Shown here: piece by piece, positions 1-64,000 of the stretch
Layout of the letters: the number at the start of each line of letters is the position of its first letter
How positions within the stretch are numbered: the stretch's first letter is position 1
From: Sphaerochaeta pleomorpha str. Grapes
GTDB taxonomy: Bacteria > Spirochaetota > Spirochaetia > Sphaerochaetales > Sphaerochaetaceae
NCBI RefSeq assembly: GCF_000236685.1
Contig: NC_016633.1
Coordinates: forward strand, 496,001 to 560,000
DNA: 64,000 nucleotides
Direction of reading: 5' to 3'
Translations under genes and position numbers: made by a program
Notes under the pieces: generated by a model
The model's database searches: none
The model's input: the letters and a program-made list of their open reading frames with translations, nothing else
What the model was told of the DNA's origin: nothing

Positions 1-476
1 GAACCTACCACAAAAGCAGGGACCCTATCTTTGAAGGCAAAGATAATATCGGTGATATTGGTTATCGTCTGATAGCCTGATTCGTTTACGCTCGTCGAAT
101 AGATTGGTTTGCCGAGCTTGGTAAGTACCTGTTGCAGAAATGCATCGGCAGGGACCCGAATAGCAGTCTTGCCACCTTGTTTATCCCAAAGGATTGCTGT
201 CAGGGAACAAGGCCAGACAGATTCAATATCCTCTGGTACCGTGCAAAGTTCCTTCGCTTGCTCAAGGGTAGCAAGAAGTAAAAAGGGCTTTGTCTCTGCC
301 CTATATTTGATGTTTCTCAGTGCTTCTTCAGCTGGACCTACCTTGGCGCACAAACCATAAATAGTATCACAGGGAAGAACGAGAACCTTATCTTCTTGTA
401 AAAGTGCAACCACTTTATCAACTGTTCCCGTAACTTGCCTGTAGAGTACCTGCGCCTCTTCGCTATTGCTCATCAT
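1..476 (-). CDS. Threonylcarbamoyl-AMP synthase (Sua5/YrdC/YwlC), 3' part outside window
   Basis: The first ~158 residues of a YrdC-domain protein are present; the C-terminus lies beyond base 1. The family makes threonylcarbamoyl-AMP from Thr, bicarbonate and ATP for the t6A37 tRNA modification. Visible family features are the N-terminal LVLPCDTIYGL strand (substrate pocket), IKYRAETKPF (the KxR..KP motif), a central PCSLTAIL segment and the STSVNESG segment that binds the nucleotide. An ATGATG pair offers two starts; the first (476) is better spaced from the GGAG upstream. It overlaps the end of the upstream DivIC-like gene by 14 bp, so the two are probably co-transcribed. Identification is from motifs, with high certainty. 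Confidence 0.88.
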   Translation of the reverse strand, partial: MMSNSEEAQVLYRQVTGTVDKVVALLQEDKVLVLPCDTIYGLCAKVGPAEEALRNIKYRAETKPFLLLATLEQAKELCTVPEDIESVWPCSLTAILWDKQGGKTAIRVPADAFLQQVLTKLGKPIYSTSVNESGYQTITNITDIIFAFKDRVPAFVVG

Positions 477-912
477 TGATCTGTTTTCTCCTGTTAGCCG
501 CAAAAACAAAGAATACTGTAAACAAGAGGGAAAATGCTAGTGCTATAATAAAGATCCAAAAGACAGAAAACCCCAAAAAGGTTCTCTGCTTTTGTTCTGA
601 CCGGTAAGGAGAAGCTTTGCCCTCTGTTTGCCCTGCCCCTTCATCCGAAAAATAATAGACTTGTTCACCCTCGCTCTGATAGCCAAGCTTGAATGCGGCA
701 TCCTTCAGCCCCTCTCCCGATTGCAATTCCGATTCCTGCCGCTTGAGCGATTCAACCTGCAGATTGATTACTTCGTTTTTATAGCGAATAGCTTCAAGCT
801 CTTGTTTGAGGGAAAGATTTCTGAAAAACCCTTGCTTACCAAGGATTCCCAGTAAAATAAAAAATGAAATACCCAAACTAAGGGTGAATATTATCGCTAT
901 TTTTCTTGTCAT
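463..912 (-). CDS. DivIC/FtsB-like septum protein with an extra C-terminal membrane helix
   Basis: A small protein of 149 residues from the ATG at 912 (a TTG at 924 lacks a ribosome binding site). It has an N-terminal membrane helix (about residues 5-24), a coiled-coil stretch (about 30-65) and then KDAAFKLGYQSEGEQVYYF. That last segment matches the conserved C-terminal motif of FtsB/DivIC proteins (xxARxxLGxxxpGExvy). These proteins link early and late divisome components in the periplasm. Unusually, a second strongly hydrophobic helix (about 117-140, FWIFIIALAFSLLFTVFFVF) and a basic tail follow, where FtsB/DivIC normally ends. Its partner here is the overlapping sua5-like gene. The family call is inference from architecture and motif. 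Confidence 0.62.
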   Translation of the reverse strand: MTRKIAIIFTLSLGISFFILLGILGKQGFFRNLSLKQELEAIRYKNEVINLQVESLKRQESELQSGEGLKDAAFKLGYQSEGEQVYYFSDEGAGQTEGKASPYRSEQKQRTFLGFSVFWIFIIALAFSLLFTVFFVFAANRRKQINDEQ

Positions 913-987
913 GTTTTTCGTCAACCTATATACTTAGAATGCTACCACTATTGTAACATATATGAAAAGTTAAAAGGGGAGGTTAAA

Positions 988-1866
988 ATGTTGGAAAACA
1001 AACATTATGGTCGTCAAATAATCCTAAGTCTATTTGTTACCGTTTTTCTTCTTGTCGGCTTTCTATACCTCTCTATCAGATTCTTTATCCCTATGTATAA
1101 AATCAACCAAGAACAGATATATGATGTCCTTATCAGGATGTTCCCGATTCTTATTGGGTTGGTAATGATTGAACTTGGTGTTCTCATCGCTAGGAAAAGA
1201 GATGAGGATTATGTTGATGAAGTTGACAAGCTCCCTCCCAATGCATATGACAAACCGTTATACACATTGCCAGGCGATGATCCCTCTCATTTGCACAGTG
1301 ATGAGATGACATATGGCCACACTTTGGTGAAACCAGAACCTTCGGATATGGATTTCGACGTAGTCCACTCAGGGACAATCGATCCCATAGTACCTGCCAA
1401 AGAAGAGATCACCAACATTTCGGGTATTGCCCCGGTCGGTCCTATTGCAGGAGCTCCCGTGGTAGTCGCAAAGCCAGAGTTTGCTTCGTATGATACCGGC
1501 TTTGCCTCGATTCTTTCGCTTGAGCTGCAGAACGCGATTTCCATGGATTATGACCTTACGTTAATCCTGGTCGATATTCAGAACGGTCCGAAAGTACCGA
1601 TCAGTGACAAGTTGATAGATCAGAGTGGTGAATTGGCATATTGTTACCTGCTCGACAACAACCTCATTGCCATGGTCCTTCCGTTTTACAATAGCGACGA
1701 AGCCAAAGACTTTATGCTTACTATGGTACAGGAATGCAATGACACCTTTGAAGGCTGTTCATTGGAAATCGGTTTCGCCTCGCGCAACAATAGAATCATT
1801 GACAGCGATTATCTCTACCATGAAGCAGAGGAAGCCCTCTTACTGAAGACAGAGACCGCTGATTAA
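988..1866 (+). CDS. Two-helix membrane protein with a degenerate GGDEF-like domain
   Basis: 292 residues starting at an ATG preceded by AAGGGGAGG. Two membrane helices (about 10-33 and 45-66) anchor a long acidic, Pro-rich linker (about 75-165) and a C-terminal domain (about 170-290). The domain begins FASILSLELQNAI..DYDLTLILVDI, continues through LLDNNLIAMVLPFYNSDEAKDF and ends CSLEIGFASRN.....DSDYLYHEAEEALLLK. That order of strands and helices resembles diguanylate cyclase folds (DId strand, SiGia strand, ADxALYxAK helix). The GGDEF catalytic motif is absent, so cyclase activity is not expected. The gene is convergent with rnz and overlaps it by 4 bp. The fold assignment is inference; no function is known to me. 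Confidence 0.5.
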   Translation: MLENKHYGRQIILSLFVTVFLLVGFLYLSIRFFIPMYKINQEQIYDVLIRMFPILIGLVMIELGVLIARKRDEDYVDEVDKLPPNAYDKPLYTLPGDDPSHLHSDEMTYGHTLVKPEPSDMDFDVVHSGTIDPIVPAKEEITNISGIAPVGPIAGAPVVVAKPEFASYDTGFASILSLELQNAISMDYDLTLILVDIQNGPKVPISDKLIDQSGELAYCYLLDNNLIAMVLPFYNSDEAKDFMLTMVQECNDTFEGCSLEIGFASRNNRIIDSDYLYHEAEEALLLKTETAD

Positions 1867-2786
1867 TCCTTTAGCGGAATTTCAAAACACATTCTATCCC
1901 TGGTGAGGACTGTTTCCTCAAAGACAGTCCGTGCGTCTTTAGCTAGATACTTCAGTTCTTTGTCGCTATAGCGGGGACTGTAATGGATTAAGCCAAGCTT
2001 CTTAACCTTTGCATCCCTTGCAATCATTGCCGCCTGAACAGAAGTCATATGCTTCTTTTCCTTAGCTGTTTCCTCAAGATCGCCTGTAAACATGCCTTCG
2101 CAAAGCAAAAGGTCACTATCCTTTACATACTGGGATATCTCAGAAGAATACAGGGAATCGGTAACATAACTGAATTTTCTCCCTGTCCTTGCAGACCCCA
2201 TAACCTGACCGGGAGTAATCTGTGTCCCATCAGACAGGGTAACAGCCTTTCCTTTCTGTAACATTCCCCACATCGGTCCCATAGGGACGCCAAGCTGCAG
2301 GGCAAGGTCTGGATGGAATTCGCCGGGCCTGTCCTTCTCCTGCATCACATAGCCCATGCAAGGTTTTGTATGATCAAGACGGAAGGCAGATACGGTAAAT
2401 TCAGGAAGGTCCAACACAACCCCTTCCTGAACAGTCTCTACAATAATTTCATAGTTGATGTACATATCGAGAATCTTTCTATTGGAGTCGATATATTCTT
2501 TGAGCCTTGGAGGACCATAAATAGTCAGCGGATCATCCCTGTCCACCTGGCTGGAAAGCATCAGGATTCCAGGTAAACCTGTGACATGGTCTGCATGCAT
2601 ATGGCTGATAAAAATGGAATGGATTTTCTTCCACTTAAGATTAAGCATCTTCAGCGATACTTGGGTTCCTTCCCCGCAGTCAAAAAGAAACAACTCTCCG
2701 TCTCTCCGAACCATGGCACTGGTCAGAAACCTATTGGGAAGCGGCATCATTCCGCTTGTTCCTAAAGCAAATACTTCAAAATTCAT
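1863..2786 (-). CDS. rnz: Ribonuclease Z (tRNA 3' endonuclease)
   Basis: 307 residues, the normal length of the short (ElaC-type) RNase Z. The metallo-beta-lactamase zinc motif HMHADHVTGLPG is near residue 62. The C-terminal half carries GMFTGDLEETAKEKKHMTS, the HMT histidine region, and IHYSPRYSD, the final metal-ligand/exosite segment typical of RNase Z. It cleaves the 3' trailer of tRNA precursors that lack an encoded CCA, leaving ends for CCA addition. Two nucleotidyltransferases that could add CCA are also encoded in this window (17964 and 42466). It follows the LolE-like permease on the same strand after 26 bp. Confidence 0.93.
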   Translation of the reverse strand: MNFEVFALGTSGMMPLPNRFLTSAMVRRDGELFLFDCGEGTQVSLKMLNLKWKKIHSIFISHMHADHVTGLPGILMLSSQVDRDDPLTIYGPPRLKEYIDSNRKILDMYINYEIIVETVQEGVVLDLPEFTVSAFRLDHTKPCMGYVMQEKDRPGEFHPDLALQLGVPMGPMWGMLQKGKAVTLSDGTQITPGQVMGSARTGRKFSYVTDSLYSSEISQYVKDSDLLLCEGMFTGDLEETAKEKKHMTSVQAAMIARDAKVKKLGLIHYSPRYSDKELKYLAKDARTVFEETVLTRDRMCFEIPLKD

Positions 2787-2812
2787 GGAAGCAGTATATA
2801 GGAAAACAGAAG

Positions 2813-3997
2813 TTAGTCAAAGTGTGTACAGCTTAACAGTTCAATCTTATGGATCCTTCTCAGGCTCCAAAGAATGGAAATGGCGCTGACAAACGTAAGG
2901 ACCAAAAGGATGAGGGAAATCTCTTGTATCGGAACATACATCGTAAAATCCAACAGATAGTAGGATAGAGCCGGAATCGAGCGCTTTGCGAGAAATGCCA
3001 GGGCAATTTTCAGATTGCGTCCCAAAATAATACCTAACAGGGTCCCGCAAAGGGTGGAAAACAAGGTTACAGCCATGACCGTCGAGAAATATACCCGCCT
3101 TATGATTCTGTCGGTAGTCCCCATCAATTTGAGCAGGGCTATCTTATGTTTGTCATCTTCTACCATTTCATTCGAGACTTCGCTTATGAAGTACCCACAA
3201 AGAATTGCAACTACAATCAAAACCCCGAGGATAGCCTCTTTGCTCGTATTCAGGTTGCTGGCAACTGAATAGTTCTCCTCATCCCAGGAGGTCACCGAAA
3301 GGCCTTCAGCCTGGAGCGCTACCTTGGTTGTTTCTATCTCTTTCTCATCGACCAGCAATTCAAAATACGTATCGGTATTATCAGAAAACAATTTCTCGAT
3401 CAACTCATAGTCACAGAATATCAGGTTCTCGTCCAACTCCCGGTACCCCGAGTCATAGAGGGTATCGACAATGCAAAGCTGCGGACGCAAAGTGTTCTTG
3501 GCCCCGCTGTTTACCATCATAAGGGCAATACGGTCACCTAGGTTTACCGAGAGAAGCTTGGCAAGGCTTTTGCTTATGGTGACCCGCGGCAAAGACGAAG
3601 ATGATTCCACGGTATCTGATTTGGAAAAACTCAGTTGCTTGAGCCTGTATTGATTGAAATATGTAGGCCCTACCCCTTTTACCCGTATCATACGATTCCC
3701 AGTAGCACTATAGACCAATGCCACGGTCTGGGAAACGTTCTGTATATCATAGATAGCGGGCAAAGCAGGAATCTTGGTATCTTCGTTTTCATGTATTTGC
3801 AGATGACCGTTGCCGAGCAATGCATATTTATCTGCTATCCCATTGCTCATCGAAACTACAAACAGCTGGGCAAGGACAAGCATCGAAACAACAAGGGTAA
3901 TGAGCAAAATATTGAAAAGTATACGTTTCTTTGCTGCCTTCGTCCCCCTGATACCCAGTTTGCGACTTGAAAGCAACCATACTAGCTGTCTTTTCAA
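2813..3997 (-). CDS. ABC transporter permease, FtsX/LolE-like
   Basis: 394 residues with the MacB/FtsX layout: one N-terminal membrane helix (about 27-50), a large periplasmic domain (about 55-255) and three C-terminal helices (about 255-275, 302-328, 350-378). The cytoplasmic segment HKIALLKLMGTTDRIIRRVYF is the usual coupling region of the family (xxEIAlLRaMGas...i). Its ATPase overlaps by 4 bp (ATGA) upstream and a second permease lies beyond it. The arrangement permease-ATPase-permease fits a lipoprotein-releasing LolCDE system or a MacB-like exporter. The exported substrate cannot be read from the sequence. Confidence 0.8.
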   Translation of the reverse strand: MKRQLVWLLSSRKLGIRGTKAAKKRILFNILLITLVVSMLVLAQLFVVSMSNGIADKYALLGNGHLQIHENEDTKIPALPAIYDIQNVSQTVALVYSATGNRMIRVKGVGPTYFNQYRLKQLSFSKSDTVESSSSLPRVTISKSLAKLLSVNLGDRIALMMVNSGAKNTLRPQLCIVDTLYDSGYRELDENLIFCDYELIEKLFSDNTDTYFELLVDEKEIETTKVALQAEGLSVTSWDEENYSVASNLNTSKEAILGVLIVVAILCGYFISEVSNEMVEDDKHKIALLKLMGTTDRIIRRVYFSTVMAVTLFSTLCGTLLGIILGRNLKIALAFLAKRSIPALSYYLLDFTMYVPIQEISLILLVLTFVSAISILWSLRRIHKIELLSCTHFD

Positions 3998-4692
3998 TGG
4001 GAAACCTCCACATGGCGGTCATGCAGATGGTACACATGGTCGCATCGCGAGGCAAACAACGTGTCATGGGTAATAAGTAAGAGTGCTACCTTCTGGATAT
4101 CGACCAACGAAAGCAGCATACTCTCGATGAGTGCGGCATTCCGTTCATCAAGTGAGCCCGTCGGTTCATCGGCAAAAACCACCAACGGATTATTCACCAG
4201 GGCCCTTGCGATCGCAACCCTTTGCCGCTCGCCTCCCGAAAGCTGATCACTTTTATGGTCGAGCCGGTCACCCAACCCAACCAGTTCGAGCAATTCAACG
4301 GCTTTCTGCCTTGCTTCCTGTTCACCTGAACCAGCAATCATTGCCGGTATTTGGACATTTTCCAAAGCAGAGAAATCATCAAGCAGCAAGCTGTTCTGGA
4401 AAATGAACCCCATTTGACTGCTCCTTATGGCGCTCATTGCAGTATCGTTGAGTTTTTGTATGTCTTTCCCGTCAAAGAGGACCGTCCCTGAGTCATACGC
4501 CAGCAAGCCGGCGCTGATCTGCAGAAGTGTACTTTTCCCTGAACCGCTTTTCCCGATTATGGCGACACTGGTGGCCTTCTCTATGGTCAAATCAACAGCA
4601 TCAAGAATAAGGAGAGGCTCCCCTCCCCTCGCTGTCGCAGGAAAGCTTTTCTTGATATTTTTCAAGGTTAAAATTTCATTGGACTTCTTCAT
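3994..4692 (-). CDS. ABC transporter ATPase, LolD-like
   Basis: 232 residues, the typical length of LolD/MacB-type ATPases. Walker A is GKSGSGKST (about residue 43), the Q-loop lies in FIFQNSLLLDDFSALENV, the signature is LSGGERQR, Walker B is VVFADEPTGSLD and the switch histidine is in LLITHD. The phrase ADEPTGSLD and the S-G-LL.D..SALENV spacing are characteristic of the lipoprotein-release and MacB subfamily. The protein should power the two flanking permeases, with which it overlaps by 4 bp and 17 bp. Such tight overlaps suggest translational coupling. Confidence 0.88.
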   Translation of the reverse strand: MKKSNEILTLKNIKKSFPATARGGEPLLILDAVDLTIEKATSVAIIGKSGSGKSTLLQISAGLLAYDSGTVLFDGKDIQKLNDTAMSAIRSSQMGFIFQNSLLLDDFSALENVQIPAMIAGSGEQEARQKAVELLELVGLGDRLDHKSDQLSGGERQRVAIARALVNNPLVVFADEPTGSLDERNAALIESMLLSLVDIQKVALLLITHDTLFASRCDHVYHLHDRHVEVSH

Positions 4693-5848
4693 GAATAAAC
4701 ATCTCCATAATATCCACCTTCAGGATGCGTCTGGTCCCAAAGTAGGCTGCAAGCATACTGAAAGAAAGAATGGTAACAACAAGGATACATAATCTAAGAG
4801 GACGGATTGTCAGGACAAGGGACTGGGCCAGGCTGCTATTCAGCAACACAGAGACAGAAGGATATATCCAGACGCCCAGGTAGGAAAGAAATATGCCAAG
4901 GGCCAGTCCGACAAAGGCAACGTAGAAAGCCTGCAGAATAAAGATTCGTTGCAGCTGACGTAGGCGAAACCCCATGGAGCGGAGCATTGCAATTTCCCTC
5001 TGCTTCGCCAAAAGCAGTCTTTTTGAACTATTGCGTATATGCAGGACAATTACGACTATCATAATGAACAAGAGCAATTCCATCATGCTCTGCTCGAGCT
5101 CCATCGCCCCATAGAGAGAAGCATTTGCTTCCTTCCAGGTAATTGGCTCAAGGGTATTGTCAATTTCCCCGATTGCTTTCTTTACATCTGCAAGGTCGGC
5201 ATCTGAATATAAACCTAGAAAAAGGGAAGCCTCACTGTTGAGGGAATAGAGGGTGTCGAGATCTGTCAAAAACGTAGAGTCATCAAACTCATACAGAGAA
5301 GTATAAAACAAGGCACCGACTGTAAGGTCCCTCTGAACAGGGACGACTGTAGCCTGTTTGCCCTTTTTCAATAACGTAACGGTTACGTTCTCACCCAAAC
5401 CTATATCGGCAGAATGGATATAGGATGAGGAAATCATTCCGCTTTGGAACAGGGTACCACGGAAAACCCTAATATTCTTTGCGAACTTCCCTTCGCTTTG
5501 TAGCGCCCGTAGCCTTCCAGCAATAGTTTTCCCATTCTTGGAGGCAACGAGTACAGGGATATCCGAAAAGAGGAAAGCAGCGTCGACAGAATCCAAGGCA
5601 CCCAGTTTCATGGCAAGCTCTTCCCCTTGTTCCAAGGAATTACTGGCAAGGGGAATCTGTATATCAAAGGACTCATACATTCTGATATCCTCGAATTGAT
5701 TGGATTGCAAAGCCTGCATGAATGCAAGTACCAAATTAATCGAAAACAGACAGATAGCTAGACCAAGGGCAATTCGTATACTGGTATTCCTGTGGCGGTT
5801 TTGCCTGGAAAAGGCGTAGCGGCGTGCTATCAGGTAGGTTGGTCTCAT
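4676..5848 (-). CDS. ABC transporter permease, FtsX/LolC-like
   Basis: 390 residues with the same four-helix FtsX plan as the permease at 2813: N-terminal helix about 22-45, periplasmic domain about 50-255, and C-terminal helices about 260-282, 308-335 and 355-380. The KQREIAMLRSMGFRLRQLQRIF segment is the coupling region. It begins with a short cytoplasmic YLIARRYAFS motif like the LolC/E N-terminus. The two permeases differ, so the exporter should be a heterodimer plus an ATPase dimer. It lies 4 bp downstream of an exported protein of unknown function, which may work with it. Confidence 0.8.
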   Translation of the reverse strand: MRPTYLIARRYAFSRQNRHRNTSIRIALGLAICLFSINLVLAFMQALQSNQFEDIRMYESFDIQIPLASNSLEQGEELAMKLGALDSVDAAFLFSDIPVLVASKNGKTIAGRLRALQSEGKFAKNIRVFRGTLFQSGMISSSYIHSADIGLGENVTVTLLKKGKQATVVPVQRDLTVGALFYTSLYEFDDSTFLTDLDTLYSLNSEASLFLGLYSDADLADVKKAIGEIDNTLEPITWKEANASLYGAMELEQSMMELLLFIMIVVIVLHIRNSSKRLLLAKQREIAMLRSMGFRLRQLQRIFILQAFYVAFVGLALGIFLSYLGVWIYPSVSVLLNSSLAQSLVLTIRPLRLCILVVTILSFSMLAAYFGTRRILKVDIMEMFIHEEVQ

Positions 5849-5852
5849 ACTT

Positions 5853-6812
5853 TCACCGGTATTTCAGGGACAGAACCCTCATCCCATCGGCGGCATAGGT
5901 TACATCGCAATAGGCTACACCCTTATCATAGAGTGTTTCCACTCTGGTCTTGTCAGCATTGAACGTTATCACTTTTTCAAGTATTTCATCTTTTGATACT
6001 TGCTGTGATACTTTTTTCCCGTTGAGATAATCGGTTACGTACAACCTACCCTCCGCGTCGATTTTTGTTTCCTTTGTAAGTTCCCTCTGCTCATTATACT
6101 GGTAATCGGACTGAAAGGAAGGCTTTTTTTCCTGTACCAGAAGACCTTCGTTATTATAAGTAACAACCACATCACCCTGTGACAAGGCAATTGCCCCATC
6201 GTTTTGTGCGGCTACCGACAAGGGGGAAAGTCTGTTTTCGCCTTTCCAGGTCTCTTTGACCGTAATCGTATTGGGATAGATGGTTATTTTTTCAAAAGAT
6301 TCGCCTGAGCTATCGGCCACCCACTGGCTTTCTTTTTCCTGCCCGTAGAACCGATACGAAGCATTTCCTCGCAATATAGTCCTGCTACCACTCAGTTGGT
6401 GGGTAACACTATCATAGAAAAAGGATTGGAGAGATACCAATTCGCCATTTTCCAGATAGGTTGCAGTTTGTAGCTTCCCATCATCCCCATAAGCAAAAAT
6501 GGTTTGGGAAACCCCATCAGATTCCTCTAGCAAGAGGGTATCGCGATACGTTTGTACAAGTTCAAACGGACTGTCTGCATAGGAGGTAGTCTTTATGATT
6601 TCCCTGCCTGACTGCTTTTGTGTTGTCTTCCAGACCAATACATCACCTTTAAAGAGCGAACGCGAGGTTCCTTCAAGGTGCAAGGCATAGGCAAGGGAAG
6701 GGTCATAGGGACCCTTGTCCTGCCCAATGCTGTTCGAGGCACGTAGCTCCACGGCGAACACCTCTGGGAAAGCCAGGCATAGGACCAACAACACCCAGAT
6801 CAAGCGTTTCAT
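5853..6812 (-). CDS. Exported protein of unknown function with repeated beta-hairpin motifs
   Basis: 319 residues. A clear signal peptide (about 1-20, ending VFA-VE) has no lipobox cysteine, so the product is probably periplasmic. The rest is low in helix and rich in short repeated units such as FAYGDDGKLQTATYLENGEL, VVTYNNEGLLVQEK and VTYAADGMRVLSLKYR. These look like RHS/YD-type or YwqK-like beta-hairpins (aromatic-x-D/N-x-x-G). The start codon overlaps the ftsY stop (TGATG) and the stop is 4 bp from the LolC-like permease. An accessory role with the exporter is inference from this position only. Confidence 0.55.
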   Translation of the reverse strand: MKRLIWVLLVLCLAFPEVFAVELRASNSIGQDKGPYDPSLAYALHLEGTSRSLFKGDVLVWKTTQKQSGREIIKTTSYADSPFELVQTYRDTLLLEESDGVSQTIFAYGDDGKLQTATYLENGELVSLQSFFYDSVTHQLSGSRTILRGNASYRFYGQEKESQWVADSSGESFEKITIYPNTITVKETWKGENRLSPLSVAAQNDGAIALSQGDVVVTYNNEGLLVQEKKPSFQSDYQYNEQRELTKETKIDAEGRLYVTDYLNGKKVSQQVSKDEILEKVITFNADKTRVETLYDKGVAYCDVTYAADGMRVLSLKYR

Positions 6813-7687
6813 CAGTCATTCAGCCCGACGAGCGTATCGAGAAATTCGTTTTCATCAAATGCGTGCATATCGGCATAGGATTCACCGGTACCGACATACG
6901 CAATCGGAATATCGAATTTTTCCCCGATTTGCACCAAAGCCCCGCCTTTTGCAAGGCTGTCATATTTTGTAAGGACCAAGGCATCAATTTTCACAGCCTG
7001 GTTGAAAAGGTCGGCCTGGCTGATACCATTTTGCCCGGTAGTACTGTCGATGACCAAAAACTTCTTGTAATGGTTTTCATCAATACCTTTTGCTTTGATA
7101 ACCTTGTCGATCTTTGAAAGTTCCCTAAGCAGGTTTTCTTTGTTATGCATTCGCCCTGCAGTATCTACCAGGATGAGGTCCTCCCCCTTTGCCTTAGCCG
7201 AGGTGATCGCATCGAAAACGACAGAACCAGGATCACTGCCGTTACTCTGCATGACTATACGGCAACCGACCCTATCAGAATGTATTTCCAGCTGATCTAT
7301 TGCAGCGGCCCGGAAGGTATCGGCGGCCGCAAGCAGTACCTTATGGCCCTGGCCCTTGTACATACTTGCCAATTTTGCTATCGAAGTGGTTTTCCCTACC
7401 CCATTTACCCCGAGAATCAGGAACACAGTGGGTCCATCTTGGGGAATCTCAGGCTTATAGGCGCGAACCTTGCCTGCCAGGATTTTTTTCACCAATAACT
7501 GAAGTTCCCTCTGGGTTTTTGGCTTCTCACTTTTTGACAGTTTTTTTATGTCATCAGAGATTTGCATAGCGAGTTTTGCCCCGAGATCACCCTCGATAAG
7601 CAGATCTTCCAATTCCTCATAAAAATTTTCATCAGAGGAATGAACAGAGAAAAAGGCCTTGAGCCTTGCACCGAATCCTTTCAACAT
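6812..7687 (-). CDS. ftsY: Signal recognition particle receptor FtsY
   Basis: 291 residues: a short N domain (about 1-75) followed by the G domain, with no acidic A domain, as in many short bacterial FtsY proteins. GTPase motifs are GVNGVGKTTSIAKL (G1), DTFRAAA (G2), DTAGRMHNKENL (G3), TKYDSLAKGG (G4) and the closing GTGESYADM. FtsY docks ribosome-SRP complexes at the membrane; its partner Ffh is encoded at 48345 in this window. The gene sits in a tight minus-strand run between a PEGA-like membrane protein (20-bp gap) and an exported protein (1-bp overlap). Confidence 0.95.
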   Translation of the reverse strand: MLKGFGARLKAFFSVHSSDENFYEELEDLLIEGDLGAKLAMQISDDIKKLSKSEKPKTQRELQLLVKKILAGKVRAYKPEIPQDGPTVFLILGVNGVGKTTSIAKLASMYKGQGHKVLLAAADTFRAAAIDQLEIHSDRVGCRIVMQSNGSDPGSVVFDAITSAKAKGEDLILVDTAGRMHNKENLLRELSKIDKVIKAKGIDENHYKKFLVIDSTTGQNGISQADLFNQAVKIDALVLTKYDSLAKGGALVQIGEKFDIPIAYVGTGESYADMHAFDENEFLDTLVGLND

Positions 7688-7707
7688 ACCAATCTCCCAT
7701 TTTCCCG

Positions 7708-8994
7708 CTACCTGTTGCTTGTCCTTGCAAAAAAAGCATAGGAAGCGAGACTTTTAATCAAATTTACTGACGAAACAAGGGCAAATCCACTTGTTGCAAC
7801 CAAAAGAGGCTGCCATAACTGGCTTTCTAAGCCTGTTGTATCAGAAAGCGTTGCGCAGGCAACATAGAAACCGAACAGGAAAATGGTGCTCTGCAAACTA
7901 CCATAGAACGTTTTCTTTGCTTCCCCTAGCAGGTTTGTATCATCCATCCAGAGGGGTTTCAAGTCAAAGTCGATGGAATTCTGTACTTTCCTCGTTTGTA
8001 TTGCTTTCAAAGCAAACCCATCCTTGGCTACCGCTACAACAAGGGGCAATGTATAATCCTGTATGACGATCCCTGTAGAAAAACCAAAGGGTTCACCATT
8101 TACAAACCAACTCGCATTGCCACTTCCTGAAAACAATGCGAGGTTACCATAGGTATCTGCAAGAAGCGACGCATCGACCTGAATCAAAGGACTTCCTCCT
8201 ACATCTACAACCAAGGTTTTCCCGATATGGGCAAAAGCAGAAATTGTCAGTTCATACTCTCCTGAGGGGACGAACGCCTTAGAAGCGACGATGGTAAGCG
8301 GTTTGCCATTAGCCAGGACTTCCATCCCGACAGGAGGATTCTCAAAGGAAATAGCAAAGACATCACTGTGGCCTGTAGCCTGTAGCAAGGCAATTGCAAG
8401 ATCCTCCTGAAACGGATACAAATTCTGGTTCAGGCAGAGTTTGTCAAAAATGGTATGTCTTTCTTTGGTGTCCAGTGAATAATACTCTACGATTACGCGG
8501 CTATAATCTGAAACTTTCCTCGAAGAGACAAAAAGCAATGCATCAAGACCATTGGAATGGCAATACCACTGCAAACCCAGTTCGCTTGAATCGAGTATGT
8601 CTTTCAATCCATCCTTAGATTCCAAGAGCTTATACATAATCGGAGACGGCCCAACTGGATCTTCAACGTCCTGGACAGCTAGGTTTTTTCTGGCATCTTT
8701 GACTTCAGCGGCATTTTCCTTTGCATACGCCTGGTGAATGGCTGTTTCTATTTCCTTAGCTGTTTTTGCCTGAGATCTTGCAAAAAGATAGGAAGCAGTA
8801 GATTCAGCAGATGTCGTACAATACGTCATACCTGTCTCAAGGACAAAGTCATTCGCCTCAATGCCTGTAGATTCAAGCGGGAAGATACCGATTGTGAAAT
8901 CCGTGGAAAGCGAAGGGCCTGCATACAGCACTTGGCACAAAACGAAAGATGTTACCGTAAGCAACAGAAACAGTTTTCGAAAAGTGCCAGGCAT
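7708..8994 (-). CDS. Exported membrane-anchored protein with a PEGA-like domain
   Basis: The ATG at 8994 is chosen because AGAAGGAGG precedes it at good spacing; an upstream in-frame ATG does not use that site. The product is about 428 residues with a signal peptide (about 1-22). A mid region around KAFVPSGEYELTISAFAHIGKTLVVD resembles PEGA repeats (G.Y.v.....G), followed by a second similar unit near FVNGEPFGFSTG. Near the C-terminus are two hydrophobic helices (about 365-385 and 398-418), so the protein is probably anchored with a periplasmic body. It starts 2 bp after the prfB stop. Function unknown; PEGA is a surface or structural module in other bacteria. Confidence 0.55.
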   Translation of the reverse strand: MPGTFRKLFLLLTVTSFVLCQVLYAGPSLSTDFTIGIFPLESTGIEANDFVLETGMTYCTTSAESTASYLFARSQAKTAKEIETAIHQAYAKENAAEVKDARKNLAVQDVEDPVGPSPIMYKLLESKDGLKDILDSSELGLQWYCHSNGLDALLFVSSRKVSDYSRVIVEYYSLDTKERHTIFDKLCLNQNLYPFQEDLAIALLQATGHSDVFAISFENPPVGMEVLANGKPLTIVASKAFVPSGEYELTISAFAHIGKTLVVDVGGSPLIQVDASLLADTYGNLALFSGSGNASWFVNGEPFGFSTGIVIQDYTLPLVVAVAKDGFALKAIQTRKVQNSIDFDLKPLWMDDTNLLGEAKKTFYGSLQSTIFLFGFYVACATLSDTTGLESQLWQPLLVATSGFALVSSVNLIKSLASYAFFARTSNR

Positions 8995-8996
8995 AC

Positions 8997-10101
8997 CTAC
9001 TCCTCCTTCTGGTCCCATCGGAGGAAACTTTCTATAAAGGAACCGATATCGCCATCCATTACTGCCTGGATATTACCAACAGTTTCTCCGGTTCGATGAT
9101 CCTTAACCATAGTATACGGTTGAAAGACATACGACCTGATCTGGCTTCCCCAGGTAATCTCTTTCTTGGCAATAGCGGTTTTCTGGTGTTCTGCTTCCTG
9201 TTTTTCCCGGTAGTACTCAAACAACCGACTCCTAAGCATTTTGAAGGCGACATCCTTGTTCATGAATTGGCTTCGTTCATTCTGGCACTGCACAACGATT
9301 CCCGATTCGAAATGGGTAATACGTACCGCACTGTCCGTCTTGTTGACATGCTGGCCGCCAGCGCCTCCGGCACGATAGGTATCCAGCCGGTAATCTTCAG
9401 GTTTTAGATCAATTTCGATCGTATCGTCGATTACAGGGGAGGCATAGACACTCGTAAACGAAGTATGCCTACGTTTCTGTGCATCGAAAGGACTGATCCT
9501 GACAAGCCGGTGAACACCTGCCTCGCCTTTCAGGTAACCAAAGCTGTATTGGCCGCTAACTCGAATAGTTACGCTCTTGATACCGCCCTCATCTTCCTGC
9601 AAATCCAGAATTTCACTCTTGAAACCGTTCCGCTCACAGTAACGAAGGTACATGCGCATCAACATATTCGCCCAGTCGCTGGCTTCTGTTCCACCGGCGC
9701 CGGCATGGATCGATAGAAAACAATCGTTTTTATCAAACTTTCCATTGAGCAAAGTCTTGAGTTTCAGAGTATTGTATTCATCGATAATGGCAGAAATCTG
9801 CACGTCAATCTCAGCTTCTTCTTCCGGGTTTTCGGGTTCCGAGGCATACAGATCAAACAGTTCTACCATGTCATCCATCTTTTCGATGAGTTCTTTCCAA
9901 GGGATGTAGGAATCTTTCAGGCCATTGAGTTCTGCATACAGCTCTTCGGCACCCTTCTTGTCTTCCCAGAAACCTGGCAACAGGGTTTTTTCCTCAAGAT
10001 CTGCAATCTTCTTTTGCATTGAATCCGGGTCAAAGCCGCCTCCAGACGGTATAGGCTTCTTCTTTTACAGTTTCAAACTTCGCTTTATTTTGAAAATACA
10101 T
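8997..10101 (-). CDS. prfB: Peptide chain release factor 2, expressed through a programmed +1 frameshift
   Basis: RF2 reads UGA and UAA stops and triggers peptide release. The downstream frame carries the GGQ motif in TYRAGGAGGQHVNKTDSAVR and, earlier, the RF2-type segment HRLVRISPFDAQKRRHTSF. The true start is the ATG at 10101 (TAGGAG upstream), giving 23 codons that end in CTT-TGA. The main frame is +1 relative to this and continues DPDSMQKK. The stretch from 10019 alone would lack the N-terminus. With the shift the protein is about 367 residues, the normal RF2 length. The gene follows the GH57 gene after 14 bp and precedes the PEGA-like gene by 2 bp. Confidence 0.95.
10030..10043 (-). promoter_or_regulatory. 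prfB autoregulatory frameshift site
   Basis: Reading the minus strand, a Shine-Dalgarno-like GGAGG (10043-10039) is followed by three bases (CGG), then CTT (10035-10033), TGA (10032-10030) and C. This is the same layout as the E. coli prfB site: internal SD, 3-nt spacer, slippery CTT, and UGA followed by C. When RF2 is scarce the ribosome slips +1 at the UGA and makes full-length RF2. Confidence 0.93.
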
Positions 10102-10115
10102 ACAAACTCCTAAAA

Positions 10116-12017
10116 TTATTTTCGTTCCAGACGGAGCCCTATAGTGACTTTCTGTTGCAACCCCGGTGAAAGATTCAACGTCCAGAGCGGTAGCAACAAA
10201 GTATGCTGGTACAGGTTCTCAGGACCCAATGTGGTCATATATTCAATAGTATAGTCTTCTTTGAGCAAGGTAAAGCGATTATCGGCAACAAGGGTTATAG
10301 AGGTACTGTTCGGCTCATCAAACAACCTAACAGACTTCACGTCGTCAAGAATCACCTCCGAATCCTCATAGGGACTCGATTTCTTGCTCTCAAGCAGCTG
10401 GACGGGAACCGTCTGACTCTTGGTGCCAAGGGAAAGGGGAATCTCACAACCATATAGACACCTGACTTCTTCCTCGCCAGTATTGGTTATCGTAATATCC
10501 ACAAGAACAGTATTCTGCCTGAATTTAAAATGCTTTTCCAAAGTAAGCTGGCTCTCAAGGAAAGCATGTTCATAACAGGTTGCCGTTGCAAGGAATTCCG
10601 TATTCCTCCGGTCAAGGACCGAAAGAGTGTATACGGTACTTCCCATATCGAGGCAATGGAGGGAATCTGTTTTTGCATATTCATCCAATGGAAGCGTAGG
10701 ATCGATAAAAACATCATTGAAAATACGCTGTTTTTTACCAGGGGAGAGAGGATGCAAAGCCTTTGAGACTCCGAACCCAGAAAGAGGGGAAAAAGTATCG
10801 CCATAATTGAACAGCGAAGGCAGATAGGTCAATTCACTCAACGCCCCACCCTTTGCATCAACTACTGCACTCAGATTTTTCCCGATGGTAAAATGTTCTA
10901 GGTTACCGTCATGGTCATAGTCTACATCCATAGGATAGGAATAGTCTTTCTGGGAGGATAAAACAGATTCAGCCTCACTGATATAACGCCAAACAAGCTT
11001 TCTCACCGAAGAACGCAACATAGAACCGGTCGCATCACAAACATACGGGGATCCCGAAGCAATTTTCAGCAAGAGGGCATCGATGCGTTTTCGAATATCC
11101 TTGTCTTTCTTATAACTACGCGAAATCTCCCAAAGGGAGGTATAGCGCCCATACAGATAGGCAAGAGACTCGTCTTTTACAAAGATCTCATTGAAACAGG
11201 AAAGATCAGACACCAGGCTATCATACCCATACCATCCGCTCTGCAGATAACCAGTCTCTACAGGCAAATTTGGATCGGCAAGCTCATCGATAGCTACCGT
11301 ACCATGGTTGAAAAACAAGGAAAACAAGGCAAGTGTCTCATCTTCGGTGATATCACCCTGACAGAGTTGATCAATGTTGAGCATTGCCAGGCAGTAGTCA
11401 CTGGTTTTATCTTCAAGACGTATTTTTATCTGTTCAAGCAGGTATCCGAAACTTATCTGACGTTGGCCGAATTCCTGCACCAGACGCCCGATCAAATCAT
11501 CAGTTGGGATAATCTGAACGGTTTTCCCAAGTTCCTGCATCTGATAAGGAATTGTTTTGCCAACGGTGTCGTGTATGGCATCATGACTGGAAATCAGAAT
11601 TTTATCGATACAACACAAAGTCAGGGTATTGATATAAATCGGATTGAAGAATTCCCCGTAACACCAAAGGGTACGAGGCCTTTGCCCATACCTTTTTCGA
11701 ATCCAGGTGGTATCCAGTTCAATCTGATTAGAACGGTCCTTAGGTGAAAGGAGAGAAAGGACACTCTGATGGTAACTACCGGAAATAAGCTCAACCCTGC
11801 CCTTCCGGGCAAGGTCGGCAATAAGCATATTCACTTCTGGATGGTTACATTCCAACCATTCCATGATAGAACCGCTGAGATACAATTGCAGCACAGAATC
11901 CGAGGAATTATACAGATAGGTTAACAGTGGCTTGAAAACACAAACCAATGCCCGATCGTAAACAGGCGTTGGAGAACCCGAAGAAATTTGACTGTAAGCC
12001 CCTATCATTAATTTCAT
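10116..12017 (-). CDS. GH57-type glycoside hydrolase / 4-alpha-glucanotransferase-like protein
   Basis: 633 residues. The N-terminal half has the GH57 barrel features: the start MIGAYSQ, PLLTYLY, and TLWCYGEFFNP. Glu122 there lines up with the GH57 nucleophile (Glu123 of Thermococcus litoralis 4-alpha-glucanotransferase). The C-terminal half is beta-rich and matches the layout of the DUF1925/DUF1926 domains of that subfamily (YDHDGNLEHF, ECEIPLSL-like region, final hydrophobic strands). The likely substrates are alpha-glucans. The usual first-motif His (HxHQP) is not evident near the N-terminus, so activity is less certain than family membership. It lies 3 bp after rnfB and 14 bp before prfB, an odd position for a sugar enzyme. 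Confidence 0.68.
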   Translation of the reverse strand: MKLMIGAYSQISSGSPTPVYDRALVCVFKPLLTYLYNSSDSVLQLYLSGSIMEWLECNHPEVNMLIADLARKGRVELISGSYHQSVLSLLSPKDRSNQIELDTTWIRKRYGQRPRTLWCYGEFFNPIYINTLTLCCIDKILISSHDAIHDTVGKTIPYQMQELGKTVQIIPTDDLIGRLVQEFGQRQISFGYLLEQIKIRLEDKTSDYCLAMLNIDQLCQGDITEDETLALFSLFFNHGTVAIDELADPNLPVETGYLQSGWYGYDSLVSDLSCFNEIFVKDESLAYLYGRYTSLWEISRSYKKDKDIRKRIDALLLKIASGSPYVCDATGSMLRSSVRKLVWRYISEAESVLSSQKDYSYPMDVDYDHDGNLEHFTIGKNLSAVVDAKGGALSELTYLPSLFNYGDTFSPLSGFGVSKALHPLSPGKKQRIFNDVFIDPTLPLDEYAKTDSLHCLDMGSTVYTLSVLDRRNTEFLATATCYEHAFLESQLTLEKHFKFRQNTVLVDITITNTGEEEVRCLYGCEIPLSLGTKSQTVPVQLLESKKSSPYEDSEVILDDVKSVRLFDEPNSTSITLVADNRFTLLKEDYTIEYMTTLGPENLYQHTLLLPLWTLNLSPGLQQKVTIGLRLERK

Positions 12018-12020
12018 TCG

Positions 12021-12818
12021 TTACCGCTTGATAATACATTTGCTAGGGCATGCTTCGGCTGCTTCTGCAATCTGGCTATGAGGAACATTCTGATCAAACT
12101 TTGAAAGGAAGTTCTCTACTTTACAACCGGATTCCGGGAATTTGTTTTCACAAATCTTGCAACCGATACAGCCAACAGTGCATTGTTTGCGTACTTTTCC
12201 GCCTGGTTCGTGACTGTTACAGTCAACTACATATTCACTGTCTACACGCATCATCTGGATAACACCGTTCGGGCAGATCTTCGTACATTTTTCACAACCT
12301 ATGCACAGATCTTCGTCAACGATGATAAACCCGTCCTTGTCTTTCGAGATAGCTCCGACCGGACAGACAGCAATACAGCTTCCGAGATGAAGGCAACCGC
12401 TTTTACAAGTATTGTCTCCTCCAAAAAGTAAAGCAGCTGCATTACAATCAGCAAGACCTTTGTAATCGTAATCCTTATTGGTAAATTCACAGTTACCACC
12501 GCACATCACATGGGCAACCATCTTCGCAGAATCAGTTGTATCGATGATTTGTCCCATAATCTCAGCCATTTTTGCAACAAGTGCTGCCCCTCCGGGGTTA
12601 CAGAGACCAATCTGGGCTGTACCGTTTCCAACGGCATCCGCATAGGCATTACATCCTGCATAGCCACAACCACCACAGTTCGCACCGGGCATGATTTTCT
12701 CAAGCTCAACGATACGCTCATCTTTTTTAACGGCAAGTTTCTTCTCGGCAAAAGAGAGACCATAGCCAAAAATTCCACCCAAGGCGGCAATAACCAATAC
12801 TGCAAATAAAATATTCAT
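12021..12818 (-). CDS. rnfB: Rnf complex subunit RnfB (ferredoxin-oxidising Fe-S protein)
   Basis: 265 residues: one N-terminal membrane helix, then the ASKHA-like Fe-S domain with CGGCGYAGCNAYADA, and ferredoxin-type clusters CLHLGSCIAVCP and CIGCEKCTKICP. A further Cys-rich C-terminal cluster (CTVGCIGCKICENKFP ... CPSKCI) is also present. RnfB takes electrons from reduced ferredoxin and feeds the membrane complex that reduces NAD+ while pumping Na+ or H+. It is the last gene of rnfCDGEAB, 11 bp after rnfA. The start has AAGGAGAAAAGCC before the ATG. Confidence 0.95.
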   Translation of the reverse strand: MNILFAVLVIAALGGIFGYGLSFAEKKLAVKKDERIVELEKIMPGANCGGCGYAGCNAYADAVGNGTAQIGLCNPGGAALVAKMAEIMGQIIDTTDSAKMVAHVMCGGNCEFTNKDYDYKGLADCNAAALLFGGDNTCKSGCLHLGSCIAVCPVGAISKDKDGFIIVDEDLCIGCEKCTKICPNGVIQMMRVDSEYVVDCNSHEPGGKVRKQCTVGCIGCKICENKFPESGCKVENFLSKFDQNVPHSQIAEAAEACPSKCIIKR

Positions 12819-12829
12819 GGCTTTTCTCC

Positions 12830-13423
12830 TTATACCAGATGCAAATTCGTAATCAAGGACTTGTCAAATGCCATGAATGCAAGAGCCATCAAGCCTGCGG
12901 AAATAAAAGCGATTGGCATACCACGGAAAGACTTACGTACAGGTTGAACATCAAGCCGTTCCCGGATGTTACTCATGAGCACGATAGCAAGGGTAAACCC
13001 AAGTCCGGCAGCGAGCCCACCGGTAAAGGATTCCATGATATTGTACCCATTGGTGATATTAATCAAGGCAATGCCAAGTACGGCACAGTTGGTCGTTATC
13101 AAGGGAAGGTAAATTCCAAGGGCCTTGTACAGCGGGGGACTGATTTTCTGGATGATCATCTCAAGCAACTGGACTAAAGCCGCAATTACCAGGATGAAAG
13201 AAAGTGTCTCGAGATATTCCAAGGACAACGGAACCAGAAGGAAATTGTAGATACACCAGGTAACAACGGAGGCAACCGTAGTTACAAATGTTACGGAAGC
13301 ACCCATTCCAATGGCATTCTCACTGCTCTTGGATACCCCGATAAAAGGGCAAAGACCCAAGAACTGCACCAAGATGAAGTTGTTAATAAATATAAATGTT
13401 AGCAGAATTGCCAAATATGACAT
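12830..13423 (-). CDS. rnfA: Rnf complex subunit RnfA (integral membrane)
   Basis: 197 residues, six hydrophobic helices. The conserved phrases FLGLCPFIGVSKSSENAIGMG (near residue 20) and YLPLITTNCAVLGIALIN carry the two Cys residues that coordinate the intramembrane Fe-S cluster with RnfE. Length is typical (about 190). It begins 1 bp after the rnfE stop and precedes rnfB by 11 bp. Confidence 0.95.
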   Translation of the reverse strand: MSYLAILLTFIFINNFILVQFLGLCPFIGVSKSSENAIGMGASVTFVTTVASVVTWCIYNFLLVPLSLEYLETLSFILVIAALVQLLEMIIQKISPPLYKALGIYLPLITTNCAVLGIALINITNGYNIMESFTGGLAAGLGFTLAIVLMSNIRERLDVQPVRKSFRGMPIAFISAGLMALAFMAFDKSLITNLHLV

Positions 13424-13424
13424 G

Positions 13425-14057
13425 TTACTTCCCCTTCTTTCGTGATGTATTCCAATCGAAGAATGCCTTCAGATACCCCATGAGCAAGAGTGCTCCCGGA
13501 GCAAGGGTCATAACCCTTATAGGATTCTCATGGAACCAAGGAACATTGATTACACCAAGGAAATCCCCGACAGGGAAAAGGGTAATCGTCCCGGATCCCA
13601 TCAACTCACGGATCAAGGCAATCAAGGTTATTCCCAAACCAAACCCAAGGCCCATACCTAAAGCATCGAGGGCACTGTCAAGCATGGTATTCTTACTTGC
13701 AAAGGCCTCTGCACGACCCAAGATAATACAGTTGACTACTATCAACGGAAGATAAACCCCCAACGCCTGATACACGGCAGGGACATAGGCATGCATAACC
13801 ATTTCCGTAACAGAAACCAAAGCCGCGATAACAACAATATAGGCAGGGATATGAATACTATTGGGAATGACATTGCGTAGTGCCGATATGATGATATTGC
13901 TAAACAGCAATACAAACATTACCCCTGCAGTCATCCCAAGTGCATTTGAAACCTGCGTAGAGACACCCAGAACAGGACACAGTCCCAAAACAACCACAAA
14001 TACGGGGTTTTCAGCAAAGAAGCCCTTGGTAAATTCCTTCAGATGACTTCCTTTCAT
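13425..14057 (-). CDS. rnfE: Rnf complex subunit RnfE (integral membrane)
   Basis: 210 residues, paralogous to RnfA: VFVVVLGLCPVLGVSTQVSNALGM and YLPLIVVNCIILGRAEAFAS repeat the same Cys-containing half-channels. It has six helices and a basic C-terminal tail. It overlaps rnfG by 4 bp. With RnfA it forms the symmetrical membrane pair holding the buried cluster. Confidence 0.95.
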   Translation of the reverse strand: MKGSHLKEFTKGFFAENPVFVVVLGLCPVLGVSTQVSNALGMTAGVMFVLLFSNIIISALRNVIPNSIHIPAYIVVIAALVSVTEMVMHAYVPAVYQALGVYLPLIVVNCIILGRAEAFASKNTMLDSALDALGMGLGFGLGITLIALIRELMGSGTITLFPVGDFLGVINVPWFHENPIRVMTLAPGALLLMGYLKAFFDWNTSRKKGK

Positions 14058-14611
14058 TTTGTACCTCCCAGGCTTTTCACGTACTCACTGCCGCCAAACA
14101 GGGCCTTGCCTACTGCAGCAAACGTTACGGACGCACCACTGACAGCGGCAGCCTCATCGGCAGAAAGCATGGATTTATTGGTCGGGACAGGTTTAGTTGC
14201 ACCGGTTCCCTTGAATTTATCCATATATCCCTCGGCCTCGCTCTTCTTGCCCAGTCCAGGGGTTTCACTATTGGTAAGCATCTTAGCAAACAAGGTCTCG
14301 CCCTCAACAGTGTAAGAGGCTACCAAGGTGAGCTGCCCGCCATAACCAGAACCTTTCAGCCCTACGATATAGCCTTTTATCTCGCCGCTGTCTTTCAAGG
14401 TAAGATAATAGGACACAAAGGAGTTATCACTGACAGCCTGCTGTTCGCCGATTTCCCAACCATTGCTGACTTCGTTGAGAGCCTTCATCTTGTTTTCCAG
14501 CTCTTGTTTCTCGATAACCGGCCTGGTAATTGCATTGGTATATCCCAAGGCAAATGCGCAGACACCACATATCACAAGAAGGATCAAAGCATACTTTAGA
14601 TTTTTCTTCAT
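14054..14611 (-). CDS. rnfG: Rnf complex subunit RnfG (covalent flavoprotein)
   Basis: 185 residues: one N-terminal membrane helix (about 7-26) and a periplasmic FMN-binding domain (GYIVGLKGSGYGGQLTLVASY, NSETPGLGKKSE). ApbE normally attaches FMN to the last Thr of a D-x-x-S/T-G-A-T motif. Here the motif position reads V-S-G-A-S-V-T (Ser161), with Ala where Asp is usual. A second T-G-A-T occurs at 136-139. FMN may therefore be carried on Ser161, or the site may be altered. It overlaps rnfD and rnfE by 4 bp each. Confidence 0.92.
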   Translation of the reverse strand: MKKNLKYALILLVICGVCAFALGYTNAITRPVIEKQELENKMKALNEVSNGWEIGEQQAVSDNSFVSYYLTLKDSGEIKGYIVGLKGSGYGGQLTLVASYTVEGETLFAKMLTNSETPGLGKKSEAEGYMDKFKGTGATKPVPTNKSMLSADEAAAVSGASVTFAAVGKALFGGSEYVKSLGGTK

Positions 14612-15702
14612 ACTTTTTCCTCCTTCATTTGTTTCCGGTATTCCTTGGTGTCACCGAATTTACGGGGAACAACAAACCTATCGATAGTCGGGGTAACGAT
14701 ATTCATCAGAAGGATGGAGACAGAAACCGCCTCTGGCATCGAACCGAAATATCTGAAGAGAAAGGTAAAGAAGCCACAGCCAAGGCCAAAGATAATCTGG
14801 CCTTTCCTGGTTATGGGTGAAGTAACGTAATCGGTAGCCATGAAAATGGCACCGAGCATCAAACCACCGGTAAACACGGAAGAGAGGACATCGCCCTTGA
14901 ACAAACCGAGATCAGCACGTAAGCCACCGAAAATCCAGCTGAGGAGCGCAACCGAGACAATATAGGTTGTACTTGTCTGCCAGGAAATCACTTTCTTCAC
15001 CAAAAGATAGATTCCACCAACTAAAAGCAACAAGGCACTTACCTCACCGATGCACCCTCCGACGTTTCCGACAAAAGAGTCAATGGTATACGGGGAAAGC
15101 CCCAGGGTTTTGGACAGGTTTACTGCAAAATCGGAAGCAGGATACCCACCGGAGGAGAGTAACTGGTCAGTTGACATCCCGAGAGACCCTGAAACTATAG
15201 CTGTCTTCGTAAATGAAAGAGGGGTGGCTGAACTCAGTGCATCAGGCACAAGCTTTGCAAGGGCCCTCGGCATCGAATAGCGGCTCATCGGAGTCGTGAA
15301 CGAGAAGAACACGAACACTCGTCCGGCCAATGCAGGGTTTACCCAGTTGGCACCGAGCCCACCAAAAGTCCATTTTGCAACTACAATTGCAAAGAAACTA
15401 GCTATACAAGGGATGAACAAGGGAATGCTAGGGCTCATATTCAAACCCACAAGCAGTCCAGTCAAGAAGGCGGAGCCATCCCAGAGCGTATCCTCGTGGC
15501 TGAAAAGCCCAAGCAAGAATTCAAATAAGACTGCCGTACCGATTGAGACGGCAAGAACCAAAAGCGACCTCAAACCAAACGCATAGACTCCCCACACTGA
15601 AGCAGGTAGCAATGCAAGCGATACGGTCCACATGATAGACGCAGTATCGGCTTTCGCATGAATATGCGGGGACGCCGAAACCGACAACGAGGGTTTCATC
15701 AT
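14608..15702 (-). CDS. rnfD: Rnf complex subunit RnfD (membrane flavoprotein)
   Basis: 364 residues with about nine membrane helices, related to NqrB. VNPALAGRVFVFFSF and the C-terminal ATDYVTSPITRKGQIIFGLGCG are family signatures. The covalent-FMN site reads D154-A-L-S-S-A-T160-P-L: the acceptor Thr and the Asp are kept, but the Gly of SGAT is Ser. A 4-bp overlap joins it to rnfC and to rnfG. The start ATGATG gives a choice of two adjacent codons. Confidence 0.94.
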   Translation of the reverse strand: MMKPSLSVSASPHIHAKADTASIMWTVSLALLPASVWGVYAFGLRSLLVLAVSIGTAVLFEFLLGLFSHEDTLWDGSAFLTGLLVGLNMSPSIPLFIPCIASFFAIVVAKWTFGGLGANWVNPALAGRVFVFFSFTTPMSRYSMPRALAKLVPDALSSATPLSFTKTAIVSGSLGMSTDQLLSSGGYPASDFAVNLSKTLGLSPYTIDSFVGNVGGCIGEVSALLLLVGGIYLLVKKVISWQTSTTYIVSVALLSWIFGGLRADLGLFKGDVLSSVFTGGLMLGAIFMATDYVTSPITRKGQIIFGLGCGFFTFLFRYFGSMPEAVSVSILLMNIVTPTIDRFVVPRKFGDTKEYRKQMKEEKV

Positions 15703-17009
15703 TTCTTCTTTCTCCCCAATTTTTTACCATTCTTCATTCCGTGGACAAGAGGAATATGTGCAGGGCACACAAACGAGCAACACCCGCATTCCTTACAATC
15801 CATAAGACTGTTTTTCATTGCATCATCATACATTCCATGGCTGATGTAACGATACAGACGTGCAGGCATCAACCCTATCGGGCAGGCAGCCACACAACGG
15901 CCACAGTTTAGGCAGGCCGTAGACCGATACTCTTTGACTTTCGGAAGAGCTAAAAGTCCGCTCGACCCCTTGGCCATGGGAGTATCCTGACTGAAGAAGG
16001 AGAAACCCATCATCGGGCCGCCACTTACCAGCTTGTCCGGATCACTGGAGAAACCCCCGCAAAAGGCAAGCAGATCGCTCATTTTCGTACCAATCGGGGC
16101 AAGAAGGTTTTTCGGATTGGCAATACACTCCCCGGTAACACTGATTACCCGTTCATACAATGGCTTATGCAGTACAACTGCCTCATAGATTGCATTACAG
16201 GTGCCTACGTTGCAGACAACCGCACCTACATCCAAAGGAAGTTTACCCGAGGGAATCTCACGATTGATGGTAGCCTTCAATAATTGCTTTTCATCGCCCT
16301 GGGGATATTTCATTTTCAAGCCAACGACTTCAACAGGAAATCCCTTTTCCTTGGCTATATCCTGCAAGTGGGCGATACAATCACTTTTATTGAGTTCAAT
16401 ACCGACGATAACGCGTTTAGCCCCTGCAATCTTTGCAGCAATCATGGCTCCTTCTAGGGCAAATTCGCCCTTTTCAAGCATCAAACGGTAATCGGCAGTA
16501 AGATAAGGTTCACATTCAACCCCGTTTACGACCAAAGCCTCAACGGATTTTCCCTTGGGAATCGAGAGCTTCACATGGGTCGGGAATGTTGCACCCCCCA
16601 TGCCGACAACGCCAAGGTCCTTGACCAAAGCAAGCAACTCAGCGCTTTCTTTATCCTGCCAAGAATATATCTGGCTTGGGTCCTCAGGCTGTTCCTGATC
16701 AGGTACGATGACAAAGGCATCGCAACATATGCTATTTGCAAGGGTTGCTTTTCTTATATCTTTGATAATCCCGGATACAGGAGAATGCACATCAGCGCTG
16801 ATGAATCCGGAAGCCTCTCCGATTTTTTCCCCTTTCCGTACGAGATCCCCTTTCGACTTCAAAGCTTTCGCCGGTGCACCCAGGTGCTGAGATAGCGAGA
16901 CGACCAACTCCGAAGGCATGGGGAGTCGTTCAATCCGCTGGGAACGGCTGAATACCTTTTTGTCATCAGGATGCACACCACCCTTACTGAACGTAGGTAC
17001 TTTCTGCAT
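15699..17009 (-). CDS. rnfC: Rnf complex subunit RnfC (NADH-binding)
   Basis: 436 residues. It has an N-terminal barrel-sandwich segment (LSQHLGAPAKALKSKGDLVRKGEKIGEASGF), the NADH/FMN region (VGMGGATFPTHVKLSIP, VNGVECEPYLTADYRLML) and, at the C-terminus, two [4Fe-4S] motifs CLNCGRCVAACP and CKECGCCSFVCP. RnfC is the NAD(H) site of the complex. It is the first gene of rnfCDGEAB, preceded by AAGGAG and a -10 element. Confidence 0.96.
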   Translation of the reverse strand: MQKVPTFSKGGVHPDDKKVFSRSQRIERLPMPSELVVSLSQHLGAPAKALKSKGDLVRKGEKIGEASGFISADVHSPVSGIIKDIRKATLANSICCDAFVIVPDQEQPEDPSQIYSWQDKESAELLALVKDLGVVGMGGATFPTHVKLSIPKGKSVEALVVNGVECEPYLTADYRLMLEKGEFALEGAMIAAKIAGAKRVIVGIELNKSDCIAHLQDIAKEKGFPVEVVGLKMKYPQGDEKQLLKATINREIPSGKLPLDVGAVVCNVGTCNAIYEAVVLHKPLYERVISVTGECIANPKNLLAPIGTKMSDLLAFCGGFSSDPDKLVSGGPMMGFSFFSQDTPMAKGSSGLLALPKVKEYRSTACLNCGRCVAACPIGLMPARLYRYISHGMYDDAMKNSLMDCKECGCCSFVCPAHIPLVHGMKNGKKLGRKKK

Positions 17010-17043
17010 GGAAAACGCTCCTTATTGCTGTAGTTAAAATCCT

Positions 17044-17049
17044 ATTATA
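17044..17049 (-). promoter_or_regulatory. Candidate -10 element of the rnf operon
   Basis: A perfect TATAAT on the minus strand, 35 bp upstream of the rnfC start and followed by a leader with AAGGAG (17023-17018). No good -35 hexamer is visible at 16-18 bp. A TG directly precedes the -10. Confidence 0.55.
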
Positions 17050-17094
17050 CATTTTTTACAAAATGCGGTTCTATTGTACAAGAAAATACGTATA

Positions 17095-17967
17095 ATGAAA
17101 ACCATGAATCGAATTTTTAAATATGCTTTTTGGAAATTAAAAGGTATAAAAGTATATGCTTTGGTAGGAAAGAGCGGAACAGGTAAAAGCTTCCGATCAA
17201 AGTTAGTCGCAGAGAAATATTCCATTGATTTGATCATAGACGACGGTCTATTGATCAGGGGAGACCGCATCCTTGGAGGAAAGTCAGCGAAACATGAAGA
17301 CAATGTCCTTTCGGCTGTAAGGACTGCTGTATTTGATGATTCTGAACACCAAAAAGAAGTAAGAGATGCCCTGCAGAGGGAAAAATACCACAAGATCCTG
17401 ATAATCGGAACCAGTGAGAAAATGGTGTATAAGATTGCACAGCGTCTCAATCTGCCCCAACCGGAAAAACTGTTCAGGATAGAGGACATCGCAACCAAGG
17501 AAGAAATCGAAACTGCCATGAGGATTCGCTATACAGAAGGAAAACACGTCATTCCGGTTCCTTCCATCGAGATAACAAGGAACTATCCACAGATAGTATA
17601 TGATACCATGAGGGTTTTTTTCAAAAACAAGCGCCCATCACCATTCCGCAAAAGGAAAATCAGTTTTGAGAAAACCATCGTCCGCCCTGAATTCAGCAAG
17701 TATGGAAAAGCAACAGTAAGCGAGGCCGCCTTGACCCAGATGGTCGCACACTGCCTTGACGAATTCGATAGTCAGCTCAAGGTAAAGAAAGTCACGGTAC
17801 AGATGAAACCGGAAGGCTATGCCTTAACAGTCAGGCTGAGAGTTCCCATGCAACACCAGATAACCACAACGCTCGGGGAATTGCAGGAATACATTGCAGA
17901 CAGCCTGGAAAAATATGGAAGCATATTCGTAGCAAGCGTCAATATTGAAATCGAGGAATGGGCCTAA
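17095..17967 (+). CDS. P-loop NTPase fused to an Asp23/Gls24-like domain
   Basis: About 290 residues from the ATG at 17095; an ATG at 17104 is also possible and neither has a clear ribosome binding site. The N-terminal part holds a Walker A (VGKSGTGKSF), then IDLIIDDGLLIRGDRILGGKSAK and a Walker B-like KILIIGTS strand. After a basic linker (KRPSPFRKRK) comes a C-terminal domain. Its ending VTVQMKPEGYALTVRLRVPM, then LGELQEYIADSLEKYGSIFVASVNIEI, follows the Asp23/Gls24 pattern (alternating strand, Q..v...ve..tG..V..VnV.V). It sits alone, divergent from rnfC and convergent with pcnB (4-bp overlap). The domain assignments are inference; the function is unknown. Confidence 0.6.
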   Translation: MKTMNRIFKYAFWKLKGIKVYALVGKSGTGKSFRSKLVAEKYSIDLIIDDGLLIRGDRILGGKSAKHEDNVLSAVRTAVFDDSEHQKEVRDALQREKYHKILIIGTSEKMVYKIAQRLNLPQPEKLFRIEDIATKEEIETAMRIRYTEGKHVIPVPSIEITRNYPQIVYDTMRVFFKNKRPSPFRKRKISFEKTIVRPEFSKYGKATVSEAALTQMVAHCLDEFDSQLKVKKVTVQMKPEGYALTVRLRVPMQHQITTTLGELQEYIADSLEKYGSIFVASVNIEIEEWA

Positions 17968-19220
17968 AGATCATGTGCCTCTGCACTAGATGAAGCCGGG
18001 ACGGTACTAGCAGGAGCAACTTCCTGTTTCATTGCCGAAGGGTTTCTCCTTTTGTGGGGCCTTCGCTTTTTGTTTGCCGTAGAGACTTCTGTATTCTCCT
18101 CGGTCTTGCGCTGCCTGCTAGGAGTACGCCGCTGGGGTGGCTTGTTTGTCGGCCGCTGTCCCCTGACACAGTTTCTCGGGGTACGGTAGCCTCGGTCTAT
18201 CAAAAGATGTTCGGAAGCGAGCTCCACCTCATAGTTAGAAGGTGTCATGGGGCTGATAAGAACTTTAATCTGCCTGAAAGTCTCCTTGAATCGTTCCTCG
18301 CTGGTCATCTGATCATTGGTAAAGAAAATCAGGGGGGAAACCAAGGCTTTGATCATATCGGCAAGATTTACTTCCTCGCCCTTCCCGTTCTTTGCCTGCG
18401 TTACTTTCTCGTCAAGGTCTTTGAGACTTTGCTGGACCTGGGGAAATTTGCTATATACTGAAAAACAAGGAAGCATAAAAACCAGCAACTTATATTTCTG
18501 CAAATCGTTGAATATTTCCCTGCTATGGCCAGAGCCGAGAATCTTGTTCACCTCTTCGGTCAATCGACTCGTGGAGGTGCGGGAAAGCTCGTTGGCATAT
18601 TTGCGGATTGCCATCCTGACGTTGAAGCGCAAAGAAAACCCGGTCGAGACCGAATACTTTATTGCCCTGATCATTCGTACGGGATCTTCCTTGAAAGAAT
18701 CATCCAAGGGGATGATCGAACTGATTTTTTTCTTCTTGAAATCTTCCATCGCATTGTTAAAATCCAACAACTGCGCTGTAGAAGGGTCGAAATAAAAGGA
18801 ATTTATAGAAAAGTCACGCCTTTTGGCATCCTGGTCGATGGAACCGAATACATTGTTATTCCCGTCCATGGCCTCTTCACCACTGCGGAAGGTAGAAACC
18901 TCCAGGATTTTTTCCTTGAAAACCAGATGCACAAGTTTGAAACGTTTGCCGATAATGCGGGCGTTCCAGAAAAGCCGTTGGATCTGACGTGGTGATGCAC
19001 TGGTGGCAATATCGAAATCCTTAGGTACATTGCCAAGCATCAGGTCGCGCACAGCGCCACCGACTATATAGGCTTCCGCCCCGGATTGTTGGAGTTTCCT
19101 AATGGCCCAGACTGCGTCCCTATCAAGCATCGCAGGGTTAATCCTATGCTCGTTCTGGGTATAAATATTCGCAACGGGCACCGTCTTGCCATTCTCATCT
19201 TGTTTGTATCGTATCAGCAT
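17964..19220 (-). CDS. Poly(A) polymerase / tRNA nucleotidyltransferase, PAP-type
   Basis: 418 residues from the ATG at 19220 (weak GAGAG upstream); the open frame continues far upstream under hisS but has no support there. The catalytic head is AYIVGGAVRDLMLGNVPKDFDIAT with the DxD metal site. The segment RIIGKRFKLVHLVF matches the signature that separates bacterial poly(A) polymerases from CCA enzymes. RRDFSINSFYFD and DPVRMIRAIKYS follow. The C-terminus is a long Lys/Arg-rich tail, typical of PcnB. A second enzyme of this superfamily is encoded at 42466, so the two probably divide polyadenylation and CCA addition. Confidence 0.85.
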   Translation of the reverse strand: MLIRYKQDENGKTVPVANIYTQNEHRINPAMLDRDAVWAIRKLQQSGAEAYIVGGAVRDLMLGNVPKDFDIATSASPRQIQRLFWNARIIGKRFKLVHLVFKEKILEVSTFRSGEEAMDGNNNVFGSIDQDAKRRDFSINSFYFDPSTAQLLDFNNAMEDFKKKKISSIIPLDDSFKEDPVRMIRAIKYSVSTGFSLRFNVRMAIRKYANELSRTSTSRLTEEVNKILGSGHSREIFNDLQKYKLLVFMLPCFSVYSKFPQVQQSLKDLDEKVTQAKNGKGEEVNLADMIKALVSPLIFFTNDQMTSEERFKETFRQIKVLISPMTPSNYEVELASEHLLIDRGYRTPRNCVRGQRPTNKPPQRRTPSRQRKTEENTEVSTANKKRRPHKRRNPSAMKQEVAPASTVPASSSAEAHDL

Positions 19221-19331
19221 AATGCTCTCAATATGTAGTGTGGAAAAGAATCGCATATTGCAGTGCACAAGCGATTCGTTATACACTCTTTGTACACCAT
19301 ATAATGCAAAAACACAACAGGAGTTTAGACA

Positions 19332-20666
19332 ATGATTGACGAAACAAAGGCAAGGAACATCATTGAGCCCAAAGTTCTCAAAGGGTTTCGCGATACCCTC
19401 CCTGCCATGGAGATACAGAAAAAAGCTATCATCAGCAAACTGGAAACCCATTTTTCCAGCTATGGCTTCGTCCCCATCGATACCCCTGTCCTGGAATATA
19501 CCGAGGTTTTGCTTGGCAAAGGCGGTGGTGAAACCGACAAGCAGATTTTCCATTTCAAAGATAACGGGGAACGGGAGGTTGCCTTGCGTTTCGACCTCAC
19601 TGTCCCCTTTGCAAGGTTTCTGGCTATGCACCAGAATGAACTCGCATTTCCTTTCAAACGATTCCACATTGACAAGGTCTGGCGTGGGGAAAACCCTCAG
19701 AAAGGGCGATTCAGGGAATTCACCCAGTGTGATTTCGACATTGTAGGGGCTGACAATGCTGCAGCCGACTATGAAATCCTTTCTATGATGGACAGCTCAT
19801 TTTCTTTGATGGGGGTCAGTGATTATACCTTCTACATTGCCCACAGAGGCCTCTTTAATGCCTTTCTGGAACACCTCGAAGTGCAGGATAAAAGTGTAGA
19901 TATCCTTCGTACAGTAGACAAATTACGCAAAATCGGCAATGATGCAGTAAAAGGCTTGCTTGTCGATATAACCGGTAGCGAAGACAAGGCCTTGAAAATC
20001 CTGCAGTTCATTACCAAAGAAGATGAGAGCGAATCCTTCCTTTCCACCCTTCACAGGCTTTCAGATTTGAGCGGGCATGAAATTGAACACACGCAAAGGA
20101 TGGAAAAGATTTACGAATATCTCACTGCAGCAAACATCGAAAAGCACTTTGTCTACGACCCTTCCATTACAAGGGGACTGGACTACTATACCGGAATTGT
20201 ATACGAAACTTTCCTTACCGATCTCCCCAATTTCGGATCAGTATGCAGTGGCGGCCGCTACAACGACTTGGCTTCCCTGTATACCAAAGAAAAACTTCCC
20301 GGCGTCGGATCATCAATCGGTCTCGACCGCCTTTTGGCAGCCTTGGAAGAACTCAACAGCCCGATCCTCAAAAGCGGGAGTTCTGCAGACGTCATTGTAT
20401 TCTGTCTCGATGACCAATTGAGAAGCTGGTATGACAGTCTCGCCAGGACGCTTCGCAAGGCGGGACTTCGCTGTGATGTCTACATGCTGGATAAAAAAAT
20501 AGGAATCCAGTTTAAATATGCCGAAACGAACCATATTCCGTTCGGCCTCACCTGTGGTAGCGAGGAGTTTGCATCAAACACCGTTACCCTCAAGAATCTA
20601 CTGACAAGGGAAACGCACAAGATGATACCAATCGAAGATGCAGTTACCCTTATCCAAAGGAACTAA
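19332..20666 (+). CDS. hisS: Histidyl-tRNA synthetase
   Basis: 444 residues, class II synthetase. Visible are the N-terminal KGFRDTLP, motif 2 (RVWRGENPQKGRFREFTQCDFDIVG core), the histidine motifs RGLDYYTGIVYE and SGGRYNDL, motif 3 (GVGSSIGLDRL) and a C-terminal anticodon-binding domain. AGGAG lies 8 bp before the ATG, and a TATAAT occurs about 27 bp upstream (19300-19305). It is divergent from pcnB. The helicase gene follows after 2 bp. Confidence 0.96.
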   Translation: MIDETKARNIIEPKVLKGFRDTLPAMEIQKKAIISKLETHFSSYGFVPIDTPVLEYTEVLLGKGGGETDKQIFHFKDNGEREVALRFDLTVPFARFLAMHQNELAFPFKRFHIDKVWRGENPQKGRFREFTQCDFDIVGADNAAADYEILSMMDSSFSLMGVSDYTFYIAHRGLFNAFLEHLEVQDKSVDILRTVDKLRKIGNDAVKGLLVDITGSEDKALKILQFITKEDESESFLSTLHRLSDLSGHEIEHTQRMEKIYEYLTAANIEKHFVYDPSITRGLDYYTGIVYETFLTDLPNFGSVCSGGRYNDLASLYTKEKLPGVGSSIGLDRLLAALEELNSPILKSGSSADVIVFCLDDQLRSWYDSLARTLRKAGLRCDVYMLDKKIGIQFKYAETNHIPFGLTCGSEEFASNTVTLKNLLTRETHKMIPIEDAVTLIQRN

Positions 20667-20668
20667 GT

Positions 20669-23179
20669 TTGCACGATATGAAACAGTTGCCGGTCTATCA
20701 ACACCGGCAAGAAATTCTCGACGCCCTGAAAGCCAACCAGGTAATCATCGTCGAAAGCCCTACGGGAAGCGGGAAAACCACCCAGCTGCCCATTATTCTT
20801 CAAGAAGCCGGATATGCCGACTCCCTCTGTGTAGGAATTACGCAACCGAGACGAATCGCAACACTCTCGGTTTGTGATTTTATCAAAAAACAAGTAAACG
20901 ATACCGATGGCTACGTCGGGTACAAAATGCGTTTCGAGGACACAACGGTCCCCGCCACTCGAATCAAGGTAATGACCGACGGTATCCTGCTCATGGAACT
21001 GAAAGCAGACCCCTTGCTCAAGAACTATGGGGTCATCCTTGTTGACGAAGCCCATGAACGTTCCTTGAATATCGACTTCATCCTTGGCCTTTTACAGGAT
21101 GTCATGAGAAAACGGGACGACTTCAAGGTCATCATATCAAGTGCCACTATCAATACGAAAGTGTTTTCAGAATTCTTTGGCAATGCCCCGATCATCAGCA
21201 TCGACGCCCAGATTTATCCGGTAAAGGTAATCTATCAGCCGTTGGAGATGGAGAAACTCGACTACCAGGTTGAAGCAATCGTCAAGATTGTCATGGGGCA
21301 AGCCCAGAAAAACGGTGGGGATATACTGGTGTTCATGAGTGGGGAGTTCGATATCACGACCTGCGTAAACGCCTTGTATATGGCAGATACCAACAAGTTG
21401 CTTGAAATCTACCCGCTTTTTGGCCGTCTGAGCAAAGAAGAGCAAGAATCGGTATTCAATGACACCACAAAGGGAAAAACCAAAGTTGTCGTAGCTACCA
21501 ATATTGCCGAGACCTCGGTTACCATCGATGGTATCACCACGGTCATCGACTGCGGTGTTGCAAAAATCAACTTCTACAACCAGAAAGATTTCACTACCTC
21601 TTTGGTCCCTCTTCCGATCAGCCGTTCTAGTTGCGAGCAAAGAAAAGGTCGTGCCGGACGAACCGCCCCTGGGGTTTGCTATCGCCTCTATTCAGAGGAA
21701 GACTTCAAAAACAGGTATTCCTATGGTACCGAGGAGATTCTCAGGACCGACCTTTCCGAGGTTGTGCTCAGGATGAGTGACCTCAGTATTTATGATTATG
21801 AGCATTTCCCCTTTATCACCAGACCCAAAAGCAGTGCAGTGGCATCTGCTGAGGAAACCCTGAAGTTCATTGGCGCTATCGGTGAAGACCGACACCTCAC
21901 CCAGGTGGGACAATTGATGTGCAAATTCCCCTTGGCCCCAAGGCATTCAAGGGTTATCGTCGAAGCATTGGTCCATTACCCGGATGTCCTTGAGGAAGTA
22001 CTGGTTGCCGTTTCGTTCCTGTCGACAAAAAACCCTTTCCTTCTCCCCCCCGGCGAAGAAGAGCAGTCGAGGGCGGCCCACAAACGTTTCAACAACTCAC
22101 AATATGGGGATTTCGTGGCCTATCTGAATATTTTCAAACAATATACGGATAATCTCAGCAATGAATCCAAACAGAGATTCTGTAAACGCTCCTACCTCGA
22201 TTTCCAAGGTATGCAGGAAATACTGCATGTTGATGAACAGCTTGGTGAGATCTGCGGGGAAATTGGCTTTCCCTTGACCCATGGTGGCAATGTCCGGGAT
22301 TATCTCAGTTGCATCGCAAGCGGTCTCTTACAATACATTTGTGTCAAGAACCGCGGCAATATGTACAAGAGCCTTACCGCCGACCAGGTATTCATCCATC
22401 CCGGCAGTGCGTATTTCAGGACCCCTCCCCAGTTTATTATTGCAGGAGAAATTGTCCAGACCAGCAGGATGTACGCCAGGGCCGTCAGCCCGCTTGAAAA
22501 AGCCTGGCTCGATGATATCTCCCCAAATCTGTACAAGAAACTCATGGGATTTGCCCAGGCAGAACCTCAAAAACTCTCGAAGAAAGAAGAGCGGGAAGAA
22601 AGAATCAAAGTCCAGAAGGAGCAGGAAAGCAAGGCAACTGTCTCTGTTTACAGGAAGACGTACCCTACGGTATTGCTCAATCACAGAAAAGATAAACAGA
22701 TGGCAATCATCCCCCTTGAGGACCTACCCTATCTTGCCCAGGCAAACGAGAAGGCACCGAAACGGCCGAAAAACTTCCTGTCTACCTTGTTGTTCAGGGG
22801 CCTATATATCCACTATGCAGACAAATTCTTCTCAATACTCGAGTTGAATGGGAAAATCGACACTACCAAGGGAATCCTGGATAACCCACCCAGCGGTATT
22901 TTTACCGTGAATGATGGCAAACTCCTGTTGGACAACCTGGGCTGGATCCTAGCTTTGTGCAAGAGCAAGAAAGAGCGCAAGAGACTTGGTTTTGTCATGC
23001 TCGACCAGAGCGGGGATGGAAATTACCGTTTTGCCTACAACAATGATTGTTTCGATGCTTTGGATACTTCCCTATACTCCCTGTTACAGCTAGCTGAGGC
23101 TTTTGAGGCTGTAGGAAACGTACAGCTTGCAAAAGAAGTTGGCAAACTGTACGGGAAGTTATTGAAATTGGTGGAATAA
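20669..23179 (+). CDS. DEAH-box ATP-dependent RNA helicase (HrpA/HrpB-like)
   Basis: 836 residues. Motifs in order: ESPTGSGKTTQLP (I), TQPRRIATLSV (Ia), VDEAHERS (II), SSATI (III), ATNIAETSVTIDGI (V), and QRKGRAGRTAPGVCYRLY (VI). A winged-helix/ratchet and OB-like C-terminal half follow, with a basic coiled segment near 640. It is shorter than E. coli HrpA (1300). A TTG at 20669 fits AAAGGAA at 20656-20662; an ATG three codons later is the alternative. Likely role is RNA or ribosome remodelling. It is the distal gene of a hisS pair and abuts convergent aroB. Confidence 0.86.
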   Translation: MHDMKQLPVYQHRQEILDALKANQVIIVESPTGSGKTTQLPIILQEAGYADSLCVGITQPRRIATLSVCDFIKKQVNDTDGYVGYKMRFEDTTVPATRIKVMTDGILLMELKADPLLKNYGVILVDEAHERSLNIDFILGLLQDVMRKRDDFKVIISSATINTKVFSEFFGNAPIISIDAQIYPVKVIYQPLEMEKLDYQVEAIVKIVMGQAQKNGGDILVFMSGEFDITTCVNALYMADTNKLLEIYPLFGRLSKEEQESVFNDTTKGKTKVVVATNIAETSVTIDGITTVIDCGVAKINFYNQKDFTTSLVPLPISRSSCEQRKGRAGRTAPGVCYRLYSEEDFKNRYSYGTEEILRTDLSEVVLRMSDLSIYDYEHFPFITRPKSSAVASAEETLKFIGAIGEDRHLTQVGQLMCKFPLAPRHSRVIVEALVHYPDVLEEVLVAVSFLSTKNPFLLPPGEEEQSRAAHKRFNNSQYGDFVAYLNIFKQYTDNLSNESKQRFCKRSYLDFQGMQEILHVDEQLGEICGEIGFPLTHGGNVRDYLSCIASGLLQYICVKNRGNMYKSLTADQVFIHPGSAYFRTPPQFIIAGEIVQTSRMYARAVSPLEKAWLDDISPNLYKKLMGFAQAEPQKLSKKEEREERIKVQKEQESKATVSVYRKTYPTVLLNHRKDKQMAIIPLEDLPYLAQANEKAPKRPKNFLSTLLFRGLYIHYADKFFSILELNGKIDTTKGILDNPPSGIFTVNDGKLLLDNLGWILALCKSKKERKRLGFVMLDQSGDGNYRFAYNNDCFDALDTSLYSLLQLAEAFEAVGNVQLAKEVGKLYGKLLKLVE

Positions 23180-23180
23180 A

Positions 23181-24242
23181 TCAGAAGATCGGTTTTGCAA
23201 TAACCAGATGCTGAACGAGAGCCATATCTATCGGACGGAGAACGGCCTTGCCCTGGCTTTCCATCAGGACGAACAGGACTTGGCCCTTCTCTTTCTTTTT
23301 GTCCTTTGACAACCGTTCCCTGAACTCTATCCAATCCCCGCGGCCAATGCGGTAATCGATATCATACCCATAGGATTTGAAGAGCTTGGTCGCCCCGATT
23401 GCGTAGGCTTTGTCGGTAATGCCCATGTTGACACCTGCTTCCAGGGCCCTACAGGTGCCCCAGGCAACACAGGCCCCATGGCCAAACGTAAAATGACCCG
23501 AGGATTCCAAAGCATGGCCAAAGGTATGCCCAAGGTTCAGAACCTGTCTAATGCCCTTGGTCTCGGTAGGATCTTGTTCGATATACCACTGTTTTACTGC
23601 AAGCGAGAGGGTAACCAAAGTCTGCAGGGTTTCAATATCGCGTGAGAGGATTTCGTTTTTCTTGACCAAGAGAAACTTGTACAATTGCTCGTCCTGGCTG
23701 AGAAGGGCATGCTTGATCACTTCAGCCAGTCCATTGAGGTATTCTTTTTCCGGAAGCGTACGAAGCGTATCCATACTGATCAGTACTTCTTCTGCAGGAT
23801 AGAAGGATCCGACCATGTTCTTCAGACCCTTGAAATCGATGGCAGTCTTACCTCCCACCGAGGCATCTACCATACAGAGCAGCGTAGTGGGTACCAGAGT
23901 CAATTTACAACCGCGCATGAATACAGAAGCAGCAAAGGCTGCCATGTCACAGACCACGCCCCCTCCGAAGCCGATTATCCGGCAATCCCTTGCCAGGCCT
24001 TCATCGACTGCGTTGGAGAGAATCCTTTCCAAAGAGGAAAAGTTCTTGGAACTTTCCCCGCTTTCGAGAACTACATTAACCGGTGGCAACTGTTTGAAAA
24101 GCGTTGCCGTGTTGGCATCAAAAACCCAAAGGACCGAACGCCCGTAACTGCCCAGGTGAGCCGAAAGGTCTTTCAGATTATCGGCAATTAAAATCTCAGT
24201 CTGTTTGCCATTGGCAAGAGTTGTTGTTGATAACGATTTCAT
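23181..24242 (-). CDS. aroB: 3-dehydroquinate synthase
   Basis: 353 residues from the ATG at 24242 (AGGTTAGCT upstream); the longer frame to 24278 has no site. NAD-binding and catalytic phrases are ESGESSKNFSSLERIL, GFGGGVVCDMAAFAASVFMRG, VPTTLLCMVDASVGGKTAID, and the metal-site region NLGHTFGHALE with GHGACVAWG. It is the second step of the shikimate pathway, converting DAHP to dehydroquinate. No other aro genes are adjacent. It is divergent from the cysteine desulfurase gene and convergent with the helicase (1-bp gap). Confidence 0.93.
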   Translation of the reverse strand: MKSLSTTTLANGKQTEILIADNLKDLSAHLGSYGRSVLWVFDANTATLFKQLPPVNVVLESGESSKNFSSLERILSNAVDEGLARDCRIIGFGGGVVCDMAAFAASVFMRGCKLTLVPTTLLCMVDASVGGKTAIDFKGLKNMVGSFYPAEEVLISMDTLRTLPEKEYLNGLAEVIKHALLSQDEQLYKFLLVKKNEILSRDIETLQTLVTLSLAVKQWYIEQDPTETKGIRQVLNLGHTFGHALESSGHFTFGHGACVAWGTCRALEAGVNMGITDKAYAIGATKLFKSYGYDIDYRIGRGDWIEFRERLSKDKKKEKGQVLFVLMESQGKAVLRPIDMALVQHLVIAKPIF

Positions 24243-24367
24243 AGCTAACCTTATACCGTTTGTACGGGGGAAAAACAAGAAGCCATAGCGTTTTTGGCAA
24301 TGTTATTTGCCACACTGTTTCCCTATTTCCCTTGAAACAAAGGGATAATTTCAGCACAATACAACAC

Positions 24368-25504
24368 ATGACCAAAATGATGTATTTCGACAATGCAGCT
24401 ACCACGCCCATGAGCCTGGAAGCGTTACAGACATATGAAAAGACTGCACAGGATTTCATTGGCAATCCCTCAGCCCTTCATAGGGAAGGCTTGAAAGCCC
24501 AAGCTTTATTGCAGGAAAACAGGGAGACGATTGCAGCTCTTCTTGGGGTGAATGCCTCAAATCTTGTTTTTACCAGCGGTGCTACCGAATCCAACTCAAT
24601 CGTCCTGAACAACCTAATCTGGACCCAGAAACCCGGCCAGGTGATTCTTACCAATATCGAACATCCCTCGATCACAGAGTTTGCCCGTCTCCTTCGCCAG
24701 ATCGGCTGGAATGTCACCTTTCTCAATGCCCCCAAGGGCTTTGTAAGACCAGAGGATTTAAAAGCAGCCTTGACTGACCTGACAAGGCTTGTGTGTTGCA
24801 TGCTGGTGAACAATGTCGTTGGCTCCATCCAGAATATCGCAGAATTGGTAGCTGTCGTTAGGGAATTCCAGGCTCACAAGGGAAGAAAAATCCATTTTCA
24901 TACCGATGCAGTGCAAGCCTTGGGAAAAATCCCTTTTTCCCTTACGGGACTCGGGGTCGACAGTGCTTCCTTCAGTGCCCACAAGTTCAACGGACCAAGA
25001 GGGATCGGCATCCTCTACAATACCAATTCTGGGTTGCAAAGCCTCAGCCGGGGCGGTGAACAGGAAAACGGGCTACGACCTGGAACAGAAAACCTGCCTG
25101 CGATCGCAGCAATGACAAAAGCATTACAAATTGCATATGGCTCAATGGAAGAACATCTTCGCAAAGCTAGGGAAATAAATGCAATGCTCCGTACCGAGCT
25201 TTCTGAATTTTCCTTTCTATCGGCACAACAGGGATGCAGCCCCTATATCCTGAATCTTTCGGTAAACCCCTTGCCCAGCGAGGTTTTTGCACGGATACTA
25301 TACGATAAAGGCTTCTGTATTTCCTCAGGTTCTGCTTGCTCCAATAATGCAAGGCAAAAAGGGGAAAGCGTGTTATCTTCCATGCTTATCCGACCGGACG
25401 ATGCACGTAGCAGTATCCGCCTGTCCTTTGGGTTCGATACCGAGATTCAGGATGCAAGGGAACTTGCAGAGGCCATCAAAAAAACCTATAGGGAGCATGT
25501 ATGA
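24368..25504 (+). CDS. Cysteine desulfurase (NifS/IscS family)
   Basis: 378 residues if the ATG at 24368 is used; no strong ribosome binding site is seen, and Met codons at positions 4-5 of that frame are alternatives. The start YFDNAATTPMS is typical. The PLP lysine is Lys206 in SAHKFNGPRGIGIL, and the persulfide Cys is Cys324 in SSGSACSNNARQKGES. It overlaps thiI by 4 bp (ATGA), as the dedicated NifZ desulfurase does in Bacillus. Its probable job is therefore sulfur supply for 4-thiouridine rather than general Fe-S assembly (inference from context). Confidence 0.9.
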   Translation: MTKMMYFDNAATTPMSLEALQTYEKTAQDFIGNPSALHREGLKAQALLQENRETIAALLGVNASNLVFTSGATESNSIVLNNLIWTQKPGQVILTNIEHPSITEFARLLRQIGWNVTFLNAPKGFVRPEDLKAALTDLTRLVCCMLVNNVVGSIQNIAELVAVVREFQAHKGRKIHFHTDAVQALGKIPFSLTGLGVDSASFSAHKFNGPRGIGILYNTNSGLQSLSRGGEQENGLRPGTENLPAIAAMTKALQIAYGSMEEHLRKAREINAMLRTELSEFSFLSAQQGCSPYILNLSVNPLPSEVFARILYDKGFCISSGSACSNNARQKGESVLSSMLIRPDDARSSIRLSFGFDTEIQDARELAEAIKKTYREHV

Positions 25505-26700
25505 AAAACTCTACACTTTATTTAGTCAGGCTTGGGGAAATTTCCCTCAAAGGCCTTAACCGTGATTATTTCGAAAAACGCCTGAAACAGAACATCAAGA
25601 ACAAGCTCAAGCCCTATAGAACCCAGGTTTCTAAGCAGAAGGGTCGGCTCTATTTCGAAATCCATAATGATTGCCCCGAAGAAGTAACCAGACAGGCTTT
25701 CAAAACCACTTTTGGCGTAGTAGGTTTCTCAAAATGTGTCAGTTGCGAGAAAGATATCGAAACCATAAAGGAAGTTGCCGCAACCCTGATCAAGAGAGAA
25801 CCCTTTGCTTCAGGTACCGGGTCCTTTAAGTCCATCTCTACTCGTGCAGACAAACAGTTCCCGCTTACCAGTTACCAGATCGACTGTGAACTCGGCGGCG
25901 TTGTCCTTGACACCTATCCTTCCATGCATGTCGATGTAAAGAACCCGGATAAAATCATCCATTGCGAGATCAGGGATAAAGCCTATCTGTACACCTCCCC
26001 CGAGGAAGGCCCGGGAGGACTACCGGTTACCACTGCAGGGAAAGGGATGCTTTTGCTCAGCGGTGGAATTGACAGCCCTGTAGCCGCTTACAAGATGTCC
26101 CAAAGGGGACTCAAGATGGAATGCATCTACTTCCACGCCTACCCCTACACCAGCGAACTAGCCCTGGAGAAAGTAAAGAAGCTTGCTTCCCTGATTGCAC
26201 CCTATATGCAGGGAACACGATTGCATGTAGTTCCGTTTACCGAACCGCAGCTCTGGATCAGGGACCACAGTCCCGAGGATGAACACACCCTTATGTTCAG
26301 GGCCTGCATGATGAAAGTTGCAAACAGGATCTCGATCAAGCAGGAAGGCAACTGCATTGTCACAGGAGAAGCTCTCAGCCAGGTAGCCAGCCAGACGTTG
26401 GAAAGTATGTCTTTTACCGACAGTATGAGCGACCAGCTGGTTCTCAGGCCCCTCGTCGGTATGGATAAACAGGAAATCATGAACTTGGCAAAAAAAATCG
26501 AAACCTATGAGACTTCAATCCTACCGTATGAGGATTGCTGTGTAATATTCAGTCCAAAACATCCTTTGGTTCGGCCGAACAAAGAAACCGTTACGCAACA
26601 TTACCTGGAGATGGGGATAGAATCTTTGCTTGAGGATGCTATCGAAAAGACAGAAACCTTTGATTTCGACAATCATGGAGCTCCGCTGGTCCACAAATAG
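25501..26700 (+). CDS. thiI: tRNA 4-thiouridine synthetase ThiI
   Basis: 399 residues: an N-terminal ferredoxin-like/THUMP region (about 1-165, LYLVRLGEISLKGLNRDYFEKRL) and a PP-loop ATPase domain starting LLLSGGIDSPVAAY (about 183). It ends with EDCCVIFSPKHPLVRP near residue 345. There is no C-terminal rhodanese domain, as in Bacillus ThiI. The protein adenylates U8 of tRNA and inserts sulfur delivered by the overlapping desulfurase. Confidence 0.94.
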   Translation: MKNSTLYLVRLGEISLKGLNRDYFEKRLKQNIKNKLKPYRTQVSKQKGRLYFEIHNDCPEEVTRQAFKTTFGVVGFSKCVSCEKDIETIKEVAATLIKREPFASGTGSFKSISTRADKQFPLTSYQIDCELGGVVLDTYPSMHVDVKNPDKIIHCEIRDKAYLYTSPEEGPGGLPVTTAGKGMLLLSGGIDSPVAAYKMSQRGLKMECIYFHAYPYTSELALEKVKKLASLIAPYMQGTRLHVVPFTEPQLWIRDHSPEDEHTLMFRACMMKVANRISIKQEGNCIVTGEALSQVASQTLESMSFTDSMSDQLVLRPLVGMDKQEIMNLAKKIETYETSILPYEDCCVIFSPKHPLVRPNKETVTQHYLEMGIESLLEDAIEKTETFDFDNHGAPLVHK

Positions 26701-26792
26701 CCTCTTTTGGATTATAATGGAATCTTTTTCCCTTGCTACTGCTATTCTAAACATAGCTTATTTATTATTGTTTTTACACCGGAGGCTTTTCT

Positions 26793-29717
26793 GTGAAAAT
26801 CGGATTAGATGTGGGCTCCACAACCATGAAATGCATTGTTTTGGATGACACCGGAACGATATTGTTTAAAAAATACCAAAGGCATTATTCTCGAATTCCT
26901 GAAACTGGCGTTGAATTGTTACAACAGGCAAAGCCTTCTCTTGAAGGGGAAAAGACAACCATAAGCATTTCAGGTTCTGCAGGAATGGGACTGGCCCAAA
27001 ACCTAGCTCTTCCTTTCGTCCAGGAAGTGTATGCCACCAGGATTGCCGTTCTCAAGTATCTTCCCCATAGTGATGTTGTCATTGAACTGGGTGGCGAGGA
27101 TGCAAAAATCCTTTTCCTTGGTACCAATATGGAAGTCAGGATGAATGGGACTTGTGCGGGGGGAACCGGTTCGTTTATCGACCAGATGGCTACCTTGCTC
27201 AATGTTTCCCAAGATGACATTGATCGTTTGGCTAAAGAGGCTACACAAAGTTATACCATTGCTTCCCGTTGTGGGGTTTTTGCCAAAAGCGATATCCAGC
27301 CTTTATTGAACCAAGGGGCTGACAAGGCTGACATTTCCCTTTCCATCTTGCAGTCGGTTGTCAATCAGACGATAGCAGGATTAGCCCAAGGCCGCCCGAT
27401 AAAGGGAAATATCGTATACCTTGGGGGACCTTTGTCTTTCCTTTCCCAGCTGCGCAGGTGTTTTGATAAAACCCTTGCCCTGGAAGGAACCCTCCCTGAG
27501 AATTCACTCTTCTATGTCGCCATCGGCACCGCCTTGGTAAACAACGATTCCTTCTTTGCAATCGATGAGCTGATCGACAAATTGAAAACCTATGATATCA
27601 AGGAATCCTATACGAGTATCCCTGCCCTTTTCGAGAACGAGGCGCACTACCACCAATTCAAGGAACGCCATGCGAAAGCAAAGCTCCCCACAGTTGACCC
27701 TGCGTCTTATACAGGAGAAGCCTTCATCGGCATCGATGCAGGTTCCACTACGGTTAAAGCCTGTGTAATCACGGATAAGGGAGAATTGCTATACAGCAGG
27801 TACCAGAACAATAACGGGAATCCTGTACAGGCAGTCAAGGAATTTCTGGAGACGTTCATGGCTACCTACCCTTCGATCAAACTTGTGAAAGGATGTTCGA
27901 CTGGGTACGGGGAACAGCTCATCAGCAATGCCTTCAACCTGGAATATTCTATTGTCGAGACCATGGCACATTTTATCAGTGCGAGGTCTTTTTATCCTGA
28001 GGTCGATTTCATTATCGATATCGGGGGGCAGGATATTAAATGCTTCAAGATCGAGGATGGGGTCATCGATGATATTTTCCTCAATGAAGCCTGTTCCTCA
28101 GGTTGCGGGTCTTTTTTGCAAACTTTCTCCAACGCCCTTGGCTATACTCCTGAAAACGCTGCTAACCTTGCAGTCTCTGCAAAAAGACCCGTTGATCTAG
28201 GTAGCCGTTGCACCGTTTTCATGAATAGTTCGGTTAAACAGGCCCAGAAAGATGGGGCTTCGGTTGCAGACATTTTCGCAGGCCTTGCCATCAGTGTGGT
28301 GAAAAATGCCCTCTATAAGGTAATCCGATCGACCGACCCTACCATGCTGGGAAGGCATATTGTCGTACAGGGGGGAACCTTCCTCAACGATGCAGTGCTT
28401 CGCGCTTTTGAGATGGAACTGGGTGTTGAGGTAATCAGGGCCAACGAGGCTGGGCTGATGGGAGCCTATGGGTGTGCGCTCTATGCAAAGCATATGCATG
28501 CCACAACTCCGATAGAAACCTCAATTCTCAATCTGAGAGCTCTTTCCGATTTTACCCACACTACCAAAACCATCTACTGCAAGGGTTGCACAAACCACTG
28601 CCAGCTCACCATCAATAAATTTGACAACGACAGGAAATTGGTCAGTGGAAACAAATGCGACCGTATCGTGAAACCAGAAGCTTTTTTCAGTGACCCGAGC
28701 CAGTATGACATATATGCATTCAAGCAACAGTATCTCTCACGTTTCAAACCGGAAAAAAACAGGAGGGGGCAAATCGGGATTCCGTTGCAATTGAATTTTC
28801 TTGAGCAGCTCCCTTTCTGGCATACGTTCTTTTCCCATCTTGGTTTTGAAGTAGTGGTGTCACCGTTCTCCAATCGTGATACCTACCTTGCAGGACAGGC
28901 AACCATTTCCAGCGATACGATCTGTTACCCGGCCAAACTGATGCATGGACATATCCAATACTTGCTTGATCACGGGGTGCAGACAATTTTTTACCCCTGT
29001 AGCAGCTATAACATCGATGAAGGGAAAGGGGACAACCATTTCAATTGCCCGGTAGTTGCCTATTACCCTGAGGTATTGAAGCATAACATCCCTGCCCTTG
29101 CCGACAATAGCATAACGTTCATTTCCGATTACCTGTCACTCGCAGACCGTACATTTCTGCCGAAACGACTCTTTGAAATCCTGAATGCCCATTTTGATAT
29201 CCCCCGACGCGATATTCGCATCGCCTGCGACAGAGCTTTCCAGGCCTATGAGACATACCTGACAGCTATACGCAAGCAAGGCGAGATCATAATCGAACAT
29301 GCAAGGCTACGGAAAATGCCCATTATGGTCTTGGCCGGACGCCCCTATCATATTGATAGCGAAGTAAACCATGGTATTGACCAGTTGCTTCTCCAGTGTG
29401 GGTGTGCCGTTATCAGTGAGGACTGCGTAGCCTTCAAGGAAAAGAAAGAAAGGCGAAAAGTGCTCAACCAATGGACATACCATGCCCGCATGTATGATGC
29501 CGCACGGTACGTCCTTACCCAAAGCGACATGGAAATTATTCAATTGGTCAGTTTTGGCTGTGGCCTCGATGCCGTTACCACTGACGAAATGCGAGACATC
29601 ATGAGCTCTGGCAACAAAATCTATACACAGATCAAAATTGATGAGATTACGAATCTTGGAGCTGTAAAAATCAGAATCAGAAGTCTTTTGGCAGCTTTGG
29701 AGGAGGCAAACCAATAA
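26793..29717 (+). CDS. Large BadF/HgdC-type Fe-S ATPase (acyl-CoA dehydratase activase-like), two ATPase copies plus DUF2229-like region
   Basis: 974 residues from a GTG at 26793 with GGAGG 7 bp upstream. Two tandem ASKHA ATPase units are present. The first begins GLDVGSTTMKC and contains NGTCAGGTGSF and SRCGVFAKSD. The second begins GIDAGSTTVKA (about 310) with NEACSSGCGSF and SRCTVFMNSS. The Cys residues in CxGGTGSF-like and SRC positions are the [4Fe-4S] ligands of HgdC-type activators. From about 600 on, a CxxC-bearing region (YCKGCTNHCQL) leads into a DUF2229-like domain (FSSDTICYPAKLMHGH-type motif). Family members use ATP to drive low-potential electrons onto a partner cluster protein; the partner is probably the next gene (1-bp overlap). 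Substrate unknown. Confidence 0.85.
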   Translation: MKIGLDVGSTTMKCIVLDDTGTILFKKYQRHYSRIPETGVELLQQAKPSLEGEKTTISISGSAGMGLAQNLALPFVQEVYATRIAVLKYLPHSDVVIELGGEDAKILFLGTNMEVRMNGTCAGGTGSFIDQMATLLNVSQDDIDRLAKEATQSYTIASRCGVFAKSDIQPLLNQGADKADISLSILQSVVNQTIAGLAQGRPIKGNIVYLGGPLSFLSQLRRCFDKTLALEGTLPENSLFYVAIGTALVNNDSFFAIDELIDKLKTYDIKESYTSIPALFENEAHYHQFKERHAKAKLPTVDPASYTGEAFIGIDAGSTTVKACVITDKGELLYSRYQNNNGNPVQAVKEFLETFMATYPSIKLVKGCSTGYGEQLISNAFNLEYSIVETMAHFISARSFYPEVDFIIDIGGQDIKCFKIEDGVIDDIFLNEACSSGCGSFLQTFSNALGYTPENAANLAVSAKRPVDLGSRCTVFMNSSVKQAQKDGASVADIFAGLAISVVKNALYKVIRSTDPTMLGRHIVVQGGTFLNDAVLRAFEMELGVEVIRANEAGLMGAYGCALYAKHMHATTPIETSILNLRALSDFTHTTKTIYCKGCTNHCQLTINKFDNDRKLVSGNKCDRIVKPEAFFSDPSQYDIYAFKQQYLSRFKPEKNRRGQIGIPLQLNFLEQLPFWHTFFSHLGFEVVVSPFSNRDTYLAGQATISSDTICYPAKLMHGHIQYLLDHGVQTIFYPCSSYNIDEGKGDNHFNCPVVAYYPEVLKHNIPALADNSITFISDYLSLADRTFLPKRLFEILNAHFDIPRRDIRIACDRAFQAYETYLTAIRKQGEIIIEHARLRKMPIMVLAGRPYHIDSEVNHGIDQLLLQCGCAVISEDCVAFKEKKERRKVLNQWTYHARMYDAARYVLTQSDMEIIQLVSFGCGLDAVTTDEMRDIMSSGNKIYTQIKIDEITNLGAVKIRIRSLLAALEEANQ

Positions 29718-30967
29718 TGGCAATCCCGTTCACTAAAGAAATGAAAAAAGACTATACAATTTTGCTTCCAAACATGTCGCCTGTTCACTTTGAGCTGGTC
29801 AAGGAAGTGTTTGTAAATCACGGGTATAAAGCAATCCTTTTGGAAAACCAAGGGCCCAATGTCATTCGGGAAGGACTGAAATATGTCCATAACGATATAT
29901 GCTACCCTGCACAGCTGGTTATCGGGCAAATGATCGATGCCTTGAAAAACGGTGCCTACGACCTACAGAAGACTGCTTTGGTAATTACCCAGACAGGTGG
30001 TGGCTGCAGGGCAAGCAATTACCTGTTTCTTCTGCGCAAGGCCTTGGAAAAATGTGGGATGGAGCAGATACCGGTAATCAGCCTGAACCTCAAGGGAATG
30101 GAAAAAAACCCGGGGTTCAAGCTTTCCATGTCAATGTTACTCCAGGCCTACAGCGGATTTATCTATGGCGATATGCTTATGGCACTTTCCAATCAGGTTC
30201 GTCCGTATGAAGTACACAAAGGCGATGCCGATGCACTGGTAAAAAAATGGAATGTATTTCTCAGTGATAAGTTTGCAAACAACAGCGGATATATCGGATG
30301 GGCGATGAAAAAAAACCTTAACAGGATAGCCGCCGATTTTGCAAAGATAGAAGTCAAGAGAGTCTCGAAAATCAAAGTCGGGATAGTTGGCGAAATCTAT
30401 ATGAAATATTCTCCACTCGGAAATAATAATCTCCAACAGTTTTTGGAAGAACAGGGTTGTGAGGTGATGGTTCCTTCGATGATGGGTTTCCTCTATTATG
30501 GGGTCGACAATGCGGTTATGGATCGAAAGTACTACGGAAGAAGATATTTCTCTGCAAAAATGACCCAATTTGCGCTTAAGCAACTGTTTAAAGTAGAGAA
30601 AATGTCGATTGAGGCTATCAAAAAACAGAAATGTTTTACGGTACCGACCACCTATCTGAAAACCAAGGAACTGGATGAGGGAGTGCTCGACTACGGTGTC
30701 AAAATGGGGGAAGGCTGGCTGCTTACTGCGGAAATGCTAGAACTTGTCCATAGTGGATACAAGAATATTGTCTGCACCCAGCCGTTTGGATGTCTGCCAA
30801 ACCACATCTGCGCAAAAGGGATGATCCGTGCGGTAACCGAGAGGGCTCCCGATGCGAATATCGTTCCGATCGATTACGACCCTTCTGCAACCCACGTCAA
30901 CCAGGAAAACCGTATCAAGCTGATGCTTTCGATTGCCAAGGAAAAACTGGAAGATAATTCGCACTAA
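29717..30967 (+). CDS. HgdB-like 2-hydroxyacyl-CoA dehydratase-related Fe-S protein
   Basis: 416 residues. Cys-bearing motifs are NDICYPAQLVIGQM (about residue 60), GGGCRASNYLFLLRKAL (about 95) and CTQPFGCLPNHICAKGM (about 355), matching the cluster-binding pattern of the HgdB/DUF2229 superfamily. It starts on the last base of the activase stop (TAATG). Together the two chains total about 1390 residues, close to the single fused proteins of about 1400 residues known in clostridia. By family knowledge it may be a double-cubane-type reductase or an atypical dehydratase subunit; the reaction cannot be told from sequence. Confidence 0.78.
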   Translation: MAIPFTKEMKKDYTILLPNMSPVHFELVKEVFVNHGYKAILLENQGPNVIREGLKYVHNDICYPAQLVIGQMIDALKNGAYDLQKTALVITQTGGGCRASNYLFLLRKALEKCGMEQIPVISLNLKGMEKNPGFKLSMSMLLQAYSGFIYGDMLMALSNQVRPYEVHKGDADALVKKWNVFLSDKFANNSGYIGWAMKKNLNRIAADFAKIEVKRVSKIKVGIVGEIYMKYSPLGNNNLQQFLEEQGCEVMVPSMMGFLYYGVDNAVMDRKYYGRRYFSAKMTQFALKQLFKVEKMSIEAIKKQKCFTVPTTYLKTKELDEGVLDYGVKMGEGWLLTAEMLELVHSGYKNIVCTQPFGCLPNHICAKGMIRAVTERAPDANIVPIDYDPSATHVNQENRIKLMLSIAKEKLEDNSH

Positions 30968-31015
30968 ATGGCAATTCGTTTCGGTCAAGAAACAGATGTA
31001 CAGGAAAACTATAAC

Positions 31016-31053
31016 TCGACCCCCAAACATTGCCTGGGGGTCGATATTTTTAC
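31016..31053 (+). terminator. Strong intrinsic terminator after the activase/HgdB-like operon
   Basis: A 10-bp perfect stem, TCGACCCCCA (31016-31025) with TGGGGGTCGA (31035-31044), a 9-nt loop, then TATTTTTACTTTC. It lies 49 bp after the stop at 30967. Confidence 0.9.
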
Positions 31054-31078
31054 TTTCTTTCGAATTTTGAAACCTGTG

Positions 31079-32596
31079 CTATTCGATCATTTTCATGGCC
31101 TTAGCCATTTCCTCAAGCACCTTCTGCCCGATTTTCTCATCGCTGGCTAGTACCTCCCAACGGACCAAGGCATCCTCGCTCTGGCTCACTCGCTGGAATA
31201 CCTGGAACCAAGGAGTGCGCAAGGTAGCGCCATCATCATAGGATTTTGGAAGATTGTACCGAAGAAGCGTAGCGTTGAGATTCTCCCCGAGCTTGTTGGT
31301 AGTCACCTTGATAGCACCCATTGCCATGATGCGATCCTCAATGGCCTTCTGGAGCGTATTCCGTTTTCCTTCTTCCTTGATCATAGCCGACCATTCCCGC
31401 TGTCTCCAGGTACTATCCTGAAGGATCCTTGCCTCATCAAATCGGCGGGGATCTTTCTGATATGCCTTAAGGACAAGCAAGGTGAAAAACAAAGTGTTTT
31501 CACTGGCAAACAGGGGACTCATCCAGTCTCCTATACTCTGGGGGAATTGCAGGTAATAGTGGGCAGACTCTTCAACAGCCGCCAGAAAATGGTTGCCCTT
31601 ATTATTCAGCAGGGCATCTTTGATATAGGAATGGCCATTCTGGACCAAAGAAACTTTTTTCCCTTGGTGAATCTGACTCAGCAACAAGGCAGGCGAAGCC
31701 TTGATATCGAAAAGGAACATAGGGTTAAAGGATTCCTCGGGTTTTTCAAAATAGCCATGGAACATCTCTGTCAATTCATCCGTGATCAAACCCATGACAA
31801 AACAGGGGGAAAGTTGACGCCCGCGATATAAAAGGTCCATGCGGTCCCCGTCCCCGTCATAGACGAAGCACATATCGGTAGGATGGTCCAATAGGTACTG
31901 CCTGACCTCAGCGGTACTTCCTTCGCTACCCGGGTTCGGATCACCACAGGGGAATGCCCCATCGGGGACAAGATGCAGATACGTGCCATCGACACCGCAA
32001 TGGTTCAGTGCCCTGCTGATAGCCTCGCCGTTGCTTCCATGGAGGAAGTCACAGACTACAGGCAACCCTTTCAGGCTTTTTGCCGGGACCCGGGCCAATT
32101 TCATCGAGTAGTCGATGAAAGCATCGAGGGTGTTGAGAGGAACAATGGTTCCTCCCTTGCGGGTATTGCACAGCAATTCTTCATCATAATATTTCTGGAC
32201 AGTCTGCAAGCCTCCCTTGGGGCCGCAGTTTTTGGCAATGCTCTGAACTTCCGGAGCCACCAGCTTCATGCCAAGATAGGAACCTGGATTATGACTGGCG
32301 GTAATCATGAGCCCACCGCTTTTTGGACGCTGCATGCAGTTATAATAGAACTGACAGCTTCCAATGGCATTCAACTGTACATAGACAGTCATTCCTGAGG
32401 CTTGAAAGACCTCGAGGGCCTTCTGCATGATAGCTTCCGTTCCGACTCTGGTATCACGACCGACTACGATCGAATAGGTCTTTACATCGTGTATCATGTA
32501 ATATGCAATGGCATGGCAGAGGGCAAGGGTTGTCTCATCGTCGAAATTATCCCGTTTGCTCCGGATATCATAGGCCTTGAACAGGTTCCTTTTCAT
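31079..32596 (-). CDS. Phosphomannomutase / phosphoglucomutase family enzyme
   Basis: 505 residues from the ATG at 32596 (AAAGGAAACAA upstream). Alpha-D-phosphohexomutase motifs: start NLFKAYDIRSKRD, phosphoserine loop LMITASHNPGSYLGMK, metal loop YDGDGDRMDLLYRG, sugar loop AAVEESAHYYLQFP (the usual GEeSGH is changed to VEESAHY), and a C-terminal phosphate-binding domain. It interconverts hexose-1- and 6-phosphates for glycan or sugar-nucleotide synthesis. The altered sugar loop leaves the substrate open (mannose, glucose or another). It sits downstream of the ABC importer operon but behind a terminator. Confidence 0.86.
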   Translation of the reverse strand: MKRNLFKAYDIRSKRDNFDDETTLALCHAIAYYMIHDVKTYSIVVGRDTRVGTEAIMQKALEVFQASGMTVYVQLNAIGSCQFYYNCMQRPKSGGLMITASHNPGSYLGMKLVAPEVQSIAKNCGPKGGLQTVQKYYDEELLCNTRKGGTIVPLNTLDAFIDYSMKLARVPAKSLKGLPVVCDFLHGSNGEAISRALNHCGVDGTYLHLVPDGAFPCGDPNPGSEGSTAEVRQYLLDHPTDMCFVYDGDGDRMDLLYRGRQLSPCFVMGLITDELTEMFHGYFEKPEESFNPMFLFDIKASPALLLSQIHQGKKVSLVQNGHSYIKDALLNNKGNHFLAAVEESAHYYLQFPQSIGDWMSPLFASENTLFFTLLVLKAYQKDPRRFDEARILQDSTWRQREWSAMIKEEGKRNTLQKAIEDRIMAMGAIKVTTNKLGENLNATLLRYNLPKSYDDGATLRTPWFQVFQRVSQSEDALVRWEVLASDEKIGQKVLEEMAKAMKMIE

Positions 32597-32646
32597 TTGT
32601 TTCCTTTGTACGGTGTTCCGTACTGTTTTACATTTCGCAGTAACAG

Positions 32647-32685
32647 AAAAAAGGACAAGCACCCCAAAACGGAGTAAGCCTATCC
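32647..32685 (-). terminator. Intrinsic terminator of the ABC importer operon
   Basis: On the minus strand, GGATAGGC (32685-32678) can pair with GCTTGTCC (32660-32653), using G-U wobbles, followed by six T. It lies 31 bp after the ATPase stop and upstream of the phosphohexomutase gene. Confidence 0.65.
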
Positions 32686-32715
32686 CCTTCTCTGTCTCCC
32701 TACTGTCTTCTTATC

Positions 32716-33831
32716 TTACGCTTTGGCCAATTTTCCTTGTCCAAGATTCAATGTGGTCTTTTTGTCAAAAAGATTGAAATTTCCTTTTGAAAATGAAATC
32801 CCGACCTTTTTCTGCACATCAAAATCCAAATCGCCAAAGATGACTGAATGCAGGTAACTCTCTCCCAGACTTAGCTGGACTATTGTTTCCATCCCTGAGG
32901 GAAGAGAGGACAGGATTATGCCCTCTGCCATCGCATCGGAATCGGTAATTTCCACATGTTCAGGTCGAATGCCCAATACTATTTCCTGTCCTACTTCCAA
33001 TTGTACCGTATCGGAAGGAATGAAGGCAAGCTTGACGTCCCCTGGGAGGAGAAGGATAACCGGCTTGTCGTCTATCACCTTCCCACTGATAAGGTTTATG
33101 GGGGGAGAACCGACGAAATCAGCGGTAAAGGTATTGGCTGGACGACGGTAGACCTCAAGAGGGGGGTCATACTGCTGCATATAACCGTTTTTCATAAGGC
33201 ACACCCTATTCGACAAGGTCATAGCTTCAAGCTGGTCATGGGTAACATATACGAACGTGGAATCGGTTTCCCTATGCAGGCGTTTCAGCTCGGTGCGCAT
33301 CTCCATCCTGAGTTTGGCGTCAAGGTTGGACAAGGGCTCATCCATGAACAGGACTTTCGGACCGGTAGCCAAAGTACGTGCGATGGCAACCCGCTGTTGC
33401 TGTCCGCCTGACAACTCAGAAGGGTATCGTTCCCTGAACTCCCCTATCTTGAGCATATCCAGCAGTTCTGTCACTCTCTGCTGCACTTTTTCCTTTGGCC
33501 ATTTTAGATTTTCGAGTCCAAAGGCAATGTTCTTATATACTGTCATATGTGGCCAGAGTGCATAGTTCTGGAACAGGAATCCTACATCACGTTTATCTGG
33601 TGAAATATCTATCCCATCCTCAGAGGAAAACACGACACGGTCATTGATCGTAATAATACCCTCTGTGGGGGTTTCAAGCCCGGCAATCATCCTGAGGGTG
33701 GTGGTTTTTCCACATCCTGAGGGACCTAGGAGGGTTACGAAAGAACGATCATCGATTGTGAGGTTCAGATCATCTACGGCTACAAATTTTCCAAAACGTT
33801 TGGTAACGTGTTTCAATTCAATCTTTGGCAT
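32716..33831 (-). CDS. ABC importer ATPase, FbpC/PotA type with TOBE domain
   Basis: 371 residues: Walker A GPSGCGKTTTLRM (about 37), Q-loop in FLFQNYALWPHMTV, signature LSGGQQQRVAIA, Walker B VLFMDEPLSNLD, H-loop VTHDQ. A C-terminal TOBE region (about 245-360) contains LGIRPEHVEI. It matches the subgroup serving single-polypeptide double permeases for iron(III), spermidine or aminophosphonates. It is 11 bp downstream of the permease gene. Confidence 0.93.
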   Translation of the reverse strand: MPKIELKHVTKRFGKFVAVDDLNLTIDDRSFVTLLGPSGCGKTTTLRMIAGLETPTEGIITINDRVVFSSEDGIDISPDKRDVGFLFQNYALWPHMTVYKNIAFGLENLKWPKEKVQQRVTELLDMLKIGEFRERYPSELSGGQQQRVAIARTLATGPKVLFMDEPLSNLDAKLRMEMRTELKRLHRETDSTFVYVTHDQLEAMTLSNRVCLMKNGYMQQYDPPLEVYRRPANTFTADFVGSPPINLISGKVIDDKPVILLLPGDVKLAFIPSDTVQLEVGQEIVLGIRPEHVEITDSDAMAEGIILSSLPSGMETIVQLSLGESYLHSVIFGDLDFDVQKKVGISFSKGNFNLFDKKTTLNLGQGKLAKA

Positions 33832-33842
33832 GAGAGACTCCT

Positions 33843-35645
33843 TTAATTGCTTCCGATTCCCTTGTCGATGGAGGCCCCGGTAAATTTATTGACCAAAAGG
33901 TTAAAGCCCACGACAATGATTACGATCATGAGATTGATGGCATTGGCGTACTGGTTCCAACCTTTTTCGTTGTACTGGAACAACAATGTCGTAAGAATTC
34001 TCGTTGAAGGGGAAACCAAAAGAATAAACAAGGACAATTCCCTCATACAAGAGATAAAAGGCAAAAGATATCCGCTTATAAACGTAGTTTTCTGGATTGG
34101 GAATATGATATGGGTCATACGCTTGAACCAACCGATGCCCATAATGGTTCCTGCTTCCTCAATCTCACCCGAGAGTTGAAGCATCGCATTGATACCGCTT
34201 CGTGAAGCAAAGGGAAGATATTTTATGGAACCTACGATGACCAGAAGCCCGAAGGACCCATACATCGCAGGAATGAAACCTCTTCGCACTGCAAACATGG
34301 AGAGATAGATGGCTCCAAAGGCCATGGAAGGCATGAGATAGGGGAAGAACGTCAGGTTGTTCACCCAGGTCGCAAGCAACGAACCGCGTTTCTTTGCTAT
34401 GGAATATCCGGCGAGCATCCCCACCGTCCCAGCAATCAGGGAAACAATGACCGATAGCTTGAGACTGTTTTTCAGTCCAAGCCAGATTGACGGGTTGCGC
34501 AGAATACCAGGTTCACTGTTTGCAATGTCTGCCCTACCGGCACCAACCCAGAACTCAGTGGTAAAGTTCGAGAATGAATAGTCTCCGGGTGCCATAATGA
34601 AGGATTCAATGGCAAACGAGAAAAGGGGAAGAATTGCAACCATCAGAAGGATGGCTACCAGAACTATGGTCAACGGAGTCCTTGCCTTCCTGAGATTAAA
34701 CAGGGAAATGTTCGAGCTCTTTCCCGTGATGGTCGTATAGGCTTTTCGTTTTCCCGTTATCCATTGGTTGAGCATAAGGATACCTACACCAATGACAATC
34801 ATGATCAATGCCATGATATAGCCATAGCCTGGGTTTATTCCATTGAGGGTCCTGTACATCTGAGTGGTAAGGACCTGGTACCTAACGGGGCTTCCGAGAA
34901 AGGCTGGGACAGCAAAGGCGCTCATGGTACTGGAGAAAACCAGAAGGAACGTAGACAACAAAGCGGGTTTCACAATGGGAAGGGTAATTTTTCGTGTTAT
35001 CTGCCACCGGTTTGCATGGAGCAACATGGCTGCTTCCTCGAGATTGGCGTCCATATTTCGTAAAATGCCACCGATAAGGATATAGGCAAAGGGTGCATAG
35101 TGGATTCCCTGGACAATTACAATCGGGAAAAGGCCATAGGCGAACCAGTTTGCGGTTTCGATACCGGTTAGGACGGTGAACAAGCCTGGCACTCCCCCTA
35201 CCCTGGAATTTCGGAAGAAGTTCAACCATGCCATGGCAAGGGTCCAGGCTGGCATGATATAAGGAAATACAAAGACAGTTGAAATGAATCCTTTGCAACG
35301 AAGGTTTGTCCTTGTCACTGCCCAGGCAAAAAAGCCCCCCACCAAAATGGCTATCAAGCAGGACAACGAGGCTACGACCATCGTATTGAGAAAAGGTTCA
35401 TAGAAAATTTTCTGGCTTGTAATACCACTGACAAACATTTTTTTCCAGTGATACAGGGTAAAGGTACCTGTGGTTTGTTTTACGATACGGGCTTCAGAGG
35501 AATGTACCGTAACAGTATCGGTCACAATGGTAACCAACGGGACAAGCGTAAGGTAACCCAAGACCACAAACAATATCAAAAGAATGATATTATGGGGCTT
35601 TTTCAGATAGGATTTGAGGTTATTCAACCTGCTTTTGGTACTCAT
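33843..35645 (-). CDS. ABC importer permease, FbpB-like (two fused transmembrane domains)
   Basis: 600 residues with about 12 membrane helices in two halves. Each half has an EAA-type loop: LEEAAMLLHANRWQITRKITLPIVKP (about 208) and IEEAGTIMGIGWFKRMTHIIFPIQ (about 505). The duplicated layout is that of FbpB/SfuB and related iron or organophosphate importers. A stem-loop at 35666-35688 lies between it and the binding-protein gene upstream. Confidence 0.9.
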   Translation of the reverse strand: MSTKSRLNNLKSYLKKPHNIILLILFVVLGYLTLVPLVTIVTDTVTVHSSEARIVKQTTGTFTLYHWKKMFVSGITSQKIFYEPFLNTMVVASLSCLIAILVGGFFAWAVTRTNLRCKGFISTVFVFPYIMPAWTLAMAWLNFFRNSRVGGVPGLFTVLTGIETANWFAYGLFPIVIVQGIHYAPFAYILIGGILRNMDANLEEAAMLLHANRWQITRKITLPIVKPALLSTFLLVFSSTMSAFAVPAFLGSPVRYQVLTTQMYRTLNGINPGYGYIMALIMIVIGVGILMLNQWITGKRKAYTTITGKSSNISLFNLRKARTPLTIVLVAILLMVAILPLFSFAIESFIMAPGDYSFSNFTTEFWVGAGRADIANSEPGILRNPSIWLGLKNSLKLSVIVSLIAGTVGMLAGYSIAKKRGSLLATWVNNLTFFPYLMPSMAFGAIYLSMFAVRRGFIPAMYGSFGLLVIVGSIKYLPFASRSGINAMLQLSGEIEEAGTIMGIGWFKRMTHIIFPIQKTTFISGYLLPFISCMRELSLFILLVSPSTRILTTLLFQYNEKGWNQYANAINLMIVIIVVGFNLLVNKFTGASIDKGIGSN

Positions 35646-35665
35646 GGGATGATTCCTTGATAATA

Positions 35666-35688
35666 GCCTGCAGGGATTACCTGCAGGC
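35666..35688 (-). promoter_or_regulatory. Intercistronic stem-loop between binding protein and permease
   Basis: Perfect 9-bp GC-rich stem GCCTGCAGG / CCTGCAGGC with a 5-nt loop and no T-run. Such hairpins downstream of binding-protein genes often protect the upstream mRNA end, giving more binding protein than permease. That role is inference here. Confidence 0.6.
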
Positions 35689-35707
35689 CATATTCAATCG
35701 ATTAAGA

Positions 35708-36865
35708 CTAGTAAAGGTACTGGTTGAGGAATTCCTCGACTTCTGCACGATGTTCAAAGCAATAAGCCCCGTCTTCACCGACAAGCAAGGGTTGCCAAGT
35801 CGCAAAAGGATAATCGATATCTTCCTGGATCGGATTGTTCGGGTTTGCGCTATAGGTACCGCAGTCGGAACCCCAAGGTGAGAAGCCTTCGGCAGAGAAC
35901 AAGTACTCGATAAACAGCTTTGCTGCATTCGGATGCTCTGCAGAGGCACACATCAAGGTGTACAGGCTATAGTAGAAACCGCTGAACGGTTCCATGGTCA
36001 TGCTTGCTTTCAACGCAAGGTTCTTGCTTGTAGCATAGCGGGCCTTGGAATAGACGAAAAGGCCGACCGGAGGATTGATTTTCTTTGCATTCTGTCCCTT
36101 GATACCCACATTCTCTGCAATGGTTGTATCGCTGGTTCCGACGATTAAGTCGTTTTCGAAAATTGCCTTGATCCATTCATACCCTGCATTGGGGGTAGAC
36201 AGGACAATATCCTTTCCATAATACGACTTATATGCCTTTGCAATCTTTGCAGCCCATTCATCGGATGTGCACATGGTAAGGAAGTTTGCGTTTACCCCTT
36301 CCTGGAACGGGTTCTTGAAGTTAAGGGTGCTCGCAAAAGCAGGGTCTGCAAACTGCCAGATATTGGTATAGGGAACAGAGGTGAGGCCTTCGTCATTGTA
36401 AATGAATACTTTGTTTATGGCAAAAGCCTGCAGGGGATTCTGCATCGAGACCGGGATAACATCTTTGAGCGTCGGGGGTACGTAGTTATAGAGATATCCT
36501 GGTGCCAGGAGTTCTCCGACCAACCTTCCTGCATCCTGTGCAAGGACAAAGTCAGCCCCACTTACCTTGGCTTCGGCTTCTTTGGCAACTTTTTCGATCA
36601 ACTCGAAGTCCTTGAGATTCGAGCTAACTACCTCGATACCGTAGAGTTTCGTAAAACCTTCGGCAGCCTTGGCAATTCTACTACTGGTAGCATAGACAAC
36701 GACCTTTCCCTCGGCCTGGGCCCGGGATACCAGCTCTTCATGGGTAATCTCAGGTTCAACAACCGGGGCAGCAACGGCAGCCGGTGTAACTTCCTTGGCT
36801 CCGGTGGCTAGAACTGCTGTGATAGCAAATAAGGAAACCATAAAATACGCAAGCAATCTTTTCAT
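35708..36865 (-). CDS. Periplasmic solute-binding protein, FbpA family
   Basis: 385 residues from the ATG at 36865 (GGAG upstream; a TTG at 36871 is not supported). A signal peptide (about 1-21) lacks a lipobox Cys, and an Ala/Pro/Val-rich linker follows. The mature protein shows the family-1 pattern: GKVVVYATSSRIAKAAEGFTKLYGIEV, then SGADFVLAQDAGRLVGELLAPGYLYNYVPP. The YY near FSGFYYSLYT may be the ligand Tyr pair of FbpA-type iron binders, but the alignment is uncertain. The ligand could be Fe3+, another metal complex or an organophosphonate. It is the first gene of the importer operon. Confidence 0.82.
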   Translation of the reverse strand: MKRLLAYFMVSLFAITAVLATGAKEVTPAAVAAPVVEPEITHEELVSRAQAEGKVVVYATSSRIAKAAEGFTKLYGIEVVSSNLKDFELIEKVAKEAEAKVSGADFVLAQDAGRLVGELLAPGYLYNYVPPTLKDVIPVSMQNPLQAFAINKVFIYNDEGLTSVPYTNIWQFADPAFASTLNFKNPFQEGVNANFLTMCTSDEWAAKIAKAYKSYYGKDIVLSTPNAGYEWIKAIFENDLIVGTSDTTIAENVGIKGQNAKKINPPVGLFVYSKARYATSKNLALKASMTMEPFSGFYYSLYTLMCASAEHPNAAKLFIEYLFSAEGFSPWGSDCGTYSANPNNPIQEDIDYPFATWQPLLVGEDGAYCFEHRAEVEEFLNQYLY

Positions 36866-36905
36866 ATGCAAAACTCCTTTTATTCGTTCTTCTCACCAAG
36901 CACAC

Positions 36906-36914
36906 AGTATACCA
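36906..36914 (-). promoter_or_regulatory. Extended -10 promoter of the FbpABC-like operon
   Basis: The minus strand reads TGG-TATACT (36914-36906), an extended -10, 41 bp upstream of the binding-protein ATG. No clear -35 and no obvious Fur-type palindrome are seen. Confidence 0.5.
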
Positions 36915-37101
36915 TTCATATTTAAGGTTTCGCTATTTATTCTTACCAATGGATTTGAGCTTGGCTGTAACATTTTTTGCATATCTTCCCTTTTTGGGAA
37001 AACAGCTGTATCGGGAAATACTAAAAAAGGAACTGTCTCCAGCATGATTTATATCATACGTTTGAAACAGCCCCTGTTTAGTAGTGGAAGATCAAATGCT
37101 A

Positions 37102-38091
37102 TCAGATAATGACATGCATTTTTTCCTTTATATCTTGAAGGTTCGCATTACCGACAGCGTTCGCTTTCGCAGTCCCACTGATAATAAGGTCCCGTACTTC
37201 ATTACGGTGTTCCTCATAATAATGGCGTTTCTCCCGAATCGGATCGAGCAGGGCATTAAGCGCCCCGTTAAGTAGCTTTTTACAGGCGACACACCCAATG
37301 GCTGCATTTTTACACATTTCCCCGATGTTGGAGACTTCTCCCTGGTTGAACACACAATGGTACTTGTAAACATTACAGATTTCGGGATGTCCCGGAATCT
37401 TTACGGTAATCCTTGCAGGATCGGTCACGGCATTGCGCACCCTCTCCCAGACGGCTTGTGGGGAATCTGAAAGATAAATGGCATTTCCCATGCTCTTGCC
37501 CATCTTTGCATTCCCGTCAAGTCCACTCAAACGGCCCACTTTGCTAAGCTTAACCTGTGGTTCTACAATCGAGGTACCATACAGCTCGTTGAATTTCCGA
37601 ACAATCTTCCTTGCAAGTTCGATATGGGGAACCTGGTCTTCTCCCACCGGTACCAAATCGGCATTGCAGAAGGTAATATCAGCTGTCTGACTGACAGGAT
37701 ATCCCAAAAACCCGTAGGTCAGATCTGCATATCCATAGTTTTTAGCTTCAGTTTTTATAGTCGGGTTATGCCTGAGCTGGTTGACTGTCACAAGCATTGA
37801 GTAAAAAATAGTCAACTCAGCAATGGAACTCACTTGGGACTGCTGGACTATCGTAACCTTCTCAGGGTCGAGACCAACAGAAAGGTTGTCCATGGCAACA
37901 TCATAGATACTGCTGTTTATAAGGGAAGGCTCTGCGAAATGGGTCGTCAAGGCCTGCACATCGGCAAGGAGAATAAATTCATCATATTCATCCTGAAGTT
38001 CGACGCGGCTTTGCAGGGAACCAACATAATGCCCGAGATGTAACTTCCCGGTAGTTCTGTCACCGGTCAGAATCCTTTTCTTGGTATCCAT
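37102..38091 (-). CDS. trpS: Tryptophanyl-tRNA synthetase
   Basis: 329 residues from the ATG at 38091, which has AAGGAG at ideal spacing; the longer frame runs into the FmdB-like gene. The class I HIGH motif is TGKLHLGHYVG and the KMSKS motif is KMGKSMGNAIYL (SK replaced by GK, common in TrpRS). GDRTTG and DQVPHIELAR are further TrpRS features. It is 4 bp downstream of the FmdB-like zinc-ribbon gene, with a 236-bp gap before the importer operon. Confidence 0.95.
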   Translation of the reverse strand: MDTKKRILTGDRTTGKLHLGHYVGSLQSRVELQDEYDEFILLADVQALTTHFAEPSLINSSIYDVAMDNLSVGLDPEKVTIVQQSQVSSIAELTIFYSMLVTVNQLRHNPTIKTEAKNYGYADLTYGFLGYPVSQTADITFCNADLVPVGEDQVPHIELARKIVRKFNELYGTSIVEPQVKLSKVGRLSGLDGNAKMGKSMGNAIYLSDSPQAVWERVRNAVTDPARITVKIPGHPEICNVYKYHCVFNQGEVSNIGEMCKNAAIGCVACKKLLNGALNALLDPIREKRHYYEEHRNEVRDLIISGTAKANAVGNANLQDIKEKMHVII

Positions 38092-38095
38092 TATG

Positions 38096-38308
38096 CTACT
38101 CCTTCTTTGTGTTGCCATTGCTTTTCTGGCTATCGGTGCAATAATACCCTGCCCCACGGAAAATTACCGGTGAAGCACTATAGATACGCTTCATCGTATG
38201 TTCACAGTTACAGGAAGGGCATACAACCGGAGCCTCATGCTCCATGACATTCTGGTGCAATTCTATATGAGAATGGCACATTTCACATTCATATTCGTAT
38301 ATAGGCAT
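38096..38308 (-). CDS. FmdB-family zinc-ribbon protein
   Basis: 70 residues beginning MPIYEYECEMCHSHIEL, with a second pair in CPSCNCEHTMKRIYSASPVIFRGAGYY. The two Cys pairs and the F-x-G-xG-Y ending are typical of the small FmdB regulatory family (about 70-110 residues). A regulatory role is proposed for the family from the amidase operon; the role here is unknown. It is tightly linked to trpS (4 bp) and 13 bp from the lipoprotein gene. Confidence 0.85.
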   Translation of the reverse strand: MPIYEYECEMCHSHIELHQNVMEHEAPVVCPSCNCEHTMKRIYSASPVIFRGAGYYCTDSQKSNGNTKKE

Positions 38309-38321
38309 TTTACCATCTCCT

Positions 38322-39203
38322 TCACATGACCAAACCGGTAATATTTTGTTCCAACATACCCATTTGCTCTTCGGTCAGCGACATACCCTTGATAGTGAGA
38401 AGATCACCCTCTATCAAAAACATCTTCATGAGGTCTGCAATCTTATAGGGAACCTTTTCTTTTTTCAATCTTGCCAGATACCCCGTTCTTACCATCTGAG
38501 ACAAGGTCTGGGCAAGTTTAGGGTTGTCCATGGTGATATAGGCATCAAGCGTATGCATATCCCCATTCTGGTTAATCAATAGCAGTATCTTTTTCATTTG
38601 CTTGACAGCTGCATCGTTCAACCCAAGGCCAAGATCAAAAAAAGTTTCAGGTTCATCCGCATACACTGCAATCGCAACACTTGCCATCCGAAAAGCTGTT
38701 TCATCGTCGATGAACGCAATCTTCTGCCCAATGCTCTCATAGGCATCTGCATAGGAACCATTGGTAAATAGCAATACGTCGTTTTTTGCAGCAGAGAGGC
38801 TGAGGTTCCCATTCTTTTGCGTAAACCAGGAAAGGCCATCGGTATTCTCCTGCATCGATAATGAAGAAGAATACATCATGCCTGTATTTATCAGAAAGCG
38901 AGGGTAATCCCCTTGGACCACCCCATAGGCTTGAAGGTCATTGCCTTGGATTGGAAACTCATCACCAGAGGGAGTGAGCGAGAGGGAAACCCTGTTCGCT
39001 CGCCTGGAAAACTCATCCATACCGGTGAAAGCCGATGCAACCAGGGCTTTCTCAGCCTTTGCATCGATGGTCACCACGATGGAATTGGGTTTTGCCATTC
39101 CCTGAAAATAATAGTACGGCTTCGCTTTCTTGCCCAATGTAGCGCAGGAAGAGAGAAGCAATACTGTCATGCTGGCAATAAAAACAATCCTAACTCTTTT
39201 CAT
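38322..39203 (-). CDS. Lipoprotein of unknown function
   Basis: 293 residues. The N-terminus MKRVRIVFIASMTVLLLSSCATLG is a lipoprotein signal with lipobox LLSSC (Cys at 20). The mature part has alternating beta and helical segments (SIVVTIDAKAEKALVASAFTGMDEF, DVLLFTNGSYADAYESIG) and ends in a hydrophobic LLTIKGMSLTEEQMGMLEQN region. I do not recognise a family. It lies 1 bp after ileS and 13 bp before the FmdB-like gene, so it is probably co-transcribed with them. Confidence 0.7.
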   Translation of the reverse strand: MKRVRIVFIASMTVLLLSSCATLGKKAKPYYYFQGMAKPNSIVVTIDAKAEKALVASAFTGMDEFSRRANRVSLSLTPSGDEFPIQGNDLQAYGVVQGDYPRFLINTGMMYSSSLSMQENTDGLSWFTQKNGNLSLSAAKNDVLLFTNGSYADAYESIGQKIAFIDDETAFRMASVAIAVYADEPETFFDLGLGLNDAAVKQMKKILLLINQNGDMHTLDAYITMDNPKLAQTLSQMVRTGYLARLKKEKVPYKIADLMKMFLIEGDLLTIKGMSLTEEQMGMLEQNITGLVM

Positions 39204-39204
39204 C

Positions 39205-42200
39205 TCAAGCCTTTTTTACCGAAAGCTGAACAGAATGCTCTCCACAATCGATTCCTTCACCGCTGAGTTCTGCCTTGGAAATGGAATTTGCCAGAGTCTC
39301 GTTGGCAATGGTGGAACCATAGTTTGCAAAAACCTTCTCTATTACAGCATCGCCGTTATAGACAAGTTCAATCCTGTCTGATACATCGAAGCCACTTTCC
39401 TTACGGAGATTCTGCACGCTTCTCACGATGTCCCGGGCAATTCCTTCCTCAAGCAGTTCTTCGGTAACCTTCGTATCGAAACCTACGGTCAAAGATCCAT
39501 CGTTAAGAACCTTTACCCCTTCCATTTCGGTACGTTGTACGATTATCTGCTCAGAAGTGATTTCTATTGTCCCCGCACTGTAGGTCACCTGCAGGCTCTT
39601 TCCATCCAGAAGCAGACCGATTGTCGGGCCATCAAGCTCAGCAATCTGCGAGGCCACTTCCTTCATGTGCTTGCCCAAAGAGGAACCGAGCACCTTGAAG
39701 TTTGCCTTTGCGTTGTAACTGACCAATCCGGTTTCGTCCGATTGCAGATGGACTTTCTTTACATTCAATTCTTCTGCAATGATATCTTCCATGGAGGAGA
39801 GGACTTCCCTCTCATCATTCTCACGGTCAACAAGATACAGGGTCTGCAACGGCTGACGAATTTTCAAATTATTGGTCGCACGTACGGCACGTCCCATTGC
39901 AATGGCTTTCTGGGTAAGCGCCATTTGTTTTTCCAACGCAAAGTCACGTTGTCCGCCCTCATAGGTCGGGAACGAGCACAAATGAATACTCTCTTCCATT
40001 CCCTCTGACTTGAGATTCTGGTAAATCTCTTCAGTAGTGAAAGGAATCAGGGGAGCAGCAACCTTGATAAAGGTCATCAGGACCCTATACAACGTGTCAT
40101 AAGCTTCTTTCTTATCCCCATCATTCTCACTGCGCCAGAACCTGCGGCGGCTACGGCGGATATACCAGTTGTTAAGGTCATCAAGGAAAGGCACGAACAG
40201 CGAGCTTGCCCTTTGGATATCATAGGCGTCGAAAGCCTCGGTCACTTCCAGGACAAACCTTTCGCAGCTGCTGATAATCCACTTATCCATAGGATTCGAT
40301 AGTTTCTCATATGCTGTCTCACTTGGCTCATACCCGTCGATATTCGCATAGGTCACGAAGAACGAATAGGCATTCCACAAGGGGATGATCAAGGTTTTGA
40401 GAACGTCTTTGACACTCTCTTCACTGAATTTCAAATCCTCGGCACGGACTACAGCACTGTTCATGAGGGCAAAACGTAGGCTATCGGCACCATATTGGTT
40501 GACGATTTCCATGGGGTCAGTGTAGTTTTTTGCACTCTTGCTCATCTTCTTACCCTCGGCTGTCAACACAATGCCGTTGGTAACACAATGGGTAAAAGCG
40601 GGCTTCTCCCATAGGCCTGCAGCGATTACGGTCAGGGTATAGAACCAACCACGGGTCTGGTCCAACCCTTCGCAAATAAAGTCAGCCGGGAAGTGTTCTT
40701 CAAAGAACTCTTTGTTTTCAAACGGGTAGTGAAGCTGGGCATACGGCATTGAACCTGACTCAAACCAACAGTCTAGGACATCGCTGATTCGTCTCATGGT
40801 GCCTTTTCCGTCCGGACTTGGCCAAGTAAGTTCATCAACGAAATGCTTGTGCAGGTCTGGTACAGAAACGCCACACTTTGCCTCAAGGTCGGCTCTGCTT
40901 CCGATTACCTCAATATAGTCACTGCCATCACATTTCCAGATTGGGATTGGGTTGCCCCAGAAACGGTTGCGGCTGATCGCCCATTCATGGGCATTCTCGA
41001 GCCACTTTCCGAAACGCCCCTCTTTAAGGTGTTCGGGCATCCAGGTGATCTGTTCATTGGCAGCAAGCATTGCTCCCTTGATCTTCTGTACATCTACAAA
41101 CCAGCAGCTCATTGCCCTATAGATCAGCGGCTTATGGGTGCGGTAGCAGAAGGGATAGGAGTGCAGATAGTTTTCCCGTTTAACCAAAAGCCCATGCTCC
41201 TTGAGCCAGGCAATGATATCCTTGTCGGTATCCTTTACGAAGCGGCCCTGGAAATCAGGCACTTCGGAGGTGAAACGGCATTCGTCGTCGATTGGGCATA
41301 CGACAGGAATCCCTGTCCCCTTAAGGACCTGGTAGTCATCTACACCGAATCCACTGGCGGTATGGACAATGCCACATCCGTCCTCAGTCGTTACATAGTC
41401 ACCGGTTACGCAGACAAAGGCACCCTCTTTCGCAAGATTCTCAAAATAGGGGAATAGGGGCTTATAGCGCATTCCTTTATAGAAGGAACCCTTCTGTTCC
41501 TCGACAATCTCAAATAAAGTCTCGTCCTTGTAATAATGGGAAAGACGGGCCTTTCCAAGGATGTAGTAACAATTGTCACTTTTATCCAACACCTTGACAT
41601 AGTCGATATCAGGACCAAATGCAAGTGCAAGGTTTGAAGGAAGCGTCCAGGGCGTGGTCGTCCAGGCCAGGAAAAAGGTATCTTTCATTCCCTCGACTGC
41701 AAACCTGACCGTTACTGCCTGGTCTACGACGTCCTGATACCCACCGAGGTTGACTTCAAAATTGGAAAGGGGGCAACCGAGAGCGGGGCTATAGGGCAAA
41801 ATGTTATATCCCTGGTAGATAAGTCCTTTTTCAAAGAGGGTCTTGAACACCCACCAGATCGATTCCATGTAGTCGGTATCCATGGTGCGGTAGCCGTGGT
41901 CGAAGTCGACCCAACGCCCCATCCTGTTGATGGTATTCTTCCATTCACCTGTATACCTGAGAACAATCGAGCGGCACTGTTCATTGAAATTTGCAATGCC
42001 ATATTCTTCGATGGCCGAAGGGCCGCTGATTCCTAACGTTCTTTCCATTTCATATTCTACGGGAAGTCCGTGGCAATCCCACCCGAAACGGCGGTTTACC
42101 CTCTTGCCTTTCATGGTCTGGTAGCGGGGAATTGCATCCTTGATTGTTCCTGGAACCAGATGACCGAAGTGAGGGAGCCCTGTTGCAAACGGAGGTCCAT

Positions 42201-42333
42201 CATAAAAGACATACTCATTATCAGCAGGTCTTGATTCAATTGATTTAGCAAAAATATTTCCTTCCTGCCAGAAAGACAAAACATTCTCTTCCATCGCAGG
42301 AAAATCAACCTTGGTGGTTACTGGACGAAACAT
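39205..42333 (-). CDS. ileS: Isoleucyl-tRNA synthetase, long archaeal/eukaryotic-like type
   Basis: 1042 residues from the ATG at 42333 (AAGGAG upstream; an in-frame GTG at 42339 is too close). The HIGH motif is FATGLPHFGHLVPG and the KMSKS motif is KKMSKSAKNYTDP. The length, the YDGPPFATGLPHFGH form and the C-terminal domain with KVTEELLEEGIARDIVR rather than a Cys4 zinc finger mark the type 2 IleRS group. That group resembles archaeal and eukaryotic enzymes and is naturally tolerant of mupirocin in other bacteria. It is divergent from the CCA-type nucleotidyltransferase. Confidence 0.95.
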   Translation of the reverse strand: MFRPVTTKVDFPAMEENVLSFWQEGNIFAKSIESRPADNEYVFYDGPPFATGLPHFGHLVPGTIKDAIPRYQTMKGKRVNRRFGWDCHGLPVEYEMERTLGISGPSAIEEYGIANFNEQCRSIVLRYTGEWKNTINRMGRWVDFDHGYRTMDTDYMESIWWVFKTLFEKGLIYQGYNILPYSPALGCPLSNFEVNLGGYQDVVDQAVTVRFAVEGMKDTFFLAWTTTPWTLPSNLALAFGPDIDYVKVLDKSDNCYYILGKARLSHYYKDETLFEIVEEQKGSFYKGMRYKPLFPYFENLAKEGAFVCVTGDYVTTEDGCGIVHTASGFGVDDYQVLKGTGIPVVCPIDDECRFTSEVPDFQGRFVKDTDKDIIAWLKEHGLLVKRENYLHSYPFCYRTHKPLIYRAMSCWFVDVQKIKGAMLAANEQITWMPEHLKEGRFGKWLENAHEWAISRNRFWGNPIPIWKCDGSDYIEVIGSRADLEAKCGVSVPDLHKHFVDELTWPSPDGKGTMRRISDVLDCWFESGSMPYAQLHYPFENKEFFEEHFPADFICEGLDQTRGWFYTLTVIAAGLWEKPAFTHCVTNGIVLTAEGKKMSKSAKNYTDPMEIVNQYGADSLRFALMNSAVVRAEDLKFSEESVKDVLKTLIIPLWNAYSFFVTYANIDGYEPSETAYEKLSNPMDKWIISSCERFVLEVTEAFDAYDIQRASSLFVPFLDDLNNWYIRRSRRRFWRSENDGDKKEAYDTLYRVLMTFIKVAAPLIPFTTEEIYQNLKSEGMEESIHLCSFPTYEGGQRDFALEKQMALTQKAIAMGRAVRATNNLKIRQPLQTLYLVDRENDEREVLSSMEDIIAEELNVKKVHLQSDETGLVSYNAKANFKVLGSSLGKHMKEVASQIAELDGPTIGLLLDGKSLQVTYSAGTIEITSEQIIVQRTEMEGVKVLNDGSLTVGFDTKVTEELLEEGIARDIVRSVQNLRKESGFDVSDRIELVYNGDAVIEKVFANYGSTIANETLANSISKAELSGEGIDCGEHSVQLSVKKA

Positions 42334-42430
42334 ACGCACTCCTTGGATTGGAAGCCTTCGCCGACTTCCGCATTGCTGTTATTCTATTCATAAAAGCGTT
42401 AAATGGCAACCTTTACCATCTTTTTTTCCG

Positions 42431-42459
42431 TTGACCTTTCTTCTTTAGCGCGATAGTGT
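42431..42459 (+). promoter_or_regulatory. Candidate promoter placing transcription start at the ATG of the 42466 gene
   Basis: TTGACC (42431-42436), a 17-bp spacer, and TAGTGT (42454-42459, 3 of 6 matches). The predicted start falls at or next to the ATG at 42466, which has no ribosome binding site. A leaderless transcript is possible. Confidence 0.4.
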
Positions 42460-42465
42460 GGCAGT

Positions 42466-43830
42466 ATGCAGAAATTCCCGGTTTCCAGTTCAATCAAACG
42501 TTTTGCCTCCCGTTTCAAGGACGCAGGTTTCTCGCTGTATATCGTTGGCGGGGCTATCCGCGACTACCTCCTTGGAATTGAAAATGACGACTTCGATTTC
42601 ACTACCGATGCCGAGCCTACCGAGGTAATTTCACTTTTTCACCATGTCATCCCCACAGGGATTGCCCATGGGACGGTAACAGTCATATTCGAGAAGCAGA
42701 AGTTTGAAGTGACTACCTTCCGTAGCGATGGATCCTATGTCGATGGTCGTCATCCTGAGTCAGTTACCTTCATCAGAAACCTTGAGGAAGATTTAAAACG
42801 GCGGGATTTTACCATCAATGCCTTTGCCGCCGACTGCAGCACAGGTGAAATCATCGACTTGCATGATGGGAGAAAAGACCTGAAAAACCAATGTATCAGG
42901 GCTATCGGGGATCCACAGCTTCGTTTCAAGGAAGATGCCTTGAGAATTTTCAGGGGTTGCCGGCTTGCTTCAAAACTCAATTTCTCCATTGAAAAAGAGA
43001 CGCTTGAGGCTATGAGGGATCTCAAAGACAATTTGCTGCTGGTAAGTATGGAACGAATCAGAGACGAACTTTTCAAGATGGTCGAATCAAACCAGCCGAT
43101 AATCGGCCTTACGTATTTGAAGCAGACAAGCATCCTTACCCTTCTCTTCCCTGCCCTTGCAAAAGGAGAGGGGATAGAACAGGGAGGTATGCACCACCAG
43201 GATATCCTGTCCCATAACTTCTCATCTTGCCAGGCGGCTGCTGACATGCATTTCCCCTTGGAAGTACGGCTAGCCGCTTTGTTCCATGACATAGGCAAGA
43301 GTACGACAATTGCCAATAAAAACGGGGTCAACACTTTCTACCAGCATGAAATCGTAGGCCAGAAAGAAACAAAAAAGATTATGTCCCACCTGAAAGCCAG
43401 TAATGAGCAAATCAATACGGTTTCCCTGCTCGTACGTGAGCATATGTTCAGCTATAAAGAAGATTGGACAGACAGTGCAGTGAGGCGTTTTATCAACCGC
43501 GTAGGACTCGCCTACATTCCGTTGCTCTTTCAGCTCAGGCTTGCCGATCAGAAAGCAATCCATGATTCCATAGATATTACCATGGTATCTGAACTCGATG
43601 GCAGGATCCAGAAAATCCTTTCTGCGCATGATGCACTTTCAATCAGGGATTTGGCTATTAACGGAAACGACCTGATGCAAGCGGGAATCCCCAAGGGTCC
43701 CCGCATAGGCCAGCTGTTGAATCTGCTTCTGGAAACCGTATTGGATGACCCGAAGCAGAATAAAAAGGAACAGCTCCTTGCAATAGCGGAAAGCTATCAG
43801 TCGGAGCTGGGGACTACCACACTATCATAG
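42466..43830 (+). CDS. tRNA nucleotidyltransferase (CCA-adding type) with HD domain
   Basis: 454 residues. The head domain reads YIVGGAIRDYLLGIENDDFDF with the DxD pair, then TGIAHGTVTVIFEKQKFEVTTFR, RRDFTINAFAAD and DALRIFRGCRLASKL. The TGIAHGTV form, in place of GKRFKLVH, favours a CCA or CC/A-adding enzyme over a poly(A) polymerase. An HD phosphohydrolase domain follows (LAALFHDIGKSTTI, about 270) and is common in CCA enzymes. It would mature the tRNAs cut by RNase Z. No ribosome binding site is visible. It is convergent with rnc, overlapping by 34 bp. Confidence 0.88.
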   Translation: MQKFPVSSSIKRFASRFKDAGFSLYIVGGAIRDYLLGIENDDFDFTTDAEPTEVISLFHHVIPTGIAHGTVTVIFEKQKFEVTTFRSDGSYVDGRHPESVTFIRNLEEDLKRRDFTINAFAADCSTGEIIDLHDGRKDLKNQCIRAIGDPQLRFKEDALRIFRGCRLASKLNFSIEKETLEAMRDLKDNLLLVSMERIRDELFKMVESNQPIIGLTYLKQTSILTLLFPALAKGEGIEQGGMHHQDILSHNFSSCQAAADMHFPLEVRLAALFHDIGKSTTIANKNGVNTFYQHEIVGQKETKKIMSHLKASNEQINTVSLLVREHMFSYKEDWTDSAVRRFINRVGLAYIPLLFQLRLADQKAIHDSIDITMVSELDGRIQKILSAHDALSIRDLAINGNDLMQAGIPKGPRIGQLLNLLLETVLDDPKQNKKEQLLAIAESYQSELGTTTLS

Positions 43831-44543
43831 GCAAGCTTTGCAGCATTCTGCTCTGCTTCCTTTTTGTTTCTCCCTTTCGCAGGGCCAAAGGATAGGTCAT
43901 TGACCTTTACCTCTACAAAAAAAGTAAAATCATGCTCAGGGCCTGTCTTCTTTACCAATGTATAGGTAGGGCATTTTCTCCAGCGCTTCTGCATATATTC
44001 CTGCAGACTCGTTTTGTAATCCCTATGATAGTCATATTTGAGCACAGCCTGTATCTGAGGCTCCAAGTATTTCATTACAAAATCCTTGGCTGTCTCAAAA
44101 CCACTGTCAAGGTAACAGGCCGCAAACAGTGCTTCCAGGCAATCTGCAAGCAATGCTTTCTTTTCCCTGCCGCCACTGTACTCCTCACCCTTACCGATCA
44201 GAAGATACTGGTCAATATTCAGCCTTCTTGCAACCATTGCCAGGCTGTCTTCGCTGACAACCACGCTTTTGATTTTTGAGAAATCCCCTTCATGTTTTGC
44301 CGGAAGATTTCTGAAAAGCCAATCAGCTACAATAACACCCAGGACACTGTCACCCAAGAACTCAAGTCGTTCATTGTTATCGACAACCTCTGAGGTTTCG
44401 TTGGCAAAGGAACGGTGGGTGAATGCAAGGTTGAGAAGTTGCAAATCCTTGCACACGATACCACTGTTTTCAATAAATACAAGAAGCTCCCGTTCTCTTG
44501 TTTCAGAGATTCCGGGAGCTTTCCCAAAAGCTTGGTCATCCAT
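43797..44543 (-). CDS. rnc: Ribonuclease III
   Basis: 248 residues from the ATG at 44543 (AAGG 10 bp upstream); the TTG at 44552 is too close to that site. The catalytic signature is NNERLEFLGDSVLGVI (about residue 60), with the downstream acidic pair in ADCLEALFAACYLDSGF. A double-stranded RNA-binding domain ends the protein (TSLQEYMQKRW, GPAKGRNKKEAEQNAAKLAY). It processes rRNA precursors and other duplex RNA. It is the last gene after acpP (12-bp gap), a common neighbour pair. Confidence 0.95.
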   Translation of the reverse strand: MDDQAFGKAPGISETRERELLVFIENSGIVCKDLQLLNLAFTHRSFANETSEVVDNNERLEFLGDSVLGVIVADWLFRNLPAKHEGDFSKIKSVVVSEDSLAMVARRLNIDQYLLIGKGEEYSGGREKKALLADCLEALFAACYLDSGFETAKDFVMKYLEPQIQAVLKYDYHRDYKTSLQEYMQKRWRKCPTYTLVKKTGPEHDFTFFVEVKVNDLSFGPAKGRNKKEAEQNAAKLAYDSVVVPSSD

Positions 44544-44555
44544 AGAAGACAAGCC

Positions 44556-44795
44556 TTAGAGCTGGGTTGCGAGAAAGTCTACAGCGTCTTTGACGGTTTC
44601 GAATTCATTTGCTTTCTCGTCAGGAATGGAAACGCCCAATTCCTCTTCGATTGCATAAACCAATTCATATGTATCAAGACTATCTGCTCCCAGATCCTTT
44701 CGGAATGAAGCATCAATAGAAATCTTCGATGGATCAATCTCAAGCTTTTCTGCAATGAGAGCCTTAACTTTCTCGTAAACTTCCTTACTATCCAT
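44556..44795 (-). CDS. acpP: Acyl carrier protein
   Basis: 79 residues, acidic, with the phosphopantetheine site Ser39 in LGADSLDTYELV. It carries acyl chains for fatty acid synthesis. GGAGAAAG precedes the ATG. Neighbours are rpmF upstream (20 bp) and rnc downstream, the usual order without plsX/fab genes between. Confidence 0.97.
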   Translation of the reverse strand: MDSKEVYEKVKALIAEKLEIDPSKISIDASFRKDLGADSLDTYELVYAIEEELGVSIPDEKANEFETVKDAVDFLATQL

Positions 44796-44815
44796 TTCTT
44801 TCTCCTGAACTGCTC

Positions 44816-45001
44816 TTATTTGTCTTGTAAATCAATAACCTGGACACCACGATAGAAGCCACATTTAGGGCATACGCGATGAGGCAGGACCATATTACCA
44901 CAGGTACTACAACGGGAAAGAGTAGGAGCTACCAGACGCATGTTAGCGGCTTTACGAGAAGCCGCACTGGCCTTGGAAGTCTTATATTTGGGTGTTGCCA
45001 T
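44816..45001 (-). CDS. rpmF: Ribosomal protein bL32
   Basis: 61 residues with the basic start ATPKYKTSKASAASRKAA and a complete zinc ribbon CSTCGNMVLPHRVCPKCGFY. This is the Cys4 form, not a zinc-independent paralogue. AGAGGAAATTC precedes the ATG. It lies between coaD (60-bp gap) and acpP. Confidence 0.96.
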   Translation of the reverse strand: MATPKYKTSKASAASRKAANMRLVAPTLSRCSTCGNMVLPHRVCPKCGFYRGVQVIDLQDK

Positions 45002-45061
45002 TTGAATTTCCTCTTACACTACGCAAAATTTTGACACTTAAGCAAGAATAACGGAAAACCC

Positions 45062-45562
45062 TTATTGCGTCAACAACTTGACACGATTTCCCATCATTTG
45101 TACAACCAGAGGAGGAACCATCGGGGAAATATCGGCCCCATAGGCCGCCATTTCCTTTATTGCACTCGATCTAAGTTGGAAATATTTCGGACTGGTCGGC
45201 ATAAACAATACCTCCAGACTCTCATTAAGCTGCTTGTTGGTCATAGCCAACTCAAACTCATAACCAAAGTCAACCAGGGCCCTTACTCCCCGTATCATTA
45301 CACCAATACCATTCTCTCTGGCAAACTCCACCACAAGGCCCCTGTAACTTACTACCTCGATGTTTTTGTGTCCCGAGAGAATCTGCTCAAGCATATGCTT
45401 TCGTTCTTCCGCGGTAAAGATACAGTTCTTCTGCACGTTGTCAGCCACGACAACAAAGAGTTTATTGTAAAGAATGGCGCTGCGTTCAATGATATCTATA
45501 TGCCCATTCGTCGGAGGGTCAAAAGAACCAGGGAGCATGGCAACATTATAGGATGGCTTCAT
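45062..45562 (-). CDS. coaD: Phosphopantetheine adenylyltransferase
   Basis: 166 residues. The nucleotidyltransferase motif is PGSFDPPTNGHIDIIERS (T/HxGH), with IRGVRALVDFGYEFELAMTN and MPTSPKYFQLRSSAIKE downstream, all standard for CoaD. It is the penultimate step of coenzyme A synthesis. It overlaps the upstream unknown gene by 4 bp, and its product pathway supplies the prosthetic group of the nearby ACP. Confidence 0.95.
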   Translation of the reverse strand: MKPSYNVAMLPGSFDPPTNGHIDIIERSAILYNKLFVVVADNVQKNCIFTAEERKHMLEQILSGHKNIEVVSYRGLVVEFARENGIGVMIRGVRALVDFGYEFELAMTNKQLNESLEVLFMPTSPKYFQLRSSAIKEMAAYGADISPMVPPLVVQMMGNRVKLLTQ

Positions 45563-46074
45563 TTCTTGGCTGCCTCTACATATTTTTTCATTGCATCAAA
45601 CGTTTCCTGGTTTTCCCAGACAATCCGTTTTACAAATGTAAAACCACCACCCTCTTTTGGTTCAACCACGGCAAAGGTACCCCTTCCGATATAACTCACC
45701 TTCTGGTTTTCTGCCAAAGTCTCTGATTCTGCAATTTTTTTCAAGACACAATCAAAATGACTATGACCACCACTCTCAGAGGTAAAAGCCTCCGCAATAT
45801 TTTCGATAGTCTTATTGCAGATAGGACAGACTTCCAAGGGCTCTTGGACTTTCTTTACAGGTAGCTGAGGCAAGTTACTATGAAAAACACGCTTTGTCTG
45901 ATCAGGAAGCAAAGAATTCTTTACAGGTGAAGCAGCGACAGTACTGGGGGCAGCCTGTGCAGGTCCCTTTGGACGGGAGCCTTTCTTTGTGTTCCTGCGT
46001 CCTCTGTCCCGCTTTCGGTTTCCCGAAGACTTCTGCGGTGGGTTTGATTCAAGTTTGCTATTTTCAGATACCAT
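45559..46074 (-). CDS. Basic N-terminal tail plus small Cys/His-containing domain, unknown function
   Basis: 171 residues. Residues 1-80 are low-complexity and rich in Lys, Arg, Pro, Ser and Ala (RKRDRGRRNTKKGSRPKG), probably disordered and nucleic-acid binding. The C-terminal half starts with CPICNKTIENIAEAF, then GGHSHFDCVLKKI, which looks like a small zinc site (CxxC...H.HxxC). It continues with VSYIGRGTFAVVEPKEGGGFTFVKRIVWENQ. I know no named family for it. It is embedded in the ribosomal/coaD cluster with GAGG before the ATG and a 4-bp overlap with coaD, which suggests a translation- or RNA-linked role (inference). Confidence 0.6.
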   Translation of the reverse strand: MVSENSKLESNPPQKSSGNRKRDRGRRNTKKGSRPKGPAQAAPSTVAASPVKNSLLPDQTKRVFHSNLPQLPVKKVQEPLEVCPICNKTIENIAEAFTSESGGHSHFDCVLKKIAESETLAENQKVSYIGRGTFAVVEPKEGGGFTFVKRIVWENQETFDAMKKYVEAAKK

Positions 46075-46140
46075 GTTGACCTCTATGGCTAAAAATACCC
46101 TGTTTTCCCAACTTACTCAAGATAGAAGAGAAATAAGGGC

Positions 46141-46179
46141 AAACAATAAAGGACGGCACCATATAGATGTCGTCCCTTT
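46141..46179 (-). terminator. Probable terminator after rplS
   Basis: The minus strand forms AAAGGGACG / CGTCCTTT with one bulged G and a 15-nt loop, followed by ATTGTTT. The T-run is weak, so read-through into the downstream gene at 46074 is likely. Confidence 0.5.
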
Positions 46180-46198
46180 CTGGCTATTGGTGAAAGAA

Positions 46199-46555
46199 CT
46201 AGGCGTTCTTTCTGTGGATAAGTTCCTTAACCTTTGCCTTTTTGCCAACCTTGTCACGTACATAGTAAAGCTTTGCACGTCTGACACGGCCCTTACGGAC
46301 CACTTCGATCTTCTCGACACGAGGTGAATGCAATGGGAAAATTCTCTCAACGCCTACACCGTAAGAAATCTTTCTCACTGTGAATGTACGACGGATTCCG
46401 CCATTGTTCTTTGCGATTACAAGGCCTTCAAAAACCTGCACGCGTTCGTTTGCACCTTCGATAATCTTGAAAAACACCTTTACGGTGTCACCAATACAGA
46501 AGTTCTCTGCATTTTCCTTAATCTGTTCCGACTCAATAGCCTTAATTACGTCCAT
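46199..46555 (-). CDS. rplS: Ribosomal protein bL19
   Basis: 118 residues with the bL19 core [31 protein letters not shown], then [21 protein letters not shown] and [11 protein letters not shown] at the end. It overlaps trmD by 14 bp, the conserved last gene of rpsP-khpA-rimM-trmD-rplS. Confidence 0.97.
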
Positions 46556-47294
46556 CGTCTACGGTCCCCTTCGCACTATGTTCTTTCAGTTCATTTAAAA
46601 CTTTTCTGGAGTTCGCATCCAAAGATGTCGTCTCCAACAGGTCCGGCCGGTAAGACAAAGTCTTTTCCAACCGTTTCTGCAATCGCCATTGACCAATATT
46701 GGCATGATGTCCGCTCAATAATACATCAGGGACACGTTTTGAGCAATAGGTCTCTGGCCTTGTATATTGGGGATATTCAAGCAGCCCGTCACTGAAACTC
46801 TCTTCATCAAGCGATTCATTGCTGATAACCCCGCCAATCAGCCTATATACGGCATCGACAATTACCAGTGAAGCAACCTCACCGCTGCTGATTACATAGT
46901 CCCCAATACAAATCTCGTCATCAACATACAGGTCAATCACCCGTTGGTCAATACCTTCGTAATGACCACAGACAAAGACCAGTTCTTCTTCCTTGCTCAA
47001 ATCCTCTGCATACTGCTGGGTAAACTTTCGGCCGGAAGGAGAAGGATATACTACCCTTTTCCCCTTTGCCCCGATAGAATCCAACGCTGCACAAAGTGGC
47101 TCACATTTGATCACCATTCCGGCACCTCCCCCAAAAGGGGCATCATCACAGGTATGATGACGATCAGATGCAAAGGATCGGAAATCGATTACGTCAAAAC
47201 TGATGGTCCCGCTTTCAACAGCCCGTTTCATAATTGAATTGTTGAAAAAACCCTCCACGATACCGGGAAAAAGGGTCACGATATGAATCTTCAC
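46542..47294 (-). CDS. trmD: tRNA (guanine-N1)-methyltransferase
   Basis: The GTG at 47294 is preferred over the TTG at 47306. It yields [17 protein letters not shown], the normal TrmD N-terminus, and gives a 4-bp GTGA overlap with rimM. The 250-residue protein has [24 protein letters not shown] and the knot region [17 protein letters not shown], preceded by [14 protein letters not shown]. It makes m1G37, which prevents +1 frameshifting. Confidence 0.95.
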
Positions 47295-47797
47295 TCGAGA
47301 ATCCAAGGAGTCTTCAACTCAATAGTCAGGGCCTTGGTATCTACAGTTCCGATATACTGTTCAAGATAGGGGACCATACAGGTCTTCCCCTCAGAAACAG
47401 AAACCTCGAGAAGTACTGCCTGGGCACCGTCAAAAGCATTCACTACTGTAGCCAAAACCTCACCGTCATGCACCAAAGAACATCCAATGAGGTCAGAAAC
47501 ATAGTGTTGGCCTTTTTTGAGCGGGGTAGCTTTCCCCCTCTCCACCATCAGCGAGCAACCTGCCAATGCCCTGGCATCTTCCGGAGTATCATACCCAGAA
47601 AATTTCATCAGGGCCTGGGAGCCTTGCATCCTGAATTTCTCAATTGTAACAATTCGCTCGGTTCCATCCTTACAACGAAGCACAACTTCCTTGAGTGTCC
47701 CAAGGTAGCGAAAATCATCATTATAAGAATAGATTTTTACCTCGCCGTGAATTCCAAAAGGACTTTGCACGATTGCGGTACAGAGCATTTGTTCCAT
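47291..47797 (-). CDS. rimM: Ribosome maturation factor RimM
   Basis: 168 residues from the ATG at 47797 (the TTG at 47803 would overlap the khpA stop). It has the RimM N-terminal barrel (TAIVQSPFGIHGEVKIYSYNDD) and a PRC-barrel half (HYVSDLIGCSLVHDGEVLATVVNAFDGAQAVLLEV, MVPYLEQYI). It aids 30S head assembly around S19. Gap to khpA 2 bp; overlap with trmD 4 bp. Confidence 0.93.
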   Translation of the reverse strand: MEQMLCTAIVQSPFGIHGEVKIYSYNDDFRYLGTLKEVVLRCKDGTERIVTIEKFRMQGSQALMKFSGYDTPEDARALAGCSLMVERGKATPLKKGQHYVSDLIGCSLVHDGEVLATVVNAFDGAQAVLLEVSVSEGKTCMVPYLEQYIGTVDTKALTIELKTPWILE

Positions 47798-47799
47798 AA

Positions 47800-48033
47800 T
47801 CAATCCAAGATTTCGAGCACGGCACGCTTACCACTTTTAGTGGCAGAAGCACTCAGGATTGTCCTGATTGCCTTTGCTATGCGGCCTTGCTTGCCAATCA
47901 CCTTTCCGACATCGTCACTGGCTACTTTCAGCTCAAGGATCGTGGATTTTTCGCCCTCGATCACATTGATGCTTACTTCGTCAGGGATGTCCACAAGGGA
48001 CTTTACAATGTATTCAACAAGATCTTTTTCCAC
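47800..48033 (-). CDS. khpA: KH-domain RNA-binding protein KhpA
   Basis: 77 residues, a single KH domain with the GxxG loop in [16 protein letters not shown]. The N-terminus [23 protein letters not shown] is characteristic of the rpsP-linked KH protein (YlqC). It lies between rpsP (17 bp) and rimM. The Gram-positive homologue acts with KhpB/Jag in RNA binding and cell growth; the role here is by family. Confidence 0.93.
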
Positions 48034-48050
48034 AACTATCTCCTGGGAAC

Positions 48051-48317
48051 TTATTCCTGGACAGTTCTGGTAATGGTTACGCCATTGCTGTTGAGCAAGT
48101 GCTTTACCGTATCGCTGGGCTGAGCACCCTTTGCGAGCCAGTCCTTGATCTTCTCGACATTAAGAACCACCTGTTTGTCTTTCTCGGCAATCGGATGGTA
48201 CTGGCCAACCTCTTCAATCGTACGACTGTTGGTTGCAGATCTGGAATCCATAACGACAATCCTGTAATCTGGTCTCTTCTTGGATCCAAACCGCTTCAAT
48301 CTCATGCTTGTGCTCAC
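48051..48317 (-). CDS. rpsP: Ribosomal protein bS16
   Basis: 88 residues starting [40 protein letters not shown]-type bS16 sequence, with [16 protein letters not shown] at the end. The first Met (48317) or the internal Met before RLKRFG could be the true start. First of the rpsP-khpA-rimM-trmD-rplS set, 27 bp after ffh. Confidence 0.95.
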
Positions 48318-48344
48318 GTCAATTCCTCCTACTCGAATTCAACT

Positions 48345-49679
48345 CTACATACCCATCTGTTTAAGCATTGCAGCCTGGTATTTTTTATTTTTTGCAAACT
48401 TCTTCATAGTAAGTCGCATTTTCTCAAATTTCTTAAGCATCCTGTTCACGTCGGAGACGTTGGTTCCGCTACCTGCGGCCACCCTTTTTCTCCGGGTCGG
48501 ACCCATTATACGGTAATTTGTTCGTTCCGCATAGGTCATGGAGCATATGATTGCTTTTTCACGTTTAATTTCTTTCTTGTCGATATCATCTTCACTGATC
48601 TGGCCCTTTGCCCCGGGTATCATTTCAAGAATCTGGTCGACCGAACCCATTTTATCCATTCTGTTCAACTGGTCAAGATAATCTTGCAGGTCAAAGGTGT
48701 TTTTTGCCATCTTTTCCTGCATTTTCAATGCATCTTGCTCGTTTATTGTCTCCTGGGCCTTTTCAACCAAGGATACAACGTCACCCATGCCAAGGATTCT
48801 GCTGGCTATCCGCTGGGGATGGAACGGTTCGAGATCCTCCGTCTTTTCACCGGTACCGATGAACTTGATGGGTTTTCCTACAACCGAACGCAAAGATAGA
48901 GCGGCACCACCACGGGTATCGCTATCGAACTTGGAGAGTACGACACCGGTAATCCCAACTTTCTGCTCGAACTCCTGGGCAATAGTCACTGCATTCTGGC
49001 CGGTCATGGAGTCAGCGACAAACAGGGTTTCATCTGGCTTGAGAGCCTCACTTACCCGTTTAATCTCATCCATGAGGGTTTCATCGAGGTGCATTCGACC
49101 ACTGGTATCGACAATGAGAACGTCACGCTGGTCTTTCTTTGCAAGGGCAAGTGCTGCCTTTGCAACTTTGACCGGGTTTTTCTCTCCGTCAATACTGAAT
49201 ACAGGAACTCCGATAGCGTCGCCGAGGACTTTCAGCTGCAAAATTGCAGCAGGGCGAACCAAGTCGGCAGCAACCAGCATGGGTCTCCTGCCTTCCTTTT
49301 TCAGCCTGGCGGCCAGTTTGGATGCGGTGGTAGTCTTACCCGACCCCTGCAAACCCATCATCAGAATGACAGAAGTGGTATCAGGGCCCTTGAGCAAAAG
49401 CTTCTGGTGTTCCTCATCCCCAAGCAAAGCAACCATACGATCGTAGACAATTTTGACAAACTGTTGGCCAGGGTCGACAGCTTTGAGGACTTTCTCCCCC
49501 ATCGCTTCTTCCATGGTCCCGTTGACAAAACGGCGAACAACACGAAGGTTTACATCGGCATCAAGCAGGGCGACCTTGATTTCTTCAACGGCGTCCTGGA
49601 TGTTTTTCTCTGTTATTTTGGACTTTCCGGCCAGCGTTCGCACAACTGTGGAGAATTTATCACTTATTGAATCAAACAT
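48345..49679 (-). CDS. ffh: Signal recognition particle protein Ffh
   Basis: 444 residues: an N domain, then the G domain with GLQGSGKTTTASKLA (G1), DTSGRMHLDETL (G3), SKFDSDTRGGAAL (G4) and GTGEKTEDLEPF. A Met-rich M domain (from about 300) contains MGSVDQILEMIPG and GSGTNVSDVNRMLKKFEKM, the 4.5S RNA-binding helix-turn-helix. It acts with FtsY (6812). No SRP RNA gene was recognised in the window. It lies 60 bp downstream of smc and 27 bp upstream of rpsP. Confidence 0.97.
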   Translation of the reverse strand: MFDSISDKFSTVVRTLAGKSKITEKNIQDAVEEIKVALLDADVNLRVVRRFVNGTMEEAMGEKVLKAVDPGQQFVKIVYDRMVALLGDEEHQKLLLKGPDTTSVILMMGLQGSGKTTTASKLAARLKKEGRRPMLVAADLVRPAAILQLKVLGDAIGVPVFSIDGEKNPVKVAKAALALAKKDQRDVLIVDTSGRMHLDETLMDEIKRVSEALKPDETLFVADSMTGQNAVTIAQEFEQKVGITGVVLSKFDSDTRGGAALSLRSVVGKPIKFIGTGEKTEDLEPFHPQRIASRILGMGDVVSLVEKAQETINEQDALKMQEKMAKNTFDLQDYLDQLNRMDKMGSVDQILEMIPGAKGQISEDDIDKKEIKREKAIICSMTYAERTNYRIMGPTRRKRVAAGSGTNVSDVNRMLKKFEKMRLTMKKFAKNKKYQAAMLKQMGM

Positions 49680-49739
49680 TACCTTTCTCTATACACTTTC
49701 ATTCAAGTTAAATCTTATACCGCAAGCAACGGCTACCTG

Positions 49740-52589
49740 TCAAGGAGTGCCTAAAACCGATCCTTCTGCGTTAAAAGAAACCTCTTGCGAGTCGTCATTA
49801 TATATGACTGCCTCACCCTCTATGCGCCCTATACGATAGCTTACCATGGTCGAAACCCCGGCTTCCATCTGTGTTACACCCAGCAAAGTACTACTACCCA
49901 TTACCGTATGCTTGTTATGCGTAATGATAATGAATTGGCTCTTCAATGCAAAGTCCTCGAGTACCGATAGAAAATACCCGATATTCCGGTCATCCAAGGC
50001 TGCATCGATTTCATCCAGGATGCAGAATGGCGATGGTTTCACCAGATACGTGGCAAACAAAAGGGCAACCGCTGTCATCGAACGTTCACCACCTGAAAGG
50101 AGGGAAAGATGGGTAAGTTTTTTCCCCGGGGGCTGAGCAAGGATATCAATGCCACTCTGCAGGACATTCTCTGTATCCACAAGTTTCAACTCGGCACGCC
50201 CCCCTCCAAACAACCGTCTGAACATTTCCTGGAAATTTTCGGATATTTTCTTATAGGTCGCCAGAAACAATTGTTCGCTTCTGGTCTTGATTTCCAATAC
50301 GACTGCATCGAGGTCGCTCTTTGCCTTGGAGAGGTCATCCAACTGCTTGGTAAGGAAATCGTACTGTTCCTTCACCTCTGCAAACTCATCCTCTGCCATC
50401 TGGTTGATATATCCGAGCCCTTCAATTTTCCGTCTCACTTCATCAAGACGGGTTTTCAAAACCGGGATATCGTTAATCTCTTCGTCAAGTCTCGATTCAT
50501 ATTCCTTGAGACTTTTTCCGAAATTCTCAAAGAACGTGGTATAGATTCCCCCGATATTGGAGACAAGCTGCTCAATCTGTAACCCGAGTTTCACACTTTC
50601 TCCGCGTAAGGCTTGCAGTCTATCATAGGAAGAGGCTTTTTGTTCCTGTTTCGCCCTAATCTCTGAACCTTTTTCCTCAATAAGGGAGATGATATCTTTC
50701 AGGTCTTCATTGAGCATTGAAACTGTTGCCTTCATTTCCTTGAGTTCCGCCTCGGTGTCGCGGATATCCTCTTGGGTCTCATAGATCCGTTCCTGGGCAT
50801 TCTCCGAGTTCTTGAGGGCATCACTATATTGGTACTGCTGCTCGGTAACCGAGAGCTGCAGCTTAGCCACCCATTCCTTCGCACTTTGTTTCTGGCCTGT
50901 AAGTTGATTGAGTGCAACTTTCTGGTCCGAGATTGCAAGCCGGTAGGATTCAAGGGAAGCCGAAAGCTTACGGTTTTCTTCCCGTAGGTAAGAAATCCGT
51001 TCCCTGTTTCTGGAAACCTGCAGCCGTTTGGCACCCATTTGTGTTTCCAACCGGTGCTTTTCCGAGATTATCCCTTGGGGCGCAACCAATTCGTCTATGA
51101 ATGAGGCCTGGTGCATTTGGTAGGAGGCAAACAGTTCCTTCAACTCAGAAAAAGCTTTCTGAAGTCCCAATTGATATTTTTGTTGCTGGGAAAGCACCTC
51201 AAGGGCAGGAACTCCCATGGTTTTGAGCTTTTCCAGAAAGGCTGATTGTTCCAGCAGTGAGGCGTCAATATGTTTCAATTTGGATTCAAACAAAGCCAAG
51301 GCGGCTCGTTTTTCTTCCAGGTTATAGCCGGACTGTTTCAGTTTTTCCTCAAGTTCGATGACGATTACATCCGTCAAATCCTTAAGTTTTCCTGCCAATT
51401 CTTCAAGTTCGTCGTCAAGACTGACATCAAGCAGTTCTGTCTGGTCTATCTCTTGGTTCTGACTCTCGATCAAGGTTTGGGTTGAAAGCAGGCCCTTCTG
51501 GTTTTTCTCAATCTCTATCGAAAGCTGTGCAAAGGCATCGTCGATATCGGCCACAGCATTGAGTTTCTCATCAATTTCATCCTTGTCCCGCTGGATGCGT
51601 TCAAGAATGGACTCCGACCTGGCCCCGGCCTCATCCCTTTGCTTACAGAAATCCCTGAACCGCTGGGTCAACAGGTCCAATTTGTCATTCCTACCCTTCT
51701 GAGCCTCGTCAAGGCGCTGGAGCTCGGTCTGGATTGCAATTCGCCGAGTGCCCATTTCCCTCATCTTGGCCTGCATTTCTTCTATTTCCGTATCGCAGGA
51801 GGAAAGGGAACCGCTTTGCTCTTCCAAAGTCTTTTCTGTCAATTCTTTCTGTTCTTGCTTGCTCTCTCTCAACAAAATATAAGACTTGAGGGTGGAAAGC
51901 TGAATATCCACTTCAAGGGCAAACTGTTCTTTTTTTAGTTCGCGATAAGAAGAAGCTTTCGTAGCCTGGTTCTTCTTTGTTTCATAGCTTCTGCGGACTT
52001 CCTTGAGAATTGTCTCCACCTGCAGGATATTTTCGTCGGTTTTCTCCAGTTTCCTTTCAGCGTCGATGCTTTGCTGCTTGAACCGTGATATGCCAGCCGC
52101 TTCCTCAAAAATATATCTGCGGTCCTCTGGGCGTGAGGAAAGGATCTGGTCGATTTTTCCTTGTTCAAGGATGGAATAGGCGCTTTTTCCCACTCCTGTA
52201 TCGAAAAACAGTTCCCGGATGTTCTTCAGGAGGACTCTGTTTCTGTTTATATAATATTCACTTTCTCCGGAACGGAAGATTCGTCGTTTGATTTCTATTT
52301 CGGCATCGGGAAGGGGAAGCGCGCCTGCTTCATTGCTTATGGTCAAGGAGACCTCAGCAACTTGCAGCGGTTTGCGGGTATCGGTGCCATTGAAAATGAC
52401 ATCTTCCATCTTTCCAGCCCGAAGGGTCTTAGTAGATTGTTCACCCAATACCCATTTGATGGCATCGACAATATTGCTTTTTCCACAACCATTGGGACCC
52501 AGCAAACTGGTTATCCCATCGGAAAACTCCAGGTTTGCTTTGTCTGCAAAGGATTTGAATCCATAAATTTCCAGGCTTTTGAGAAACAA
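49740..52589 (-). CDS. smc: Chromosome segregation ATPase SMC, short form
   Basis: 949 residues, against about 1150-1200 for usual bacterial SMC. Walker A is LLGPNGCGKSNIVDAIKWVLGE (about residue 32), the signature is LSLLSGGERSMTAVALLFA (about 850) and Walker B is PFCILDEIDAALDD. Between the heads are two coiled-coil stretches (about 165-430 and 520-790). The middle (about 430-520) lacks the conserved Gly-rich hinge phrases, so the hinge is reduced or divergent. Borrelia also has a short SMC (about 815). Upstream it is divergent from rnhB; ffh follows. Confidence 0.92.
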   Translation of the reverse strand: MFLKSLEIYGFKSFADKANLEFSDGITSLLGPNGCGKSNIVDAIKWVLGEQSTKTLRAGKMEDVIFNGTDTRKPLQVAEVSLTISNEAGALPLPDAEIEIKRRIFRSGESEYYINRNRVLLKNIRELFFDTGVGKSAYSILEQGKIDQILSSRPEDRRYIFEEAAGISRFKQQSIDAERKLEKTDENILQVETILKEVRRSYETKKNQATKASSYRELKKEQFALEVDIQLSTLKSYILLRESKQEQKELTEKTLEEQSGSLSSCDTEIEEMQAKMREMGTRRIAIQTELQRLDEAQKGRNDKLDLLTQRFRDFCKQRDEAGARSESILERIQRDKDEIDEKLNAVADIDDAFAQLSIEIEKNQKGLLSTQTLIESQNQEIDQTELLDVSLDDELEELAGKLKDLTDVIVIELEEKLKQSGYNLEEKRAALALFESKLKHIDASLLEQSAFLEKLKTMGVPALEVLSQQQKYQLGLQKAFSELKELFASYQMHQASFIDELVAPQGIISEKHRLETQMGAKRLQVSRNRERISYLREENRKLSASLESYRLAISDQKVALNQLTGQKQSAKEWVAKLQLSVTEQQYQYSDALKNSENAQERIYETQEDIRDTEAELKEMKATVSMLNEDLKDIISLIEEKGSEIRAKQEQKASSYDRLQALRGESVKLGLQIEQLVSNIGGIYTTFFENFGKSLKEYESRLDEEINDIPVLKTRLDEVRRKIEGLGYINQMAEDEFAEVKEQYDFLTKQLDDLSKAKSDLDAVVLEIKTRSEQLFLATYKKISENFQEMFRRLFGGGRAELKLVDTENVLQSGIDILAQPPGKKLTHLSLLSGGERSMTAVALLFATYLVKPSPFCILDEIDAALDDRNIGYFLSVLEDFALKSQFIIITHNKHTVMGSSTLLGVTQMEAGVSTMVSYRIGRIEGEAVIYNDDSQEVSFNAEGSVLGTP

Positions 52590-52669
52590 GGTGACCTCTT
52601 ATGTAGCTTGACGCAAGATAGCGCTGATTATAGCATAGGATTGACCTTGATAAAAGGGAGGAAAAACGA

Positions 52670-53299
52670 TTGGGTGATGGGCAATTGTTCGATTTTGCTG
52701 AACCACAGGTCATCTGTGGGATAGATGAAGCTGGAAGAGGCCCTCTGGCCGGACCTGTATGCGCAGCTGCGGTTATCCTCGGTGATGACTTTCCTGTCGA
52801 GATTCTCAACGATTCAAAAGTACTTTCCGAACAACAGAGGATGAAAGCCGAGGTTGTAATCAGGGAAAAGGCACTTGCCTATGCAATTTCCTGGGCAACG
52901 GCCAAGGAAATCGACCATATCAATATCCTGCAGGCTTCCCTTCTTGCGATGAAACGCGCCTATGACAAAATAAAGAAAGACCATCCAATCGACCTTGCAA
53001 AGGTGGACGGGAACCAACGACCCGACCTTGACTGTGCCACGATTGCCATCGTCAAGGGTGATGCCACGGTCCCTGCCATTATGGCAGCTTCAATCCTGGC
53101 CAAGAACGCCAGAGACAGGTATATGGTCTGTGCAGATAAAAAATGGCCACTATATGGTTTTTCAAAGCACAAGGGCTACCCCACCGAAGAACATCGCGAG
53201 GCCTGCCTGCTGTACGGGCTTTCGCCTATCCATCGCAAAACATTCCGTATCAAGGCCGGGGCAAAGAAAAAGCAGCCTGACGGCTGCTTGCTATTTTAG
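52670..53299 (+). CDS. rnhB: Ribonuclease HII
   Basis: 209 residues from a TTG at 52670, chosen because AGGGAGG lies 8 bp upstream and no in-frame ATG is near. Catalytic motif CGIDEAGRGPLAGPVCAAAV, second acidic KVDGNQRPDLDC, then SILAKNARDRYM and the FSKHKGYPTEEH ending motif. It removes ribonucleotides from DNA. The last codons (KKKQPDGCLLF) form the hairpin that terminates the convergent bpuR-like gene. Confidence 0.95.
   Translation: MGDGQLFDFAEPQVICGIDEAGRGPLAGPVCAAAVILGDDFPVEILNDSKVLSEQQRMKAEVVIREKALAYAISWATAKEIDHINILQASLLAMKRAYDKIKKDHPIDLAKVDGNQRPDLDCATIAIVKGDATVPAIMAASILAKNARDRYMVCADKKWPLYGFSKHKGYPTEEHREACLLYGLSPIHRKTFRIKAGAKKKQPDGCLLF
53263..53288 (-). terminator. Terminator of the PUR-domain gene, embedded in the rnhB coding end
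   Basis: Perfect 7-bp stem AGCAGCC / GGCTGCT with a 4-nt loop. On the minus strand it is followed by TTTTCTTT (53270-53263). On the plus strand the same hairpin is followed by a weaker TGCTATTTT. Confidence 0.85.
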
Positions 53300-53547
53300 A
53301 CTTCTACTGTCCCTTTTTCGTTTTGCTTGATGAAATCCAGCGATTTCTGGAGTTCCTTGACAAATTCTCCAAGGTCTTCCTGGTAGACAATGATTGACTG
53401 CCTGATAAAGCGTTCGCTATCTGGAGTGCCTTTGCTCTCTACCATATTGAGGAACATGTCCCCATAGATGTTTTCCTTTACATTAAAGAAATAGGTCCTG
53501 TCATTCTTGACAAGCCTCGATGAATACACTTCTCCACGCTGTCCCAC
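53296..53547 (-). CDS. PUR-domain nucleic-acid-binding protein (BpuR-like)
   Basis: 83 residues from a GTG at 53547, with GAGG 8 bp upstream. This gives the start MGQRGEVYSSRLVKNDRTYFF, like Borrelia BpuR, whereas a longer frame (TTG at 53634) would add a sequence without family resemblance across a promoter. The core VKENIYGDMFLNMVESKG and FIRQSIIVYQEDLGEFVKELQKSLDFI follows the PUR repeat. BpuR binds DNA and RNA and acts in post-transcriptional control; the same kind of role is inferred. It has its own promoter and terminator. Confidence 0.85.
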   Translation of the reverse strand: MGQRGEVYSSRLVKNDRTYFFNVKENIYGDMFLNMVESKGTPDSERFIRQSIIVYQEDLGEFVKELQKSLDFIKQNEKGTVEV

Positions 53548-53602
53548 GTTTCTATCCTCGCTTTGCAAAACGTTCAATTCTCTACGCTCTACTGATGGCT
53601 TA

Positions 53603-53631
53603 CTTGTAACAGGAAGATGCATATATGTCAA
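53603..53631 (-). promoter_or_regulatory. Promoter of the PUR-domain gene
   Basis: On the minus strand, TTGACA (53631-53626), a 17-bp spacer and TACAAG (53608-53603). The predicted transcript would start near 53596, about 50 bp before the GTG at 53547. This supports the short start. Confidence 0.65.
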
Positions 53632-53640
53632 CAATAGGGC

Positions 53641-53669
53641 TTGACCAACTTTGGATTTTGCTTTATAAA
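53641..53669 (+). promoter_or_regulatory. Promoter of tRNA-Gly
   Basis: TTGACC (53641-53646), a 17-bp spacer and TATAAA (53664-53669). The predicted start is about 9 bp upstream of the mature tRNA. Confidence 0.8.
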
Positions 53670-53684
53670 CATCAACGTTAGCGC

Positions 53685-53755
53685 GCGCCTTTCGTATAAT
53701 GGTATTACCTCAGCCTTCCAAGCTGAAGAAACGGGTTCGACTCCCGCAAGGCGCT
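53685..53755 (+). tRNA. tRNA-Gly (anticodon UCC)
   Basis: 71 nt without encoded CCA. The acceptor stem GCGCCTT / AAGGCGC is perfect. The D arm contains AATGGTA, the anticodon stem TCAGC / GCTGA encloses CTTCCAA (anticodon TCC), and the T loop is TTCGACT on a CGGG/CCCG stem with an A-C mismatch at its base. The discriminator base is T. Lack of an encoded CCA fits the RNase Z and CCA-enzyme genes in this window. Confidence 0.93.
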
Positions 53756-53791
53756 CAATGTCCAAAACCTTACCTATTATGGAATAGAAAG

Positions 53792-53820
53792 CCCACACTT
53801 CAGCGTGTGGGTTTTTCTTT
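53792..53820 (+). terminator. Terminator after tRNA-Gly
   Basis: Stem CCCACAC / GTGTGGG with a 6-nt loop, followed by TTTTTCTTT. It ends the single-gene tRNA transcript. Confidence 0.88.
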
Positions 53821-54085
53821 GCCCTGATCAGTCTGGACATGCATCAGATTCTGCATTAAAAGCCTCAACGAACAAAGAATTCTTTGGGATTGTGAATGCC
53901 AAGGAAGTTTTTCATTGAGTAGAATTATCAGACCGCGCACATTGGGATTTATATCATAGGTAAGGACGTCTGTTGGCTTCAATGATCATCAAGTCTGTTA
54001 GGGTTCAGTCCGATCTCCTGATAGAGTTGGTCCGTAGTACTCAATCTAATCTAGTGGATTAACTTAATCCTTTTTGCTTCTTATA
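53821..54085. other. Gene-free junction between tRNA terminator and AT-rich island
   Basis: No convincing gene. On the minus strand a short frame near 54050-53988 reads STTDQLYQEIGLNPNRLDDH before a stop. It has the flavour of a worn transposase end but is too short to assign. Composition shifts from host-like to AT-rich at about 54060. No repeat of the tRNA 3' end was found here or at 56.2-56.9 kb. Confidence 0.35.
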
Positions 54086-55335
54086 TTATTGAACTTTTTT
54101 CTTTATGTAGGCTTGTACAATTTTTTTTATCAAATCTTGACTCTCCTTACTATAAATCTCTTCTCTGAATTTTTCATATATATCTTTAAAGTTTTCCCAT
54201 TCATATATCTTAGTTTCTAAGAATTTATCGAGATTTACTGTAATTCTTGAATTCTGATGGTAGTATTCTCTTAGATTTTTCTCCGTTATTTTTATTAGAT
54301 AGCCAATTATTGCTTTTTTAAACTTTGAATTTATCCAGCTATATTTTATCCATTTCCAATCATCATAAGAATATGATTCCTGGTATTCTGGCTGAAATTT
54401 ACAGATTGGATTTGCATTTCCTTGTTCCATGAAATTTATTCTATTAAAAGGAGTCCAATATGTTTGCTCTTCATAATCTCCAGCTAACAATACTGAGAAT
54501 TCAATACCCCTACTTTTCATATGCTTATTTATTCCTCCACATACATATGGCAGGATGTCCATAGTAAGGTACCCTTTTTCTGTAGAGTAGAAAGAACTTG
54601 TAAGATAATCATAATTTGTATTTTTTTTAAAATAAGGTATTAGCTCGAGATATTTGCCATCCCTCAACTTAGCAATTTCTAAATCTATTTCTTTTTTCTT
54701 TTCAGTTCCATCATTTAGACCATAGTACAGACAATAGTCATGTACTATTTCTTCATATATATATACTTTATCAATATTTTCAAATATCTCCGGTATTTTA
54801 TCTGTAAGAATTTTGTAGCCTTCACCAACTGATGCAATTCCTATTAAATTTATAATTTCCAATAGATATAGTCTCAGATAAAGATCATTTGAAACTTTTC
54901 CCAGATATTTCATTTCTTTATTATCATCTGGTAATTCTTCTATTTTCTCTGCTTGCAACTTTCTTAATGCCGTTCTCCATGACAAGTAGCAATATAACTC
55001 TTCTTCTTTTAACCATCTATAGTCAAACTGAGTTCCAAATTGAAAGACTTCTCCTAAAGCTTTATGTTCTGCTTTGCTATAAACATATTCATAATAGGTT
55101 TCTACATTATAGTCTTCTAGATACTTAGCTAGTTTATAAAAGATTGCTGCATTATTCTCATTTGGATTATTTTTACCATACTGTTTCTCATAATCACCAA
55201 TTCCACCTTTTTCATTTGCGAAATAAAATTTGAGTCCATTAAATATATATATATTGAAGATTTATGATCTTCATACTTGCATTCAAATTTTGGCGCTATT
55301 TCCAACAATTGCTTATAAATATTATTTTTTTCCAT
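54086..55335 (-). CDS. AT-rich gene of unknown function, frame broken at an (AT)6 tract (possible phase-variable gene)
   Basis: The frame opens at the ATG at 55335 (MEKNNIYKQLLEIAPKFE) directly after the stop of the DUF2971-like gene. It enters an (AT)6 repeat and then reads out of frame to a stop at 55129. The following frame, starting FYFANEKGGIGDYEKQYG, is open without interruption to 54086. Removing one AT unit joins the two into a 415-residue protein reading SSIYIFNGLKFYFANEKG across the repeat. The predicted protein is mostly helical, rich in Lys, Glu, Tyr and Asn, with no signal peptide or membrane helix. No family was recognised. The base composition is far more AT-rich than neighbouring genes, which suggests transfer. 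The (AT)5 allele is probably ON and this copy OFF, unless the shift is a sequencing error. Confidence 0.6.
55243..55254. repeat. (AT)6 dinucleotide tract within the coding start of the 54086-55335 gene
   Basis: Six AT units at about codon 30. A change of one unit (2 bp) switches the frame, the usual structure of a slipped-strand contingency locus. Confidence 0.85.
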
Positions 55336-56196
55336 TTAAAAAAAATCCCGTTTTACTGTATTCGATATTTCTGAAAATATTTGTCTTTCTTTTTCACCAG
55401 CCCATAGTACATACTGGTCTCTCCAATGTAGATTAAAATATTCTATTTCCTTCTTTTTAGCATAATCTATAATCTGATTTATAATAAATTGATTTTTCAT
55501 AGCATCAGCACATATTATTATACTTTTTAAGCAATTCCCGATTTTTAAATATTTCATACTATTTGTGAATGTAATCGCTCTTATTTCTTTTTCTCCACCG
55601 TAATCAATATTTTTCCTATTTAAATATTCCAATACTTTTCCTTTAAGTTCTTTTTTATTCAGTTGCTCTTCGTTAGCCAATTTTTCTTTATTCAATCCGA
55701 TTGAACTTATTTCTATTTGTTCTTCATATGTCAAATATTGTCTTTCTTTCCAATAAACTTTATTACTCATTTTCTTTAGTTCTTGCAAAGAAAATGCTAG
55801 GCATACGCCTGAGAAATGTTCACCATATTGATCCCACATTCTCTGTTTGATAAAGCCACAATCGTTGAGACTCTTTATTTCTCCATTAATGTAATTATTT
55901 TCACAGAAACATACATGCTTTGATTGGCTGGCTATTCGATTAATATATTTTTCAGCCCTTTCAATATTGATTCTCTGATTTTCTGAATAGGCATAAGCCA
56001 AAGATAAAGGTGAATAATAGTCTGGATTATTTGCGCTTTTCGCTTCAAAAGGATCTTTTGAATTTTTTATCAATGACATCTTTAACTCTTCATTAAACAA
56101 TATGAATTCAACTGCTGCCTTAGCGGTTGTATAATGAAATATAGTATCGTTCGATAGAATTATTTCTGGCACGTCTTTAAGAGGTTGTACTAACAT
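55336..56196 (-). CDS. DUF2971-like protein, first gene of an AT-rich two-gene module
   Basis: 286 residues from an ATG with AGGA upstream. The N-terminus has IFHYTTAKAAVEFILFNEELKMS, then SKHVCFCENN, KQRMWDQYGEHFSGVCLAFSLQEL and GGEKEIRAITF. This order (HYT, then C-x-C/S, W..YG..G.c.aF, and a basic EIR strand) is that of DUF2971 proteins, which are scattered accessory genes of unknown biochemistry. Its stop codon is immediately followed by the start of the frame-broken partner (0-bp gap), so the two should be translated as a unit. AT-rich composition and the tRNA-side location suggest horizontal acquisition. Function unknown; a defence or toxin role is only a hypothesis. Confidence 0.68.
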   Translation of the reverse strand: MLVQPLKDVPEIILSNDTIFHYTTAKAAVEFILFNEELKMSLIKNSKDPFEAKSANNPDYYSPLSLAYAYSENQRINIERAEKYINRIASQSKHVCFCENNYINGEIKSLNDCGFIKQRMWDQYGEHFSGVCLAFSLQELKKMSNKVYWKERQYLTYEEQIEISSIGLNKEKLANEEQLNKKELKGKVLEYLNRKNIDYGGEKEIRAITFTNSMKYLKIGNCLKSIIICADAMKNQFIINQIIDYAKKKEIEYFNLHWRDQYVLWAGEKERQIFSEISNTVKRDFF

Positions 56197-56463
56197 TCAA
56201 ATATATCCTGATGCTTTTCTATAATATATAGACGAAAATCCATATATTTATTTTATGTATTTTTAATTTTGTTACTGCTTTTTTAAAACCTCTTTGATTC
56301 AATTTGTCTTTCAGCCATTTTCAACCTTTTGCATATAAGAATATCACCAATAGCTGTTTTTTACAAATTATTATTCTATATAACCATATAACCAAGCTGA
56401 CTAAACTGTTTTATTTTTCAATCTTGAATATTCCGGGCGTATTTACAGCACCAGTCCGGTCTT

Positions 56464-56520
56464 CGGAAATCACATTTCCGCTTGAATGGAATCACAGTTC
56501 CAGTTAGGAAATCACCTACC
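56464..56520. repeat. Phased ATCAC / TTCC repeats, resembling an IS21-type transposon end
   Basis: Three related units: CGGAAATCACATTTCCG (a perfect 7-bp palindrome with a 3-nt loop), TGGAATCACAGTTCCA, and GGAAATCACCTACC. The ATCAC cores are 22 and 20 bp apart. Multiple TCAC-N-TTCC boxes at about 20-bp spacing are typical of IS21-family termini. The rest of 56197-56632 contains no gene that I can support. Confidence 0.4.
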
Positions 56521-56632
56521 TTAGAATAAATGCATTCACAGCATAATTGCAAATTCATTTGAGGAGGCCGTCAGGATCCACTATCGAGAAATCCTTACGC
56601 TTAACATTTTTGGGATATTCGCAGCGTGATAA

Positions 56633-56827
56633 GTGTGCAAGCGCAAGCGTGTGTACCGTAGACTGAAAAATCCAAACCAAGGATTTTGGCTTGCCAAAAC
56701 ACACGCAAGCGTCTCACAGAAAACGGTAATCAAGCTCTATACCCTTTACATCAGGAAAGGAAACAGCCCAGCCATGACCTTTGTCAACTTGATAAAACCC
56801 GTACCAAAGCCAGCCTCTGAAGAATAG
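56633..56827 (+). other. Doubtful small ORF beside the repeats
   Basis: A 64-codon frame from a GTG without a ribosome binding site, basic (CKRKRVYRRLKNPNQG), with no recognised family. It overlaps a complex inverted repeat: GCGTGTGT (56647-56654) with ACACACGC (56699-56706), enclosing AAAATCC (56667-56673) with GGATTTT (56681-56687). It may be the remnant of a mobile-element gene or just structured non-coding DNA. Confidence 0.2.
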
Positions 56828-56878
56828 ACGCTCGTAGCACAGTTTTACAGCTCGAGGATTAATTGTCATTTTTGCCGT

Positions 56879-57598
56879 CTAGAAGTCAGGCCTAAACACC
56901 TCTTTGTTCCTGACAGCCTCCAAAATATGCCTTGCCCCTTGTTCATCCTTAAGATTGAGCCTCAGAATCTTTCTTGCCAGGATTGCTGCATCATCAAAAT
57001 CCCCATTTTTCCAATACCAGCAGGATAGTGCAAGCAGTGCTCGCAGATAGGGTCTGTTGTTGCGAAAGAACCAAGGAAACTGTGCTGTTTCATCTAAAGG
57101 GAAATTCTGCTCTGCAATGTATACAGCTCCACTGAAACAGTTGAAAGCACCCTTAAACCTTTCAGGTGAATCAAAATTCATCATTCCCATCTGAACCAAC
57201 GCATCTATACACTGTGGATAGTGCTCCCATAACCGAGCGAGGGCATCATACCCTTTTTGGGGGTCCATCTCCATAGCCTCAAATATTGGATCTCTGCCAG
57301 GAGAATAGAATTCATAACCCGTATAATCTTTTAATACATATCTATTTCTTTCAATATTCTCATATTCAAGGGGAGGTACATCGAGGTTTGCAAGAAGCAA
57401 CTCGTGTTTTAGCAACTTCCCTGAAACATAGGAATTCTTTTTGAATATCCACTCTTTCTCAACCTCAACGGTGATGGTTTCAAGTTCAAATGCCTTGAAG
57501 TCGATATCGCTCTTCAACGATACTATGTTTCCCGTTTCCAGTTCTCTTGTACGGTAACCCATACTATTGAGCTTCAGAACAATATATTGCTTTTCCAT
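56879..57598 (-). CDS. Cytoplasmic TPR-like protein of unknown function
   Basis: 239 residues with AGAGG before the ATG. The N-terminal half (1-110) is mixed beta/alpha. From about 110 on it has helical pairs of TPR type (YDALARLWEHYPQCIDALVQMGMMNF, RFKGAFNCFSGAVYIAEQNF, RALLALSCWYWKNGDFDDAAILARKILRL) ending in an extra helix. There is no signal peptide. The composition is host-like again, so the AT-rich island ends before it. The family and partner are not known. Confidence 0.6.
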   Translation of the reverse strand: MEKQYIVLKLNSMGYRTRELETGNIVSLKSDIDFKAFELETITVEVEKEWIFKKNSYVSGKLLKHELLLANLDVPPLEYENIERNRYVLKDYTGYEFYSPGRDPIFEAMEMDPQKGYDALARLWEHYPQCIDALVQMGMMNFDSPERFKGAFNCFSGAVYIAEQNFPLDETAQFPWFFRNNRPYLRALLALSCWYWKNGDFDDAAILARKILRLNLKDEQGARHILEAVRNKEVFRPDF

Positions 57599-58019
57599 CC
57601 CTATCCTCTTTTGGGCAATCCTTACCCTGATCTCCGATTACGTCAAGCTGTAAGGAACTGATATTGGCAAAGAGCCTTCATTTCACTTGAGCAAGGCCCT
57701 TTTCTTAAAAAAACCATCATCTAAGGATGCTCAGGTATACTCTGTTTTTTTGCCTTATAGCTCTTAGAGTAATACACTCCTAAACATCACGACTTTTTTA
57801 TGTATCGCAACACTATAATTCTAAAAAAAGTCAAAAATTACTAGGGAAATAGGAAAAGATAATACGATTATAGCTACTGTTGACCTTGTAAGTGGATGGA
57901 TAGGTAACCTCTTGCACCTTGTACCCTACGCAATGTCCCTAGCGTTCAATTGACATATCACAATTTTACACTATAGTATATCGTTGTACTGGAACGTTTC
58001 CTTCCCCAAGGAGATTGCC
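57599..58019. other. Divergent intergenic region with an inverted repeat
   Basis: 421 bp without a gene. It holds an inverted repeat GACTTTTTT (57791-57799) / AAAAAAGTC (57824-57832), with TATAAT (57814-57819) in the loop, and the promoter of the 58020 gene near its right end. Nothing else was recognised. Confidence 0.5.
57950..57977 (+). promoter_or_regulatory. Promoter of the 58020 membrane-protein gene
   Basis: TTGACA (57950-57955, perfect), a 16-bp spacer and TATAGT (57972-57977, 5 of 6). The predicted leader is about 36 nt, with AAGGAG before the ATG. Confidence 0.8.
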
Positions 58020-58835
58020 ATGGGAGACAGAATTCCAAGGAATGAAAAAAAGCCGTTGCTCATTATCCTGATGCTATGTATAGGATTTTTATTTGTTGCA
58101 GCCTCGGCTCTTGGAATTTCCTTTCCGCATGCCAGGTACCCCACTCCCGAATTATATAACGCCTTTCTCCCTAACGATTATGCAAATCTGTTGGTATGCA
58201 TTCCCCTCTTGGTTGTTTCCACGGTCAATTTTTTGCGAGACCGTAGCATAGGACTCATCGGTTGGTACGCAAGTCTGCTTTTTATAGTGTACAATAGCAT
58301 TGCCTATGCAACAGATCTTAGAAATACCCTCTATCTGACGATATATATGGTCATAATCCTAGTAGGTAGCACAGAATTGGTACTGCTTGTGCGTTCACCG
58401 GCAACACGCAGTCTGGTGCCAACAGAATTTCCAGTCCGACATCCAAGACTCTACGGATTGATTCCAGTCATTATGGGCCTATTGTTTGAAATTCGTGCGC
58501 TTATAATCATCTTCAGCATGGTATCGAAGGATGCAACCAAGGGAATGCAGGGATTGGGCGTCCACATCGCAGATACTATAATAAGCCTTGTCTGGATTGT
58601 CTCAGGTGCGCTATTGCTACTGGGACGTAAAATGGGATATCCAATGGTGCTGATTACCTATTTGCATGGTTCCCTGCTGTTTGTCGCCCTGCTGGTGTAT
58701 CTCTGTCTCAAACCCTTGTTGTGCGATACCACCTTTATTGCCATGGATGTCATCGTCACCGGTGTCATGGGATTGCTGTTCTTTCTTCCTACGGTAAGGG
58801 TATTGTCCAAATCCTTGAAAATGCCCAATAGCTGA
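58020..58835 (+). CDS. Polytopic membrane protein of unknown function
   Basis: 271 residues from the ATG at 58020 (AAGGAG upstream). About seven hydrophobic helices are visible (about 13-33, 52-70, 74-94, 98-122, 147-170, 180-208, 210-235 and 240-258). Short charged loops join them, and no transporter or enzyme motif was recognised. It is monocistronic: its own strong promoter precedes it and the convergent EamA gene follows after 25 bp. No homologous family could be named from memory. Confidence 0.6.
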   Translation: MGDRIPRNEKKPLLIILMLCIGFLFVAASALGISFPHARYPTPELYNAFLPNDYANLLVCIPLLVVSTVNFLRDRSIGLIGWYASLLFIVYNSIAYATDLRNTLYLTIYMVIILVGSTELVLLVRSPATRSLVPTEFPVRHPRLYGLIPVIMGLLFEIRALIIIFSMVSKDATKGMQGLGVHIADTIISLVWIVSGALLLLGRKMGYPMVLITYLHGSLLFVALLVYLCLKPLLCDTTFIAMDVIVTGVMGLLFFLPTVRVLSKSLKMPNS

Positions 58836-58860
58836 AAAACCAGTACCGATGATTATCGTA

Positions 58861-59790
58861 CTAACAGCAGGCTTCTATTTCCCCAACAGTAGCTCTTATA
58901 GCCAACCGGCTTTTTCTGTATTCATTCAGATACGTAAGGGTAAGTATCAAAACCCCACCGGCCAGTTGCCCGATTCCCATATGCTCTCCAAGGAACAACA
59001 CACTGAGCAGAATACCAAAAAGGGGTTCCAGAAAACTGAAAGAAACGATTTCCAAGGCTTCCAGCTTGCGGTACGTCGTAAAGTAGAAATAGTAGGCAAA
59101 CCCCGTATGGACGACTCCCAGAACAGCAAGGAGGAACAGTTGATTTAGGCCAAGATGTATCACCGTGTAAAAAGAATTATGGGTAATCTGGTATGGCAAG
59201 AGGACCAAGGTCGCAGCACAAAGCTGAATAAACGTGGCATAGACAGGATCTACCGTATTCAATTCCGAGGAAAGGCTGATTTTTCTGTTCAACAGAACTA
59301 CAACAGCATAGAGCAAGCCAGAGAGGAACGCGAAGGAAATGCCCTTTATAGCATCCTTATCGACAACGCTGTTTGTACCGATAAGAAGGGATAACCCAAA
59401 GAAACAACCGATAATAGTCAGTACCTGAAACTGGTCAAGCTTCTCCTTCAATAACAAAGGAGAGAGGATCATCACATATACAGGGCACATATTGTACACT
59501 AAAACTGCAGTTGAAATAGTCGTATAACGATACCCGAGAAACAAGGCCACCCAGGCAATTGCAATAAGCATGCCGCTTGCAGCATAGGGCAAGATTACTT
59601 TGTAGGTAGTCTTTCCTTTCGATCCCCGTATCCGATAACTCAGAAACAGTACAGGCAGGGCAAAAAAAGCCCTGAAGAAGGCAAGCTCAAAAGCCGACAG
59701 TCCTATATACCTTGTGATCAACCCTATGCTTCCCCAAAGAAGCATGCACACCGACAATTTAATTCGTAATGAGTTTTTTTCATTGTTCAT
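58861..59790 (-). CDS. EamA-family (DMT superfamily) transporter
   Basis: About 309 residues from the ATG at 59790; an ATG at 59802 is possible and neither site has a strong ribosome binding site. Ten hydrophobic helices are arranged as two EamA repeats. The first contains LLWGSIGLITRY, and the second contains SFSFLEPLFGILLSVLFLGE, the usual second-repeat signature (P.....l....lgE). Such proteins export amino acids or related metabolites, but the substrate is unknown. An AraC-type regulator gene lies 75 bp upstream on the same strand and may control it. Confidence 0.88.
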   Translation of the reverse strand: MNNEKNSLRIKLSVCMLLWGSIGLITRYIGLSAFELAFFRAFFALPVLFLSYRIRGSKGKTTYKVILPYAASGMLIAIAWVALFLGYRYTTISTAVLVYNMCPVYVMILSPLLLKEKLDQFQVLTIIGCFFGLSLLIGTNSVVDKDAIKGISFAFLSGLLYAVVVLLNRKISLSSELNTVDPVYATFIQLCAATLVLLPYQITHNSFYTVIHLGLNQLFLLAVLGVVHTGFAYYFYFTTYRKLEALEIVSFSFLEPLFGILLSVLFLGEHMGIGQLAGGVLILTLTYLNEYRKSRLAIRATVGEIEACC

Positions 59791-59865
59791 CGCTGGTTCC
59801 ATTATCGGGAATTGAAGCAAACAATATCTTCCAGTTCATGTATCTATACATTTTCTTTCCCTGTT

Positions 59866-60687
59866 TTAGTTTTTCGCATTCTTGAGAAATATCTGACGGT
59901 ATTGGTTCGGGGTGAGCCCGATAAACCTTTTGAACGCATTGGAAAAATGACTCTGGTCGGCAAACCCGCAATCTATGGCAACTTCAACGGCAAGCTTTCC
60001 CCTTTGCAACATATCTTTTGCTTTTTCGAGCCTCACCGTCTGCAGATACCGATAGGGAGAGATGCCAAGCGTATGGGTAAAACTTCTGACCAGATACGAC
60101 TTTGAACAACCACTAATGCGTGCAAGCTGTTCAAGACTGATATTTTCAGGATAATGCGCATCCAAATACTCTCGGATTTCCTGGAAATTACCCAATGCAT
60201 CCCTCTCGGTTAGCGTTGTCCCATCGCAGAACTGCAAGAGCAGTTGTTGCAGAAGAAAACAAAAGGCTTCTTCTTTTTCGAGAACCGGAGCCTTATGGAC
60301 GATGAGAGTATACAACCTAGCCAAAGACTGGGCACAATCGCTATCGAATACAACATGTTGCGAGAAATAAGGCTGTACTTTTTTACCTGTGATTTCATAG
60401 GCATACTGTTCCATAGTCTGGATATCAATATTGATGGCACGGTAATCCAATGGATTCTGGTTGATCGGTGCACATTGGTGGTTATCCTGAGGATTGAACA
60501 GGATAAGGCACCCGGGGTCAAGATCATAATCGCACGCTTTGCATCGCATATGCCTCTGTCCGTTTTCGATATACCCTATTACATAGAAATTATGAAAATG
60601 ATTGGGAAATTCCTGCACGACGCCCTGTAAGCTGTAAGCTTCGATCTTCAAATCATCATCATAGTAAATGTGTCTTTCCTCTTGCAT
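59866..60687 (-). CDS. AraC-family transcriptional regulator
   Basis: 273 residues: an N-terminal cupin sensor domain (FPNHFHNFYVIGYIENGQR ... CLILFNPQDNHQC) and a C-terminal double helix-turn-helix. The latter has ISLEQLARISGCSKSYLVRSFTHTLGISPYRYLQTVRLEKAKDML and IDCGFADQSHFSNAFKRFIGLTPNQYRQ. The effector is unknown. The neighbouring EamA transporter is the likely target. Confidence 0.93.
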   Translation of the reverse strand: MQEERHIYYDDDLKIEAYSLQGVVQEFPNHFHNFYVIGYIENGQRHMRCKACDYDLDPGCLILFNPQDNHQCAPINQNPLDYRAINIDIQTMEQYAYEITGKKVQPYFSQHVVFDSDCAQSLARLYTLIVHKAPVLEKEEAFCFLLQQLLLQFCDGTTLTERDALGNFQEIREYLDAHYPENISLEQLARISGCSKSYLVRSFTHTLGISPYRYLQTVRLEKAKDMLQRGKLAVEVAIDCGFADQSHFSNAFKRFIGLTPNQYRQIFLKNAKN

Positions 60688-61554
60688 ACTGCTTTGTTCC
60701 CCAATCGTGTTCTTTGCCTGGCAACCTGTACTGTATTGTATATCGCCAAATCAGTCTTGAAAGATAGTGAACCTTGGATAGAAAATATACATCAACGTAA
60801 AAAAAAGAGAGTACCTGGAAAAAACTTTTTATAAAATGACATGCTGGCGTTGCATCCATGCATATCTTATCCTTTCCAGGCAGAACCCAAATGCACATGA
60901 GATGAAAGGGGTATCGAGACAAACAGGCATACCTACACCAGCCCATCGCATAGCAGGACCAGTCAAATTTGGCTTTCTCTCTGGGCATAGGGTTACTATG
61001 TATTGTTTATTTTCCAAAGATGTAATTGCTTTCATATTCCCTGTAGACCATTGACAGGATGATAATCCTTTTCTTTTGCAACATCCTACAGGTTGCGCTT
61101 TGTGCAGTGCCTATCAGACTGGGTGGGAACCAAGCCCTCACTAACGGGAACTTTCCTGCTATAATCCAAACGTTTTACCAATCAACGATAAATTCCCCCA
61201 AGTAAAACGGTACGACGACATTGACTTGAAAGCCCTTAGAAGGTATATGCAACCGAGAGCAACGACTCTATGCGGCAGCAGTGATGACTATTGTCAGGCA
61301 TATCATGTACAAACGCCTTCCCAGATAGTATATCCAGTTTGAAAGCGCAAAGCTAAACATGCCGACGCACTTTCATCATGATCATTGGGCATATCAAAAA
61401 ACAGAGACCCTAAGGTCTCCAGTGATTCTTTCCAATAGCACTGACTATCTCACCCAACCCATTTTCCAAGGCCCTGCCGGATTGCAAACAGGGGGAGATC
61501 AAGAGAAACTGAGGTTTTTTGCTTCCGTGAATTGTTCACAAATTGCCGGTTTTT
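60688..61554. other. Long region without a supported gene
   Basis: About 870 bp. Several short frames exist on both strands, but none has a ribosome binding site together with recognisable protein features. It must contain the AraC-gene promoter at its left end and the sulfatase terminator at its right end. Decayed gene sequence is possible but was not recognised. Confidence 0.5.
61395..61420 (-). terminator. Terminator after the sulfatase operon
   Basis: The minus strand reads GGAGACC TTAG GGTCTC followed by TG and TTTTTT. It lies 135 bp beyond the stop of the sulfatase gene at 61555. Confidence 0.8.
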
Positions 61555-63024
61555 TCATTGTATTCTTTGCATAAATGCATGATCGGATTCACCATAGTCT
61601 TCCATCAGGGAAATACAATCAGTATAAAAACTATCCAGAATCATTCGATAGTCAGAATCTTGGGCTAAGTTCCGCAGTTCATAGGGATCGCTTGATAAAT
61701 CATACAGTTCTTCCCTGTCATTCTCCGTGAAATTATACTTATACTTCCCCTTGATAAGGGTGCGCACCTTGGTTCGGTCCCGGTACCCTTGACCGAAGGA
61801 CTCAAGCAATAGAGAATCCCTTACGGCCTGTTTATCGCCAACAATAATTGGGACAAGACTGACTCCATCGATTTTATCTGTAAAATGAGTACCTGCAAAA
61901 TCCAAAACAGTAGGGGCAAAGTCAATGGAATGCACCAGTGCATCGGATTTCTTTGCATCATATCCGGGAACCCTGATTGCCAGCGGAATCCTGATTGTCT
62001 CCTCTGTCATAAAACTGCCTTTGTCAAACATTCCCCCATGACTGGCAAGCGCATCCCCATGGTCACTGGTCCAAAGGATTATAGTATCTTCTTCCAGTCC
62101 GAATTTCTTGATTTGATTGACTATCTGTCCGGCAGCATCATCGACCATTGTCGAATGGGCATAGGCAATCTTCAGATACCTAGACCATTCTTCCCAGGGA
62201 AAAACGCTGGGAATAACAAGGTTACCGGTATCATCAGCAATGGGTTTATTCATATGGCGATACGTTTTCGGTTTATCGGCGAGATTATCATCAAAATTCG
62301 GATATCTGGGAATCTTGACATCCTTGTATAGATCCAGATATTCCTGGGTAGGGAAATAAGGCTGATGAGGTCCCCAAAAGTCGATTCTCATGTGGAATGG
62401 TTTTTCGCTATGTTGTAAATCCTTCAATTTTTCACAAGCAAGAGATGACAGAAAGAATGCCTCATGGGTCTCTTTTGGGGTAACGGTCTTCCCAAAACAA
62501 GGTTCACCACACCAATATTGGTCACAGGTATATGCATTATTACCCTCTACCAAAGAGGGGAAAGTCTGGGCGGTGTTTTCATTCGCAAATACAGTATCAA
62601 TCACATGAAGAGGTGCCGGAAGGTGGTTTTTTTCCAGATATTCCTTATAGATTCCAGTAATATAGGGATTTCCATATTCAGCGGGGGAAAACCCCTTGGA
62701 TCGGTGGTCCAATGCAGTACCTGGACCTGCATGCCATTTACCGAATACGTAATTGTCATACCCTGCAGCATCCAATACTTCGAGATACGTATCCCGTTCA
62801 AATGGAGCTGGTTCCTGGTTGTATAAATTCCTATGGTTATGCGGGTATAGACCAGTGAGCATCGTCCTACGCACAGGCCCACAGAGCGGGGTCGTACAAC
62901 AAGCATGCTCAAAACTCGTAGCAGTCTCTGTAAAAGCCTCGAAACAAGGGCGTTTGATTTCATCATGATGCCTAAACAACTGATGGTCGGAAACAATCAT
63001 CACTATATTGGGTTTTTTCTTCAT
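61555..63024 (-). CDS. Sulfatase (formylglycine-dependent, Cys type)
   Basis: 489 residues from the ATG at 63024; the frame to 63045 overlaps the upstream gene. The start KKKPNIVMIVSDHQ has the metal-binding Asp. The maturation motif is Cys48-G-Pro50-V-Arg52 (CGPVRRTMLTG), so Cys48 should become formylglycine. A further metal site is TSDHGDALASHG. No signal peptide is seen, so the enzyme appears cytoplasmic. Likely substrates are sulfated sugars from host or algal glycans. It is preceded by a second sulfatase gene 17 bp upstream. Confidence 0.9.
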   Translation of the reverse strand: MKKKPNIVMIVSDHQLFRHHDEIKRPCFEAFTETATSFEHACCTTPLCGPVRRTMLTGLYPHNHRNLYNQEPAPFERDTYLEVLDAAGYDNYVFGKWHAGPGTALDHRSKGFSPAEYGNPYITGIYKEYLEKNHLPAPLHVIDTVFANENTAQTFPSLVEGNNAYTCDQYWCGEPCFGKTVTPKETHEAFFLSSLACEKLKDLQHSEKPFHMRIDFWGPHQPYFPTQEYLDLYKDVKIPRYPNFDDNLADKPKTYRHMNKPIADDTGNLVIPSVFPWEEWSRYLKIAYAHSTMVDDAAGQIVNQIKKFGLEEDTIILWTSDHGDALASHGGMFDKGSFMTEETIRIPLAIRVPGYDAKKSDALVHSIDFAPTVLDFAGTHFTDKIDGVSLVPIIVGDKQAVRDSLLLESFGQGYRDRTKVRTLIKGKYKYNFTENDREELYDLSSDPYELRNLAQDSDYRMILDSFYTDCISLMEDYGESDHAFMQRIQ

Positions 63025-63041
63025 TCTGTCTGTTCCCCCAT

Positions 63042-64000
63042 TCATTTTTTCTTCAGAAAAGCAACGATCAAAGACAGCAGGTCCTGTTCTATTTGCAGAT
63101 CCATACCTGCAAGATTGTACATTTCGGCAATATCATTGCGCCTATCGAACAACATATACGGTTTTCGTTCCCGATTTACCACCATTTTCCACTCATCGGT
63201 AATTACCGCAGTCTCCCCATTGTATTCACTGAAGACAAATCCACGGCGTTCGGAACATACAGATTTCCCTTCCTGTCCATCGGGTACCTGTATACCCACT
63301 AAATCCAGAAGGGTTGGCCCCAAATCCAAGAGTTCAACCAAATTATTTGAAACATCCCTTTTTGGGGGCCCTGCTTGCTTAAGGATGAAGGGAATCTTCA
63401 AGGAACTATCCAAAAAGTTTTGTTTATAGAGTCGACCCCTGTCGCCAAGCATTTCCCCATGGTCGGAAACAAACACAATGATGGTGTTTTCATACAGACT
63501 TTTGGCTTTCAGCAGGCAAAGGATCCGGCCGATTTGTTTATCTATAAGATTTACCTTTGCAAGGTAAGCCCTACGTATTGAGGCTGCATCCTCTTTTGAT
63601 ACTCTTTTATAAGGCAAAGGTTTATCGTAATCCCCCAAAGGCCTAGCCGTATTGGCATTGATAAAATCAGGCAAAGCCTGTTCAACGGCAACATGCTCAA
63701 ACTTTTTTACATACTCCAAGGGAGCATCCCAAGGATCATGCGGCCCCGGAAAACTTATCATGGAAAAAAACGGTGCATCCCCCGAATAATCTGATAAATA
63801 GGAATACCCTTGCTCCCCTACATAGGAATCGAGGTAGAGTGATTGTGGCAATACAGTAGGATTTACATCAGTTTGGTTTTCCCCATAGCGCCGTCGCATA
63901 TCCTCGTTATAGACATCAATCAAGCCTTGGTCTCTCCACAGCTGCGTAACGTGCGAAAGCAATCTTCCTGCAACCCTAGGACCGGGAACCTCATCGACTA
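63042..64000 (-). CDS. Sulfatase, C-terminal part (N-terminus outside window)
   Basis: The frame is open through base 64000 (reading DEVPGPRVAGRLLSHV at the edge), so about 319 C-terminal residues are seen. SFPGPHDPWDAP and FVSDHGEMLGDRGRLYKQNFLDSSLKIPFIL are the second metal/sulfate-site segments of type I sulfatases. The Cys/Ser-x-Pro-x-Arg motif must lie beyond the window. With the downstream sulfatase it forms a pair, suggesting a multi-sulfated substrate. Confidence 0.85.
   Translation of the reverse strand, partial: VDEVPGPRVAGRLLSHVTQLWRDQGLIDVYNEDMRRRYGENQTDVNPTVLPQSLYLDSYVGEQGYSYLSDYSGDAPFFSMISFPGPHDPWDAPLEYVKKFEHVAVEQALPDFINANTARPLGDYDKPLPYKRVSKEDAASIRRAYLAKVNLIDKQIGRILCLLKAKSLYENTIIVFVSDHGEMLGDRGRLYKQNFLDSSLKIPFILKQAGPPKRDVSNNLVELLDLGPTLLDLVGIQVPDGQEGKSVCSERRGFVFSEYNGETAVITDEWKMVVNRERKPYMLFDRRNDIAEMYNLAGMDLQIEQDLLSLIVAFLKKK

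Follow-up and report, generated by a model that had tools for sequence, protein, structure and literature searches.

The AT-rich segment at 53822-56420 of the window, the 64-kb stretch of DNA analysed here (bases 496001-560000 of a single-contig genome of 3,590,853 bases), lies at a tRNA-Gly integration hotspot and carries two touching minus-strand genes, an intact DUF2971 gene (gene 1) and a frameshifted gene related to TerB_N and SngA (gene 2). We tentatively read this segment as hotspot cargo, an anti-phage-type operon in which a putative ADP-ribosyltransferase (ART) effector would be combined with a TerB_N partner and which would be broken or switched off in this genome. A serious rival is that two separate cargo genes came to lie side by side by chance.

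The segment and its surroundings

The distinct base composition reported in the preliminary description is fully apparent. The two-gene block (54086-56196) has a GC content of 28.6% (0.286), compared with a mean of 0.462 (sd 0.015) and a minimum of 0.423 in 570 overlapping intervals of 2111 bases taken from the rest of the 64 kb, outside the segment. The complete AT-rich segment (GC 0.293) has a left edge defined by the point, between 53821 and 53861, where homology to relatives ends, just past a terminator-like hairpin with T-rich flanks (53792-53811, scored on the minus strand) located behind the tRNA gene. Its right edge is defined by composition only. The neighbouring tRNA is a tRNA-Gly(TCC) at 53685-53756 on the plus strand, about 330 bases from the two-gene block. 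The DNA to the left is indeed of housekeeping type, with smc-like and rnhB-like frames recognised by eye and a DUF3276 gene identified with Pfam. The product of the latter (53296-53634, E 5e-14) is a DUF3276 / PurA-like protein; its gene lies between rnhB and tRNA-Gly and is conserved in the genus.

To the right of the pair, the IS-like repeats mentioned earlier could not be recovered as such. No second copy of the region 56200-56900 occurs in the window, and the region contains only short imperfect repeats; three frames tested there gave no Pfam match, and the region has no match in the plasmid collection. The short imperfect repeats of type GGAAATCAC are grouped inside 54 bases (56462-56515) and are perhaps an old IS end. 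Bases 56392-56411 (plus strand) agree with tRNA-Gly at 16 of 20 positions. In sets of 300 mononucleotide shuffles, none came up to this level at length 20, compared with 2 at length 30 and 30 at length 40. The match is only suggestive of a decayed right attachment site, and the 24-base end of tRNA-Gly, which has no second copy in the window, counts against such a site.

Gene order and frameshift

Gene 1 (55336-56196) encodes an intact protein of 286 aa; an AGGA element was noticed by eye upstream of its start. Gene 2 (54086-55335) follows with a 0-bp gap, as described previously: the TAA of gene 1 (55338-55336) is immediately followed by the ATG of gene 2 (55335-55333), the contact occupying 55335-55338 on the minus strand. 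A promoter scan returned 16 sites for 15.5 expected. The two-gene structure first proposed stands as far as contact, common strand and integrity of gene 1 are concerned, but gene 2 is not one open frame. It is split between frame A (55335-55129) and the 391-codon frame B (55261-54086). The overlap of the two open frames includes a run of six AT dinucleotides (12 bases, 55243-55254), the longest of its kind in the 64 kb, where only two runs of at least five units occur, both within the AT-rich segment. The frameshift at this run may result from slippage, decay or a sequencing error. Chance does not account for open frames as long as 286 and 391 codons, since stop-to-stop frames did not exceed 103 when DNA of this composition was put through 300 mononucleotide shuffles.

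The tRNA-Gly site in related genomes

Of 26 genomes of the genus, 24 (own genome included; G835 by 24 bases only) were matched by a probe that spans DUF3276 and tRNA-Gly. Thirteen other genomes were inspected downstream of the tRNA: as read there, five (G843, G838, G842, G830 and G836) carry an AT-rich or mobile insert and eight carry none. The segment thus sits at an integration hotspot of the genus, in line with the horizontal acquisition initially proposed. The island of G843 (L152:4192-9479), at the same tRNA-Gly, is 5.2 kb long with a GC content of 23-34% over its first 4.5 kb, and its end is a 43-bp copy of the 3' part of the tRNA (93%). It includes convergent AAA_13 and PIN_8 genes. The AAA_13 protein matches PADLOC PDC-S06 (E 1.3e-32) and the PIN_8 protein has no PADLOC match. 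Behind a transposase-like start, recognised by eye, the island also carries the C-terminal part of a gene 2 relative (48-49% identity). This truncated fragment is the only close relative of gene 2 found and is not accompanied by a DUF2971 gene. In G838 (L153:5080-9264) the tRNA-Gly is followed by a PD-(D/E)XK nuclease candidate, a 729-aa AAA_13 protein and an integrase-like fragment without Pfam match, and in G842 by a tyrosine integrase and a replication (Rep) protein.

The defence flavour suggested for the segment is reinforced both by the AAA_13, PIN_8 and gene 2-related content of the G843 island and by the PADLOC matches of the two window proteins (PDC-S31, E 4.2e-6, for gene 1; SngA, E 1.7e-5, for gene 2). 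The tRNA-Gly(TCC) site offers a defined hotspot for finding more such cargo.

Relationship of gene 2 to TerB_N and SngA

Gene 2 had been presented as resembling nothing known, a statement that has to be abandoned. Judging from its profile matches it is a divergent member of the TerB_N/SngA family, and no full SngA. Two clostridial proteins gave weak matches, L100 (1 of 40 genomes and records) and L101 (2 of 398 genomes, one of them weak), which led to the TerB_N test of gene 2. By Pfam, both proteins consist of TerB_N plus TerB_C. L101 lies in a Shango operon, because a SngB gene (PADLOC E 3.7e-114) is adjacent; L101:1027-3680 is the start of that operon (SngA, SngB), of which L168 is a longer stretch. 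Thirteen further TerB_N proteins came from family searches, with matches in 8 of 119 genomes and in 5 of 100; the own genome has none over the cut-off.

Against the resulting profile of 15 proteins gene 2 scores 40.2 bits (E 3e-11), compared with 6.5 bits for the best of 2000 shuffles and 5.3 for the best of 817 background frames. With a stricter profile, L100 and L101 being left out, it still reaches 31.3 bits (E 1.4e-8) for a best shuffle of 14.8 bits. The independently built SngA model of PADLOC matches residues 32-374 of gene 2 (E 1.7e-5). Residues Y92, W95, R96, E135, N138 and R331 of gene 2 are common to all 13 rows aligned. The gene ends ahead of TerB_C, and no remnant of this domain occurs in any frame of 53600-57000. 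Pfam, PF13208 (TerB_N) included, gives no match with the 391-codon frame at E up to 10. The possibility that gene 2 is a true orphan was rejected on the TerB_N/SngA matches obtained via the clostridial proteins; the apparent orphan becomes a variant or remnant of a Shango-type protein.

Among 392 genomes of the phylum gene 2 matched the own genome only, and a search of 134 genomes of the family returned the gene itself, G843 and one false match. No relatives were found in plasmids or phages (tblastn), nor in close-relative scans of genome and viral contigs. G847 (E 1e-3) was rejected as a relative, its protein reading by eye as a FAD-dependent oxidoreductase, and a match in G573 (L102, E 0.008) with two stops was left out of the analysis. 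The gene 2 alignment matched 11 of 395 Bacteroidota genomes, all in the C-terminal part (positions 368-511 of 515). A single-sequence fold of gene 2 was unusable (pLDDT 32.6), and its one match among sequences of solved structures (E 0.33) was disregarded.

Gene 1 and the DUF2971 family

The first gene was correctly assigned to DUF2971. It matches PF11185 over nearly the full model (positions 1-88 of 89, E 2.1e-12) with 48.6 bits for a curated cut-off of 22. It also matches PHROG 1762, annotated as function unknown (E 6.7e-9), and two PADLOC models of PDC-S31, PDLC04991 (E 4.2e-6) and PDLC04990 (E 5.8e-4). The DUF2971 relatives tested give stronger PDC-S31 matches than gene 1, up to E 4.6e-16. 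According to PMC12482510, the PDC entries of PADLOC are "phage defence candidates" that await characterisation, and "PDC-S31" is not mentioned in the open-licence literature searched.

Members of the family are found in 10 of the 392 phylum genomes. A scan of genome contigs with a narrow pattern yielded 82 relatives from many phyla, of which 80 were kept; the five best relatives of gene 1 (33-34% identity) are Bacteroidota by title. With tblastn, no DUF2971 gene was found in phages and three plasmid records were, no TerB_N neighbour being named in the two regions opened. The DUF2971 alignment has no match among sequences of solved structures. Residues H21, D48, R119, M120, W121, Q123, Y124, G130, Y154, D198, E202 and E204 are invariant in an alignment of 72 sequences, the invariance of RMW.QY being an artefact of the search pattern, of which this motif was part. 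A second DUF2971 copy in the own genome (L174:5198-6019) shares 29% identity with gene 1 and lies in a different context. It matches PDC-S31 with E 4.6e-16 and has small, unrelated-looking neighbours (frames of at least 120 aa).

Genomic neighbours of DUF2971 and TerB_N genes

A pair of this kind does not appear as a conserved module. The co-occurrence survey, set in advance as the test of that proposal, revealed no TerB_N neighbour at any of 94 DUF2971 loci (about 87 distinct genes, seven loci being repeats) and no DUF2971 gene at any of 26 TerB loci, most of them covered about 1.5 kb either side. DUF2971 frames were located in 94 of 96 loci, with flanks of up to 5 kb (about 1.5 kb for L007-L015, less at contig ends), and TerB_N was tested on 817 frames of at least 150 aa. 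The DUF2971 profile has no match in 43 loci (the 26 TerB loci, 12 tRNA-Gly loci and five re-fetched TerB stretches). In this sample, then, the pair stands alone and the test comes out against pairing, though with little power, because the sole close relative of gene 2 is itself truncated.

Among the immediate neighbours of DUF2971 genes no partner is shared by the majority of loci, and many of them belong to housekeeping families (137 collected, 127 scanned after 10 short or opposite-strand frames were dropped). At E 1e-5 they match 144 PADLOC and 119 Pfam families, for which no enrichment is claimed. Among the matches listed (first 25 of each) are a type II methyltransferase, a 4TM effector, RT_UG17, Cas1, PDC-S25, PDC-S48, PDC-S49, mad2 (three members) and three phage integrases.

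Four clostridial DUF2971 genes have a conserved partner directly downstream (L077:4947-7350, L086:4887-6856, L090:1873-3761 and L099:4944-6841). The partner is 335-339 aa long in three loci, with 27-35% identity among the three, and 503 aa long in L077; the three shorter proteins have no Pfam match. This arrangement is a conserved two-gene module that differs from that of the window, the clostridial partner being unrelated to gene 2.

It is plausible that the two window genes were stacked at the hotspot by chance. Gene 1 would then be a DUF2971 gene that stands by itself, possibly as a single-gene defence (PDC-S31), and gene 2 would be a decaying Shango-type remnant unrelated to it, with no joint function. 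The absence of TerB_N at the 94 DUF2971 loci and the diversity of DUF2971 neighbours favour this possibility, as does the match of DUF2971 relatives to a single-gene PADLOC candidate. Hotspot cargo also varies between genomes, the G843 relative of gene 2 is found without DUF2971, and gene 2 is damaged in both places, by a frameshift in the window and by truncation in G843. However, a zero spacer, a common strand and a common composition are unusual for random stacking.

Predicted fold of gene 1

The structure model of gene 1 (pLDDT 89.4, pTM 0.87) has no Foldseek match in the PDB at E 0.001 or better. The first eight PDB rows (E 0.017-0.25) correspond to a Chromobacterium effector, named mono-ADP-ribosyltransferase CteC in three of them, and to yeast Tpt1. 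ART rows have TM-scores of 0.21-0.32 (by query length) with rmsd above 10 Å. After VIA realignment Tpt1 ranks first (Z 8.3, rmsd 2.8 Å, 110 residues, 8% identity), with DarT entries at Z 6.3-7.6, SopF at 5.1-5.3 and the CteC effector at 4.6. These values cover only Foldseek-ranked entries, and the tool cautions that Z 7-8 is often attained by models that lack a clear match. The eleven best rows are all ARTs (Z 4.6-8.3) and unrelated folds begin at Z 4.3. This separation of one superfamily from the rest makes the ART reading persuasive, and an ART-type fold of gene 1 is supported by the model. In the model, H21 is located in strand 18-23 and an E-x-E motif (E202, E204) at the start of strand 204-209. 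The model also matches nine predicted phage proteins (E 0.001 or better), several of which carry the label uncharacterised; this fits the PHROG 1762 match. The DarT family is absent from the Pfam matches of gene 1 (E up to 1), and so is AbiGi (PF10899), for which a genome search was also silent, as were its controls.

That DUF2971 proteins lack an ART fold, the structural matches reflecting a common alpha/beta arrangement, is rather unlikely. The lack of a PDB match at the Foldseek threshold and the frequency of Z scores below 8 among unrelated models point in that direction, but the eleven best rows belong to one superfamily standing above the next fold, and the conserved H and E-x-E are placed on strands. 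In the open-licence literature searched, an ART assignment for DUF2971 was not met, the name "DUF2971" occurring there only in a genome re-annotation. Placing the DUF2971 model among ADP-ribosyltransferases would provide a testable chemistry for a widespread family.

The bicistronic layout and the structural likeness of gene 1 to DarT, a toxin with an antitoxin, also evoke a toxin-antitoxin pair, gene 1 being a constitutive ART toxin and gene 2 the antitoxin. This is quite improbable: gene 2 is broken beside an intact gene 1, a combination not expected of a lethal toxin, DUF2971 genes are mostly found without a recurrent partner, and classical toxin-antitoxin operons often place the antitoxin gene ahead of the toxin gene. 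That gene 1 serves in nucleic-acid repair or stress, as an enzyme like tRNA 2'-phosphotransferase rather than a defence effector, would agree with the top structural score of Tpt1 but is very improbable given the sporadic occurrence of DUF2971 in the phylum, its AT-rich hotspot setting and its status as a PADLOC candidate.

Proposed function

For the operon reading of the segment, which we retain tentatively, analogy suggests that gene 1 is most likely an effector modifying nucleic acid on infection, with the TerB_N protein as sensor or brake. On infection the effector would use NAD+ to modify nucleic acid (or protein), or would consume NAD+, and phage growth or the cell would be stopped. Gene 2, which would be made beside gene 1 by translational coupling, might sense the infection or restrain the effector. 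From these comparisons we infer an anti-phage function in which the two genes would work jointly. The frameshift at the AT run may have broken the pair or switched it off, and gene 1 may act alone.

Several observations weigh against this operon reading. The pairing is absent from the 94 DUF2971 and 26 TerB loci, gene 2 is broken and without match to the Pfam TerB_N model, and neither SngB nor SngC is present beside the pair, where the neighbouring frames are rnhB-like, DUF3276, weakly TPR-like and membrane proteins (partly by eye). In addition, the neighbours of DUF2971 genes vary from locus to locus, the Foldseek matches are non-significant, the VIA scores fall within the range of the tool's caution, and PDC-S31 is only a candidate defence family.

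A more specific proposal is a minimal two-gene system carried as tRNA-Gly hotspot cargo, in which a reduced SngA, consisting of TerB_N and lacking TerB_C as well as an ATPase and a helicase, would control a DUF2971 ART, the regulator being switched by slippage at the AT run. In this precise form it is unlikely; that the pair represents a new two-gene system is possible without being proven. The DUF2971 and TerB_N assignments are both testable, and by themselves they do not prove one joint defence system.

Comparison with known systems

AbiG has genes similar in size to those of the window pair. Gene 1 has no match to AbiGi (PF10899) and gene 2 has no Pfam match, whereas the layout resembles that of AbiG (AbiGi/AbiGii), described as a bicistronic abortive-infection operon (PMC3985639).

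Shango, which combines TerB-like, ATPase and helicase genes, has been shown by experiment to act against phages; Johnson and colleagues report modest protection in Pseudomonas (PMC10250203). Its mechanism is listed as unknown in PMC12926258. TerB-like genes are described in the Shango and Bunzi defence systems (PMC10952713) and in Dionysus (PMC12926258). Gene 2 resembles Shango through its matches to the PADLOC SngA model and the TerB_N profile. It differs in being frameshifted, in lacking the TerB_C domain and in having a DUF2971 ART-like gene as neighbour.

ARTs taking part in phage defence include DarT (PMC9503650) and CmdTAC (PMC11618068). The predicted fold of gene 1 and the two-gene layout recall DarT of DarTG, but gene 1 has no DarT-family Pfam match and gene 2 is TerB_N-like rather than a macro-domain antitoxin. 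Tpt1, the tRNA 2'-phosphotransferase, gives gene 1 its highest structural Z, yet shares only 8% identity in the structural alignment, and gene 1 lies in a sporadic, mobile setting. Finally, PDC-S31, which groups DUF2971 candidate defence proteins, is matched by gene 1 through both PDLC04991 and PDLC04990. It is a single-gene candidate, whereas in the window a second gene directly abuts gene 1.
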